A stretch of DNA of 64,000 nt. It comes from Porpolomopsis calyptriformis (Eukaryota; Basidiomycota; Agaricomycetes; Agaricales; Hygrophoraceae). The notes below the pieces were generated by a model, which was not told the DNA's origin, made no database searches, and saw only the letters and a list, made by a program, of their open reading frames with translations. The stretch is taken from contig OX621171.1 of the NCBI GenBank assembly GCA_951640195.1, positions 1,612,001 through 1,676,000 on the forward strand, read 5' to 3'. The stretch's first letter is position 1. Each line of letters opens with the position of its first letter. Positions 1 to 64,000 of the stretch are shown here, piece by piece. Position numbers and translations under genes: made by a program.

Positions 1-1937
1 TTCTGGGTCATCCCCAGTAAGTAGGAATCCAAGGTGATGCAGTTGCTTTGCCTGCTAACCTGATTTATAAGATAAATCATGCCCAAACCATCTTACCCAT
101 ACAAATTCAATCTTTTGTAGCCCATAGACCACCTGTGTCTTAGAATCCTTATAGCAAACTTGTGTGTGAAAGACCCCAATGATACAAGTGTACTAATAGG
201 GGTGTTAGTCAGTCTCAATTGGATCCTCATGAGCGAGAACCATGATATCAGCATAGGTGTGAGCGTTCAGTGAATCTTGTGGCTAGAGCATATTGTATGT
301 TGTATAATTGATGCAAATAGCTTTTTGTCAGTAGGTTTGGCCATGGACAAATGAAATTGCAGCTCTTTCTTCATCTGGGAAGGGTTCCTCATCCCCATTG
401 TATGCTTTCCTATGCAGTTAACAAAGGATATGATCCTTCAACTTTGGCACAAAGTCCTAGAATACAAGTGAGATGCAGAGATACAAATGATAAGTAAATT
501 ACTTACCTTGAGAGCAGCATCATTTTGATGTGTCAAAACCCACTACAAAACATCTAATAGATAGTAGGTTGACTCTGAGATATGATAGTGAGCTGAAGGG
601 GTGGTGTATAGTAGTGGGTCTTCTTCATCAAAGTGCAGTGCAGCACTTTCTCCTATGAGGTTTTCTCTTGGTTTTGCAGCCTCATGTTAGGTTCAAATAT
701 TTTGCAAGATTCATTCACACCACTAGTGTTTAGTAATCTGTTGTGTAAATTGGATCTTGTTCATCCTTGTGTAGAACTGCTTGACCTGGTGGTATTCAAG
801 TTCTCCCTGCAAAGAAAAAACAATGCTTAAAAATAAAGAGAACACAGATTACATGTTACACACCACCTGAGTATTATAGTTGTCAGTTCTACCATACAAT
901 TGAATGGTCTTGACATAGTCACCAAGGGCGTGAAGTTTGTACATAGCTAGATTGAATTGTTTCTTTTTCGGGTTACTTAATTTTGGCTAGTTGTTGCCAC
1001 TGGGAAGAGCCTTCTGCTTCCCCTTTGCTAAACCTTTTGCTTTGCATTGCACTCAAGCTGCAGCTTCTCAAGGTAACTCACATATTACAAATTTGGTGCA
1101 TGTGATATTCTTGAATTTTTAGAGGACCTTGCCAAGGTCAGTCATTGTTGCTTCCAGAAAAGTAATTGTTGACTCAGTGTGAAGGTGAAGCTTGGCAAAC
1201 CCATGCCAAGTTTCAAGGGTGAAGAGGAGATCCAGTACAATCTCATTGTGTTGAGTAGGGAGGAGACCCTTGAAAACAGGAATTGCATACTGCAAGAATG
1301 TGAATAAGAGGTGAATATGACCATGGAGAAACTCAGATGTACCTGGAGCAAGTCTTCAAAATCTTGTGCTGCTAACTTTTTCATTTCAGATGTGTTGTTG
1401 CTGAAGTGTCATACTGTAGATTATCCAAAAGTAGGTACTTGCTAGTATCTGTTTGTGTATTAGACATAGTCTCTGGTATAAAGAATAAAAAAAACTTACT
1501 GTCTATTCAGTTGCTGGATTGCGGTCCCCTTAACAGGGTCAAGTATGTGAATCAGATGTGTGAATGTCACCTTCCAGATGCCCAATTCAAACTTGTGCAA
1601 TAGATCTGGTATGAATATCAAATAAAAGTTGAAGTCAAATTTTAACAAGACATTTGAGAAAGCATTCTGAGAGGGATTAGCTAGTTTAGATATATAATAC
1701 GAAGCCTTTACTTACCTGAATGGGGGCAAAGATGTTCCACCAAGTACATTGTCAATAGGTGTGCTAGTAAGTGAATAGCCTTTCTCAAATATCCACCTCC
1801 AAACCATTGAGATGGTGCTTCGTAGTTAGTGGTTATCTTCCCAGATACCTTCATGTTATCACATACCTACTTTAGTGCTGAGACTTGAGATTTCACCTTT
1901 CATGATGAAACATCACAGGCAGGGACATCTGCCTAGC

Positions 1938-2304
1938 TGTTACAGATGTATTTTTTCTTTTTCTTTTAGTCATACTTGATTAGTCTCTTAGCTGTTCATC
2001 CTTCCGCTTTACTGACTTATATATAGAGACTGGTTATATGTATCTTCATTCTGACTCTTCATGAGTTATATTCCATTTCCACTATTCTTTTCATGACTCT
2101 TTACTAGTCACATTCCAGATTCCGCTTTGTAATTGTCCTTATAACTGACTTATGGCAACTTAGGTAGTTAGTATATAAAGCCTGACCTTTAGTCAGTAGA
2201 TTAAGTTCAATTCCTAGTTAGCTCCCCACTCTTTAGTCAAATTCCTATTCCTTATCAGCCCCTCCAATGTGAGAAGTAAAACCTTCAACTACCAAATCAT
2301 AACA
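1938..2304 (+). mobile_element. Solo LTR, Gypsy-2 family, TSD CTAGC
   Basis: The 367-bp segment begins TGTTACAG and ends CATAACA. It is flanked by the perfect 5-bp direct repeat CTAGC at 1933-1937 and 2305-2309. Its sequence matches the reverse complement of the LTR at 59922-60290, with the same TTTTAGTCATACTTGATTAG stretch, TATATA box and GACTC repeats. It is therefore a solo LTR of the Gypsy-2 family, inserted into the old Plavaka transposase. Confidence 0.9.
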
Positions 2305-2474
2305 CTAGCAATTTGATAGATGCAAGAAGCACTCTAACATACAATGGTCAGATTGATTTGTCAAGACAAATAATACTACTCACTTTCTGGATAATCTGCT
2401 GAGTATGTGAAGAAGTGTGGGAATACTTGACACTCAATTCTATTGCTAAATTGGATAATGATACTGTGTTTGTA

Positions 2475-3697
2475 CAGTCACATGTAAAAAGTAAATGCAC
2501 AACACGCCTTGTTTTTTGCATATTTAAGCCAATATCTTATTCCACAAATGACTAAGAATGCCCAGACACCCTGGATCTCATGAGATTGCTCCTCAGCTTT
2601 GACAACTCATATGTGCCAAAGCAGCTATTGGTCACAAACTTTCACAAATTGCTGCCAACTTTGGGTGTCCACTTCGCACTATTCAAGATATTGTCCGAAG
2701 GGGTGCCAAAAGGGGCCACAATGAGAACATGCCTTGAACCGGAAGGCCTCAAAAGCTCAATCAGAGAGCTATCCGACATGTCCATATCATGGTTGAACGT
2801 GACCGACGCCAATCTCTTTCCAATATCACTCATTCCCTCAACCTCGTGCTCTCATCTCCTGTGACCACACCAACTGTTCGCAGCTTACTGAAGACTCAGT
2901 TCAATATGTCTCGTCGTGTGGCAGCTAAGAAGCCCTTTATAAATGAGGGACAATGCAAGAAAAGACTGATTTGGGCCCGCGAGCAATTGGGGTGGACCAT
3001 GGAGGAATGGAAGAGAGTTGTTTGGACAGACGAGTCATCAGTTGAAGTTGGGAAGGAGTCAAGGGCCTGCAGAGTGTGGCGAAGACCAGGTGAAAGGTAT
3101 AAGGAGAAGTGTTTGGTCCCAACTTTCAAGTCGGGTCGGTCAAGCCTTATGGTGTGGGGATGCATCAGCTATGGAAAGCGTGGACCACTGGTGCGGATAC
3201 CCTCCGACATGCGCAAAGGGATTGACTATGTCAACCTTATCATAGCTGGACCCCTCTGGAATTTTTATGTGGAACACTTGGAAGAAATGGGGATGCTATT
3301 GGTTATGGAAGATGGAGCACCGGTTCACAGATGCAAGCTTGCGAGGGAATTCTGCTTGCAAAATTCAATAGACACGATTCCTCACCCAGCATAGTCACCC
3401 GACCTGAATCCAATTGAACATGTATGGAAGCAACTCAAGATTTTGGTCAATAAACGTCCAACACGCCCTCGAAACCTCAAACAACTTTGGGTAGCCCTCC
3501 AGGAGGAGTGGTTAAAGATTGATGTCAGCTTCATTAATTCCCTTATAGAATCCATGCCCAGCTGTGTCCATGAAGTCTATGCTGCAAAGGGAGGACCCAC
3601 GAAATATTAGAATAATTATTCTCATTGATTTCGATTTACTATGATTTTTTTTCATTCACGACGTAGATATCGCGCATTTACTTTTTACATGTGACTG
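2475..3697 (+). mobile_element. Tc1/mariner element with TA target duplication
   Basis: A 1223-bp element starts CAGTCACATGTAAAAAGTAA and ends with its inverted complement. The inverted repeats are 24 bp and perfect (2475-2498 and 3674-3697), flanked by TA at 2473-2474 and 3698-3699. It encodes a DD34E transposase pseudogene. It splits an exon of the old Plavaka copy, since recognisable transposase peptides lie on both sides, so it is the younger insertion. Confidence 0.95.
2558..3610 (+). pseudogene. Tc1-like DD34E transposase with three nonsense codons
   Basis: One frame runs 351 codons from the ATG at 2558 to the TAG at 3608. It is interrupted only by TGA (codon 15), TGA (codon 60) and TAG (codon 279), with no frameshift. 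The N-terminal third has the helix-turn-helix pattern of Tc1 proteins and a GRP motif just after the second stop. The catalytic triad is visible: Asp in WTDESS (codon 158), Asp in MEDGAPVH (codon 252) and Glu in SPDLNPIEHVW (codon 287), the last two separated by 34 residues. All three stops can be explained by one C-to-T change from CGA or CAG. The protein would cut and paste its own element at TA. The ATG was chosen because it lies inside the TIRs and keeps the whole HTH in frame. Confidence 0.92.
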
Positions 3698-5354
3698 TAC
3701 ATATACTCGAAGTTGCCATCAAGGATCACTTTCCAGATTGCATGCATAGGTTCATGTTTCAACTGGGTGAGCACCATGGGGCTGGCAGTTTTGCCGAAAG
3801 TTTCCTTGTAAGCATCTTATACTTCATCTGGTAACTATAGTCAAGTTTGTGGGCATGCGAGGGTCATTACCATCTGTGAAAAAAATAGACATACTGGTGG
3901 AATATAGGCTAGATGGTAACCTGAAAATGAGGTAGGTCTACCTCACATGTATTTGGATTGATTCCCAAAGTATAGATAGATTGGCCATAGGGATGCTATC
4001 CCAAAATTGGCCAAGTGTGTAGCATTAGACCACAGCATGATTGCTGCAATTACTACCTTGCATTTGCACGCCAGTTCTCATGGATGGGAGGTGATCTTCT
4101 TGTGTTCATCTAAAAAAGTGTCCAAGTTATATAGTTCCAAAATCACTCATTCAGGTAGTGTATCTGGAGACTACTACCAAAAGAGCTGGAAGGGTGTGAA
4201 ATGAAAAGATTTGGCAGTTGTGTCTTGAAACGCAGATTTGATGACTTCAATTATACATCTGTAGAAAACATTTTTCACCTCAAATTTGGGTGCAGAATTC
4301 TCATTTGATATGCAGTCGCAGTTTTTGGCAGGGAGTAGAATAAAAACTGACATCTCCTTCCAGCTATCCTTCTCTGAAAACCCAGTACCCATGTATAGAT
4401 TGAGATGTCTGTTCTCTCGAGTAGCACTGAAGTTTGCTAGGTGCTCTGCATCGAATCCATCTGTGTGAATGACCTTGCTAACAAGAGCATTGAGGTCAGC
4501 AACCAATTTTGTGCTTAAGCCATTGTAGTACCATCTTATTAAATTGGAAATGGTAGAGTTGTGAAATAGTGTATATAGATTCTCCCTAATGGTAGAAAAA
4601 CATTCACCAAGCCCAGACCACCACCTTCTAGCACTGCAATCGCCAGTAGCAAGACCAGGGGCATTACATAAATCATCTAGCAAGATATCTTGGTCAGGTT
4701 TGTGGGTTAGGATGGTAGGGTATCATCAGAAAAAGCTATATTCATTTGGCTTGGTTTTATAGAATAGTAGGTGGAAGGGTGGGTCAGAAACCTGAGATGG
4801 AGGGTCTGGGGATTGCAGTGCAGTGTTGGTAATTGTTTGTGATGAACTGCAGGGAACTAGGGGGGGCATATGGGGCACATGTGTAGTCAATGGTGGAAGG
4901 TAGTCATTATATTGTTTTGGAAATCGCCATACTCAGTTAGACAATGTAGCTTGTGGTACAAATAGAGGTGGGTCAGGGGATGCCTCAATATGATCATCAC
5001 CCATCTATTCTATTATAAGCTAAGAGTTCCCAATGAAAAAATAGTAAGATATACCTGTGTATTATCTACTTCCAGACCTCCCAGTTCCTCCCCAACATTA
5101 GAACCAGACCAGAGAGCAATTTTTGCTACTCATTGAGCCTCCAATTCATCTTAATCTTTCTGGATGATCCTTGAAATCCTCTAGAATGCCTTCTTGCATG
5201 GATTGTAGTGCCTAGTGAGTCCTTAGCTGTTTCTGAACTGCCTGCTGCATCCTGAACACACCAAGGTTATGAGTAAACACTATGGAAGTAGATTTATATA
5301 TCACGTGAGCCCTAATGAAAATTTTCAAAGTCCACCTTCCCCTCCTCCCCACTA

Positions 5355-7190
5355 ATGCCTTTGTCTGCTAACATGCCCACTATATCTGATATTGGTGATA
5401 ACAATGAATACCAAGAACAGCAGAGACATACACATGATGAGGACCTCAAGGACAGAATCCAGAAGCAACTGAAGTAAGCACCTATCTTAATGCAAGCAAA
5501 TAAAATGTATTCAGGTTTTCTAATTTCAGATTGATGCGTCTCTCACCATATTTAAAGCTTGTGCTTTGGTTGGCATGCAGCTATAACCTATTCCTTTTTT
5601 ATCCATCAGTCTTTGATATTAGATTTCAGGCCAATATTTGCATTGATGACAAGGAAGTAACAATCCAGTATGTAGTATTAATATCAATTGCTTATGGATG
5701 GTTACTCTAATAACTTATAGGTTGACCAATACACAATGTGTAGAGCTTCTCACAGCATACAAGATGATCCTGGATGGGGTACCTGACTTTGTGAACAACA
5801 TGGCAAGCTATGTGAAGGAGCTAGAAATGTTGGAGGATTTGGCAAGAACAGTATATACAGTTTAATGTTCCACACCCTAGATTGAAGACTTGGCTTCCCT
5901 TTAGATGAACACAGGAGCTTGCGTGGCATGCTCTGATAATATTAGCAGTCTATGCAATAATAGACTTGCTTTGTTACTCTCAACCTTCCCTCAAAGGTAA
6001 TTTACCCACCTATTCCTGCCAAGGGCCTCAAAGCTGCAATGCAAGGTTTCAATCATAAAGTGCTCAGTTAACTTCTCTGCCCTATCAAGTACCTCAAAGA
6101 TTTTGACAAGCCTAGTGAGAAGTACATTATCCTTATCTAGTACCTATTTGATCTGACTCCGCCATTCTAGAATTTTAGAAAAGCTTGTGATGGGTACTCT
6201 GGCTGTTATTGCAAATGACCTACCAGTTTTTCTTTTCGAAAACCTAGAAATGTGGACTCAGGATGAAATCAACAAAGGCCTTTGTCAAGGGCCTCTCCTT
6301 GTTCAAGTAAGTTACTTTCGTGCATGGTCTTTTATTCATTCACCATCATCTAGGTTTGGCGACACATTTTCATATCTCCATCATTGGCCATGAAGGATTC
6401 ATCTAACCCCATATGCATGAAGGCAGGGCAAGCAAAGTTAAATACCCTAACATCTGTAACAGGCTGTATAATTGCTTATGCTGCACTACAGGTAAGTTTA
6501 TTCTTTCACATTATTAATATCAAATGGTGAATACTTTGCAGACCCATTGGCTCCTCTGTGCAGAAGACAATTGGAAACTTGAGGACAAATTGTTTGATAA
6601 AGAAGATTTTTTCAACACAATTGTGGAGGCATTCTAGAAAAATCCCAAAGATGAATGGGTTATTGACACCCTCAAATGGTGGAATGAGTAACTTTAGCTT
6701 TTCCTTCATACTTGATTTACTACTCATATTATGTTACAGACAAGTTTTTAAAGGAATGATTGCAGAGGATCAACAGAGAGAGGCTGCTCCAGGGTCAAAC
6801 AACATCTCTAACATGTTTGAGCAACATTGTTGGCACTGAGAATTGGCTATAGTAGCTAATCGTGAGAATACTGAAGGCTATGCACAGGAGCCTCTACAAC
6901 ACACAGACTAGTTAAGGCAAGAGGAAAGTTCCACGACACAATGAGAGAACCACCATGAACCATCCCCTAGGCCTTCATATTGTAGATCACATTCTCCCTC
7001 TCCACTCAGTTCTAAAGAGGATGATACAAATGGGCTTTGCCACTGCGATACCTCCCCACCCCTGTGCAATATTGAAAACAACTCAAGCACATAGTGGGAG
7101 TCCTCTCCACCTCATTGAGACATCAGTAGGGCTTATAAGATGGTTGCTAAGGGGAAGACCATGCAATGCAAAAAAGCTAGGCCAAACTAA
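5355..7190 (+). pseudogene. DUF6698-like gene, degenerate copy
   Basis: From ATG 5355 (or 5373) the plus strand gives exon-like pieces matching the DUF6698-like gene at 43033-45305: an acidic N-terminus ending at a GTAAGC donor near 5474, LSPYLKLVLWLACSYNLF after an AG near 5530, KGLKAAMQGFNHKVL near 6030, ITPRSIAYAAVQ-equivalent residues near 6450, and a block ending WVIDTLKWWNE near 6690. A basic tail, AKGKTMQCKKARPN, ends in TAA at 7188. Several internal stops are present. Function is unknown. The gene lies head-to-head with the Plavaka transposase remnant, about 100 bp apart, exactly as in the young copy. The Gypsy-1 insertion follows 128 bp downstream. Confidence 0.75.
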
Positions 7191-7317
7191 CCCCCTCCCT
7201 TGCTAACTATTTCTTGCTACTCAGATTCATTGCTAATCACTCACTGCTATCTCACACTATCTCACATGCACTGTCTCACAATATTCACCATCTCACTATC
7301 TCACATACTTCTATCAT
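7191..7317. repeat. Short irregular TATCTCAC-type repeats
   Basis: This 127-bp stretch has several irregularly spaced copies of CTATCTCAC, GTCTCAC and CATCTCAC. It ends with ATCAT, the left target duplication of Gypsy-1. It may be subterminal sequence of the old Plavaka element, but no terminal repeat was identified. Confidence 0.4.
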
Positions 7318-7704
7318 TGTTATGTCGGCAGAGGGACTCAGGTCACTTGACGTAAATCACAGAGAGACCAGCGCATAAACTGGTAGTGACAACGTTGAAG
7401 GACAAATCTAAGGAAGATACAAGCGTCCTGTACTCTACTTATATCTACCCGGGCCTGGGCTGTGATTGTGATAACCACGGCGATGATCCATGGAACAGCT
7501 GACTAATGCGCAGTATTGCATAGCCTTGCGCAGCTACTGCGGAGCACGTCTTCATCAGCCAACGGCGTTATCACCTCTGATCTATGAGAAGATAAGATAA
7601 GAGATTAGATAAGAAGAAAGATAAGATAAGATAAGATCGAAAGTGAGATTAGATAAGACCAAAAAGGAAGGTTGGTGGGGCGACAAAATGAAGTGGCCGT
7701 AACA
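7318..7704 (-). repeat. Gypsy-1 LTR (3' LTR relative to coding)
   Basis: It starts TGTTATGTCGGCAG and ends GGCCGTAACA on the plus strand. It holds a run of GATAAG-type hexamers near 7588-7660. Its partner is 15248-15634, of identical length. Confidence 0.95.
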
Positions 7705-9423
7705 TCACCCTCTCTTCAAATTCGTGTCTGCGCGATGTTAGAACAGGCGTTGGAGATGTCTTGAACAGTCTCGTAATAACCATCGAGGCACATAGCAGGG
7801 AGAAGTGGGGAGATGATACTGGTATCGTCGACGAATTTCCAGAGCAGACAGAGGAGAAACTAGTTGATACATCCGGAGCATTTGACCTTGGCCATCCAGT
7901 TGCAGGACAGCTGTGATCGCATTGACAGGGCTGGATTCGTAGATCCATGCTCGACGAGCAGATGAGGGCAAGTGGGGGAGGAGGATGGAACCGTCGAAAT
8001 CATGTTCGAGTAGTTGGTTGACTTCTGTGGGGTAGAGTGGGATGAGAACATCAATGTTATCACTGTCCTTGGGTGGTTTGTAATCTTCACCAGTGGAGTC
8101 CGTGATTGGGTCATAGAGACGTTCATCAATTCTGAAGAAGTCATCCATACAGATGATGCACAGTTGGAGTCGAGGGGCTGGTCATTCGGGGTGTAGAGTG
8201 TGAAACTCATCGGCTAGCTCTTGAGTGTTCTTGACATTTGACTCAGGCTCCCAGGTGTTTTCCTCACTGGTGTAGCCTTCCCAGTGTACCAAGTATTGGA
8301 GTTTTCCTCGTCGCAGATGGGAATCCAGAATCTCATCGATGACATATTCGGAGTCGCCTTCCAGTTGGATAGGGGGAGGGGGAGCAGGTTTTTTCTGATT
8401 GGGGAACAAGGGAGATCGATAGGGGGAGAGGTAGGATTCGTTGAAGACTGGGTGGAGTCCCAACTATTCGTAGGGGAGATCAAGTTTGTAAGCGGAATGG
8501 CCAACCTTCTCAATAACCTTGAAGGGACCGAAGCATTTGTTGTCAAGCTTCTTCATTGGTCGTTTGGTCTTGATGTTGGTGGCAGCCAACCATACTTTGT
8601 CTCCTGGTGAATATTCTTGAGCAGTTCGAACGTGTTTATCGTGAGCAGTCTTCATAGCTTTGTTTGCTCTCTTGAGGGCAGCTTTGGCTTCCTGGTGGAC
8701 GTTTTTCATCCGATCAGCGAATTGGGTCGCAGACTCATTTCAGACTTCTCTGTTGGTGTCATTTCCTTTCCAGGGATTCTGACCATAATTGACATAGAAG
8801 GGAGTTTGTCGTGTGGCTGCGTGAACTGAGTTATTGTACGAAAACTCCACCAGCGCAAGCCATTCCTTCCAATTATCTTGACAATGATTGATGAAGACAC
8901 AAAGGTATTGTTTGAGCATCTGGTTCATTCATTTGGATTGACCATCAGTCTGGGGATGGTAAGCTGTGGAAATGTTCTGGGAGGTGCCCAGAAGGCGGAA
9001 AAGATCAGTCATGAATTTAGAAATGAATCGCGGGTCGTGATCGTGGATGATACATTGGGGGACACCGTGATCTCAGATGACGCGATCCCGAATGATTTTT
9101 GCGAATCCTTCGGAGTTCAGTTCGATGTGGGTGGCTTCAAACTTGACAGCCTTGGAGAAGTGGTCGACAATCGTGAGGATTGCATTGTAGCCCTGACATT
9201 CAGGTATAGGGCCTACGAGATCAACTGTGATCGTATCCCAGGGTCGAGGAGGAGGATCAAAGGGATGTAACGGAGTCTTCGCAGGTAATCGGGATGCTTT
9301 GGTGCGTTGGCATGTTTCGCAACCACGAACGTAGGTTTCGATGTCTCTCCTGATGGTAGGCCACCAGTAATCACAACATACGGCTTCGGAAGTCTTGAAG
9401 GAGCCATAGTGTCTGGAGAGAGG

Positions 9424-10448
9424 TATCAGGTGAAATATAGATACTTCACTTCTAGGACTACTGGAGTTATACGTCAATCAAGTAGGTCCTAGTTGTTCAG
9501 GGGAGATGTGAGTTGATTGGGTAATGATCACTTCCTCCTTTGATGGGGCTTGAGTAATCCTTGGCTAGGATGTACAGATGAGCAGGCTATCCAAACTCAA
9601 TGGATAGTATTGACTGGGAGAGCAAGAATGAAGTCAACGGCTGACTTAGAAGAATATGTATCACAGTGAGGTCTCTCCAATAAGGACTGAGGCTTAGAGA
9701 ATGTGATGAATAAGCAGGGGCTGAGGTAAGATAAGATAGTCCTCGGTGGCTATCTTCAACTTACAGAAATACGTCAAGGGGTGATTCCTAAGTTGGTTCT
9801 TAACGCAAGAGGGCTTAGGCGAAATCACACAGGGTATAAGCTTAATAGACTAGACTAGATTGGATGTATTGACTACAGACAAGTAGTATCAATAAGAGGT
9901 AGTACTAGGTACTGAGTACTAGGGGTGAGTTCAAGGGAAGAGGGGGAGGGGGGATAAAGTGGGGGAAAAGTGAACTAAAAGTGAACTGAACTCCTCACTG
10001 GTGAAAAGGGGGCCCTTTATATATGTTTGAGAACAATGGGCAATGAGAACAATAGGAAATAAGAACAATGGATAAAAGAACAATGAGGAGTTTGAATTGT
10101 GACTCACTATGAGTCAGACAATGAGGAGAACAATGGGGAAGATTAATATGAGTCATAGTGACTCAGAGAACAATGGAGTGATGACAGAACAATAGAGAAA
10201 TGGGATATGAGTCATTCTGACTCAGAGAACAATGGGGAAGAATGCTATTGTCCATGATAAGATAGCATAAGTAAAGATAGTAGTGTATCTTATCTGAGAT
10301 AAGATAATGTGTGAGGGACAGTGATATCTTATCTAAGATAAGATAAGATAAGATAAGATAAGATAAAGGATATTTGAGCTATGGATGCTACTTGCTGAAT
10401 GCATGATCTTTGGTTAAGTTTGATACCAAATCAGTTTGGGATCATGAC
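9424..10448 (-). mobile_element. LTR-like 1025-bp insertion inside Gypsy-1 integrase region
   Basis: It is flanked by the 5-bp direct repeat AGAGG (9419-9423 and 10449-10453). Removing the insert plus one repeat joins the codons for HDSPLS and RHYGSF in frame, so the borders are exact. A TATA box lies on the minus strand near 10020 (TATATAAAG). A dense motif array lies upstream of it, and a GATAAG run at about 10320-10370. No ORF of note is present. The termini (minus strand GTCATGATCCC to CCTGATA) are not canonical TG..CA unless the duplication is taken as 4 bp, so solo LTR is the best but not the only reading. Confidence 0.75.
10030..10236. promoter_or_regulatory. Array of GAACAATRR and TGASTCA motifs upstream of LTR TATA box
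   Basis: Eight copies of GAACAAT followed by RR are visible, starting near 10030, 10047, 10063, 10078, 10128, 10168, 10187 and 10227. Three pairs of TGAGTCA or TGACTCA are interleaved near 10100-10115, 10149-10165 and 10207-10225. AACAATGG resembles the core bound by HMG-box factors and TGASTCA the core bound by Gcn4/AP-1 bZIP factors. That these are functional sites is inference. Confidence 0.6.
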
Positions 10449-13176
10449 AGAGGGCTGTCGTGGTATTGAGCGATGATTTTGCCACGGAGTGGGGTGTCCT
10501 TTGAGACATAAGTCCGGTCCAAGAAGGTCTCGATGCCATCGTCTCAGGTTTTCCAATTGGTTTTACGTTTTTCTCGAAGGAGTGTGACTTGTTTTTTGGA
10601 GTTCCGGTATGAATTCCGAATACGAGAGTGGAAATTAGTGGGTTCAATCTCATGTTGAACCTGACGAAGGTCTACAGTAGGGTGATCTGAAGCGGGAAAA
10701 AGACTAGATGGGAGTAAAATAACATCGTCATTATCATCCACCCCCCTCTCAAAACCCAGTCATCTCAACAGGATATTGGCCTTGGAATTGGCCCTGCCGG
10801 TGACATGGTGGAGAGTGAAATGATAATCCTGAAGCTCCGTGAGCCACCTGGCCTGGTGTCTGTTCAGCTTCTGGGGCAGCTTGAAGTACTGGAGGTTGGC
10901 GTGATCCATCCAAACCTCAAAGACTTGCTTGGCAGACAGCAGCCATTTGCGGAATTCCTGGAGCACAGTCATGATTGCGAGCAGCTCGCGATCGTAAATT
11001 TGGTAATTTCATTCCATGGGGGTAAAAGCCTTGGAAACGTAGGCAATGGGCTTCCAAACATTGTCTTGTTTTTGCGATAATATAGCACCTAAAGCATAGT
11101 CTGAAGCATCTGTTTCCACACAGAGTAAGTTGTTATCATTGGCGATGGAGAGAATGGGAGAGGTTGTAATGATCATCTTCAGGGCGTCGAAGGCATCCTG
11201 GCATTCGGTGGTCCAATTGAAAGGAGTGTTTCCGGTTAACGTATTGAGGGGTCGAGCAATCCCAGCGAAGTGGTGGATGAATTGACAGTAGAAATTGCAG
11301 AATCCAAGGAAAGCTTGGACATCTCGCTTGCATTCGGGGGTTGGCCAGTCAGTGATCCCTTGGACCTTGACAGGGTCCATCTTGACGTGGCCTTCAGACA
11401 CAATGACACTCAGGTATTCCACTTGGCATTGATCGAAATCGCACTTCTCTGGCTTGAGGTAAAGCTTATGTTCGCAAAGTGTGGTCATAACTTCGTAAAC
11501 ATGTTGGTGGTGCATCTCGAGATCCTTGTCGAAGATGAGGATGTCATCTATGTAGACCAAGACATGTCCTTCGATGATTTGGACATGGAAGATGTCATTC
11601 ATCATGTTTTAGAATGTTGCAGGCGAGTTAGTGAGACCGAAGAACATGACAAGGGGTTCGAACAAGCCACGATTGGTTCAGAATGCAGCTTTGTGTTCAT
11701 CTCCTTCCTTGATCCGGACATTGTTGTATCCCCAATGAACATCTAGCTTGGTAAAATAGCGAGCGTTTTGTAGGGTGTCAATCAGTTCGTTGATCAGAGG
11801 AAGGGGGTATCTGTTCTTAACAGTCATGTCGTTGAGCTTTCTATAGTCCTGGATGGGGCGTAATCGACCATCTTTCTTCTTGATGAAAAAGAACGGAGAG
11901 GCAATGGGGGAGATTGATTTCCAAATTCATCCTGTATGGAGATTCTCTTCCAGGAACTCATCCAATTGAGCTTGTTCATCCATGGAGAGTGGGTAGATCT
12001 TACAGTCGAGTTTCTCCTCAGTTCCGGGGAGGAATTCGATTGCATGATCCCAGGGATGACTTGGAGGGAGTTCGTCGAAGTCTTCCTTGGTGAAGACATC
12101 TTGGAATTCATGGAGATATTCGGGTACAATTTCCTTCCAGTTGCAGTCCTTCTTCTGGGCTTCCCAGGCCTTGATCGCAAGGTCTTGAGACTTTGTTCCC
12201 ATCAAACGAATTTGGATGGCAGGGTTGAAATCAACCATAAGTAGTTGATTGCCATCCTCGAGGGTGTCTTCGGGGTTGAGTTCATTGATGTTGACAGAGT
12301 CAGGGAGAGGAGAGGGATGACAGTCAGGGGGGCATCGATTGAGAACAAGAGAGTTGGCTTTCCAATCAATGGAGGGATTGTGACTTTTTAACCAGTCATG
12401 TCCAAGGAAAATCTGGGACTTGCCGAGGTTCGTGATACCAAAGTTAATCTGTTCGACATGGGTGCTGACCTTAAGTTCGAGCGTGACCATTTTGGAGATG
12501 GGCCCCTCGGAATTGGGTTGTCCATTGGCATTGTGTACCAGAATGGGTCGGGCAAGTTTAGTTGTGTGGAGGTTGTTCTCACAGATGTATTTGATGTCGA
12601 TATATGAACCTTCACAACCGCTGTCGATGAGAGCAGTGGCGAGATGTTCAGTACAGTTATCCAAGGTGGTAATGATGGTCTTAAGGGTCAATTGATTTCT
12701 TGAGCCTGAGCCATGAACGAATACATGAGGTTCTTTGAGTTCATTGAGGGCTCGAATAGCATTCTCCATTGAAAGAGCGTTGATTTGATTGATCGTGGTC
12801 TGAGTCATCTCTAGTGATCAGGCAGGGTGAGACTATTTTGAAAGAATGGGGATTGCATAATTAGCCTGTTCCTTAATTGCGTTAATGATTTCTAAGGGGG
12901 AAGAAAGAGAGTTGATGTCGATTGAATCGACAGAAGGGAGAGACAATGATTCGGGAATGGGAGAGTTGGGGGATTCGGGGCACTCAAAGCTTTCATCTAA
13001 CATAGACAGGTTTGGACAAATTTCATTGACGGGCCTGTTGGTATTTAATATTGTACATGCCGTCGTAGTGGTACAAAGAATGGAAAGGGGAGAAGGGGTA
13101 ACAAAGGGGGTGTCCGATACTGTCTGTTCACAATGCCAGAGTAGGTATGATTCCGTCGAATAGAGTGAGCGCATCT

Positions 13177-14115
13177 CTATCGACCGTCGCCAAAATCCTG
13201 TTCGTCGTTGTCGGGGGTGGGCTCATTGGAGTTGTGTTCCTCTGTGGAAAGGAAGTTCATCAACTCCGTGATCTCGTCGATGGTCAATTTGTGCTGGGGA
13301 GCACAGACGTTGACCTTCTTGAGTTCTTGTAGGCACTCCCGACAGAAATGTCCAATCTGACCACAATTGTAGCACCGATTGGTTTGGCGCGTCTTACTCA
13401 GATCCATAGGCAGGCCTTGTCCTCTGTGGATGGTGCCCAACAGCACTTGCTTGTCCTGGGGGAGGGAGGGATGGAAACGTGGAGCAGAGGGACGGAAAGC
13501 CGGGCAAGAAGGGGGAGCTGATGGGCGTTGACGATGTTCCTGATCGTGGAAACGTTCCAACAACTGGCCAATGGCCACGACCTTCTCGTGGTACCTGGGG
13601 TATGTGGTGGGGAGTGGGGGCGACATGTAAATTTGATGAATAATGCCTTGGTTGACATTTTTCTCGAGGATCCGGATGCATTCTTTATCCTAGCCAATGG
13701 GGCCAGCTTGGCGGAACAAGAGTTCCAATTTGACAAAATAATCTACAATTCCCAATCGTTCTTGTGAGAAATGTTCGACTTCCTCACGGGCGCGCTGCTC
13801 CGTGGCATGGTCGGTGAAAACAACATCCAAAACATCCGTGAAATCCTTCCAGGGGCCGAGGGGAAGGAGATTTCCGGTGACGGGGTCTGTTCGACCAAAG
13901 TAGGCGTCCACATACTGTTGAGCCCACTTGGCGGTAATGCCTTCCTTCATATATGACAAGGTGACAAGGATCATCTTCTCTGGGTCTGTGACTTCACTGC
14001 CGCGAAGGAAGATGATGACTTGTCGAAACCAATTCTTGTATAGTTTCTTGTCGCCATTGAAGACGTCAGGTTGGGCGAGCTTGATTGTTTTTGATATGGA
14101 AGCCATGGGTGGCAT
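13177..14115 (-). pseudogene. Gypsy-1 gag with CCHC zinc knuckle
   Basis: The reading frame starts at ATG 14115 and ends with TAG at 13177-13179, with one internal TAG at 13690. The first part (FNGDKKLYKNWFRQVIIFLRG, then an alpha-helical stretch to ERLGIVDYFVKLELLFRQAG) has the look of a Ty3-type Gag core. A Pro-rich linker follows. CYNCGQIGHFCREC near 13350 is a C-x2-C-x4-H-x4-C zinc knuckle. The protein would package the element RNA. The pol ATG lies two bases after this stop, in another frame, which suggests stop-restart coupling. Confidence 0.85.
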
Positions 14116-15170
14116 TTGTGAGGGAGGAAGTGGGTTGGGATTCGAAGGCGGTGGGGGGGACGAAGAAGGGGAAGGAGCCGGAGAGGAATGAGGGGAAGGA
14201 TTCTGTTCAGGGGAGGGAGAGGACTCCTTTGGTGGAGGAGAGTCTTTCGGTTTCCGGGGGGGTTCCGGAAGTGGTCATTGCGGGGAGGTGGAGATGTTTA
14301 CTATCGCAGGAGTGGATGACGAACGAGAAAGAGGTTGGGGTGGTGTTCAGAGGAAACGGGGACATCCAAACACAAAAGGCGAAGATATATCCGTGGGTCG
14401 TGGAGAAGGGGCAGGGAGAGTGGTGGGTCCGAGAATGGAGTAGATGGAGGGAGTTGAGGGGTCGAGAATCTGAGATGATAAGGGTGAGAAAATCTCAGTA
14501 GTGTCGACGGCGTCCTGGAACTCTAATTCATCGTCTGTGAGCCCGTAGCTTGATCGACGGGATCCTGCACGGGGAGGCGTGGTCACAGGTTATCTCGGAT
14601 GTGGATCTCTCTGATGCGAGAAGATCCGCGACGGTAGAAAACATGGATAGAGGAGGCAAGAAAATTTGCAACGAGTGCGGGGGAATGATAAACTCTGATT
14701 CGAACGCGATTGAATGTTTGCAGTTCGATTTCAATGAAAAGGTCTAGGCTATCATCTGAAGAATCCGAAGGAGATGGGGCAGTATAATAAGAGTCCAGAG
14801 AGGAATGGGATGAGGCAGGGGAAGGTTTGGTGGAAACGGGAGGGGTGAGGTCGAAAGCGAGGTGGGAAAACTCGAGCACAAGAGCTTTGAGTTGCTCTCG
14901 TTCGATATCTAGCGCATCGACGGCTTGTTGCTCCGAGTAGCTAATAAGCATACTGGAAGAAGCCTGAGGGGATAGGTGTGGAGGTGAGTAGGACAGGGGC
15001 GGAGTTGAGGGAGAACGATCCAGGGTGGTGATCACTCTTGATACTGTGCGAGGATGTGCCGAAGCATCTCTCATGATTCTCAAGGCGAGAGAGGATGGGT
15101 CGATCGAGGGGAGCCTAGTGGGATTCCGGGGAGGCAACAGCGACAGTCTTTGTCTGGTAACCCAAAACAA
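14116..15170 (-). pseudogene. Gypsy-1 upstream coding-like region, Ser/Pro-rich
   Basis: An open stretch of 195 codons (15170-14583) rich in Ser, Pro and Thr, with a helical segment EQQAVDALDIEREQLKALV, is followed by frameshifted Ser/Pro-rich sequence up to the gag ATG. It could be a Gag N-terminal extension or a separate leader ORF. No known domain was recognised. It lies between the 5' LTR and gag on the minus strand. Confidence 0.4.
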
Positions 15171-15247
15171 CGATGGTTGGTGTCAGACGAATCTTCTCCA
15201 GGGACTCTTGAGAAAAGAAGCAAGGTGAGGATGGAGATTTGTCCTTC

Positions 15248-15634
15248 TGTTATGTCGGCAGAGGGACTTAGGTCGCTTGACGTAAATCATAGAGAGACCA
15301 GCGCATAAACTGGTAGTGACAACATTGAAGGACAAATCTAAGGAAGATACAAGTGTCCTGTACTCTACTTATATCTACCTGGGCCTGGGCTGTGATTGTG
15401 ATAACCACAGCGACGATCCATGGAACAGCTGACTAATGCGCAGTATTGCATAGCCTTGCGCAGCTACTGTGGAGCACGTCTTCATCAGCCAACGGCGTTA
15501 TCACCTCTGATCTATGAGAAGATAAGATAAGAGATTAGATAAGAAGAAAGATAAGATAAGATAAGATCGAAAGTGAGATTAGATAAGACCAAAAAGGAAG
15601 GTTGGTGGGGCGACAAAATGAAGTGGCCATAACA
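15248..15634 (-). repeat. Gypsy-1 LTR (5' LTR relative to coding)
   Basis: It is 387 bp, the same length as 7318-7704. About 10 differences were counted by eye, all transitions and eight of them in CpG context. It is followed immediately by the right target duplication ATCAT. Confidence 0.95.
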
Positions 15635-15639
15635 ATCAT

Positions 15640-16876
15640 CTTAAATACACTGTCTCAACTACTTCCTGTGCTTGTCTCTCCTGCATTTGCTGCCTCATTG
15701 CTGTATACCTTTATTGCATAGACCTAACCTTTGCCCTCAAGGTATAGCAAGGTATGCCATTGGATAGCCTTACAGATTTTTGGCAACTTTGTCATTTAGC
15801 AACTAAATTGTGAGTTTGTACAGCACATTGTCATTTTTTAAGTGGGTGTCATGAAATACATTGTGGTACCAAGCAGGTGAACAATGTTGGCACTTACCTA
15901 TCATGACCTTTCCATTATGCTTTTGCTAATATGATCATCCTACTTTTAGTTAATATTCACTTACATGCAAATATTTCTAGGCTTTCTGGGCCAGTTTCAA
16001 GAGAGTCTCTTTCAGTTTCTTGAGGTCTTGGGTGAGTCGTTTGTTGGTCTCATTGCTACTCTCATTGTTACTTTCATTTTCCTTCCCAGGGTGTCCTCTC
16101 TTCTTTACATTCATACCCTATTGACCACAAGTAGGCCTAGAATTGGCAGAAGCCCTGCTATAGGTATCAGTATGTTCATTCAGATTTGTTTCAAGTGCAT
16201 TCAACTGCTGATTGAATTTGGTGTTGTCATCTTTGATTGCAGTGATTGCAGAAATGATAAAGTCAAGCTTGCAAGTTATATTAGTATTTTCAGATACAGA
16301 TAGTAGTCTGATGGGAGATGCAGAATGATCTCATTAGTGAGATTGTGAATAGGAGCAATGGCTATGCCATGACAAAGTAGGGGAATAATCCCTATAGGTA
16401 TATGGTAAGTGTGTATTCATCCTAATACAGTTGAATATTAACTTACACATTTTGATTCCTTGGTGGATGGTGCAAGCTGATGTATTGATGGGGAAATGGC
16501 TCAAAGTCACTGGATGGATGAAAGGGAGAAGAAGTAAAGCTAGGTGACATCATGAGTATATATAATTCTGATATATTCAATCTTGACTTACTTCTAGGTT
16601 CTTTGCAGATACTAGTTGCAAATGGGGGAGGAAGGCAGATGCTGGGCAGAAGCAGGGACAGATGGGGAATGTCCTTGATTACTTTTCCAACATGTGAGTG
16701 CATATTTATTTTTAATTAAAGTACGAATCAGCCTACTCATTTTCTCCAAGGTATGCTAGCTTACAACATTTGGATTTTCTTGCACCTTTCTTTCTAATGG
16801 AGGAAGTGATAGTGAGTGTGTTTTGAACACTTAGATGATAACTTATAATTTTTTTGCTAGCCTTTGCATTTGATTA
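15640..16876 (-). pseudogene. Unassigned coding-like remnant with coiled-coil character
   Basis: The minus strand shows two linked coding-like stretches near 16300-15960: one containing KFNQQLNALETNLNEHTD and one containing NKRLTQDLKKLKETLLKLAQKA, joined across a possible GTATGA intron. Both have heptad-like Leu spacing. A Ser/Pro-rich stretch lies at 16443-16703. No family was recognised, and internal stops argue for decay. Nothing else was recognised at 15640-15960. The 1.7-kb LTR at 16882 interrupts whatever lay here. Confidence 0.3.
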
Positions 16877-16881
16877 GCAGG

Positions 16882-18591
16882 TGTTATAAAATTGGCATTC
16901 ACTCTCTTAAAATTCCATTTGTTTCTTTGCTTTTCTTCATTTTTTATACCATTTCTCTTCAGAAAGGGGGCTGTCTTTATTGGCAGTGGAAACTGTTTAT
17001 ACAGAGGGGGGAGTCCATGTCCATATCTAATTAGCTATCTAAAACTAATCTGTCTTAGCTATCTCCTACACTATACTATCCCTCAGGAACTCCATGAAAC
17101 TCAAAACTACTTGACCATCTAATGCGGCCAACTTATTTCCCCAATAGATTGCCCCATTGGTATCTCCACTGGAGGCCTGCAACTCAGCAGCCTTCCCCTC
17201 CATAAAACTCATTGTAATCTTTCTTGCTTCCTCACCTAACCAATCATTGGTGGGACTTGCCAACAAACTAGGAGGAATCTCTTCCTCCTTGATCTTGACA
17301 TTGACATTAGTTAACGATGTTGACAAGTCTTCAACTATGAAATAAGGGGTCAGCCATCCTGAAGAGAGCAAGAGAGTTGAGAGCTTACCACTAGACAAGG
17401 GACTTATAGGGCCAGGAGTCCAAGGACAGAAGGGGTGACTGGAAGCCCGGTCCTCAGGCTTGGGATCAGCAAAGGGGAGAGGGTTCCCCCAACAATCAGA
17501 CCTCCAATTAACTCACTCCTCTAAAGGGAGTGGGGAAGTAGGGGGAGGGGTATTATCATCCCAGGCTAAAAGAAAGGAACCTATTATCAACAAACAAAGA
17601 CTAATAAAGACAAAACAAGATACTCACCATGCGGATCCTTCATTAAACCACAAGCATGCTGGATCAGCTAGCAAACATATGGATACTTCTTGACCTTGTG
17701 CTGGCCACTGCAAGTGAAGCAAGAGAAAGATGACCAGTAGAGGTTAGTATCAGAAGGGATATGCTGAAGGTAGTAGTGGAATAAATCGCAGTCAAGAAAG
17801 ATGGGGGTGGTGCAATGCACAACCCCAGACTGCTTGAAGAATTGGACATAGTAGCCTTAGTGGGAGGGAGTTATGATGATCAATGAGGATTGAACTGAAG
17901 CATAGGGATACAACCCCTAACCTTTTATATGCCTACAGACAAAGGAAGGACCAAAAGGAGCTTCTTCAGTTAAAGAAGAGAAACCTGATACACTGGACAA
18001 GAAATAGAAACAATGGCGATCTCATGACCAGAAGAACAATAGGAACAAGTCATGAGACAACACAGCTCTGTGCCGCAGAAGGCTATGCCCAATAGAGTTA
18101 AGTTATCAGAAGCACACAGCCTTCTGCAGTATGACTAGGAACAATGGCAAACCTTAAATCGGAGGCTGTGAACAATAGAAAAAGGGGTGACTGCAGAGGC
18201 TAACTCATAATGACCCCTACTTTAGAAATACTATATAAACCCTAAGAGTGAAGTGGATCATCACTTCATCCTCCTATGAGATTACTTGTAGTAGTACAAA
18301 TGCAATCAGAATTATCAGACTACCTTTCTATCAGACAAGGAAAGAGAAACATAACCAAGAACTACTTGAGCCAATTGTTTATACCTATATTCCCAAAACT
18401 ATCAGCAGAGGCATGCAACAGATTTAACCCACAACAGAACTTCTTCATAGAAGTTAAGTTAAACAGCGGAAGAATTATCACCCTTTATGAAGATGTTCCT
18501 GTTAGGACATTCTTCTCTATCCTTCTAGACTTATTAAGCTCCCAAGCCTGCCTTGTAATTAACAAGAAGACTTGCAACTACAGTTGTGACA
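16882..18591 (+). mobile_element. 1.7-kb solo LTR, copy 1, TSD GCAGG
   Basis: The segment begins TGTTATAAAATTGGC and ends ACAGTTGTGACA. It is flanked by the perfect 5-bp duplication GCAGG (16877-16881 and 18592-18596). It contains an antisense zinc-knuckle pseudogene, a promoter-like zone with GAACAATRG and TGACTCA-type motifs, a TATATAAA box near 18232, and an ORF running to the right end. TG..CA ends, 5-bp TSD and promoter position all fit an LTR, though an unusually long one. Confidence 0.8.
17045..17874 (-). pseudogene. LTR-borne zinc-knuckle gene, copy 1 (broken)
   Basis: Homologous across three exons to the intact copy at 58693-59519. The start codon has become ATA (17872-17874), and a premature TAG replaces the Gln codon in the C-terminal VQEIAKTD. 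The remaining exon 3 block DWLGEEARKI is recognisable. It lies antisense within U3 of the 1.7-kb LTR. Confidence 0.75.
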
Positions 18592-18596
18592 GCAGG

Positions 18597-19560
18597 AGAG
18601 GAATATGGCAATGGTGTGTGAGGCCCATCATGTGAATGTGCTGATGCCTTCAGTATTACAGGATCTATTTGGGATTGGAATGGACTTGGTGCAGCTGGTA
18701 GCCATTCCAATGCCAAAGCCAAGAGGCCCTCACACATTTGGGGCAGTATCACAGCCCAGGCAATAGGGTCCACAAAAGAGGGGGGTTATTGGCTAGACAT
18801 CAGTGTAAGATAGACTCAGTTCAGGCAATTTGGATGTGGGGGGGGGAGTGCGGAGCATGTGCGTGAGGAGGGGAATGCATACTCACATGAACTGAAGTAT
18901 AACTGACAGTCAGTAATTTGACCTAAATGAGAATATCTAAGAAATACATTGATATAACTAAAGTGTTCAGATAGCTTGAGCAAGGTCTACAATGGTGCCA
19001 AAATAAAGCAGCAGGTATATGAGAAAATTGAACAGCAAGCTAGTTATACATTGTACAAGTATGTTAAGCTAAATAGTCCTAGGTGATAATATAGGAGAGT
19101 GGATTGACTGAACATCCAGCTACCTTTCAACACCATTGGAAGTAAAATCAATGAAAAGCAATAATAGAAATCACTGAAAAATATTCAGCCACCTCACTAT
19201 TTAAACATGAAATCACTGAAGGTCTCATTTTCCTGTTTGAATAGTAGTGACTTTATTGTTGTATTGCAGTGTTTTAAGCATTGTAATGTAGTCAGAAAAT
19301 CCTTGATAAACAGTTCACTTGTCACTGATTAGTAGTGATCACACAATGATTTATACACACATCAGGAATGAATTTCATTGACAGATTATCTATAGATACA
19401 GGGCCTGGAAACAGCAGGCTCAAGAGAGTCCTTGCATATGGAGAGACTATCCAGAACATCACAGCAGTGAGAACATTCATGAGAGTGAAAGCAGAGGCCA
19501 GTGTGCCAAGAAAATTATGCACCAGAAAGACAAGCTCTGGAGGTAGTGGAGAGAAGCTAG
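18597..19560. other. Unassigned stretch after 1.7-kb LTR
   Basis: No gene was recognised. A short minus-strand open stretch at 18534-18773 (Pro/Ala-rich) and short ORFs at 19322-19601 show no known motif. A segment near 19130-19160 is an inverted partial match to sequence near 26795-26815 (the TCATTGATTTTACTTCCA stretch), so a small dispersed repeat may be present. Confidence 0.35.
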
Positions 19561-22526
19561 AGGAAGGGAGAGAGATCAAGGAAACCAGCCAGAGAGGATG
19601 AATTGATGCTGTTATTGCAATATCAGCTGTACAGGCTTTCTAATCTATTATGAATTATTGTATGAGTTGGAAGGAATTGCATACCTTGATCATTCTCGGC
19701 AGCAGGTACTTCTTAGGCTCACTAGTTAGCATAGATCACCCATCTGTATGAACAGTTCTCTGGACATGTATGGAGGGGAAGCAAATAAGTAAAATAGAGG
19801 TGTAATTGGGCATGCACCTGGCTGGTCCTTTCCCTGCTACCCAAATAAGAATTTTGCACAATGATATCTTCTAGTTGTTTATTGTTGTCATTCAAAGGAT
19901 ATATACCTGCTCTGACATTGCTGCTTGTGTGCATGATTTTAAGAGCTTCATCAGTAGAATAGCCAAGATCTTCTGTGATTAGAAGGTGACCAACAAAAGG
20001 AAGGACATAGGATGCAAATAACGTAAACTTGATAGGCTATATTGCATCACTCAAAGTAGTTGGTTTGAATAAGCAATAAATGGTGCTTTCAATAACAGCA
20101 CCACCTTTTGCCCTATAGCTGTAGGCACACAAGTGATGTGAGGACAAAGTCAATAAACATTTGACTTACTATCCAGGTCAAGCATGTGCCAAAATGATCC
20201 CTAATAGCTGTGTGAGGGAAGTAAAATTTTCAAGAGCTTTTTGAACAGTGTTTGCTTTCCCCTTGATATCCATGGTGAATTGCTGTAGAATGGAATTGTC
20301 TAACTTAATGCTCTAAAGGAAGAGGAAGCGGTGAAGTTGCTCCTTCATCACTATGATATGATTTGGTAAATCTGTGAAGTCAATATCCATCAGCCAGCCA
20401 TTCCTTTGTGCATCCTCTCAGCACTTGAGTTCCTTTTGCTGCCTTTTGATGTATACACAGATATTGGTTTCCTACCTGAAGATAGTAGCTGAATTGCAGC
20501 CCTCAGAATGGATGATATCCTAGTATCTCTTGAACAGGATACACAGCTGCTGGTTCACATGAGAGATTTTGTTGCTGCAGCCTTCACTTGGACACAATGT
20601 TGGAATGTCAACTTGGGCAAGTTCCTTCTCTAGCTTCATCTCTTTGTCATCCTCCAATGATAAATTAGCTGTGTATGCAAATGTAGAGCCCATAGGGTGA
20701 TGTACCTCTTCATCCTGTCTCCTAATACTCAGTGAAAGTTTCAGCAGGATTCTGGGATGCTTACTGTTAGGGTCTAGTTATAACCTTGGCATGCAATGTG
20801 CAACTATATATATACTGGGTACTACATACCAAGACGAGCTTGATATTGTGATGCTTTTGGCATAGTGGTAACCACCTTTGATTGTGCCTAGTCATTGTAA
20901 CACTTACCTCCTCTTCATGATTCTGGTAAATGTCTTCAAGATGCTCACAAGGCATTTTGCTTCATTCATCAGTCTGGTGAAGAGTGATTTATTTTGCCTT
21001 AATGGTTGCCTTAACTTTGGTTACCTTAGCTTTAGTCACCTTGGCTTTGGCGGTAGTCTTTGATGCTGCTATTGTTACATTCTTTCAAGCCATCTTCAGC
21101 AGTATTGCATTTCTGGTATTTGGTTTCACTTTAACTGCCATCTTGAGTGTTATAGCAGGTGCCATCTGGGATTCTAAAGCAATGGTACTCTTCACAGAGG
21201 CAGTGGTAGTTGTCTTGCTGCTCCTAGCTATCTTAGTTGTTATTGGGAGAAGGAGGCAGACTATTAGCATAGCTTTGGTGGCAGTCTAGGATGGAGTAGT
21301 GGTAATCATCCCCCACCTTGTACTTTGCAATAGCCTATAATTGAGATACTCACTATCTTTCCCTGGGTACATGCTTGCTGTGCTCCATCAATGTCTTGCT
21401 TGCAGTTATCCCTTTCATCATCCTCACTTAGTTCTCTATTAGGGGTGGATTCTTCATTATTGGAACTATCTTCATTTTCACATTCAATCATCTTTTGTAC
21501 ATGATGTTTCTTGTAGATAGGTTGGTCATCTTGATCAGAAATGTTGGCCTCAGCATTGGATATAAGCCACTTTTTAGTTGATGCCTTAGCCTGCATTCTC
21601 ACAGCAGGTTTGCTTTTCTAAGTTGAGGATTTGCTGAGGTTTGATTTGAGGTTATGAGTAGTCTGTCCCTCTTAGATTAGACTGTATATAATAAAACCAA
21701 AAGACATACTGTTTGAAGACAATAAGGATTATCATCATCATCTATATCTGAATCCTCATCTAACTCTTCACTGCTGTCATCCCTGCTATCCTCATCATCG
21801 TTACCTATGTCCTTGTTGTTACTCTGAAAAGTGGCTAGCAATCAACATATCAAAACTACAATTCATGATCACTCACATCAACCTTGTTCTCATCATCACT
21901 TGTGTCCCTTCCTTTTCACCTATTTTATGATACATGGTTGTGTAAAAATCTCCCAAGGAAGTTACAGATAGGCTATCCTTCAGCATATGTTTTTAGGGAG
22001 GGACATTCATCTTGTGCCTAAGTTAAAATAAGTTATATATGCAGTGAGAAATCAACTGAGAAGCCTTACAAACATTACAACCTTGGCTATAACAAGCTTG
22101 TCCTGCATATTCATTGTCTACAAAACATCTAGATACCTCATTGTCAGATAATGGTAGATAGCCTTTAAGGTATATGTGTTAGCATCCAAGCAACATTGTT
22201 TTGGGCCACATACTGCAATCTTATTATATCTCACTTTGTTCTAGGTAAGACCCATAGTGTCTTGCAGATTATAACTGTTTAGAGGTGTATAGCCTGCTAA
22301 CCCCTTTAGTTTTGTTATTAGCTTGACAAAGGTTTCCTTGTAGGCATTTGGCTTGCTCCAAGCTTGTTATTAGCCTGTAGGATAAAGTCAGATCAGCAAA
22401 CAGGACACGAGTAAGTGGTACTTACATTTTAACTTATGCATTTCTTGGTGAAGTTTACTCATCCTTGCACTCAGATGGTCTACCTTGTTGGCTGACTTGG
22501 ATTTGGGGTTAGATAGCTTAGGCATG
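19561..22526 (-). pseudogene. Agaricomycete TE-linked ORF divergent from tnp2-like transposase
   Basis: The N-terminus MPKLSNPKSKSANKVDH begins at 22526 and runs to a GTAAG donor near 22420. Downstream pieces on the minus strand include an acidic block SNNKDIGNDDEDSRDDSSEE near 21790, a Lys/Ala/Thr-rich block KVTKAKVTKVKATIK near 21020, LCPSEGCSNKI near 20590, NGWLMDIDFTDLPNHI near 20400, and FASYVLPFVGHLLITEDLGY near 19980. The order and peptides resemble a repeated Agaricomycete hypothetical family with a C-terminal Ile-x-x-Asp-Leu-Gly region; this is from memory, not search. Multiple stops make it a pseudogene. It starts within about 100 bp of the divergent tnp2-like transposase, suggesting it is the second gene of that element. 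Confidence 0.55.
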
Positions 22527-23047
22527 GTAGTGGATGATAATAGAGAGGGAGGGGACTTAGGACAGAGTTGGAATACATGTATCAACTAGATCATGTAACC
22601 TATCATACTGTGGAAGTAGCTCTTTATGGCCAGGGTACCCTCTCAGAAACATTGAAAGCATTGTCACTGCCATCCAGGTTGCTTCAAAAAGCTTGCATAC
22701 TCGACCTGTCTCTGCCATTACCAGTTTGCAGATCCAGATTACATCCTCCAATCTGAAACTGGCACCTCTGAGTCAGGCGATGATCTGGGAGACCAAGACC
22801 CTACCAGCATGTCCTGCTCACCTTCTAGGCTTCAAGAATCACTGAAATCCTCATCAGACAAAACCAACACCTCAAGTTCTGAGGACCATAATAGCTTGGA
22901 TCACAACTCTACCCATTCTGAGGATGTAGTAGAACAGGAACCAGCTAGACAAGAGAGGTTAACTCTTGATGAGATCTACAAGGACTTGAGAGGTGTAATG
23001 GGACCAGAAAATGATGCAGAATTATGGAGAGTTCATAAGTAGATATT

Positions 23048-24746
23048 TGTCATGAAATTGGCATTCACTCTCTTAAAATTCCACTCTTTTCTTCACTTTT
23101 CTTTGTTTTTGCATCTATTCTCTTTGGAAGGGGACTGCCCTTATTGGCAGCAAAGACTATTCATACAAGAAGGGGGGTCTATATCTGACTAGCTATTTTA
23201 GACTAATCCATCTTGGCTATCTCCTGCACCATACTATCCCTCAAGAAATCCACAAAACTCAAGACTACTTGACCATCTAATGCAGCCAGCTTATTTCCCC
23301 AATAGATTGCCCCATTGGTGTCTCCACCAGAGGCCTGCAACTCAGCAGCCTTCCCCTCCACAAACTCGTCACAATCTGTCTTGCCTCCTCACCTAACCAA
23401 TCATTGGTGTCCACAACAAACTGGGTGGAATCTCCTCATCCTCAATCTTGACATTGACATTGGTCAATGATGTCAACAAATCTTCAACTAAGGAATAAGG
23501 AGTCAGCAATCATGAAGAGAGTGAGAGAGTTTAGAGCTTACCACTAGACAAAGAACTCAATGGACCAGGGGTCCAAGGACAGAAGGGGGGACTGGCAGCC
23601 CAGTCAACTGCCCCCTTCTTAACAGAGGGAAGAGAGTCAGCCCACTTATTGGACCCCCAATTAACCTACTCCTCCAAAGGGAGCTGGGAAGTAGGGGGAG
23701 GGGCATCATTATCCCAAGCTAAAGAAAGGGAAAGCCTATGATTAACAAACACAGGCTAATAAAGACAAAACAAGGTACTCACCAAGCGGATCCTCCATTA
23801 AACCACAAGCATGCTGGATTGGCCAGCAAACATATGGACACTTCTTGACCTTGTGCTTGCCACTGCAAGCAAAGCAGGAGAAAGACGACCAGCAGAGGTC
23901 AGCATCAGAGGGGATACACTGAAGGTAGTAATGAAACGAATCACAGTCAAGAAAGACAGAGGCAGTGTGATGCATAACCCTGGACTGCTTGAAGAATTGA
24001 ATGTAATAGCCTTGGTGGGAGGGAGTCATGATGATTGACAAGGATTGAACTGAAGCATAGGGATACAACACCTCACCTTTTATATACCTACTAACAAAGG
24101 AAGGACCAAAAGGAGCTTCCTCAGTCAAAGAAGAGAAACCCAATACACTGGACAAGAAATAGAAACAACAGCGATTTCATGACCAGAAGAACAATAGGAA
24201 CCAGTCATGAGACAACACAGCCCAGTGCTGCAGAAGGCTATGCCTAATAGAGTTGAGTCATCAGAAGCACACAGCCTTCTGCAGTATAACTAGGAACAAT
24301 GGCAAACCTTAAATTGGAGGCTGTGAACAATAGAAAAAGGGGTGACTGCGGAGGCTGACTCATAATGACTCTTACTTTAGAAATACTATATAAACCCTGA
24401 GGGCGAAGCGGATCATCACTTCATCCTCCTGTGAGATTACTTGTAGTAGCACGAATGCAATCAGAATCATCAGACTTCCTTTCCATCAGACAAGGAAAGA
24501 GAAACACAAACTCGAAACAATTGAGCCAACTGTTCATGCCTATATTCCCTCAACTCTCAGCAGAGGCATGCAATGGATTTAACCTACAACAGAATTTCTT
24601 TCTAGAAGTCAAACTTAACACTGAAGGAATCATTACCCTTTATAAAGACATTCCTGTCAGAACCTTTTTTTATATCCTCTTAGACCTATTAAGCTCCAAG
24701 GCCTACCTTGTGATCAATGAAAAGACTTGCAACTACAGTTGTGACA
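23048..24746 (+). mobile_element. 1.7-kb solo LTR, copy 2
   Basis: It begins TGTCATGAAATTGGC and ends CAGTTGTGACA. The flanks are ATATT (23043-23047) and ATATC (24747-24751), a 5-bp duplication with one C/T difference. Internal organisation is as in copy 1. It splits the tnp2-like transposase between its acidic N-terminus and the RDRDNICAF block. Confidence 0.8.
23203..24029 (-). pseudogene. LTR-borne zinc-knuckle gene, copy 2 (frameshifted)
   Basis: Exon 1 is open from ATG 24029 through the knuckle CFACSGKHKVKKC to the donor after MEDPLG. Exon 2 has a stop in the EEQVNW block and exon 3 is frameshifted near 23370-23410. It is homologous over its length to 58693-59519. Confidence 0.75.
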
Positions 24747-25861
24747 ATATCAGGGTGATCACTTGGTTCACACTTACATTCTTGCAAGCAGGAAATAATA
24801 TCCTAACTAAAAGAGATAGAGACAACATTTGTGCCTTCAATCTCAAGATGTTTGGCAATGTAACCCACTGCACATTTAATCAAATGCACTATGCATTCCA
24901 ACACAAAATCAAGATTGATTCTGAGTGGGTTATGATCTTCCAGATTGTGCTACTGGCTGGTGTTGAGCTAGCCAAATATGACTGTTGTATTAATTTTTGC
25001 ATTGCTTATACAGGAAAATACAAACTATACCAAAGTTGCCTGTTCTATAGCCAGGCTCAATTCACTTGCAACTAATGACCTCGGCAAAGTTACAGCTATA
25101 TCCCCCTTATCCCCAGACTCCAAAACTTCTACTAGAGCATGGCTATAATCGAAAAACTCTCATATCGACACTATTACCAATATGACCCCCAATGAATTCA
25201 TGATGTCTTTGATTGCATGCATTATCGCAAGCTTTTGCATCATTGAGTTACTATTGATGGGGTAGAAAGACCCTACAAATACTTCTGCAATAGATGTGAT
25301 ATCGCTTTTGGATTATCAGTTAATGGGTACCTGTTGTTCAAGCGCTGAAGAAATGGTTCAAGCATGATACCCATTATCCTCCAAAACTACAATCTACCTC
25401 TGCAAATTTGCACTCACCTAGAAAATATTATCTGTCTTGGCGTCATTCACAAACCCAAGGATCTTGAATCATTCCTTGTACCTTTTGATGAGGAATGTGC
25501 ACAACTGGCTAGGGGTGTGTCAACATTTGATGCATCCTGTGGAAGCCTCTTCAACTTACATGCATACACCATCCTTAAACATGGGGACATTATCGCAGTG
25601 GAGACAATGCTGGGTCTCAAAGGCCATAATGGGTATTTCCCCTGCCATTCCTGCAAGATAAAGGGTGTGTGAATGATTACAGACTATGGCAAGATCTATT
25701 ACATCCCTCTCAGAACACCTAACCTCAATCATCAGATGCAACCTTCTGTCAACCCACAATCTCTTCCCTTGCATACACATGAATATTATGTATCTGCTCA
25801 TGAAAAACTCAAATTAGCAAAGACAAAAGGAACTTGAGATGCACTTGCTAAATACTATGGT

Positions 25862-26321
25862 TGTTATAGCTACTTCGATTTTGGTCCTCTTGTCCCCTAT
25901 CTGCGACTTCTGTGACTGTCACACCGACTGGTCGGCGTGATGTGACACTTACCTAATCGGATCTCCACTCACTTGTCTTCCCTTCAATCTTTCCTTTCCT
26001 TATCTTATCTTATCTCTCCATCTAATCTAATCACTAATCCTCGTAGATTGGAGGCAATTGTGCCATTGGTCAATGAAGACATGCTCCACAGTTATTCTGC
26101 AGTAGCTGCGCAAGGCTGCGCATTGCTGTGCATTTGTCAGCCATTCCATGGAACATCCCCATAATGATCACAATCACATTCTAGACTCAGATAGATATAA
26201 GTAGAGTATGATACACTTGTATCTTCCTTAGTCTTGAATTTCAACATTGTTTCTGCCATCTTATGCGATAGCCCCTTTGTTGTCCCCAGAAGCCACCTGA
26301 GACACTGCTGCCGATGTAACA
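25862..26321 (+). mobile_element. Solo LTR related to Gypsy-1, TSD ATGGT
   Basis: This 460-bp segment starts TGTTATAGC and ends GATGTAACA. It is flanked by the perfect duplication ATGGT (25857-25861 and 26322-26326). Its reverse complement aligns along its length with the Gypsy-1 LTR, sharing the GCGCAGCTACTGC region, the GGAAGATACAAG region and the GATAAG run, but it is clearly more diverged. It lies within the tnp2-like pseudogene. Confidence 0.9.
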
Positions 26322-26721
26322 ATGGTGTTGGCTATCTCCCCCTTTTGCACCAGGTATCATCTATTGACTTCGCAGTCTCATTTCCATGAGAATGGCTCCA
26401 TATCTTCTGTGAAAACACTATACCCAATCTTGTAGACTTGTGGTCAGGAAATTTCAAAGGTCTTGATGTTGGAACTGAAGACTATGAAATTTCTGCAGAA
26501 GTCTGGAAAGACATTGGTTTAGAGACTGCGAATGCAGTCAAAGATATCCCATTAGCTTATGTTTACATCCTTCCCAATATTGCCAAAGATTGATCGCATT
26601 ACACAGCTAAAACATGGGCCTTTTAGTTCATGTATATAAGCCCAATAGTATTGAAACATTGTTTTGCACATGAGAAGTACTATAATCATATGTGCTTACT
26701 TGTCAAGATTATGAAAACACG

Positions 26722-26930
26722 AGGCAATGATTCAGTGATTTAGTTACTGATTAAACCACAGACAGTGATTTTGTCACTGTCTTTCATTGATTTTACTTCC
26801 AACAGTGTCAAATAGCCAATAACTGGGGGCTATCTAGGGTCCAGCTAGTTCTTTCTTTAATGCAGTGATTGTCAGTCAATGTTTTTGCACTTTTACTGAT
26901 GTGTGTATTCCACAGGTGATTTTGGGTGAA
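26722..26930. repeat. AT-rich interruption with small inverted repeats
   Basis: It contains the short palindrome GACAGTGA-TTTTG-TCACTGTC near 26760-26782 and several CAGTGATT copies. It resembles a worn MITE. Its boundaries could not be fixed. Confidence 0.3.
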
Positions 26931-26983
26931 TTCAAAAAACTACACATGCCCAATCTCAAACTGCCAAGAGCGAGGCTCTCTTT

Positions 26984-27041
26984 GGGAAGGATATCCATCA
27001 TTGGAAATGTAACAACATTTCCAATGATGGATATCCTTCCC
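26984..27041. repeat. Perfect 27-bp inverted repeat with 4-nt loop
   Basis: The left arm 26984-27010 and right arm 27015-27041 are exact reverse complements, separated by AACA. The arm begins GGGAAGGATATCCATCATTG. The structure sits in otherwise unassigned sequence between the tnp2 remnant and the Copia remnant. Confidence 0.95.
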
Positions 27042-28430
27042 GCTGGTTTTTTTCCACAAACTTGTTGAGGGCACACTGTGCCTCCCTGAAAGGCTACTGG
27101 GAAGGAAATTAGAATGTGAGCGGTCTTGACTTTAGCTAGTTCTACAGGCTTACGGTCACCTGACAGGTATCCATCCCTTATGCCTTGACCTTTGTCAAGC
27201 TGACAATCAATCTCATCACACCTTTTCAGTGAGTCAGAGAGTGTATTCACATCATTGGTGACTTCCATTCTTCCTTCCACTCAGGTGATCCTAATGAACA
27301 CGATTGCACAATGACTAACACCCAACCAATCAAACTTCAGGCTGATTTTGAACTCACATGTTACACTCAAGCCCAATCAAGAAGGCCTTGTGAGCTGGCA
27401 AGAAGGAGAGCAGTAAAACTGTCCCGATCAAAGCTAAGTTAGTAGCACCCCCCCTCACGTTTACCACCAGGATGCACAAACCATGCTATGAAGACCAAGG
27501 TAGTCCCAGACCACCTTCACAAAGGTCCCTGCACATAAGCAGGGCCAACGAGGCACAATGAGTGCCACATCATCAACGGCGCCACTACTGCTCACGGTCA
27601 GTGAGCGAGGACTTCCCAGGGCTCCATGCAACGTTGATGAAGAGCCAACATCCATGAGTCCGAGGCCTACCCAGGCCAGCGAATGGCACAGGATGTGCTA
27701 CATCACTGTCCAATGATGGTTCCGATGACTTCAGACTACGTCTGCGCGATGAGCACCGAGCCCAATGGCTCTACCCCACATAGGTCTGAGGTCCCAGGAA
27801 ATGTCAATGGAGGCTAATGAGGCCAGTGCGAGGCACAGAAGGTGCCACATTGCCGCCCACATCAGGCACCATCTCCACACCATGTGGAGTATGACACGGA
27901 TGGGACTTACATCCCCTGGTCCATCCACGAGCCCACTGTACATACGATATGACATCTATGGCTGGGACATAACCACAGCAAAGTGGCCCAACGAGGACAT
28001 AGATGACAGCAAGCCCTATGGCTCTGTCTATCGCCACCACAATGACTGACAATGTTTATAACGCCACAACAAGCCCAATGGCTCCAGAAGTGACAACGAC
28101 AACGATGGAAGATGTCGCAGATGGAACGTAGTGACTGGAAAACAGCCGACATCCCCAGACATAGATGAGGACAAGCTGTATGGCTCCCATCCTCAACCTT
28201 GGGATGAGCTGTACAGCTCTAGATTCCATCCCCACGCGACCAATGACATCTCCAACATTGAGACGAGCCCAATGGCTCTGACATCGATATTGACGATGAT
28301 GGAAAATATCGCAGACGACGAAAAGTACCATCAAGGGTACTTCCACCATCAGTGAGAGACTGGACGACCCAATGTCACTGCCACCAAGCGCAGTGGTATA
28401 GGGAGGAAGGAGAGGAAGAGGCAAACATAC
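27042..28430. other. Unassigned sequence with spaced CCCAATGGCTC motifs
   Basis: The minus-strand 134-codon open stretch covering 26876-27280 runs through the hairpin and shows no family. From about 27440 the GC content rises, and AGCCCAATGGCTC-like motifs recur near 27760, 28010, 28070, 28170 and 28265 at uneven spacing. The region precedes Copia RT sequence and could be a worn integrase-to-RT linker, but no integrase motif was seen. Confidence 0.3.
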
Positions 28431-28679
28431 ACAGTAAGTACATTCAATCCTCTACTTCCCACAGCTAACACATGTCATCTTCAATTCTGAAGATTCATGT
28501 ACCATTGAGGATGAAAACCTTGTCATCCCTAGTGATATCCTGGATGAAGGAGAGATGGAGAAGGTCATACAACCACCTCCCAACCAGCCTGAGGTGCCCA
28601 CTAAAGATGGAGAGCCCCAGCGTGAACCACTGAAACCCCCGAGCCTACTGCCCCACCTGCTGATGGAATCCCTGAGGCT

Positions 28680-30060
28680 GAACCTATCTATGGACTAGGA
28701 ATGCGTGCATGCCCACCACCTGGATCATATCACAATATGCAGAAAGGCATCTACAAGCCTGCTGCCATAGTGTATGCTGAAGCATTCATCTGTGAAATAG
28801 ACCTTGACCTCAATGAACAAGATGGAGGATGTAGTTCTGCTTACATCCACCCTAACAATGAATGCCTAGACCCACTCTATGCCATTGCTGGATCCATGGG
28901 AACTGAACTGTCCTTGATGACTGAGGCTCTTGAAGGCCCTCATGGTCAAGCATGGAATTACACACTTATGTATGAGATAGGCTAGCTACAGAAACTCTGC
29001 ACCTGGAAAATCGTCGACTTACCACTAGGAAAACCAGTAATCCCGCACTCCAAAGTCTTGAGAGAAAAACGAAATGCCTATGAAGTTGTTGAGTCCCGCT
29101 ATGTATGAATAGTAGCAGGCAGTCACTGTCAGACATATGGCATCAACTACACCAAAATGTTCTCCTCCGCTGCCAAAATGCCATCTGTCCAAGTTATACT
29201 TGCTGATACGTCTGCTTCGTGTATGAGAACCGAACACAGAACAAGGTGCGAGGATGACTATAAAGGGTCTTGACACAGCCTATGATTGATAATCATGGAA
29301 AGGGAGTCTTTGATCATTCGCGAACATGATCAATTGGGGAATCGGAAGGATCGGAAAGTTGAAAGAGGAAGTCTTTAGAAGATCTAGAGAGGATCTAGAC
29401 TCGAGAGTGAGAGAGAAGCGAATATCTAACTTGTTCTATCACTAGCTACAACATACAGTATATATATCTTCTAGTACAAGGATCCCTTTAAGTGTATATG
29501 ATAAAAGGGAAGCCTCTCTAATGATCTAAGGGGAAAGTAGTGAATGGGAATGAAGAAATCGAATGAAAAGGGAGAAATAGAAGAGAACTGATGCCTTTGA
29601 ATAGTGTCTTCCCTTTGATATACAAACTTTCATTTGCGTTTGGAAAGCTTCGATCGCGTTCGGAGTGTTTGATGATTCTTGAAGTTGTTCAGGACGTTTG
29701 GGAGCTATCGGGAGTGTTCGGAGGGTTCGAGTTCATGTTCAAAGGACTTGATAGGCGTCTAGTATTCATATAGTTGAATATACAGTGCTCAGGGGATGGA
29801 GGGGTCGTATCATTGCCCTAGCTGCCCAATTAGACTGGGAAATCCACCAGGTAGACATCAAAAAGGCTTACCTCAATGCTCCCCTCAAGGAGGAAGTATA
29901 TATGAAGCTGCCAAAAGGAGTCTTGAAACCTGGGCAAGATAGGAAGGTTTGCCGACTCCTCAAAGCCATGTATGGCCTGAAGCAGTCTGGACATGAATGC
30001 TATGTCAACTACCTCAAGACTCATTCCTCTACAGTGGAATGCATTAGATGCTGCAACCAA
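28680..30060 (+). pseudogene. Ty1/Copia reverse transcriptase fragment
   Basis: Plus-strand pieces: ALEGPHGQAWNYTLMYEIG near 28930-28985, then KLCTWKIVDLPLGKPVIPHS, INYTKMFSSAAKMPSV and VILA up to 29203. After the LTR insert come LAAQLDWEIHQVDIKKAYLN, KLPKGVLKPG and LLKAMYGLKQSG. These are the classic Copia RT N-terminal and first catalytic blocks. The sequence loses similarity after about 30010, before the YVDD box, so the catalytic core is missing. Several stops occur. Confidence 0.8.
29204..29812. mobile_element. 609-bp LTR-like insertion in Copia RT, TSD TTGC
   Basis: The ends are TGATACG and CGTATCA, a 7-bp inverted repeat with TG..CA form. It is flanked by the 4-bp direct repeat TTGC (29200-29203 and 29813-29816). 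Removing insert plus one repeat gives the in-frame Copia RT peptide VILALAAQLDW. It holds a TATATATA stretch near 29460 but no sizeable ORF. It is most likely a solo LTR. Confidence 0.8.
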
Positions 30061-30348
30061 AAAGGTATATATGCTCTAGTTTTCACACTACTGTGCTGAG
30101 TTTTCGACATGTTTAGAAGTATGAGGGAAATGCTGACTTCGTCGGCGACGACCTTGCTAGGCGCACTTCTTAATATTGTTCACGCACATGCTCAAATATA
30201 TAAATGAAAAAGTTCATCTCTACGAACAGACATTCAACTTGCCAAACAAGAAAAGATGTATTGGACCCCAAGAACAAAACAAAACAAACAAAAATTTCCA
30301 AGAACGTGTCTACTAGCGAGACAATTCTGCAGATGCGATATAAGTGAG

Positions 30349-31590
30349 TTACATCAAGATGGAAGGTAACCTACAAGAAGGGTCAGCAAAATTCCTGAAT
30401 TTCTTGGGCGTGATGTCAGGCATCATTGGGTCTGTTCTTCTGAACTTCCATTTGGGCGTCAATGGTACCTTGGGGATGCTGGGAGGGACAAGCACCCTCA
30501 TAGAGACAATATCTGATACAAAAGTGTTGCAGGCCGCAATGCCATTCCTCGCAGGGAAGGCCCAATGAGTCAAATAGAAATGCACCTGAATGATCACACC
30601 CTGGAGGGTTTGCTGGTACCTCAGTGGGTAGATGAGATTGGATCTCACATCGAAGGCCTCAAGATAGTTGACGTGGTGCATCTCCTTGATCTTCTCCAAT
30701 GCCGCTTTGGCATGGTCAGACTCCACAGGCCATCCTGCGATTGTATACTCAAAGGGTAAAGCATCTGTTAAACCCTTAATTGAGATACATAGACATTCAA
30801 ACAGGTGGCCTTACCAGGATCTGCCTCTTCCGCTTCTTCCGTAGTTGTCTCAGATTCTGCCGTATCTTTCTCCAATCCTCCAGAGTTAGGCGTGTCTGTT
30901 ATCAGCAGCAAGATAATCAAAAGACTGAATGAACAATTTCAGATGAACACACCAGTTGTAGACAGAACTGAGTTGATGCTGGGCATGTCGTTGAGGACCT
31001 ACATTGTAAATCAATTGAGGTACACACAAAGAACAGGTGAGTTATACTTGAAATAAAATATGCTAGAACTTCAGTTTTCTGTCGCCAGTGGATGGCGAGT
31101 TCACTATGGCACCCTTCGTGACAGAAACACCTTTAGCATGAGCATTCTCTATAATCTCATCCATATTCTTCAGAACATGTTTGAAATCCTCCGAGAAGAT
31201 GGCATGACGTGGGGCCTCTCCAGTGCACATAGGCTTCACTTGAGAAAATGCAAACCCACTGTCAGGTCCTCTCCACATTCCACAAGAAGTAAGCCAGTAG
31301 TCCTCCGAAGGAATGAAAACCACAGCCGAAAGAATGGCATAGCCAGGAATTTCAAGTTCGGAGAGGGGTGCATCTGGGCCTGCAGCAGTGTTAAGCTCAT
31401 TCACTTTCTTGACTTCTTCAGCAGTTGAAAGAATATGAACTTTTCTGACATGGCACCAGGCCACTCCGGTTATGATATTGGGCACTCCAAGATAGCACCC
31501 TTTCATGACGAGAGCATCACGGGCATTCTTGAGCATCTCTGCAAGGAAACCTTCAGATGCAGTGGTTGAAGACATGATGGGCGTAAACAT
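30349..31590 (-). CDS. Conserved Agaricomycete hypothetical protein, multi-exon
   Basis: The first coding block runs from about 31590 (ATG 31575 also possible) to 31063, with no stop for over 170 codons. A short acidic block (TTTEEAEEADPG) ends at a GTAAGG donor near 30813, and the last exon runs from an AG near 30762 (DALPFEYTIAGWPVESDHAK) to the stop at 30349. The final exon, with QGVIIQVHFYLTHWAF then RVLVPPS, resembles a repeated Agaricomycete hypothetical family known to me only by pattern; no function is assigned. Splicing between the first two blocks is uncertain. It lies just upstream of, and opposite to, the Helitron RepHel, so it may be Helitron cargo. Confidence 0.5.
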
Positions 31591-31614
31591 TGAGAGGAGA
31601 TTTATTAAAGACAA

Positions 31615-32103
31615 ACACTAGCGACATGCTCACCTTTTGTACTAGCGATGGTGTCTTAGTCTACTTCTGCGAAATCCAGATGGCATATTGATGTTAAATT
31701 AGCTTTTGAGAAGTTCTAGACAGCATTCCTGTTTGAAAACAGGTGAATCCGCGAATCTCCTTGAGACCCCCACTTCCTGAAAAGATAAAACAAAAGAAAG
31801 CATAAGTCAAACTGTAAGCTGATATGGAATGGATAAACCTACCGTTACCCAACCAATAATATTCTTCTCTATGGCTAACCTCAGTTGTGAATCATTGGCG
31901 CATCTCTCTATTCTAGAAATCACAGATTTAGTTAAGAATGATCTAATGCTATCCTGTGTGCACTATTGAAAAGACGTACTGCTGGATTTTGTTCTTGCAA
32001 ACTCCCTGCCTCAACTTTTGGACTCACTCTGTGACGCTGTAGATTAGAAAATCAGTCAATGGAACACTCGGGCAGTGAAAGAAAAGAGGAAACACAATGA
32101 CGA
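31615..32103. other. Spacer between minus ORF and Helitron coding region
   Basis: No gene, terminal hairpin or direct repeat was recognised in this roughly 490-bp stretch. It separates two divergently oriented coding regions and could hold both promoters. Confidence 0.4.
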
Positions 32104-35100
32104 ATGCTTTCAACATCAAAAGCAGCAAGATTAGAAAAAATGGACTCGATCAGGGAGGAGAAACGAGACGTATCCAAATTTCTGGAGTTGCCAAGTAGCG
32201 ATCGCATAAAGCAGTGTTATCGTCAATTCTACAAAGCCACATCAGACAAAGCTATAGCAACAGTGACATATGCAGTATGTGCTCAAGAGGTTTCGGTTAA
32301 AGAAGATCAAGTCTCCATCCATTTGTTAACTGAACTCCCACATGCTCATCAACTAATCCCCAAAAATCAGCACTATGCACATGATCTGTTCCAGGGATTA
32401 TTGTTGGAACCACAAGGAGTCACACAGAGTGGAGAAAACCTACAAGTAAAAGTATGTCACCAGTGCATGATGGAGTTGAAGTCCAAAAATCACAACTGCC
32501 CCCCTCATCTTTCTCTAGCAAATAACCTATGGCTTGGGAGAATACCTTAGCAGTTGGAAACATTGACCTTCCCTGAACAACTCCTTATCGCGCTTCTGTA
32601 CCTATGTGTATACATCTTCAAGCTCTTCCTGAAGGATATCCACACTTGACCAGATGCATCTACCCTCTGGCACAGGATGTGGGGGACAGTCAGCACTTAT
32701 AACCTAGATGTAGAAGGGGCGGTATCCATGGTTCAAGGGGATATGCTGCCGCGGTCAACCAGTCTTCTTCCATTAGTGATTTCCATTACATTTATTGGGC
32801 AAGGAAGTTTACCTAAACTTTGGTTATGCACAACATTCTGCATCCGCCGTCAACTGATCTTCGAGGTATTGAATTGGCTGAAAAGCCACAACAAATACTA
32901 CTGCGATATAATGATTGATCCTGATCGCATATGTCAATTACTGGAAGATGACGTACCAGCAGAGATTATAGGAATCATGTGGCAGACAACTGACATGGGT
33001 ATTGTGGACCAGGAAGCTAATGGATATGTACCTACTGAAACATCAGGAGGTAAGACTAGAGAATACTCATACCGTGACTCAGTCCTTACCTTTGAACCAG
33101 ATGTCGATGGAGTAGCTATGCGAACAACCGAGAGTATGCATATTACAGAAACAGATGACAGTGGTCAGTTCATCATCATATTACATCTACTATTGGATGT
33201 TAAGACACACCTTAGATGGCCCTGAAGTGATTCCATTACAAGTCACCAGTGGACTAGATATTGACCTGACAAACCTAATAACAAACGAAATGATGCTGTG
33301 GGGATTATCAAACTTGTAGAAAGAAGGTCGAGAGGGTGGATACATCATGCACTATGGACAGCAACCTGTGAATGATTTTGGATATTCCCAGAGGACAAAC
33401 TCTGAATCCCTCATCAAGAATATATACAATCCAAGTCTTCCTAACTTCTTTGAAAAAGCTTTTCCATGTCTATTCCCTTACAGGAGAGGCGGCATCGAGG
33501 CTAAAAGAGAAAATCCTGTCGAATTTCATGAACACATACAATGGGCCATGCAATACTTTGACTGGCGGTTTCGGAAGCATGAGATGTTTCCCTTCCTCTC
33601 ATTTGGTATACTCCAGTGTTGTGAGGCTCTGCAGACTGCTCAAGTTCAAATGCAATAAAAGACATTTGAGTGCGACACCCGAATCCTCTCCTCCATTACC
33701 CTAGCGAATCTTAAGCAAGCTGCAGCTGAGGAAGAACTCAACAAGCCAATCTCAGATCCCGCCATTTGCCTGTTGAAACGCCATGTTTATGCATCTGTCA
33801 GGCATGTTGTGGGATCAAATCAATCAAGGCTTCAACTACACAGCCAGATTTGGTCAACAGCAATATACCTTAGCCCACTGTATCTTTGGATCACCATTAA
33901 TCCTTGCAACTTACACAATCCCATTGCCCAAGTATTTGCTGGTGAAAATATCAACCTTAAAGACTTCATTTCAATGAAGGGACCTAATGCCAACCAGCGA
34001 GCACAAAATATCACTGCGGATCCATATGCCACCACCAAATTCTTTCATTTTATGATCAAGACTATTATCGAGATGCTATTTCAAGTCAAGAGCATGAAAT
34101 ATCAAGTCAGAAGTGAAATAGGAATACTTGGATTGATATCGGCGTACTTTGGGACAGTTGAGTCTCAAGGTTATGGAACCCTCCACCTCTATCTCCTGGT
34201 TTAGCTCAAGAATGTGCCCTCCTTTGAGGAGATTTCAGAGTTGCTGAAAATCAAAGAGTTTTGTGCATGGATCGTGACATACATACAGACCAATCTTCGA
34301 TCCTATCTCCCAGGTCTGGAATTAGTTCAGTCAGTCAAGCAAATATCGAGAGAGAAGGACGTCACCTACAGTCACCCTCCAAATCCCAATGCAGCAGACT
34401 ATGATACTCAGATTCATGCCTTTGAACTTCGTCTCGTGAGGACCAAACAAATCCACACCTGCAAGGTTCGCCATTGCCTATTACCAAACAAATTCAGGCA
34501 ACTTAGATGCAAGCGTCGAGCACCGTTTACCTGTGCTCCAGATGATTTTATAACAGAAACTGGGAACTGGGGTTCTAAGCGATTGTACGAATATGTCAAT
34601 GGATGGATACCTGGGATTCTTGTCAATGCGCAATGCAACAACGATGCAAAACTTTTAATGAATGGAGAGGATATAAAGAATATCACATACTATGTCACCT
34701 CTTATGCTGCAAAGAAACAAGGCCAGAACTTCAACATGTCGGCTGTTCTAGCTAACAGCTATGCATACCATCTCGATCATCCCAAAGCCAACTATATCGA
34801 TAGCATTCGTGACAACCAACAACTGCTTCTTTTCCACCTTGTACATGCTATCAACCGAGAGCAGGAATTTGTGGCCCCGATGGTTATCTCATATATAATG
34901 CCATGGGGTGATGCATACAAATCACATACGTACTCCATCATCTATTGGTCCTCATTTATTGCAGAACTCCTAAAGGCATTTCTAGAGCTCGGACAAGACA
35001 TGAAGTAAGTCAATACATATTGTAGCTGCAAAGAACACAGCTAATCTCAATGGACAGTGTGACCACCGCACATGGAGATACCTTGAACATAGGGAACATT

Positions 35101-37893
35101 AACCAGGTACTACTGTATGTAATCAAAACTACTTCGTTCAATATTTGAAATATATATATTGTGTGATAGTCATACAGAATATATCAATGAAGGTCAAGGA
35201 GATGAAGAAGCCAGAGTCATTATCAAAACTGAATATCAAGACACTGAGGTAAACTAGTATCCTTGTCCATCAAAGTCAAAGTAAAACTCACCGCATTTCA
35301 GGAGGGAGAACAGAATGTCACATTAGACCTAGATTCCACTGGTCATGTATACCCCAAATGCCAGGTCACTGACTATCGATTCCATGGCGATACATTGTCC
35401 TCATGCAATCTACTTGATTTCTTCATCGATACATATGAAGAAGATAGACCAAAAAATGCCTAATCTGAAGATTCAGATGACCAAGGTGATGAATCACAAC
35501 CGATTATTGGTCATCCTCGCAATGCTCGCATATGATATCTCAAGCAGCATCCAAAAGCAAATGAAAAACAGCGCATTCGATAATCACATGGGCATTGCAA
35601 TTTGCCAAACTTCATTGGACACTATTTTCCAAGACGAGATGACCCAAAAATCTAACCTTTCTACTGCGCATCTATGCTCATGCTATTCAAGCCCTGGCAA
35701 TCTGTGCAAACACTGAAGTTACCCTCACACACTTGGATAGAAGCTTTCGATGAGTTCATGACAACAGCCGCAAGCCATGTATCATTCATACTATCCAGGA
35801 TACAATATTTCTATGAATGTGAATCAGCAGCTAAAGAGAAGGAAAAAGATGCAGATGCTATGGTAGATGATACAGGCCAAACCACCTGAAACGTCTGTGA
35901 TGAGCATGATGATGAGTTGGGCGAAGATTATGTGACCACCAAACAAGGAGGCCTAAGCGAGGAAGGGCTTATTGACTTGATCGCAACCCAGAGGTTGGTA
36001 CTAGAGGACAACCATGCCTATATCGCTATCGAAATCGCTAAATGAGCGAACATGTTTACTAACGACGTATCAAGATGGAACATAGATGGGAGCCCCATTG
36101 TAGTGAACGCAACTGGAGCAGACCTGGCACTACTGCAGACATGGCGAGCACAAATGAAAGAAGATGTTTCACAACAAAATTCAGAAGTTAAAAACCCACA
36201 AACTGAAGAACCTGTCGACAATGGCGCAACTGTAGGTATGCTGACTGAACAGGATGCAAACAACCAAGAACCCAATGTCTCCTTACTTGCCCCAGAGGCC
36301 TCACTCCCCCCTATTGACCCTTCTCAGCTAAAACCTGATCAATTTCGAGCTTACGATATCATCACTTGGCATCTGGAATGAACCCTCACAGGAGATGAGC
36401 CTCCACCTCTCCAAATGATCCTCTTTGGAGAAGGAGGGACTGGCAAGTTGAAGGTCATTCAAACAATGACTGAAGCATTTATACAAAAAAAAGCTCAACA
36501 TATTCTCATGAAGGCAGTATACACTGGTGTTGCAGCATCTCTTATCAACGGGAAAACAATGCACATGGTTGCTGGTCTCTTGATTGGGTCAAGCGGCAAA
36601 GTCGGTGACCAGACAAAGGCGAAACTGCAAGCATTTTGGAAACACAAATGTTATCTCATCCTTGACGAATACTCAATATTATCAAAAACCTTTCTGGCTT
36701 TGTTATCTAAAAATATCACTATCGGGACCCAAGGCTCAGACTTTGCACACGCAGGATACTCATTTGGAGGCCTCAATGTGATAATCTGTGGAGACCTGCA
36801 TCAATTCCCTCCAGTTGCTCAACCTCTAGCTGAAAGTTTGTACCATACTATAAACTTAGAGAAGGACTCGACAGAGTATTAAATTGGATGAGCGATATAC
36901 AAAGAATTCACGATGGTCGTAATATTAAAACAACAGATGTGTATAACGGACACCATTTGGCATGATTTTTTAGTCCATCTATGGAACGGACAAGTTCAAG
37001 AATGACATATTAAGATGTTGAGGAAGCTAATCATAAGCAAGACTGGGGTGGAGAGCACAAACTTTGGAGATGAGCCTTGGGCATCTGCAGCACTGGTCAC
37101 CCCACACCATACAGTTCAGATAAGATGGAACAAAGAAGCAACAAGGAGATGGTGCCAGAGCAGCAGCGAACGATTATTCATATGCACTGCGAAAGACCAA
37201 ATCGGGCATCAAGAACTCACATTGGCTGAAAGATATAGCCTTGCTATATGCACTAAAACTGACAAAGGGAGGAAGCGCAAGGACTTACCACAAAAAATAG
37301 AACTTGCAAGGGGGATGAAAGTATTGGTAACAAATAATGTTGAAACTGACCTTGATGTGATGAATGGAGCTCACAGAGAAATAGTGGACATCATATTGCA
37401 TCCCAATGAACCGTCTATTGGTAACAACCCCATTGTACAGCTCAACTATCTACCATCCTATCTTCTTGTCAAACTCTCCCACACACGAGCATCCAAACTC
37501 CAAGGACTGGACGAAGGCGTTATCCCAGTGGAGGTGGTAACCACCACCATGCAAATCAAAGTCAAGACACCACAAGGGAAGACAGTAACACAAATGGTTC
37601 GATGCCAGCAATATCCCATTACTGGAGCCTACGCATTTACTGACTACCACTCACAGGGACAAACAATACCATACGTGCTCATTGATATTGCAACACTGCC
37701 TCACGGAACACTTACACTGTTCAACCTATACATAGCACTGTCTCGAAGTTCAGGATGGGACACCATACATTTACTGCGGGACTTTGATGAGAAACTATTC
37801 AAACAGAAACATGACATGGCTTTACTTGCAGAAGATGACAGATCAGAGAAACTAAACGAGTCCACGCTAGGATGGTGGACAAGGATGGGATGA
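32104..37893 (+). pseudogene. Helitron RepHel (Rep plus PIF1-like helicase), decayed
   Basis: Order on the plus strand: an N-terminal block with CHQCMMEL and LANNLWLGRIP (the DUF6570-type start of RepHel) at 32104-32550; a middle block to 33225; the Rep region 33347-35008; RVYPKCQVTDY-type residues near 35340; helicase Walker A GEGGTGKLK near 36430; Walker B-like LILDEYS near 36655; ICGDLHQFPPVA near 36785; and C-terminal TDYHSQGQT with ALSRSSGWD near 37640-37750. The expected two-His HUH motif near 34185 reads HLY, so the second His is lost. TAA at 33656 and TAG at 34202 interrupt the Rep frame. The family replicates by rolling circle. Element ends were not identified. Confidence 0.85.
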
Positions 37894-38444
37894 AAGCCCA
37901 TGTAAGAATGACACAAAATGATTCGACTCCAATCATGTATGACAGATTGAATTTATTTTATTTCAATTTTAAAATATACATATACACTAGGAGAGAATCC
38001 CTACTCACTTCTCGGCCTCATGGCCTGGTATAAACTTGGTATAAACGCCATTACGCAGTCACGAAGAAGTAGAATATAGGGAGTCACCAGAAGAATCGGG
38101 CGTCTCCAGGTTCAATGAAAACCTGTGCCAATTAAAGGGGTGGAGAAACCTTGCCTAGCAAGGTAATAAGACCCTCAGTAAAGCTAGGAAAAAGGCACCA
38201 TGATACCTCCCAATACAAGTGCAGCTGCTCCTATCTTCCTGGTCACAATTGCAGGTGGACATTGTTAGAGGTATGCTAGCCCATACGAAGGCACAGTATT
38301 AGTGGTGTTTGGTCCCGAGCTTAAAGCCTATTTTGCGTTGACTATTTAGTTTGCGACTGTAACCTTATCCCTCAGTTTTGTACCCCCAAAACTGAGGATA
38401 CCACCTAGATCCTAAGATCCCATCATCTCCCCTCGTAAAAGGTT
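37894..38444. other. Helitron 3' flank and Copia leader region
   Basis: AT-rich sequence follows the helicase stop. A small hairpin ACCTTGC-CTA-GCAAGGT lies at about 38149-38165, but no CTRR terminus could be placed after it. A run GGTTATGAGCCCTG just before the Copia gag (38437-38450) resembles a tRNA-primer site after a short LTR, but LTR ends could not be fixed. Confidence 0.35.
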
Positions 38445-38468
38445 ATGAGCCCTGTTGACCGGCTTGAT

Positions 38469-39640
38469 ATGTCTCTCTCCAGATCCCAACTAATAAACAT
38501 CCCAAAGCTAAAGGATGATGCCTCAAATTGGATAGAATACAAATCCAAGGCAACTCTTGCTATGGGATCAAAAGGACTGATGGGACACATCACCGGCCAG
38601 ACCACCAAGCCCACCCCTTATCAAACCAACGCCTCCAGAAACTTCGTCTTGGCCGATAGGACCACAACGGCATCTGAAGAACAAATCGAAACCAGAGAAA
38701 AAAGAATTGACGATTATGAAACACACCAATATCTTGCTAGACACATAATGATCAATACCATACCTACACGAATGTCCCAGCAAGTCAAAGATGAAGCTGA
38801 CCCCAAAAAGGTATGGGATGTGATCATCAAAGAGTTTGAAGGAAAAAGCCTCCTCTATCAAGTGGATGTACGCCGCCGCCTCCATGAAATGAGATGCCCC
38901 GAGGACGGCAACTTAAAATCCCACCTTACGGAACTGATCAGGCTTACCCAGGAGCTTGCTGGAATGGGATTGACTATTGCCGATCCTGACCTCACTGCCA
39001 TAATCATGGCGTCAGCACCCACTTCCTACTGATCATTGCTACAATCAATAGTGGCGTCAGCACAAGTCACAAAGCAGGACATCGCACCATTCGATCTGAT
39101 CCATTGGCTCACTGAAGAGTATGAAAACCATATTGATCGAAAGCGATGGGACAAAACATCTGATGCGGCCTTATCCACAAAAGACTCTGGGAGCAAGCCC
39201 AATCCACGCAAATCAAAACCTGAGAAGCAGAACGTCAAATGCTCAAACTGTGACAAGAACGGACATACCAAACCCGATTGCTGGCAGGAAGGCAGTGGTA
39301 AGGAAGGCCAAGCCCCCTCGTGGTTCAAACCCAAAAATAAAGACAGACCATCCAATACAACTGCCAACTCTGCCTCCACCAAGGAGAGTGATGATTACGC
39401 CTTCACCTCCTATGAAGATCCAAATATGCAACTGCAAAATGATGGAGCCATTCTCAACTCTGGCGCTAGCTGACACATCTGCGCCAACAGATCGAAATTT
39501 TCAAACTTCCGCAAAATGGAATGATCAGTAACCGCTGCAGATGGGTGAACATTCAAGGCGTCAGGAATAGGAGATGTAAAAATATTCTTACCAAATGGCA
39601 ACTCTCAAACACCACACACCGGGGCCATCAATATTTAAGT
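38469..39640 (+). pseudogene. Ty1/Copia gag and protease start, truncated
   Basis: One frame from ATG 38469 gives a Copia Gag: IPKLKDDASNWIEYKSK, then the UBN2-like helical region to about 39030, and a zinc knuckle CSNCDKNGHTKPDC near 39240-39280. It then enters the protease as ILNSGAS where the family has DSGA, so the catalytic Asp codon is changed to Asn. TGA at 39030 and 39471 fit former Arg codons. Similarity ends near 39640 before integrase. The upstream in-frame ATG at 38445 overlaps the presumed primer site, so 38469 is preferred. Confidence 0.85.
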
Positions 39641-40193
39641 CCAGAGAAACCAATTTGGAAACCAGTTCGTGAAAGATTGAATTTAATGAACTGGTTTCTA
39701 TTGGTTTGAAACCTTCCCTTTTATGCACAATTAAATAGTTACTGAAATAAGATATTTGGGTCGAGTTTTCACAGCCACGAAATATGTATTTAATTCGTCA
39801 CTTTAAATGTATCGAAAGTGTAAACTAAATATTGAATTTCTATTTGGCTTTCAATTCAAATGAAAGTACCTATTTAAGAATATATTTAGACTGACTCCTG
39901 AAAGTCATACTTTCTCCATCCACTGAAAGCTATTGCCTGCTGAGTGCCCGCTGAGTGCCCACTTCCTGCCCACACCCTCACCCAATGATCTCCCACTTCC
40001 ATTGCTGAATGGGTTACTGGGTGTGCAATGATTTCTTATGCGAGCTTCAGCAGTTGAGAGATGAGCCTTGTTATTATACAACATATATTTTACATGTACA
40101 TTGCAGGCGATATAATCAATTCAGGTAAAAGCTACAGGGTAGGAGGTCTGGTTAGACGAGATGCCAAAAGAGTTGAAATAAGTGTCTTACCGA
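39641..40193. repeat. AT-rich spacer with imperfect inverted repeat
   Basis: Arms at 39647-39668 and 39688-39707 (AAACCAAT..AAACCAGTTC and its complement) form an imperfect hairpin. A tandem duplication of CTGAGTGCCC lies near 39939-39960. No gene was seen up to the end of the next minus-strand ORF at 40194. Confidence 0.5.
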
Positions 40194-42591
40194 TTATTGT
40201 AACAGCCCATGATGCAAAAAATTGGCTGCACCACTGCTACAACCTTTCAGGAATGGTCGCAGGAGCTTTACTTGATACTTGAGGTGATTGTCCCATATGG
40301 TTGGTGTCTTTAACTCCTTACCCGGTTCATCTCTGATTGCAGCCAAACATTTGTAGAACCAATCTTCTGCAGCTTGAGTCCAGTAACCCATGTCACGACC
40401 GTTTCCTTTCCAAACATGATGCAAAGGCCACCATGATCGTTTGGCAACCTGTACACCTTTGTCAGTATAGACATAATATGTGCCCAATATAAACTCTAGT
40501 TTAGGTAGAGTGAGTCGATCAAGTTCCCCAAATTGGTACGTTCAATTATCGGAACCATAAACAGATGGGCAAGGTGATCGGGGACAGTTTCCAGACAAAA
40601 TGGCATGGCACGCGTCATCCAAACCAAGTGCATGAACAGCAAGCTGCCAAATAATACCTCCCATCATCAAAGCGAAGTGTCCATGAGGGCCGTGAAGGAA
40701 GGTCACCAGTTTCTTCCAGTACGACACATAGTCCGTATGATCAGGGATGTATCCAGGCCACTGGTGACCCAACATATTGGACTGGTCATCGGCAATGAAA
40801 GGCAAGAGTCATGGTGGGCCAAAACAATAGAGTGGGCGAGCCGCTGGAATACGTTCAGGTTCTAGGACCCTGCTGAATGGTATACCAGTATGGACACAGT
40901 GAAGGACTATGTCGCGACTGGAGGAGTGGGCATAGAATTGCTGGCAACACTTGAGAAGGGCAACGGGATCATCCAACAGAAGGTACCAATGTATGTCTTG
41001 GTGAGGACTCCCTTGCATAACGAACCTAACATCCTCCATGTCTGTGCTCTCGACCCTTCGACTCACCCAGATGTATTTCAGAGACAGGGCAATGTTTAGA
41101 GTGTTGCGACAGGATTGGCTCAAGTCCCACATTAATCGAGCACCATGACTTGAATCGGGCAGCCCAGATCAGTGAGAGACGAACCAGTGGAATAATGAAA
41201 TCTTGGGAATGGCATTGTCTGGGAGGTCAAAACAGAGAAACAAATTTTCAAGGGCCGAATGGGTGTGGGGAATGAAAACAGAGGGTGGTGGAAAATTCAT
41301 GGAGCTGTCATTGAGGATCAAACCATACTGATTTCGCAGTATGTTTAGAGTTGGCAATAAACATAATTCAATGGTGGTGGGAAGTTGTTCGATCCGCCCA
41401 TATGTGTGTTCCATGTCAATGGTAAAAGTTGCAGCAATGTCTTGAGGGGATGATTGAGTAACTGCGGAATTGATGGGAATGTTACCGATAGAGATGGCTT
41501 CTATAACATTAGGATTAGGACGCATGTAATCATCATCATCATCGTAGTCGTCATCCTCGGGGGGAGGTGTATCCAGATTGAAAGCATAATTGAGGTCCCA
41601 TTCCCTTGCAATGGGATTGTACCGCTTGTGAGTGGGGCCGTACTCGAGGAAGACGTCCTCTGCTTCCTTCCTTGAAATGTGGGTCCGGATGTGAAAGCTA
41701 TTTACTTCCACCCACTTCCAGACCATAGTACCCGACTTTCCCGGTATAGGATGATGGGCATTTGCTTTCATCCTATCTTCCCAGATCTTGACTTGGGCAG
41801 GATCCGCGTTCCTGACCATCTCAGAGTGGTGGAGATCTTGCGCCTCGAAGAACTCACGCCAATCTTGGCCAGATCTCTGCCTACCGCCGGGTTGGACAGG
41901 TGGAAACGTACGGCCAGCGTGAGATGACACAGAGCTTAGATCAGTGGACCTAGGAGCCGGGATAGAGAAGAGAGCATTTGATGAATCGTGTTGAGATGAT
42001 TTAGATGACCAACTGGGAATGGATTCCAAAGTGGAGCCGAGTAGATCAAGGGAGTCGTCGGCTGAGTGATTAAAGAGAAGCTTCTTTTCCTTCTGGTACT
42101 TTTCATACATCGCAACGACAGCAGCTCCATGAGGTTTATAGATCGCAAGAAAGTCAGCATTGGGGTTGAAATGCGTCGTGATAGTTCCCCAATAGAACCA
42201 AACCGGAATGTCAGCAGTAATCAGTGACGAAACAACTTCCTCTTTCCAGACACAGTTTCCAGTATGAATTAGGACACCCCGACATTGCACTGTATGATCC
42301 AGAGTCCCAACCACAGAGGAACGAAGATCCTCCAACCAACCAGGATGTATCCAGTAACGAAGATACACAAGCCAATCGGGGACGAGTGCATGGTGGTTAC
42401 CACCACAGAGGGCGATTGTGAATGAGCACATGCCGACGAGAGCACTAAACACATGTCGCGACTTGTATACTGCTCGTCTTGCTAATGCTTCGGTGCAATA
42501 TGTTTTCTTGTAGCCAAACCAATGCGGTTGCGGAAACTCGAAAAACTCAAAAGGAGTTTTCCAGCAGGCCGATAGAACTTCTTGTCTCTTC
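40194..42591 (-). pseudogene. Conserved Agaricomycete protein, C-terminal part, split by Plavaka
   Basis: A single minus-strand frame runs about 800 codons from the Plavaka border at 42591 to 40194, broken only by TGA at 41169, 40809 and 40542, each where CGA (Arg) would fit. Visible blocks: FPQPHWFGYKKTYC near 42510, FSALVGMCSFTIALCGGNHH, VWFYWG near 42190, an Asp-rich run near 41540, then GRQRSGQDWREFFEAQD near 41860 and YNPIAREWDLNYAF near 41600. The GQ.W..FF...D and WD.. pattern matches a repeated Agaricomycete hypothetical family known from memory; no function is known. The N-terminal part continues across the Plavaka element at 49930-50320 in the same frame. Confidence 0.75.
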
Positions 42592-43032
42592 CATCAGCAA
42601 AAGTCGGAGAAGTTTACCTGGTCGGACCTTGCCAGGTATTGTCCACCCGGACCACCTGGAAGACCCCCACCTTGTAATACAAAACCCCCACATCTTTTGT
42701 AGGCCAGGTTCGACTAACCTGGTCGGTTTGCGAGAACAGGGTATTCTCACCCATTATGTTACATGTTTATATTGCATTGTATGATCAATTCATTTAGTTC
42801 GCACCATTCCTTGCAAGGTACAAGATGTTTTTATTAGTCCGAGTATCTAACGAATACACACGATACCAATACGATGCTAAGTCCAGAGTGCAACACGAGA
42901 AAAGGTTGGGACATGCGTAATCGACGAAAGCGAGGGAAAGGTGTGATTCAGAGAATGTAAGTGGCAGAAAACATGGATTGATACAACGGTGAATCAGCAA
43001 GGGGATGCGAGAAAAAAAATAAAGGCTCAATA

Positions 43033-45305
43033 TCAGTTCCATCGACATCCTTTGCCCTTTGAGGCCTTGGAAGTCGGTTTAGTTTTGGCTTGAGGACATT
43101 TAGAAGGTGCGGCGGGTGAGGGAACAGGATCTTCCTGTGATGCATTGGAAAGAGGGCTTCCAGAAAAGAGGTCCTGGTTGACGCATGGAGTGGGGATGGG
43201 GGACAACGGCCGATGCGCGGGTGGGATGAAGGGACACCTGGACCCGGTAGTAGGCACTGATGCCCTGGTCTGCAAGCTTGAAAGGGCAGGGTCGATGGAC
43301 CAACGGTCAGTATGAGGCTGACAGTCAGCTTCACCAGTGCCCATGGGCAGTCAAGGTTCCGGAGGGGGCAATGTGGGAGGTGTGGGAGATGGGGCAGGAG
43401 ATGGGGTGGGAGATGGGGTGGGAGGTGCGGGGGTGTGGTCTTTGTTAGCAATGCGGGCACGACGGCGAGCGAGGATGCTTGAAAAATCGGAGGTTGAGCT
43501 TGCAGTTGAGGGAGAGATCATATCGTCTTGAGGTTGAGATAGAGGTCTGAAAACAGTCCTATTGGGCCAGTATAATTTAGCAATAGAAATATAGTAGCAG
43601 GTACTCACTCGTTCCACCATTTTATCGTGTCCACACACCATTCATCCTCAGGGTTCAGCTCAAAGAGTTTGACGATATTCTTGAAAAACATTTCCTTGTC
43701 GAACTTGCCATCATCTAGCCTCCAGTCATCTTGCACGCAAATAGCCCAACGTGCCTAGACAATAAGTATAGATCAGTAGTTCTAGCTTAATTATATTGAT
43801 CAATAACATACCTGAACTGCAGCATATGCGATTGATCTTGGAGTAACTCGCTCCATATTGTTCAACTTTGCTTGGCCAGCCTTTGCCTTGGGTTTTGACA
43901 CGAGCATGGCAGTGGATGGTCCCTGAAAAATATGACGCCATATCTAGAGTGTACAATGAGCAATGGTTTAGTAGTCAAGTAGATGTACTCACACAAACGA
44001 GATAAGGACCTTGCAACAGTCCTTGCTCTAAGTTGCTAGGATCATACATGCTGTAGTCGTATAAGAATACAGGCATGTCGTCGTGAGATACGACTAAGCG
44101 TCCATCTTCTAGCTTTTTTAGTGTGCTGAATCATGTATGTCAATTAACGTATATTGAATAGATAGACATAAGACTCACCCTAAGCGATTGCCCTCAAACA
44201 CATTGATGTATTTTAGCGGACAAAGCAAAAAGCCCAGCATGGGGTGTTTGAAACCCTGGGATGTCGCCTTATCGCTACTTGGCTTGATGATGGGTTCAAG
44301 GACCTTCTTGTCCAGGCTGAGGGCAGCGTAGGTAAGACTAGTATCACGCAGGCTGCGTACATCGTCAGACCGTGTGCTACCAACAGCCCGGGTCATCTGT
44401 GGAAGTAAACATGTCAGTAATACTAGGAATGTGTAAACGAGTAGACTATACTGTTTTCGCAAGCTCGTCTAGTTGCTGTGGTTGAGACTTGAATTTTCGA
44501 CAGTGCATTTCAAACGAGGGAACTTTCTTGAGAATGATATTGAAGATACGTTGCAAATCTTGACGTTGTTCTTGGGTAATGCTGTGATAATAAAATTGTT
44601 AGACGGCAGTCTAGGGTTGATCACAAGGTTTTACTTCAGGCTCTGGGTGTAGGGTTTTAAAGGGTTGGAAGACTACTGATTGGGGTGTTAACGAAAGAAA
44701 CAGACTTATCCTAAGTCTATCTACTGCTAGCTTTATATACTAGCTAAGTATGAGTCATATTGACTACGTGTGAGTCGTAACGACTATGGATGAGTCATGT
44801 AGATAAGGAGAGTGATGGTTGACTAAATATAGATATGGCTTGGTCACCTTGTATTACTAAGCGGAGCTTGGGTGGCTAAGTGGCTATTGGTGTAAACTGT
44901 CTGATGTAAATGGGAATAGACGAGCAAAGGAAAAAGAAAAAAATATATCTCTGACAAAAATGTTAGTGCATGTTCTTGAGAAGACAGACACGTACCCATC
45001 ATCATATGGCTCATCCGAAAGCTCAGCTCCGTGTACTGCCATGCCTGCGTAAAAAACTTGAATAAAACTCATGAACAGGTCTTCGGTTCTTCCAATCCAT
45101 TTCGCAACTTTCAGGTAAGGGTCAAGCGGTGACATCCTACAAAATAAACTCTAAGTTGCCCAGCTCAGAGGTCTGTGTTGACTCACCTTGATTTCTTTTG
45201 AGACTTGGATTCTAAATCGTCAGATAATGTCCTTTTCAGCCGTGTTGAAACCTCATTTCCTCCATGGCTTTTGTAGTCAGAGTTGTTGCAGTCATTTGTG
45301 GGCAT
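43033..45305 (-). CDS. DUF6698-like protein, eight exons, one in-frame TGA
   Basis: Exons read on the minus strand as 45305-45187, 45136-44996, 44581-44452, 44396-44179, 44125-43993, 43943-43812, 43754-43609 and 43558-43033. All have GT-AG introns, and the total of 1545 nt is a multiple of three (514 residues). Conserved blocks include LDPYLKVAKWIGRTEDLF, GFKHPMLGFLLCPLKYI, VFLYDYSMYDPSN, RVTPRSIAYAAVQARWAIC and EWCVDTIKWWNE. A Pro-rich low-complexity tail ends in KASKGKGCRWN. The blocks resemble what is annotated as DUF6698 in Agaricomycetes (from memory). One TGA at 43351 lies in the tail, a likely CGA change, so a truncated product keeping the whole conserved domain is possible. Intron 2 carries a solo LTR. 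Function is unknown; it is divergent from the transposase, 200 bp away. Confidence 0.8.
44597..44956 (-). mobile_element. Solo LTR in intron 2 of DUF6698-like gene, TSD AAAAT
   Basis: This 360-bp segment starts TGTTAGACGG and ends CTGACA. The perfect duplication AAAAT lies at 44592-44596 and 44957-44961. A TATATA box (44734-44740) reads TTTATATACTAG on the plus strand. Three TGAGTC motifs start exactly 20 bp apart (44751, 44771, 44791). It lies between the donor at 44995 and the acceptor at 44582, so it merely lengthens the intron. Orientation is tentative. Confidence 0.85.
44751..44810. promoter_or_regulatory. Three 20-bp repeats with palindromic TGAGTC..GACTA
   Basis: TGAGTCATATTGACTACG, TGAGTCGTAACGACTATG and TGAGTCATGTAGATAAGG follow one another at 20-bp spacing within the solo LTR. 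The first two are near-palindromes. They are bZIP-like (TGAGTCA) by sequence; function is inferred. Confidence 0.6.
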
Positions 45306-45505
45306 AGCAAGCAAAGGGAGATGTGAATGGAGGGGCAGATGGAGGTGTGGAAGAAAGAAGCACAGAGATACATCATGATAAGTGTGGAAGTAAAACGCCT
45401 GGAAGTAAAACGCCAAAGTCTAATTTCTCACGGTTTTTGTGCTCATTGTGCTCATCGATGCCTACAATCTCCCTTCATTCGATACTTCTGTCCCTCATAA
45501 TTCTT

Positions 45506-48500
45506 ATGGTTCTATGTCCATCTTGTCATGCTACCTTCAAGAATAATCATGGACTCTCAAGACATCGCGCGTCCTGTAAACAAGCACAAGTTGGGAATGT
45601 CCGCCTCTTGGAGGGAATTGAGCATGCAACAGCTGCGAAGGTTGCCCGTAGGCTTGCAGGGGATGTTGCAGAAGAGCGGCGGCAGCAGGAGGGGGAGGAT
45701 ATTTCTACTGGACTTGACGTATGACTTTGATCTCGTCAAGTACCCATCTATTTCGTATCATACTAATAATTTGTACTTATAGACACACTCTATGGATGTC
45801 AATATAGATTTACCAGACCCACCTGAGGCGTATAGACCACTACCTACAGCCTCCGGATGTCAGCGGAGGTTTCTATGCCGCTATGATGATTTTTTACCAT
45901 CCCAATTACGCCCACTTCCACATATGCCCAAACCCATACGTCCAGTGCAAAATAGTGCACCATCTCCCACTCTGGATTCCCCAGTTGCTTCACAACCTGG
46001 GTTGCCATCTTCACCAAGTGAAGATTCATACTCGCCTATCACTGAAACTGAACCAAATCAGCTTGGTCTCTTTCACATCTATGATACCGTACCTTCTCAT
46101 GATCCAGATGAGGCCATTTCCCTTGACAGTGTCTGTGACGATATCCCCCAACACTCTGTCCCGCGCCTACCTAACACAAATCCTTTTGGTCCCTTTCTTA
46201 ATGCAACCATTTACTGTCTCATAAATTGGTTCTATAACAGGTCACTTACCAAGTCTGTTGCCGATCTTCAAAATCTCATGGACAATATAATTCTTGCCGA
46301 AGATTTCAAGCAAGATGACCTCAAGGATTTTAGCACAACAAGATCCCTCAAAAACTTAGACGAATACAAGGATTTGAACATACCTGAATTCACTGCTGAA
46401 GATGGCTGGATCAAGGGATCTGTCAAGATCCGACTACCTGCTGACAAGGCCAAATTTACATCCGAATACCATGCTCCTGAATTCGAAGTTGATGGAGTGT
46501 GGTACCGAAAGCTCACACAGATTATCGCCTCAACTTGCCAGCAGGCCGATTCAATCCATTTCCATCTTGCCCCATTCAAGCTCTTTCAGAAGAAGTCTGG
46601 TAATGAGCGGCCCGAATGCTTGTACAGTGAAGTCTATAATTCTGACGCTTTCCTATTTGAACATAACAAAGTCCAATCTGAACATCACCACGATGAGCCC
46701 CCCCTTGAAAATGTCGTTGCTGCCCTCATGCCGTATTCTGACTCTACTCACCTTGCTGACTTTGGGACGGCATCTCTGTGGCCGATTTATCTTTTCTTCG
46801 GCAATATTTCAAAGTATATTTGCAGTAAGCCAACATCCTTCTCAGCCAATCACCTGGCTTATGTGCCTGGAGTAAGTTTTTTTTTCTATGTTACATGACT
46901 TAATGATATATTGCATTTCAGTTACCTGACATAATACAAGATGTATACTGCAAAATTTTTGGCAAAAGCGCAACCGCCCCAGTGCTCACTCAACTCAAGT
47001 GAGATCTCATGCATGCGATCTGGGAGCTATTGCTCGATCCAGAGTTCATGCATGCATATGAACATGGGATCATTATCAGATTCTGGGATGGGATACTAAG
47101 GCAAGTATTTCCGCGGTTCTTTGTCTACTCTTGCAACTACCCTGAAAAGTGAGTCGTATTTATTCTGTGTATCTACTGTATCTAATCTATATTGTTATTA
47201 GAGTACTTCTCGCATCAATCCGATCACTAGGGCAGTGTCCTTGCCCACGTTGTATGGTGCTGAAAGAGCAAATACATAAAATGGGCACAAAACAGGATAT
47301 GCGCTGTCGAGAAAATATGCGAGAGGATAACCAACAGCGGCAGGAGAAGGTTGAGACCACACGAGGATGGATTTTTGAGAAGGGCTATGCCGTCAACAGC
47401 AAAGCTGTGGATCGTATGCTAGGCGATAATTCATTGGTCCCTGTGCATGTAAGTGCATCATTGTTCTTTGAAATGTAATGTCACCTATTTTGTTTTTCTA
47501 GAACACATTCTCACACCGTCTTCTTCCCTATGGCATCAATTTTTATTCATTCTTTGTTCCGGACCTCCTGCACGAGTTTGAACTCGGTGTATGGAAGGCC
47601 ACTTTCACCCATCTCTTGCGTCTACTGTATGCATCCAGTGGTGATGCCATACAGAAACTTAATTGGAGGTACATTTTGACTGCTCAAATACATCATCCAT
47701 AGGCTTACATTTTTTACAGGTATCGACAAGTTCCGACATTTGGATGTGACACCATACGGAAATTCAACAACAACGCTTCTGGAATGAAGAAGCTTGCTGC
47801 CCGAGATTTCGAGGACTTACTCCAGGTGAGTTCATCAAATATTTCATTCGTCTAATGCTCATGCTGTATCCAGTGTGCGATTCCTGTATTTGAAGACCTG
47901 CTGCCATCTCCACACAATGAGATGGTACTCAACGTCCTTTTTATACTTTCCACATGGCATGCCCTTGCAAAGCTACGTCTACATAATGAATCAACTCTAG
48001 AATTTTTTGAATCAATTACTTCAGCTGTGGGGCACATTTTGCGTCGCTTTTCTCAAACCGTTTGTCAAGCCTTTACAACATACGACTTACCTAGTGAAGA
48101 AGCTGCACACGGACGTCGTGCAGCTGCCAATGCATCCAGATCTAAAGGAAAGGGGCGGGCAAGTGGCGGTGGGCCCAAGGCCCGGGTTTTTAATATGGCT
48201 ACATACAAGCTGCACGCGTTAGGTGACTACGTTTCAGCGATACGCTCATTTGGAACAACTGAGAACTTCACAACTCAAGTGGTAAGTCCCAATCATTATT
48301 TTGAATGGAAGAGCATATGATCTGGCTAACTATTTTTATTCAGGGAGAGCTAGAGCACAAACGTGTCAAGAAGTTCTACGCTCGCACGAACAAAATGAGA
48401 ACATTCACAGAACAAATTGCCAAGCATCAGCGACGGCAAGAGACTTTGCGAAAGATTTCGCTCCGCCTACAACCACCTGCCAATAATGACACGTTTGACT

Positions 48501-49679
48501 CAGAAGATCCAAGCCGGCATCACCATATTTCTCGCGATGGTAATCCTGAGAATGTAACCCAGTTTCTTGTTGACAATGCAGGTGATCCTGCTACTAGGGT
48601 GCGTTCTGTTCAACATTAGTTGAGATTTTACTGATAATATGCACTCTAGGATTTTCTACCGAAGCTTCAAGACCATCTACTCACTCGCATCTTGGGGGAT
48701 TCCAACGGTGACCCACCCCAGTTCACTGATGAAGATCGCGGAAGTATTTCATTCACAAATAACCGCATCTTCAGACACAAGGTCCTCCGAATCAATTATA
48801 CTACATACGATATGCGGAGGTGTCAAGATACGCTCAACCCGCGGGTTCCAGGCCATGCGAATGTCATGGTCTTATCACAAGAGGACGACAATGAGGCATC
48901 GCCTCATCCCTACTGGTACGCCCGGATCATTGGGATCTTTCATGCCCTTGTCCGACATGCAGGGTCTTCCATGGATGCCCAAAGGATGGTTTTCCTTTGG
49001 GTCCGGTGGTACGGGCGTGATCTCGATTACCACGCCGGTTGGAATGCACAACGGTTGCACCAGGTGGGATTTATGGACATCCGCGACCCTGACGCATTTG
49101 GTTTCATTGATCCAAGAGACGTCATTCGCAGCTCACACTTTATCCCAGCTTTTGTGTATGGCCACCGCTCTGACCTTCTCGGTCCATCCCCTTTAGCTCG
49201 ATGGCTATCTGAGGATGACGAAGACTGGGTTTATTTATATGTGAATCTGTAGGTTATCTATCTTATTTCTACTCTACTGCATATTGACCCACTCTGGCTC
49301 AAACAGATTCGTCAATCGAGATATGTTTATGCGATACTACGGCAGTGGTGTCGGTCACAATGGGAGCCGCGCTGTCTCAGGCTCCAACTCCCCAGTCACA
49401 ACGACTTGCGGAAATGAAGACGGAGAGGTCTCGGATGAAGATGACGAGAACCCTAGCCAGGGTGACTCGACAGGAGACCAACAACCTCACAAAAATCTTG
49501 AAGAACCCAGAGACGACGATCCCATGGGATCCAACGGCGCTGAAACCCCTGACGAGGATGAGTTGTACAACTACGGATACGAGGAAGACGACGAAGAAGA
49601 CTCACAATCGCATAACGAAGACGGCGGGGTGGATATGCCGGGAGATATCTTAGACGAGGCAGGTTTTGCGCCGCTGTAA
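45506..49679 (+). CDS. Plavaka transposase, multi-exon, one in-frame TGA
   Basis: Exon 1 (45506-45718) starts MVLCPSCHATF, a C2H2 finger (C-x2-C..HGLSRHRASC). Exon 2 (45783-46871) includes NWFYNRSLTKSVADLQNL and GVWYRKLTQII. Exon 3 starts at 46922 (LPDIIQDVYCKIFGK) and carries TGA at 47000, a likely former Arg before DLMHAIWELLLD. Later exons show CPCPRCMVLKEQI, PDLLHEFELGVWKATF, GCDTIRKFNNNASGMKKL, YKLHALGDYV, GELEHKRVKKFYARTNKMR and FLWVRWYGRDLDYHAGW. An acidic tail ends at TAA 49677. About ten exons, all with GT-AG introns, total roughly 1100 residues. This is the CMC/CACTA-like Plavaka family of Agaricomycetes. Start 45506 was chosen because it is the last in-frame ATG before the finger. 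With one nonsense codon the copy is barely decayed. Confidence 0.85.
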
Positions 49680-49929
49680 CTTAGTAGATTCTGTTATACA
49701 ATACCCTACAATAACTTGTCGTTTCATCTTGTTACAATGGTCATACATCTTGAAATCTACAAGTTAAACTCATTACAAGTTGCTAATAGACTTTGCCAGC
49801 GTCTAAGAACCTTTCCGGGTGAATACCTGGAAGATGAGGGCCTTACAACTCATTACCCTGCCGGACCTGGTTGGCCAGACCTTACCGGATGGACCTTGCA
49901 AGGTCTAGTTTTCGGACTTTGCTGATGTC

Positions 49930-50320
49930 GTCAAGAGGTACATGACAATGTTGAGACCGGTTTCTAGATGGTCCCACATAGCGATAATATTGAGAGGGAG
50001 GCCCCAGACAGTGTAAAAGTTGGATGAGGATTCTGTGAGGCACACTTTGTGTAAGACAAGTGGAGGCTGGCCATTGGGGGTGTTAAACCAGAGCCGACCA
50101 AAAATTGGGCCTTCGAATGGCAATTCTATATGGGGATAAATGCCATGGAAGGGTGTGCATGCAGGTCCCAGTGGGGGCGAAAGAGGTGTAGCAGGAAGTC
50201 GGATTTGCAAGGCGCATTGGTGTAATTGGAGATGATAGGCAAGCTGGAAGCGTTAGGAGAGGTGAAGATACGATCGATACCACAAATTGTATTAATCAGA
50301 ATTTCATGCGATGGATTCAC
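49930..50320 (-). pseudogene. N-terminal part of the gene split by Plavaka
   Basis: The minus strand reads NPSHEILINTICGIDRIF from about 50318, then in a second frame PHIELPFEGPIFGRLWFN and LNIVMYLLT up to the Plavaka border. The last frame continues exactly into KRQEVLSACWKTPFEFFEF on the far side once the element and 2-bp TSD are removed. A frameshift near 50190 or an unseen intron separates the first two pieces. No function is known. Confidence 0.65.
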
Positions 50321-51129
50321 TATTGCAACGTCAGAAAGCGATAGACAGGGTGGATAAAATCATTTACTGATGGAACAAAGCACGGCAATATGAAGTACAG
50401 GAAACAGCGGGTAAATTAGTGATTTTGCACTGTCTTGGGAAATGGTCAACGAGGATCATGGTAGAACCAACTAAAAAACTTATGGAGGCTGAGAACGGGG
50501 GGAAAAAAAACCACGAGAGTAAACCAAGGTAGGGATAGGAATAATTCACCAGTGTTAACACCAGTAAATCGAGGTAGAGATGAAAGCTGACGTGAAACAC
50601 TATGTCACGATTTGTGACATAGTGTTACTCAAAGAAAAGGCGACACGCGCCGCTTCAATCTTTCTCTCAGACTTCATCAGTGTTAACACTGGTGAAGTTA
50701 TCCTCATCATTGCTGGCAACAATTCCTTCGTTTTCGTGTAACGTCATCTGGCATCTCCCTTCTAGTCAATCGGGCACCCATGTCTTGCCATGCAGATCGC
50801 GCGTACAGACCTCAGTTCAATGCCTGGTAAGTGCAATGAATTCTGGGAGTGTGGAGATGCACTGACTGTCATATAGCGCGTCCTCTTTTGACTCTAACAG
50901 TTTTTTCTTCTGTCCCTGAGTCACAGTCAGTAATCTAGTTATCCATAGTGCATTTAAAAATCTTACTATCCATGTATGTATTTCAGAAACTTTGATTGAT
51001 GGATGATTCGATCATCTACACCCGTATCGGGCGGTTCATCGGAAATGGTCTATATACAACTATAGTTACACAATACTACAGATTTCAACTACCACGCCTG
51101 TAATATCATACCTCTCTCGCCTTGCCCTG
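50321..51129. other. Spacer with small MITE-like element
   Basis: Apart from the inverted-repeat segment at 50545-50696, no gene or element was recognised. A long A-run within a G/A tract lies near 50490-50510. Confidence 0.4.
50545..50696. repeat. 152-bp MITE-like segment with 17-bp inverted ends and internal hairpin
   Basis: The ends TTCACCAGTGTTAACAC (50545-50561) and its exact complement (50680-50696) bracket a second perfect inverted repeat, AACACTATGTCAC at 50596-50608 and its complement at 50614-50626 with a 5-nt loop. No clear target duplication was found. Confidence 0.7.
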
Positions 51130-53204
51130 CCTCTTCAAACTGAGCCATCGAAACTCTTCTCACAATACACGAAGACTCTGCTCCTTGTAGTCCCTGCTAT
51201 GATCTGATAGCTACTCGGCATTGTAGAATACTTCGGGTAGGCCAGGTACTAGGTCTCACGTACTTCGGCTATTTGTGATGCTCTGCCTACGTTTGCCGGG
51301 AGTCATCCCTCTTCAACCGTACCTTGCATATTGATGACATCGATCAATTATCGATAATTCCTCTTCAATCAGATGACGCCACCTCAATATCTTCACGTGG
51401 TACATGGTGACTTCCATCCCCTCCACATTGGTCTCTATGTCGCTTTCCTCTGAACTCATTCCATCTTCTCCAAGCCATTCAATAATGTTTCTTAACCACT
51501 GCCATAGGTTGAGATCGGCGCCTCCGTCCTCATCTTTCTTGTCGATAATCACCTTGAGAGTACACATGCGCCAGCCATATTTCTGATGCTAAGGTCAGCT
51601 TGGGGTCTCATAGTGAGTCAGGATCACTAACCTTCACGCGCCTCTCCTGATGTCTTACAGCTGTCATTTGCCTTTCCTTCATCTCTGTCATTTGTTCCTT
51701 GATATCTTGTGGAGTCTCTATGTTCTGGTTTATGATCTGTTGCTTCGTCTGATTCCAGAATCCTCTACACCTTGCAAACTTGTTGGTTACCAGATATTCC
51801 AGATACGCCCTGGGTACCTGTGCGAGACTGTCTTCATAGCACTGACTTGTCAAGTCATCAACAAGATGGCCAATGACTGTCTTGTTCCACAGAGAAGTCG
51901 CATCTCTGTCGAAGTCAAACTTGAGTTTCAGAGGATCTGGGCCAGTGCCTATATGCTCCTCCCCCTTGTCAAAGATGTCAACGTCGGCCTTCATGGGAGG
52001 GTCGTAGAACGCAAAATCTTTGTCTTTTGTCACGTCAAATACTTCTTTAAATAGAAGTCGCATTTCGCGCTGGGTCATCGATTAGTTCGGGTGTTTAAGC
52101 ATTAACTAGCAGCTCACCAAAAATCCGATATGCTGTTATTTGTTTCATATGTAAACCTCCAAGTTACTTGTTTTCGATTGCTGTTTTCTTTCGGGCTTAG
52201 CCCTAGACCCCATACAACAAACGACCGCTTCCGCAATTGCTGTCACCTCATCCTGGGACAATCTATTGGCTGGGGGTGGATGTCTGGGCATAGTTGGCTC
52301 CCACGAATCACTTGTCATACTCTAGCACTTCTGTCAGTCGAAGGCTTGTGAAATCAGACATTATTGACCCATACCGTTATCTCAGTTGTGAGATCTGGCA
52401 GTCTGGAATGTCGCAGCTTGTGCAGGCTCTGTTTAGCTTGAGGACACGCGTCTGGCATAAGGGTTCCGGGACATGAGTCTGGCATGGGGCTTCCAGGGAA
52501 TGGACTGCCCCTGCATGAATGTGGGGCCGTATTCATCTGCTCCTGAGTGTCAAGTGTGGTGATCACTGCCAAATGTCTTTCAATGCTCTTACCTGCATAA
52601 ACCTCTGCTTGTCGGCTTCCCACTCCTCTTGATCCCTTTGTAGATTCATTCTTAGTTCTCTCATCAGTTCGAGTTCCCTTCTACATTCGTCCTCGATCTT
52701 TGTTACCACAGTACTATGCTCGGTCTGCTGTTGCTGAAGCTCGGCTATTTTTTGACGGAATAGATTCTAGCCACATCTAATTTATTCTGTCTAGATCATT
52801 AAGTGATAAAAACTCACTAGTTGTTCATTGGTTTCACCAGTGTGCTTTTCCGCAACATGTACCCTTGCATCTAAGTGCTTGTTCACTTCACTCGCTTGTT
52901 TCTTAGCCAGGCGGAATCTTTCACGAAGCTTATTGGAGTAGTCTACCTCAACAATGCATGTCTTCGACACAGATGGAGGAGACTCCTCAAGCTAGCCCCT
53001 GCGCTTAGTGCATTCAACTTGCGCCAACCCATGTCCAATGATCAGGGCAATCACCGCTCTCTGGGATTCTGGGCCATTCCCAGTCTCGGACTCTGCAGTA
53101 TTCTCCACGTCCACAGACGTTGCCGCAGCCAGTCGATCTTCGGCCATGAGGACATCCGTAACTGCCATTGTCAGTAGGGACCATGGATTAAAGCTAAAGT
53201 TCAT
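51130..53204 (-). pseudogene. Coiled-coil Agaricomycete ORF, multi-exon, with stops
   Basis: From about 53204 the minus strand gives MAEDRLAAATSVDVENTAES, then a Lys/Glu/Gln-rich coiled coil (RFRLAKKQASEVNKHLDAR and KIAELQQQQTEHSTVVTKIE) to about 52610. A second block begins MTQREMRLLFKEVFDVTKD at 52078, runs to 51608 and continues as LWQWLRNIIEWLGEDGMSSE near 51500. The C-terminal GLPEVFYNAE..LSDHSRDYKEQ near 51215 contains TAG and TGA fitting former Trp and Arg. The blocks resemble an Agaricomycete hypothetical family known from memory, often near transposons. No function is known. It could be two genes. Confidence 0.55.
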
Positions 53205-53870
53205 GGTGGTAGTGTACGATTCAGAAGTATGGGTCTACTCTTCGAAGATGGGAAGGATTCTGCTATGTGAACACAGGAGAATCAGTTGTAGGAGAAAATC
53301 GACTGTGATTATTGATGAACTGTGGCCAGAAATATGCGCGATCTTCAATCATCTCATTGCGTCGTCATTGTCCTTGCATCGTCATTGTCCTTGCGTCGTC
53401 ATTGTCTGTCCTTGCATCGTCATTGTCCATCCCTGCAACAGCGATGGTTGCTGTCTTCACTCTGGGAACGCAAGATCTAGCATCAAAGTCTGCTATTCTC
53501 CAAATATTGCATCGCAGCGGCATGCCCAAGCACAATCAGATTCTATTGTCTACCCAACATTGTACAATTTGCCATGTGCTTTACCCTGAGCTTGGCTTCC
53601 CTATTTGGTATGGCTCACGATCATTAGCCACATGGATTTCATTGTGGGCACCCCAGTTTTATATGCAATGCTGATCATTGCCCACTCCAAATCATTGCCT
53701 ACTCTAAATCATCCAAATTATCGCCCAACCCAAATCCTAGATACCAACTGCCTGCACTTGCCTCCAATACCAACCTACCTTGATCGACTATAGTTAATAC
53801 CCGCATATTCATTGTTGACATGGTCAGAAATGATCGATTACTCTTTACTACATGTTAACTAAATCCTCGC
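53205..53870. repeat. Short tandem repeats between two ORFs
   Basis: CGTCATTGTCCTTGC recurs four times at 17-21 bp spacing at about 53357-53428. A second run based on ATCATTGCCYACTC lies near 53683-53735. Open stretches here are repeat-driven and are not called as genes. Confidence 0.55.
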
Positions 53871-53877
53871 TCTAGGG

Positions 53878-54413
53878 CATTGAAAGCAAACTCCGCTGTC
53901 GGGTGTACGCCTCAGACAAGGACAGGCCTCAGAATTCGCTCCTTAGGACTTGCAATCAAGGTCCTGATGCCCGTTTCATGCGGTATCCTCTTGTCGAATC
54001 CAAATTTAATCCGTCGCCTCAACCTTACATTCACAACTGCATGGTGGAAGTTTTGGATGGGCAACTTCTGGCACGATTTGCCATCTTTTACAAGCGTCAC
54101 TGTTGCCTCCCATGGAATAATTCGCTCCCTCCTCAAAAGGGCTCATTGCCGGTGAAATTTCGTGGTGATATATTGATCCTGCATATATCTTCCAAGAATC
54201 CCAACTCATACGTTAACTTGCGCGGTTGCGATGCCTCTCTCTGTGATTTTGCAGTCATTCGGTGAGTCTTTGAAATCGATATGGATGTTGATACTGATCA
54301 GGTCTTTTCAGGTTTGTGAAATCAATCAACCGCATCAAGTGTGGTGGTAGATTACCATCGTTGATGACGCTCCTTTACCAGAGGAATCCTAGCAACCAAA
54401 GGTTCAAGTAATT
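53878..54413 (+). CDS. Conserved Agaricomycete hypothetical protein (partial 5' end)
   Basis: An open frame from about 53878 reads ESKLRCRVYASDKDRPQN, RYPLVESKFNPSPQPYIHN, DGQLLARFAIFYKRHC, KFRGDILILHISSKNPNSY and VNLRGCDASLCDFAVIR. It reaches a GTGAGT donor at 54261 and continues after an AG near 54312 as FVKSINRIKCGGRLPSL, ending at TAA near 54410. No stop interrupts it. No clear ATG was seen upstream, so a first exon is probably missing or lost. The SPQPYIHN block recalls a repeated Agaricomycete family of unknown function. It is convergent with the next gene. Confidence 0.55.
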
Positions 54414-54589
54414 ACTTGTGTTTATTCACTAAACTTGTACAATGGAAATACTTTATGATGGGCGATAAAACAGCGGTCCTTGAACTTGCGAAGAATGCCC
54501 ACAGAGTAAGCCAGTGGGCAATAAAAAGGTACTGTTGATTCCAAAGTTTAATCCAAAGCACAGGTATTCGAACATGGTGCGATAACTAA
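54414..54589. other. Short convergent intergenic spacer
   Basis: This 176-bp spacer separates two convergent stop codons. Nothing was recognised in it. Confidence 0.5.
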
Positions 54590-55322
54590 TTACAATTCAT
54601 CATCGGGTACTACTCTACGCTTCTTTTTCTTTGCAAGTGCAGCAGTAGCCTTGAGTCGCAGTTTCAGCAAGTCAGTCACAGGCCATTGATTCTCGTATTC
54701 TTTGAGCCTAGGGAATCTTTCGAGTGCCTGGATATTTATCGTTGAGGAGAATACATAAATTAAGAGGAGTGAAAAATTACCGTCGTTTTAATAAGTCGGA
54801 TTGATGGTAAGGTCTGCTTAGAGAATGACTGGCGTTCATTAAGATGTTCGGTGGCTAATTCATGGATGAAATCCTAAGAGAATGGTCATTGTGAGATCTT
54901 GATAAAATCACCGATTGTACCCTCAGTTTCCTATAATCATGTTTGTTCCACTGAATGGCTGTCTCTAGGTTGTAACCCCCCCGGCCTGGCCTTCCAGCTT
55001 CTCCGGGTGGCTTCTTGATAAGCTCTGCAACTTCAGATGCCAATGAGGCCACAGACAATGAAGAGGACACAGAAGAGCATGGGGATGCAGGTCGAATAGG
55101 TGCTCCTGTTCAACAACTTGACTTTTGGTGGACTTGGGGTGTAGCTTGGAAGGGAGGCACAGTTCGGATCTCTTCGTGTGCAAGTGGCAGACGCTCAGGT
55201 TCATCGCTAATCGATGTGTGGGCGATCAGAACAGGGAGAGTGGGGGGATGAGCAGGTGTATAGAATGGGACAAGTAAATTAGATATCATGACTAGGGTGG
55301 GTGATAGATGAGATTGGTACAT
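54590..55322 (-). CDS. Small conserved Agaricomycete protein, three exons
   Basis: The last exon 54727-54590 encodes ALERFPRLKEYENQWPV and a basic end KKKKRRVVPDDEL. A middle exon near 54873-54781 encodes DFIHELATEHLNERQSF and LPSIRLIK. The first exon, ending near 54927, includes SSSLSVASLASEVAELIKKP, GEAGRPGRGGYNLETAIQW and NKHDYRKLR. Introns are short and GT-AG. The GRPGxGGYNL..WxxxxY and NxWPV blocks match a repeated small Agaricomycete protein of unknown function (from memory). The start is uncertain: ATG 55070 gives the conserved part, and the frame upstream is Pro-rich. Confidence 0.55.
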
Positions 55323-55876
55323 TGGGGGATGTGCAGCAGGCGATGAATAAAGGTAAAGCCCTTATCTGCTAGCGAGTCAGACTCCATTCCAGTCTAACCA
55401 AATTTGCCAAAGTCAGGGTCGAATGAACATTATCCAGTACTATGGTGCGGACAATAGGATCATCGATTTCTTCGCCTATTAGCCGATTGCGGCACATAAT
55501 GCACGGCAATGAATGGACGACAATTCACGATGCATTAACTTGCATCGCAACCTTTGTTCGATCCTTGTGGCTGCAGTAAACCCAGGTGCACAATGCGAAA
55601 GACTGCCTCAGCTGCAAGATACTAAGGCAACGGGTATGAATGTAATTTGTGACCTTTGTGGGTATCTGGTTACCTCCGATGACTTTTGATCAGGTGCTTG
55701 TGATGACTAGATATGCCGCAGGTTCATTAGCAATGAAGAATAGTAGCGACAATACCAAGGGAGTATAAGTACAGTGAGAGAAACTCCCATTGAGACATCA
55801 CTGAGACCTAAGACCCCACTGCCATACCCTTTCACCGATATATTCACCCTGATGCATCGCCTTGCTGTCTTGATGC
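55323..55876. other. Unassigned stretch before solo LTR
   Basis: No gene was recognised. A GAGTATAAGTAC box near 55758 and ATG 55852 precede the LTR. Across the LTR the frame would continue as MHRLAVLMLSSSQYYLAG, a hydrophobic start, but it decays within 30 codons at the truncated 1.7-kb LTR. Confidence 0.3.
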
Positions 55877-56276
55877 TGTCACGGTCGGAATTTTCTTTTC
55901 TTTTCTTTATCTAATCGTATACAAACCTATCTCTTATCTTGGGATTCCCCACACTTGTCGTTGGGATTCCCCATTACCTTTCTTCGGGATTCCCCACTAC
56001 TCTACCTATATGCGGACACCTTTCATTTCCGTTCTTGTTTCAACCCCTTTATGATTCGTCATCGATCATGATGACTCATCCTTATCTCTAACACATGTTT
56101 ATGTTGCACTGACTCACACAGATAAGTAGTCAGTATATAAAGAGTACTCTTGTACGTATCAGACCTTAAGTCTGATTCCTCGTTAGCTACTCATAACAAG
56201 GACTTAGAACCATACCCTCTTCTCTTGGGACAGAACACCTGAAGTAAAACGCGTTCTAAATAACCAGTTTATAACA
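55877..56276 (+). mobile_element. Solo LTR, TSD GATGC
   Basis: This 400-bp segment starts TGTCACGG and ends TTATAACA. The perfect duplication GATGC lies at 55872-55876 and 56277-56281. A TATATAAAG box near 56136 sets the plus orientation. TGACTCA sites and three GGGATTCCCC repeats lie upstream of it. The family is unrelated by eye to the other LTRs here. Confidence 0.9.
55941..55995. promoter_or_regulatory. Three GGGATTCCCC repeats in U3
   Basis: GGGATTCCCC occurs at 55941-55950, 55963-55972 and 55986-55995, spaced 22 and 23 bp. The motif is nearly palindromic. It probably binds a LTR regulator, but which one is unknown. Confidence 0.55.
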
Positions 56277-56639
56277 GATGCTCTCATCGTCCCAGTACTA
56301 TCTGGCTGGCCAGATTGATGTCGACCACAATGCAATTATTTGCATTTTGATATCACCCTCTGGGCGTAAAGAGTGATGATTCCTTCTGAATTAAGTTTCA
56401 CTTCTACAAAGAAGTTGTTCTGCGGGTTGAATCCGTTGCGTGCCTCTGCTGAGAGTTTAGGGAATATGGGCATGAACGGTGTCATGAAATTGGTGTTCAC
56501 TCTCTTTTAAAATTCCTCTCTTTTCTTCATTCTTTTCTTTTCTTTCTTATGCCGATTCTTTTGGGAGGGAGGCTGTCTTTATTGGCAGCAGAAACTACTT
56601 GTACAAAAGGAGGAGTCCATGTCCGACTAGCTAATTATA

Positions 56640-57471
56640 CTAGTCCGTCTTGGCAATCTCCTGCACCATACTATCCCTCAAGAACTCTACAAAACTCGAG
56701 ACTACTTGACCATCTAATGCGGCCAACTTATTACCCCAGTAAATTGCCCCATTGGTGTCACCACCGGAGGCCTGCAACTCGGCAGCCTTCCCTTCGACGA
56801 AACCCATCGCTATCTTTCTCGCTTCCTCACCCAACCAATCATTGGTGGGACTCCACAACAAACTGGGAGGAACTTCTTCCTCCTCGATCTTGACGTTGAC
56901 GTTAGTCAACGACAATGACAAGTCTTCGACTAAAAAAGACAGGGAATCAGCAACTATGAAGAGAGCGAGAGAGTTAAAGGCTCACCACTAGACAAAACAC
57001 TTGTTGGACCAGGGGTCCAAGGACGGAAAGGGGGGCTGGTAGCCAAGTCCTCAGGCTTAGCATCATCAAAGGGGAGGGGATACCCCCAACGGTCGGAACT
57101 CCAATCAACTTGCTCCTCCAAAGGGAGCTTGGAGGGGGGAGGAGGGGCGTCATCATCCCAAGCTAAAAAGGGAAAGCCTATTATCAATAAACACAGACTA
57201 ATAAAGACAAAACAAGATACATACCAAGCGGATCCTCCATCAAGCCACAAACATGCTGGATTGGCCAGCGAACATACGGACACTTTCTGACCTTATGCTT
57301 GCCACCGCAAGCAAAACAAGAGAAGGAAGACCAGCAGAGGTCGGCATCGGAAGGGATGCACTAAAGGTAGTAATGAAACGAATCGCAATTGAGAAAGACA
57401 GGAGCGGTGCGGTGCACCACTCCAGACTGCTTGAAGAATCGAACGTAGTGGCCTTGGTGGGAAGAAGTCAT
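56640..57471 (-). pseudogene. LTR-borne zinc-knuckle gene, copy 3 (one early stop)
   Basis: It has the same three-exon structure as copy 4. From ATG 57471 the frame is open to a TAG in exon 1, after SFHYYL, where the intact copy has Gln. The next codon also differs by C to T. Exons 2 and 3 read through to the TAG at 56640. Confidence 0.8.
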
Positions 57472-57977
57472 GATGATTGACGAGGATTGAACTGAAGCGT
57501 AGGGATACAACCCCACATCTTTTATACACTCAGACACAAAGGGAAGACCAAAAGGAGGTTCCTCAGTCAAAGAAGAGAAACCTGATACGCTGGGCAAGAG
57601 ATAGAAACAACGGCGATCTCATGACCAGAAGAACAATAGAAACCAGTCATGAGATAACACAGCCTCATTCTGCGGAAGGCTATGCCCAATAGAATTGAGT
57701 CATCAGAAGTACACAGCCTTTTGCAGAATGACTAGGAACAATGGCAAACCTTAATTGAAGGCTGTGAACAATAGAAAATGGGGTGACTGCGGAGGCTGAC
57801 TCATAATGACTCCTATTTTAGAAATACTATATAAACCCTGAGGGCGAAGCGGATCATCACTTCGTCCTCCTGTGAGATTACTTGTAGTAGCACGAACGCA
57901 ATCAGAATCATCAGACTTCTTTTCCATCAGAACAAGAAAAGAGAAACATAAACCCATAACTACTGAGCCAATCGTTC

Positions 57978-58187
57978 ATGCCCATATTCCCTAAACTCTC
58001 AGCAGAGGCACGCAATGGATTTAACTCACAGAACAACTTCTTTGTAGAAGTAAAACTTAACTCAGAAGGAATCATCACCCTTTACGAGGACGTCCCCGTC
58101 AGGACTTTCTTCTACATCCTACTAGACTTATTAAGCTCCAAGGCCTGCCTTGTGATTGATGAAAAGACTTGCAACTACAGTTGTGAC
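57978..58187 (+). CDS. Conserved ORF running through R/U5 to the LTR end
   Basis: MPIFPKLSAEARNGFNSQNN starts at 57978, downstream of the TATA box, and stays open to the LTR end (KTCNYSC). Equivalent peptides are open in copies 1 (18390-18590) and 2 (24530-24745), with mostly conservative changes. It may be the N-terminus of a protein that continued into the internal region of the full element. No full-length element is present to test this. The reading past 58188 into flanking DNA is artefact. Confidence 0.35.
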
Positions 58188-58692
58188 AAACGGTTGGCTC
58201 AGTAGTTATGGGTTTGTGTTTCTCTTTTCTTGTTCTAATGGAAAAGAAGTCTGATGATTCTGATTGCGTTCGTGCTACTACAAGTAATCTCACAGGAGGA
58301 CGAAGTGATGATCCGCTTCACCCTCAGGGTTTATATAGTATTTCTAAATTAGGAGTCATTATGAGTCAGCCTCCACAGTCACCCCATTTTCTATTGTTCA
58401 CAGCCTTCAATTAAGGTTTGCCATTGTTCCTAGTCATTCTGCAGAAGGCTGTGTTGTTCCAATGACTCAGTTCTATTGGGCATAGCCTTCCGCAGTATGG
58501 GGCTGTGTTGTCTCATGACTGGTTTCTATTGTTCTTCTAGTCATGAGATCGCCATTGTTTCTATCTCTTGTCCGGCGTATCGGGTTTCTCTTCTTTGACT
58601 GAGGAACCTCTTTTTGGTCCTCCCTTTATGTCTGGGTGTATAAAAGGTGTGGGTTATATCCCTACACTTCAGTTCAATCCTTGTCAATCATC

Positions 58693-59519
58693 ATGACTCC
58701 CTCCCACCAAGGCCACTATGTCCGATTCTTCAAGCAGTCTGGAGTGGTGCACCGCACTGCTCCTGTCTTTCTTGATTGCAATTTGTTTCACTACTACCTC
58801 CAGCGCATCCCCTCCAACGCCGACCTCTGTTGGTCTTCCTTCTCCTGCTTTGCCTGCGGTGGCAAGCACAAAGTCAAGAAGTGTCCGTTCGTTCACTGGC
58901 CAATCCAGCATGCTTGCGCCTTGATGGAGGATCCGCTTGGTAAGTACTTTGTTTTGTCTTTATTAGTCTGTGTTTGTTGATAATAGGCTTTCCCTTTCTT
59001 AGCTTGGGATGATGACGCCCCTCCCCCTACTTCCCAGCTCCCTTCGGAGGAGCAGGTTAATTGGGGGTCCGACAAGTGGGCCAACTCTCTCCCTTCTGTC
59101 AAGAAGGAGGCAGTCAACTGGGCTGCCAGTCCCCCTTTCCGTCCTTGGACCCCTGGTCCAATGAGTTCTTTATCTAGTGGTAAGCTCTCAATTCTCTCGC
59201 CCTCTTCATGATTGTTGACTCTTTATTCTCAGTGGAAGATTTGTCATCATTGACCAATGTCAACGTCAAGATCGAGGAGGAAGAAGTTCCTCCTAGTTTA
59301 TTATGGAGTCCCACTAACGATTGGTTGGGTGAGGAAGCGAGAAAGATAGCAATGGGTTTTGTCGAAGGGAAGGCTGCCGAGTTGCAGGCCTCCGGTGGTG
59401 ACACTAATGGGGCAATCTACTGGGGTAATAAGTTGGCCACTTTAGATGGTCAAGTAGTTTCTAGTTTCGTAGAGTTTTTGAGGGACAGTATGGTGCAGGA
59501 GATTGCCAAGACGGACTAG
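58693..59519 (+). CDS. Intact LTR-borne zinc-knuckle protein, three exons
   Basis: Exons 58693-58939, 59003-59179 and 59233-59519 total 711 nt (236 residues) with GTAAGT/AG and GTAAGC/AG introns and consistent phases. Exon 1: MTPSHQGHYVRFFKQSG, DLCWSSF and CFACGGKHKVKKC, a C-x2-C-x3-H-x4-C knuckle-like motif, then WPIQHAC. Exon 2: acidic start then Pro-rich (SPPFRPWTPGP). Exon 3: VNVKIEEEEVPPSLLW, NDWLGEEARKIAMGF and a helical C-terminus ending AKTD. Function is unknown; nucleic-acid binding is a guess from the knuckle. It lies within the U3 of a 1.7-kb LTR, antisense to that LTR's transcription. Conservation of splicing in four copies argues it was selected. Confidence 0.8.
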
Positions 59520-59680
59520 TATAAATAGTTAGTCGGACATGGACTCCTCCTTTTGTACAAGTAGTCTCTGCTGCCAATAAAGACAGCCCCCCCCTTCCAA
59601 AGAGAACAGGCATAAGAAAGAAAAGAAAAGAATGAACAAAAGAGAGGAATTTTAAGAGAGTGAACGCCAATTTCATGACA

Positions 59681-59921
59681 GTAAGTGCAACGACAATACT
59701 CTGAAGGACGTTACACCCTTTCCTGACCAAGACCAGATCAGATATGATGTGGCTGGTAGAACAATAAGGTCAAAAATCGACCTATCAGATGCTTATGAGC
59801 AGGTACAGACAGTACCTGAAGACGTGCATAAAAGCGCATTTGCAACTATATATGGCACCTACATGAGCCATACAATGCAGATAGGAGACTGCAACGCACC
59901 CGCTACATTCCAGCAGGTAAT
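59681..59921 (+). pseudogene. Ty3/Gypsy reverse transcriptase fragment
   Basis: The plus strand reads DNTLKDV, DQDQIRYDVAGRTIRSKIDL, SDAYEQVQTVPEDVHKSAFA, YGTYMSH and MQIGDCNAPATFQQ, a Gypsy RT block of a lineage distinct from Gypsy-1 and Gypsy-2. It is cut on the left by the 1.7-kb LTR and on the right by the Gypsy-2 LTR. No YxDD box remains. Confidence 0.85.
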
Positions 59922-60290
59922 TGTTATGATTCGGTAGTCGAGGGTTTTACTTCTCGCATTGGAGGGGCTGATAAGGAATATGAATTCGACTAAAGAGTGG
60001 GGGAGCTAACTAGGAATCGAACTTAACCTACTGACTAGAGGTCAGGCTTTATATACTAACTACCTGAGTCACCATGAGTCAGTCGTATGTACGATTACAA
60101 AGCGGAATCCAGAATGTGACTAGTGAAGAGTCACAAAAAGAATAACGGAAACGGAATGTGACTCGTGAAGAGTCGGAAAGAAGGTACATGTGACTAGTCT
60201 TTATATATACAGTGGTAAAGCAGAAGGGTGAACAGAACAAAGACTAATCAAGTATGACTAAAAGGAAAAAGGAAAAAAGTGTCCATGACA
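59922..60290 (-). repeat. Gypsy-2 3' LTR
   Basis: This 369-bp segment starts TGTTATGATTCGG and ends CCATGACA. It has a TATATATA box near 60205 for minus-strand transcription, duplicated GTGACTMGTGAAGAGTC blocks at 60117-60180, and a GTGTGGGTGTA polypurine-like stretch just inside on the minus strand (60291-60301). The solo LTR at 1938-2304 is the same family. The 5' partner lies outside the window. Confidence 0.85.
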
Positions 60291-60371
60291 TACACCCACA
60301 CTAAAAGGAATTTCGTCCCGAAATTCGAGGCAACCTTTGAGAACGTTGATGGGTGCGGAGGAGGGGAAGGA

Positions 60372-60950
60372 CTAAGACAAGTCCTTGTCGGAGACGGCGG
60401 TCGACAGGGAAATAATGTCGGCCAGGAAAGTATCGTCGTCGTTGGGGATGGTGATGGGGTTTGACGACGAACCGGGGGGAACGATGAGCGGACCTGGGAA
60501 AACAGGGGGAGTGGGGGAATCGAGATGGGGAAGTACCTTTGCAACTTCTTCGTATCTCGCCTCCCAATGCTTGGCCTGTTCTCGCCAATATTCGCTCTCT
60601 CTTCTCTTTCCGTCCAAGCTCATTCCTTGATTATATAACTCTTCGTTCAATCTCGCGATTTCGTTCTTGTAATATTCGACGTCCTTCTTGAACGACTCAA
60701 TGATCTGCTCAGGTGGGATGGGTGGTGCGACGATTTCCTCTGGCCATGTGGCTAGGTCCCGATTACATGCGCGTCGGTTGTGTTGCCAGAGTTGTCCGGC
60801 GAGCTCAGCTTCACCGTAGGCGGAGGAGGTAGAAGTGAGTGGAGGGAGAGCGCGACGAGGGGGTTGTCCTCCAGTGGACATACGAGGAGCATGGGGTGGA
60901 CGACCACCAGTAGACTTGCGGGCAGTTTGGTGAGAGTGTTCTGCGGGCAT
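60372..60950 (-). CDS. Gypsy-2 accessory ORF with histone H3 tail mimic
   Basis: An intact 192-codon frame from ATG 60950 to TAA/TAG at 60372 lies between pol and the 3' LTR. Residues 8-16 are QTARKSTGG, identical to histone H3 residues 5-13 including Lys9 and Ser10. Residues 22-35 (PRMSTGGQPPRRAL) repeat the pattern of H3 8-20 with Met at the Lys9 position. Residues around 85-135 (IIESFKKDVEYYKNEIARL and SEYWREQAKHWEARYEEVA) look like a coiled coil, and the end is Pro/Ser-rich then acidic. The upstream pol of the same element ends in a chromodomain, the fold that reads methylated H3. Binding by that chromodomain or by host HP1 is inference. The ORF position corresponds to env or other accessory genes in related elements. 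Confidence 0.8.
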   Translation of the reverse strand: MPAEHSHQTARKSTGGRPPHAPRMSTGGQPPRRALPPLTSTSSAYGEAELAGQLWQHNRRACNRDLATWPEEIVAPPIPPEQIIESFKKDVEYYKNEIARLNEELYNQGMSLDGKRRESEYWREQAKHWEARYEEVAKVLPHLDSPTPPVFPGPLIVPPGSSSNPITIPNDDDTFLADIISLSTAVSDKDLS

Positions 60951-61113
60951 AGCGATGTCGATTTTTGAGGGTGAAAGATGGAGATGAAAGAGATTATAAG
61001 GATGAGTCGGAGTTTGGAAAAGGTGATAAAGGTGAAAAATTTAAACGAGGGGAGTTGATACTGTGAAAGAATGATTAGGTCGCCGTTCGAATTGATTGTT
61101 CATATTCTAGAAT

Positions 61114-64000
61114 TCATTCTTTCACATGGAGGAGGTTCTTCTTCGGCTCCCAAGTTGCTTCTTCAATGGGATAGCTGACCCATTTGACCAAATACGTACG
61201 ACGTCGGGTAGACCCGTGGTGTTGGAGAATTTGTTCGACCTCATATTCTTCTTTCTCTTGAATGACATCCGGAGGTGGGCAGAGATTATCGTCTACTTCT
61301 TCTGGATGGAGATCGGAGTTAATGTTAGCGGGTCTCAGGAGTGAAACGTGAAAGACGTCGTGTATTTTCCATGATAAGGGGAGGGCCAGGTGATAAGAGA
61401 CTTTTCCGATTCTTTCTAGAACTTTGAATAGTCCAGTGCGTCGGACATTGAGTTTAAGAGTTGGACGACCTGTTTTTAAGTTACGGGTATCAAGATAAAC
61501 AAATTGACCTATTTGGAGTTGGGTATCTTTCCGTTTGCGATCTGCGAAGCGTTTCATGGTTTCGGCCATTGTCTCCAGAGCTTTTGCGGCTTCTTCACGG
61601 GCTTCTATGAGATGATCGTGAAAGGCATCTGCTGTGGGATTGGGAGTAGGGGTTGCGGGGATAGATGGGACAAAGGGATGTTGGCCAGTATCAAGGTAAA
61701 AGGGAGTGTGTTTCATCGAAGAGTGTTGTCAGTTATTATATGTGAATTCAGCTGGGGATAGCCAGTTGGACCAATCATCTTGTATAAAGTTTGTATATAA
61801 ACGAAGGTATTGTTCAAGTTCTTGATTGGTGCATTCCATTTGACCATCAGTTTGGGGATGATAAGTGGTGGATAGACCAGAGATGATTCCCAAATGAGTG
61901 TTGAGAGCTTTTGCGAATTTAGAAGCGAACTGAGTTCCTTGATCGGTTATGATCTTCTTTGGCCAGCCGTGGTGTTTCCATACATTGTCCCTAAAAAGTT
62001 TTGCGACTCCTTCTGCAGAAATGTTTGAAGTCGTCGGAATGAAATGAGCGCGTTTGGTAAAGCGATCAACAACAACTAAGACAGCATCGTAGCCAGATGA
62101 TTGGGGGAGTTCCATGATTAGATTGGTGGTGATTTCTTCCCAAGGTCGAGATGAAGGGGGAATGGGTTCCAGGAGACCTGCAGGCTTCGAAGGATAAAGC
62201 TTGACTTGTTGGCAGGTCGGACAGGATGATACGAATACACGGATGTCAGGGGCAGCACTACTCCAGGTGTAGTTCCGCAACACAAGCTCACGTGTCTTCT
62301 CAATTCCGGGATGGCCTCCATGGGGTAGGGAGTGGGTCAATCGAATTATCTCTGTGCATAGTGATACGTCCGCTGGCACGACAATACGATCTCCTGCATC
62401 TCTCACAATTCCGTCAGTGAAGGAGTAGCAGGAAGAGGGATCGGATAGTTTGATGCGAATATCCTCTGGGATTCGATTGAAGTTGGGGAAGCGAAGTCTT
62501 GACATGAAAGAGGGTTCGGACATGGAAATGATAGCATTGATAAAACGTTCAGGAGGGAGGAGGGCTCGACCTTCTAATTCTTCTTTTTCTGTACGACAGT
62601 GATCGGGTCGGCGGGAGAGTCCATCAGCTTTGTTCTTGACTCCAGGGGAATACTCGATTTTGAAGTCAAATCTGCCTAAGAATTCCATCCAACGTGCTTG
62701 TCGTCTGGAGAGGGATCTGTTCTGCATGAAATATTTGAGCGCCAAATTGTCCGTTTTTATCAATACAGTATCCCTTGCGCCTTCTAAAAGATAGCGCCAA
62801 TACTTGAGGGAAGTGACGATCGCAAGCATCTCCAGATCGTGGGTAGGATAGTTGTACTTGGCAGGGAGCAAGGATTTCGAGAAAAAGCCAACAGGGTGCC
62901 AACCATTGTCGTGTTTCTGAGACAAGACTGCGCCAATACCGAAATCAGAGGCATCGGTCTCCAAGAGATAAGGAAGGTCCGGTTGGGGGGTAAGAAGGAC
63001 AGGGGCTGTAGTGACGAGATGTTTGAGCTGTTCAAAAGCTTTTTGACACAAAGGAGACCAATCCCAAGGTTGGTCTTTTCGCAAAAGGCCACAGAGGGGA
63101 CGAACGACTGAGGAGAAACTCTTAATGTAACGACGCCAAAAGTTGGTGGTGCCAAGGAAGGATTGGAGATCTCGCAATTTCTGGGGGGTCGGCTAGTTGA
63201 TGATGGTGTCCACCTTTTTTGGGTTGATAGCGAGTTAACCCTTGCTGATAATTGTACCAAGATAGGTAACAGAGGTCTTCTCCATTTGGCATTTGACGGG
63301 TTTAGCGGATAATTGGTTTTTCTCCATGAGTTTGAGTGTTTCGTCGGTCCAGTGGCGAATTTCTTCAGGGGTGTCGCCCATGATAAGAATGTCATCAATA
63401 TAAATGTGGACACAGCCAGAGTCCAAGACGGGTTTGAAAAGAACGTCTATCATTCGTTGAAAAGATGCTGGGGAATTTCGTAGTCCAAAGAACATAACGG
63501 TCGGTTCAAAGAGTCCTCGATTGGTGATAAAAGCCGCTTTCCATTCATCGCCTTCCTTGAGTTGTATGTTGTTAAATCCCCATCGAATATCGATAACAGT
63601 AAAGAGAGAAGCAGTAGCAAGCTTCGGTACTTGGAGGATTTCCGACAAAAGGGGAAGGGGATAACGATCAGGAATGGTTCTTGAATTGATGTAGCGATAG
63701 TCCTGGATAGGATGTAGACCAGCACTGAGACCTTTGGCATTGATCTCTTCAGCCTTTTTCGCAAAGAAGAAAGGGGCAGCTTGGGGTGATTTCAATGGAC
63801 GTATTCGACCTGTTCTGAGATTCTCGTCAATAAACTTATTAAGTTCCACCTGCTCGTAGGGAGAGAGGGGATAGAGTTTTCCGACTTGAAATTTGGTGTT
63901 CGGGTAGAGGTTGATCGCATGATCAAAGGAACGTCGAGGAGGAAGTTTGTCGAATTCTGCGGTATGGAAAACACGCCAGAAAATGTGATAACGACTGGGA
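61114..64000 (-). pseudogene. Gypsy-2 pol: RT-RNaseH-IN-chromodomain, partial, three stops
   Basis: A single frame covers the window edge to 61114, broken by TAA 63235 (former Gln likely), TAG 63193 (former Trp likely) and TGA 61729. RT shows FFFAKKAEE, HPIQDYRYINSRT and VHIYIDDILIMG near 63390; RNase H LLETDASDFGIGAVLSQ near 62950; integrase zinc finger HGGHPGIEKTR..SCPTCQQVK near 62210-62320; catalytic region with VVVDRFTKRAHF, ITDQGTQFAS and QMECTNQELE; then GPF/Y-like LNVRRTGLFKVLERIG near 61440. The chromodomain at about 61120-61255 runs from EEYEVEQILQHH to EATWEPKKNL. The near-intact frame suggests recent activity. Confidence 0.92.

Follow-up and report, generated by a model that had tools for sequence, protein, structure and literature searches.

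A nine-residue histone H3K9-tail match kept under purifying selection in the third open reading frame of a basidiomycete chromovirus

In the genome of the basidiomycete Porpolomopsis calyptriformis, we found a chromovirus whose third open reading frame, ORF3, reproduces residues 5-13 of the host histone H3 tail (QTARKSTGG) close to its N-terminus, and in which this module is under purifying selection and kept while the adjoining codons drift. We read ORF3 as a selected surrogate of the H3K9 tail, carried on a helical scaffold and aimed at the system that writes and reads H3K9 methylation, most likely as a decoy; we give this reading a chance just short of even. If true, it would represent a counter-silencing histone mimic encoded by a transposon. 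Histone mimicry has so far been described for viruses and silencing factors, and with a retrotransposon that possesses the exact H3K9 tail beside its own chromodomain, transposon counter-defence against heterochromatin would become directly testable. The retention of the copied stretch beside a drifting neighbour is a hint that the element either exploits host silencing or interferes with it.

The window analysed is a stretch of 64,000 nucleotides (OX621171.1, positions 1,612,001-1,676,000, forward strand) from a 33.5-Mb genome of 17 contigs, and coordinates below are positions within it. ORF3 (60372..60950, minus strand) encodes 192 amino acids plus a stop, with its start at 60950, its last codon reaching to 60375 and its stop at 60372-60374. 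It is situated, as a sequence-only reading of this DNA had placed it, between a Gypsy pol and the 3' LTR, which measures 369 bp (59922..60290, minus strand). ORF3 is intact in the window copy although the pol of the same element (61117..63999, minus strand, continuing beyond the window) is broken into three open pieces; other copies have a longer open pol, and in the pol of another copy protease, reverse transcriptase and RNase H were identified by Pfam (RVP_2, RVT_1, RT_RNaseH). The same reading had let the element's integrase end in a chromodomain, and PF00385 indeed matches the C-terminus of pol (61123..61245, minus strand) with 44.1 bits and a Y/W/Y cage; SH3_Tf2-1 and Chromo were both recovered where the window copy's pol ends, by a Pfam scan that covered the ends rather than the integrase core. 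The 5' LTR is beyond the window's edge, at the window-equivalent positions 66605-66238, and the insertion is flanked by a 5-bp target-site duplication, ATTAC (CTCAC in the second copy examined). The LTRs were examined in two copies and measured 368-370 bp, with 14 differences in 368 between the LTRs of the window copy versus none in 370 for the second copy compared. By its LTRs, target-site duplication, domains and aromatic cage, the element is a chromovirus (Ty3/Gypsy, group I chromodomain).

Module 1 (60903..60929, minus strand) comprises ORF3 codons 8-16, CAA ACT GCC CGC AAG TCT ACT GGT GGT, within a protein that starts MPAEHSH-QTARKSTGG-RPPHAPRMSTGGQPPRRALPPL, so that Lys12 of ORF3 corresponds to H3 Lys9 and Arg11 to H3 R8. 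The identity to H3 residues 5-13 noticed by the sequence-only reading is exact, 9/9, against all three host H3 genes (L047, L117 and L118), and its judgement that such a match is unlikely to be chance was borne out: the back-translated 9-residue pattern has 70 matches in the genome, 67 in ORF3 copies and the remaining 3 in the H3 genes, versus 0 for the reversed pattern over all 33.5 Mb. The degenerate letters of the DNA pattern permit other residues, and all 70 own-genome matches translate to QTARKSTGG. The 7-residue core ARKSTGG likewise gives 70 matches, with 2 for its reversed control, and could therefore arise by chance about once or twice when taken alone; chance is excluded by the two added residues QT, by the position near the N-terminus and by the purifying selection described below. 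In viral contigs, the DNA pattern matched three times, in no case encoding QTARKSTGG.

Selection on the module was assessed from the copies of ORF3 in its own genome. A search returned 128 rows, from which 27 were set aside (8 secondary or small pieces and 19 from a second, weakly matching family) and 101 places were kept, and the window copy was aligned with 99 others to give 100 sequences. Near-full copies, defined by at least 165 readable codons, numbered 93 of the 100, and 55 of these, called open, are without an in-frame stop. Among the open copies, pN/pS was 0.052 for codons 8-16 and 1.19 for the directly following codons 17-21, next to 0.138 for codons 2-7, 0.245 for codons 22-31 and 0.199 for the whole ORF; out of 184 windows the module ranked 6 by pN and 21 by pN/pS. 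When all 93 near-full copies were taken, dead ones included, the values were 0.209 for the module, 0.687 for codons 17-21 and 0.262 for the ORF, and the module ranked 38 (pN) and 78 (pN/pS) of 184. Since dropping stop-bearing copies lowers pN everywhere, the contrast within the protein weighs more than the absolute value. The lysine at position 12 is present in 55/55 open copies, and the complete 9-mer is exact in 46/55, the exceptions being seven changes of Arg to His or Cys and two of Gly to Ser, as decay by C-to-T changes would give. The seven all concern Arg11. Arginine 8 of H3 is needed for recognition, so its replacement by His or Cys in 7/55 open copies counts against the surrogate or decoy reading. 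Directly behind the module, the place of H3 K14 is taken by Arg, Cys or His (46, 7 and 2 of the 55 open copies).

The 67 exact 9-mer copies are spread over 16 synonymous DNA haplotypes, and in 11 diverse copies the longest invariant run is Q8-G16. The module also persists in a subfamily of about 70% identity, which lies outside the 55 open copies and has another N-terminal context (MPAERIQHHS in L031): among its 8 copies, recognised by Ser7 or Glu27 marks, the 9-mer is exact in four (L031, L052, L108, L109), one change off in two and further decayed in two. An N-terminus drifting between copies, which would have spoken against a function of the match, was thus not what the copies of this one genome display. 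The expectation that ARKS is the best-conserved segment stood in part, for the module belongs to the best conserved parts of the ORF, by its rank among the open copies and its invariant run in the 11 diverse ones, without being the single best. Transitions make up 300 of the 329 polymorphic ORF3 columns and 13 of the 14 LTR differences of the window copy, six of those 13 at CpG; such a bias in ORF3 copies and LTRs is what cytosine methylation and subsequent decay would give.

The ORF3 protein itself appears to consist of a disordered N-terminus on a helical body. In a single-sequence structure model (mean pLDDT 53.7, used only for disorder versus helix), residues 1-44 had no predicted secondary structure and helices were predicted at 45-67, 80-109, 116-143 and, a short one, 175-184, with a pLDDT of 62-79 in codons 81-140. 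The two long helices of codons 80-143 (60522..60713, minus strand), predicted from this model and lying within the part shared with the sister ORF described below, probably form a coiled coil. Pfam gave no domain for ORF3 up to E 1, and in a search of PDB sequences nothing scored better than E about 1, the hits being chiefly H3 chains, with a few due to chance. A transmembrane, env-like third ORF was rejected, the highest 19-residue Kyte-Doolittle mean being 0.69.

Expression of ORF3 by splicing was also considered. In the window copy a sequence resembling a branch point and acceptor, CTAAT...TTTCACAG, sits 110 nt before the ORF3 ATG. Splicing was rejected: the AG of the acceptor is present in only 7 of the 48 copies read, it is missing in the copy compared above whose two LTRs do not differ, and in L036, among the 48, the sequence at that place is unrelated.

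The modular build of ORF3 became apparent from a sister ORF of 194 codons in another Gypsy family of the same genome (L079:68-649; L122-L133), represented by 19 rows of at least 82% identity together with some weaker matches. This sister ORF starts MSTPYSAEAQ and is without the mimic, and its likeness to ORF3 is confined to columns 81-162 (hhalign 95.8%, E 6.9e-9). Because it thus has the helical half without the mimic, ORF3 is modular, and by this comparison of sequences the ORF3 N-terminus is where the mimic was acquired or lost. Where its surroundings were read, at a single place, the sister ORF follows within about 150 nt after a pol piece of 281 residues in which no Chromo domain was found; that mimic and chromodomain go together is a pattern seen in two families only.

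Beyond module 1, ORF3 runs on with PRMSTGGQPP, in which Met24 stands in the place of H3 K9. This degenerate module 2 (PRMSTGG, 60867..60887, minus strand) has 19 of 30 nt in common with module 1, in register, a likeness equalled by 1 of 5,000 random codon draws for the same ORF in a comparison that was chosen post hoc. A parallel is offered by the mutant histone H3K9M, whose peptide is reported to inhibit Clr4; the SET domains of Clr4 and G9a bind H3K9M with SAM, and the fission-yeast chromodomains tested in that report do not bind the peptide (PMC5030085). The R-M-S-T-G-G of module 2, complete in 28/55 open copies, is identical to residues 8-13 of H3K9M, but module 2 differs upstream, where it has A/T-P and not T-A. 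The analogy is suggestive of a pseudosubstrate for SET domains, by which module 2 may add an inhibition like that of H3K9M to the action of module 1. Met24 is Met in 55/55 open copies. Arg23 is Arg in 30/55 and His in 25/55, and the subfamily of about 70% identity carries SHMSTER or similar at module 2 (SHMSTER in four copies); both the His and the SHMSTER weaken the K9M idea.

Similar modules were found in proteins of other fungi. A single-sequence search with ORF3 for relatives elsewhere gave nothing at E up to 10, and a profile of 11 ORF3 copies retrieved nine proteins (P0003-P0011) at E 6e-5 to 5.9, eight of them with E above 0.01. One each comes from Armillaria luteobubalina, A. solidipes, A. 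ostoyae, Guyanagaster necrorhizus and Daedalea quercina, and there are four others. Counted at a threshold of at least 6/9 identity, these proteins carry 2-4 modules each, 29 in total, for example RTKQTARKSTGGHAPR or QTARKSTGGRPPRAK; apart from one 5/9 match nothing lies between the true modules and the background, and shuffled proteins reached 6/9 four times in 2,000 and never higher. H3 A7, R8, K9 and G12 are retained in 29/29 modules, S10 is replaced by Thr or Gly in 3/29, and position 14 is Lys in 4/29 and Arg, His, Gly or Gln in 25/29. As the proteins were found through the module, its apparent conservation is inflated. By eye, the modules stay and the linkers differ both among P0006, P0007, P0010 and P0011 and among P0003, P0005 and P0008, which have 32-38% identity. 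Pfam detected no domain in the four of the nine proteins tested. A search of the window's genome with a single query, P0005, revealed no multi-module gene; 18 rows fall in ORF3 copies, and the best match outside them has E 0.24.

These proteins and ORF3 have in common the QTARKSTGG-type module, the frequent loss of K14 and, in some, a following R-P-P, but the multi-module proteins have 2-4 complete modules per chain and no likeness to the helical half of ORF3, which itself, with one complete module and one at 5/9 identity, stays below the at least two complete modules that define the multi-module group. That a module retaining K9 and largely lacking K14 recurs in proteins of other fungi suggests that surrogates of the H3K9 tail form a broader class. 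In its full form, the proposal would be that basidiomycetes harbour an undescribed class of such surrogates, some of them multi-module and one borne on a coiled coil in about 100 copies of a chromodomain retrotransposon, which would act as soluble, K9-methylatable and mostly K14-less decoys competing for HP1 and the H3K9 methyltransferase, the Met module of the retrotransposon also trapping the SET domain; this broad proposal is conceivable, though we consider it rather more likely to fail than to hold in all its parts.

As a decoy, ORF3 would display QTARKSTGG in its disordered N-terminus on top of the predicted helical, probably oligomerising scaffold. The host H3K9 methyltransferase would treat Lys12 as H3K9, so that ORF3 oligomers would carry several H3K9me-like ligands; these would occupy HP1-type chromodomains, the methyltransferase or both, away from chromatin, and the silencing of the element would thereby be weakened. 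In other systems, chromodomains are reported to recognise methylated peptides of G9a, GLP and ATF7IP that resemble H3K9 (PMC7618375). In the host genome, at least one Pre-SET gene piece was found by a scan that covered Pre-SET rather than its SET domain; the Chromo_shadow model for HP1 gave no match in the host genome and likewise none in the control, and its result is hence uninformative. A decoy would need abundance, and the presence of the splice acceptor in only a minority of the copies read counts against it.

The methylated tail could also dock onto the element's own chromodomain, which we rank second to the decoy and regard as rather unlikely. Methylated ORF3 would then be a ligand of its own integrase, aiding assembly or targeting of the integration complex, in line with the YWY cage in 45 of the 47 matched copies (48 searched; cage residues Y24/W45/Y48 taken from PMC3350952), with the binding of H3K9me2/3 reported for the MAGGY chromodomain (PMC3350952), and with the mimic-less sister ORF that follows a pol piece devoid of Chromo. 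This co-occurrence of mimic and chromodomain comes from just the two families, and chromodomain matches far outnumber the ORF3 copies (about 100): a first look gave 718 candidates in the genome, which include the element's own copies and any host genes, and the best 150 of the 718 were scored, all over the cut-off. The chromodomain thus does not need the mimic. The decoy is favoured over self-tethering by this excess of chromodomains and by the existence of multi-module proteins that are not known to be tied to any element.

Less probable still is that the module is directed at other users of the H3 tail, such as a Ser10 kinase, an acetyltransferase or another reader. The nine residues do span R8-K9-S10-T11, codon 13 (H3 S10) is Ser in 95/98 readable copies, and the ARKS of SARS-CoV-2 ORF8 is a reported KAT2A target (PMC10208167). 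What speaks against these users is that K9 is invariant in the open copies and in the 29 external modules, S10 giving way to Thr or Gly in three of the latter, although acetylation of K9 would still be compatible with this pattern. It is very improbable that the stretch serves solely as an H3-like nuclear localisation signal. The H3 tail is an import signal for Kap123, on which K14R is reported to have a minor effect (PMC5677370), and most ORF3 copies indeed have Arg in the K14 place; yet it is K14 and K23 that Kap123 recognises, and import was not diminished in K9Q (PMC5677370), whereas the conserved block Q5-G13 stops before the variable K14 and no counterpart of K23 was seen, which together make import unlikely as the sole reason.

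Most improbable of all is chance, or a functionless relic of captured H3 sequence, a possibility to which the nearness of the module DNA to the host H3 genes lends something, but against which stand the purifying selection, the 16 synonymous haplotypes, the persistence of the module in the subfamily of about 70% identity and the multi-module proteins elsewhere. This nearness bears on the origin of the module. All three host H3 genes have an intron, deduced from GT-AG, in the codon of Gly13, where the match ends on the right, and L047 has a further deduced intron between K4 and Q5, where it begins on the left. One module haplotype (6 copies) differs by 1 nt from L118 and the commonest one (22 copies) by 2 nt from L117, while random codon choice gave a mean minimum difference of 5.2, with 2 or fewer in about 3% of the draws. 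Sequence likeness and intron edges are compatible with H3 sequence having been captured, perhaps in the form of genomic DNA. The R-P-P after the module is nearer to some multi-module proteins than to the K-A-P of H3, so that capture via such a gene is as likely.

Compared with known systems, ORF3 resembles the viral H3-tail mimics described in PMC10208167 (influenza NS1 ARSK, SARS-CoV-2 ORF8 ARKS, adenovirus protein VII AKKRS), in which a short H3-like motif is likewise presented by the protein of a parasite. The viral motifs have 4-5 residues, whereas ORF3 has nine identical ones and comes from an LTR retrotransposon with a chromodomain at the end of its pol. Cellular H3K9 mimics in G9a, GLP, ATF7IP and SETDB1 are also H3K9-like peptides that are bound by chromodomains when methylated (PMC7618375), but they belong to the silencing machinery, whereas ORF3, a putative substrate of methylation, belongs to a likely target of silencing. 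With fungal chromoviruses such as MAGGY the element shares a Ty3/Gypsy pol with a cage-bearing C-terminal chromodomain, and it differs from them in that its pol is followed by an additional, third ORF that carries the H3-tail mimic. Among the matches listed in a literature search, no title or opening abstract concerned an H3-tail mimic in a transposon or in a fungal multi-module protein.

Judged by eye, the element has inserted into a second retroelement, within its reverse-transcriptase gene and a short way ahead of a YLDD motif (window 59656-59922 and the sequence flanking the 5' LTR on its outer side). Downstream of the element lies a large nested inverted repeat (window 56365-59660) with arms of 71 to 465 nt that are 78-95% complementary, inside which an ORF with a CCHC-like stretch was recognised, again by eye.
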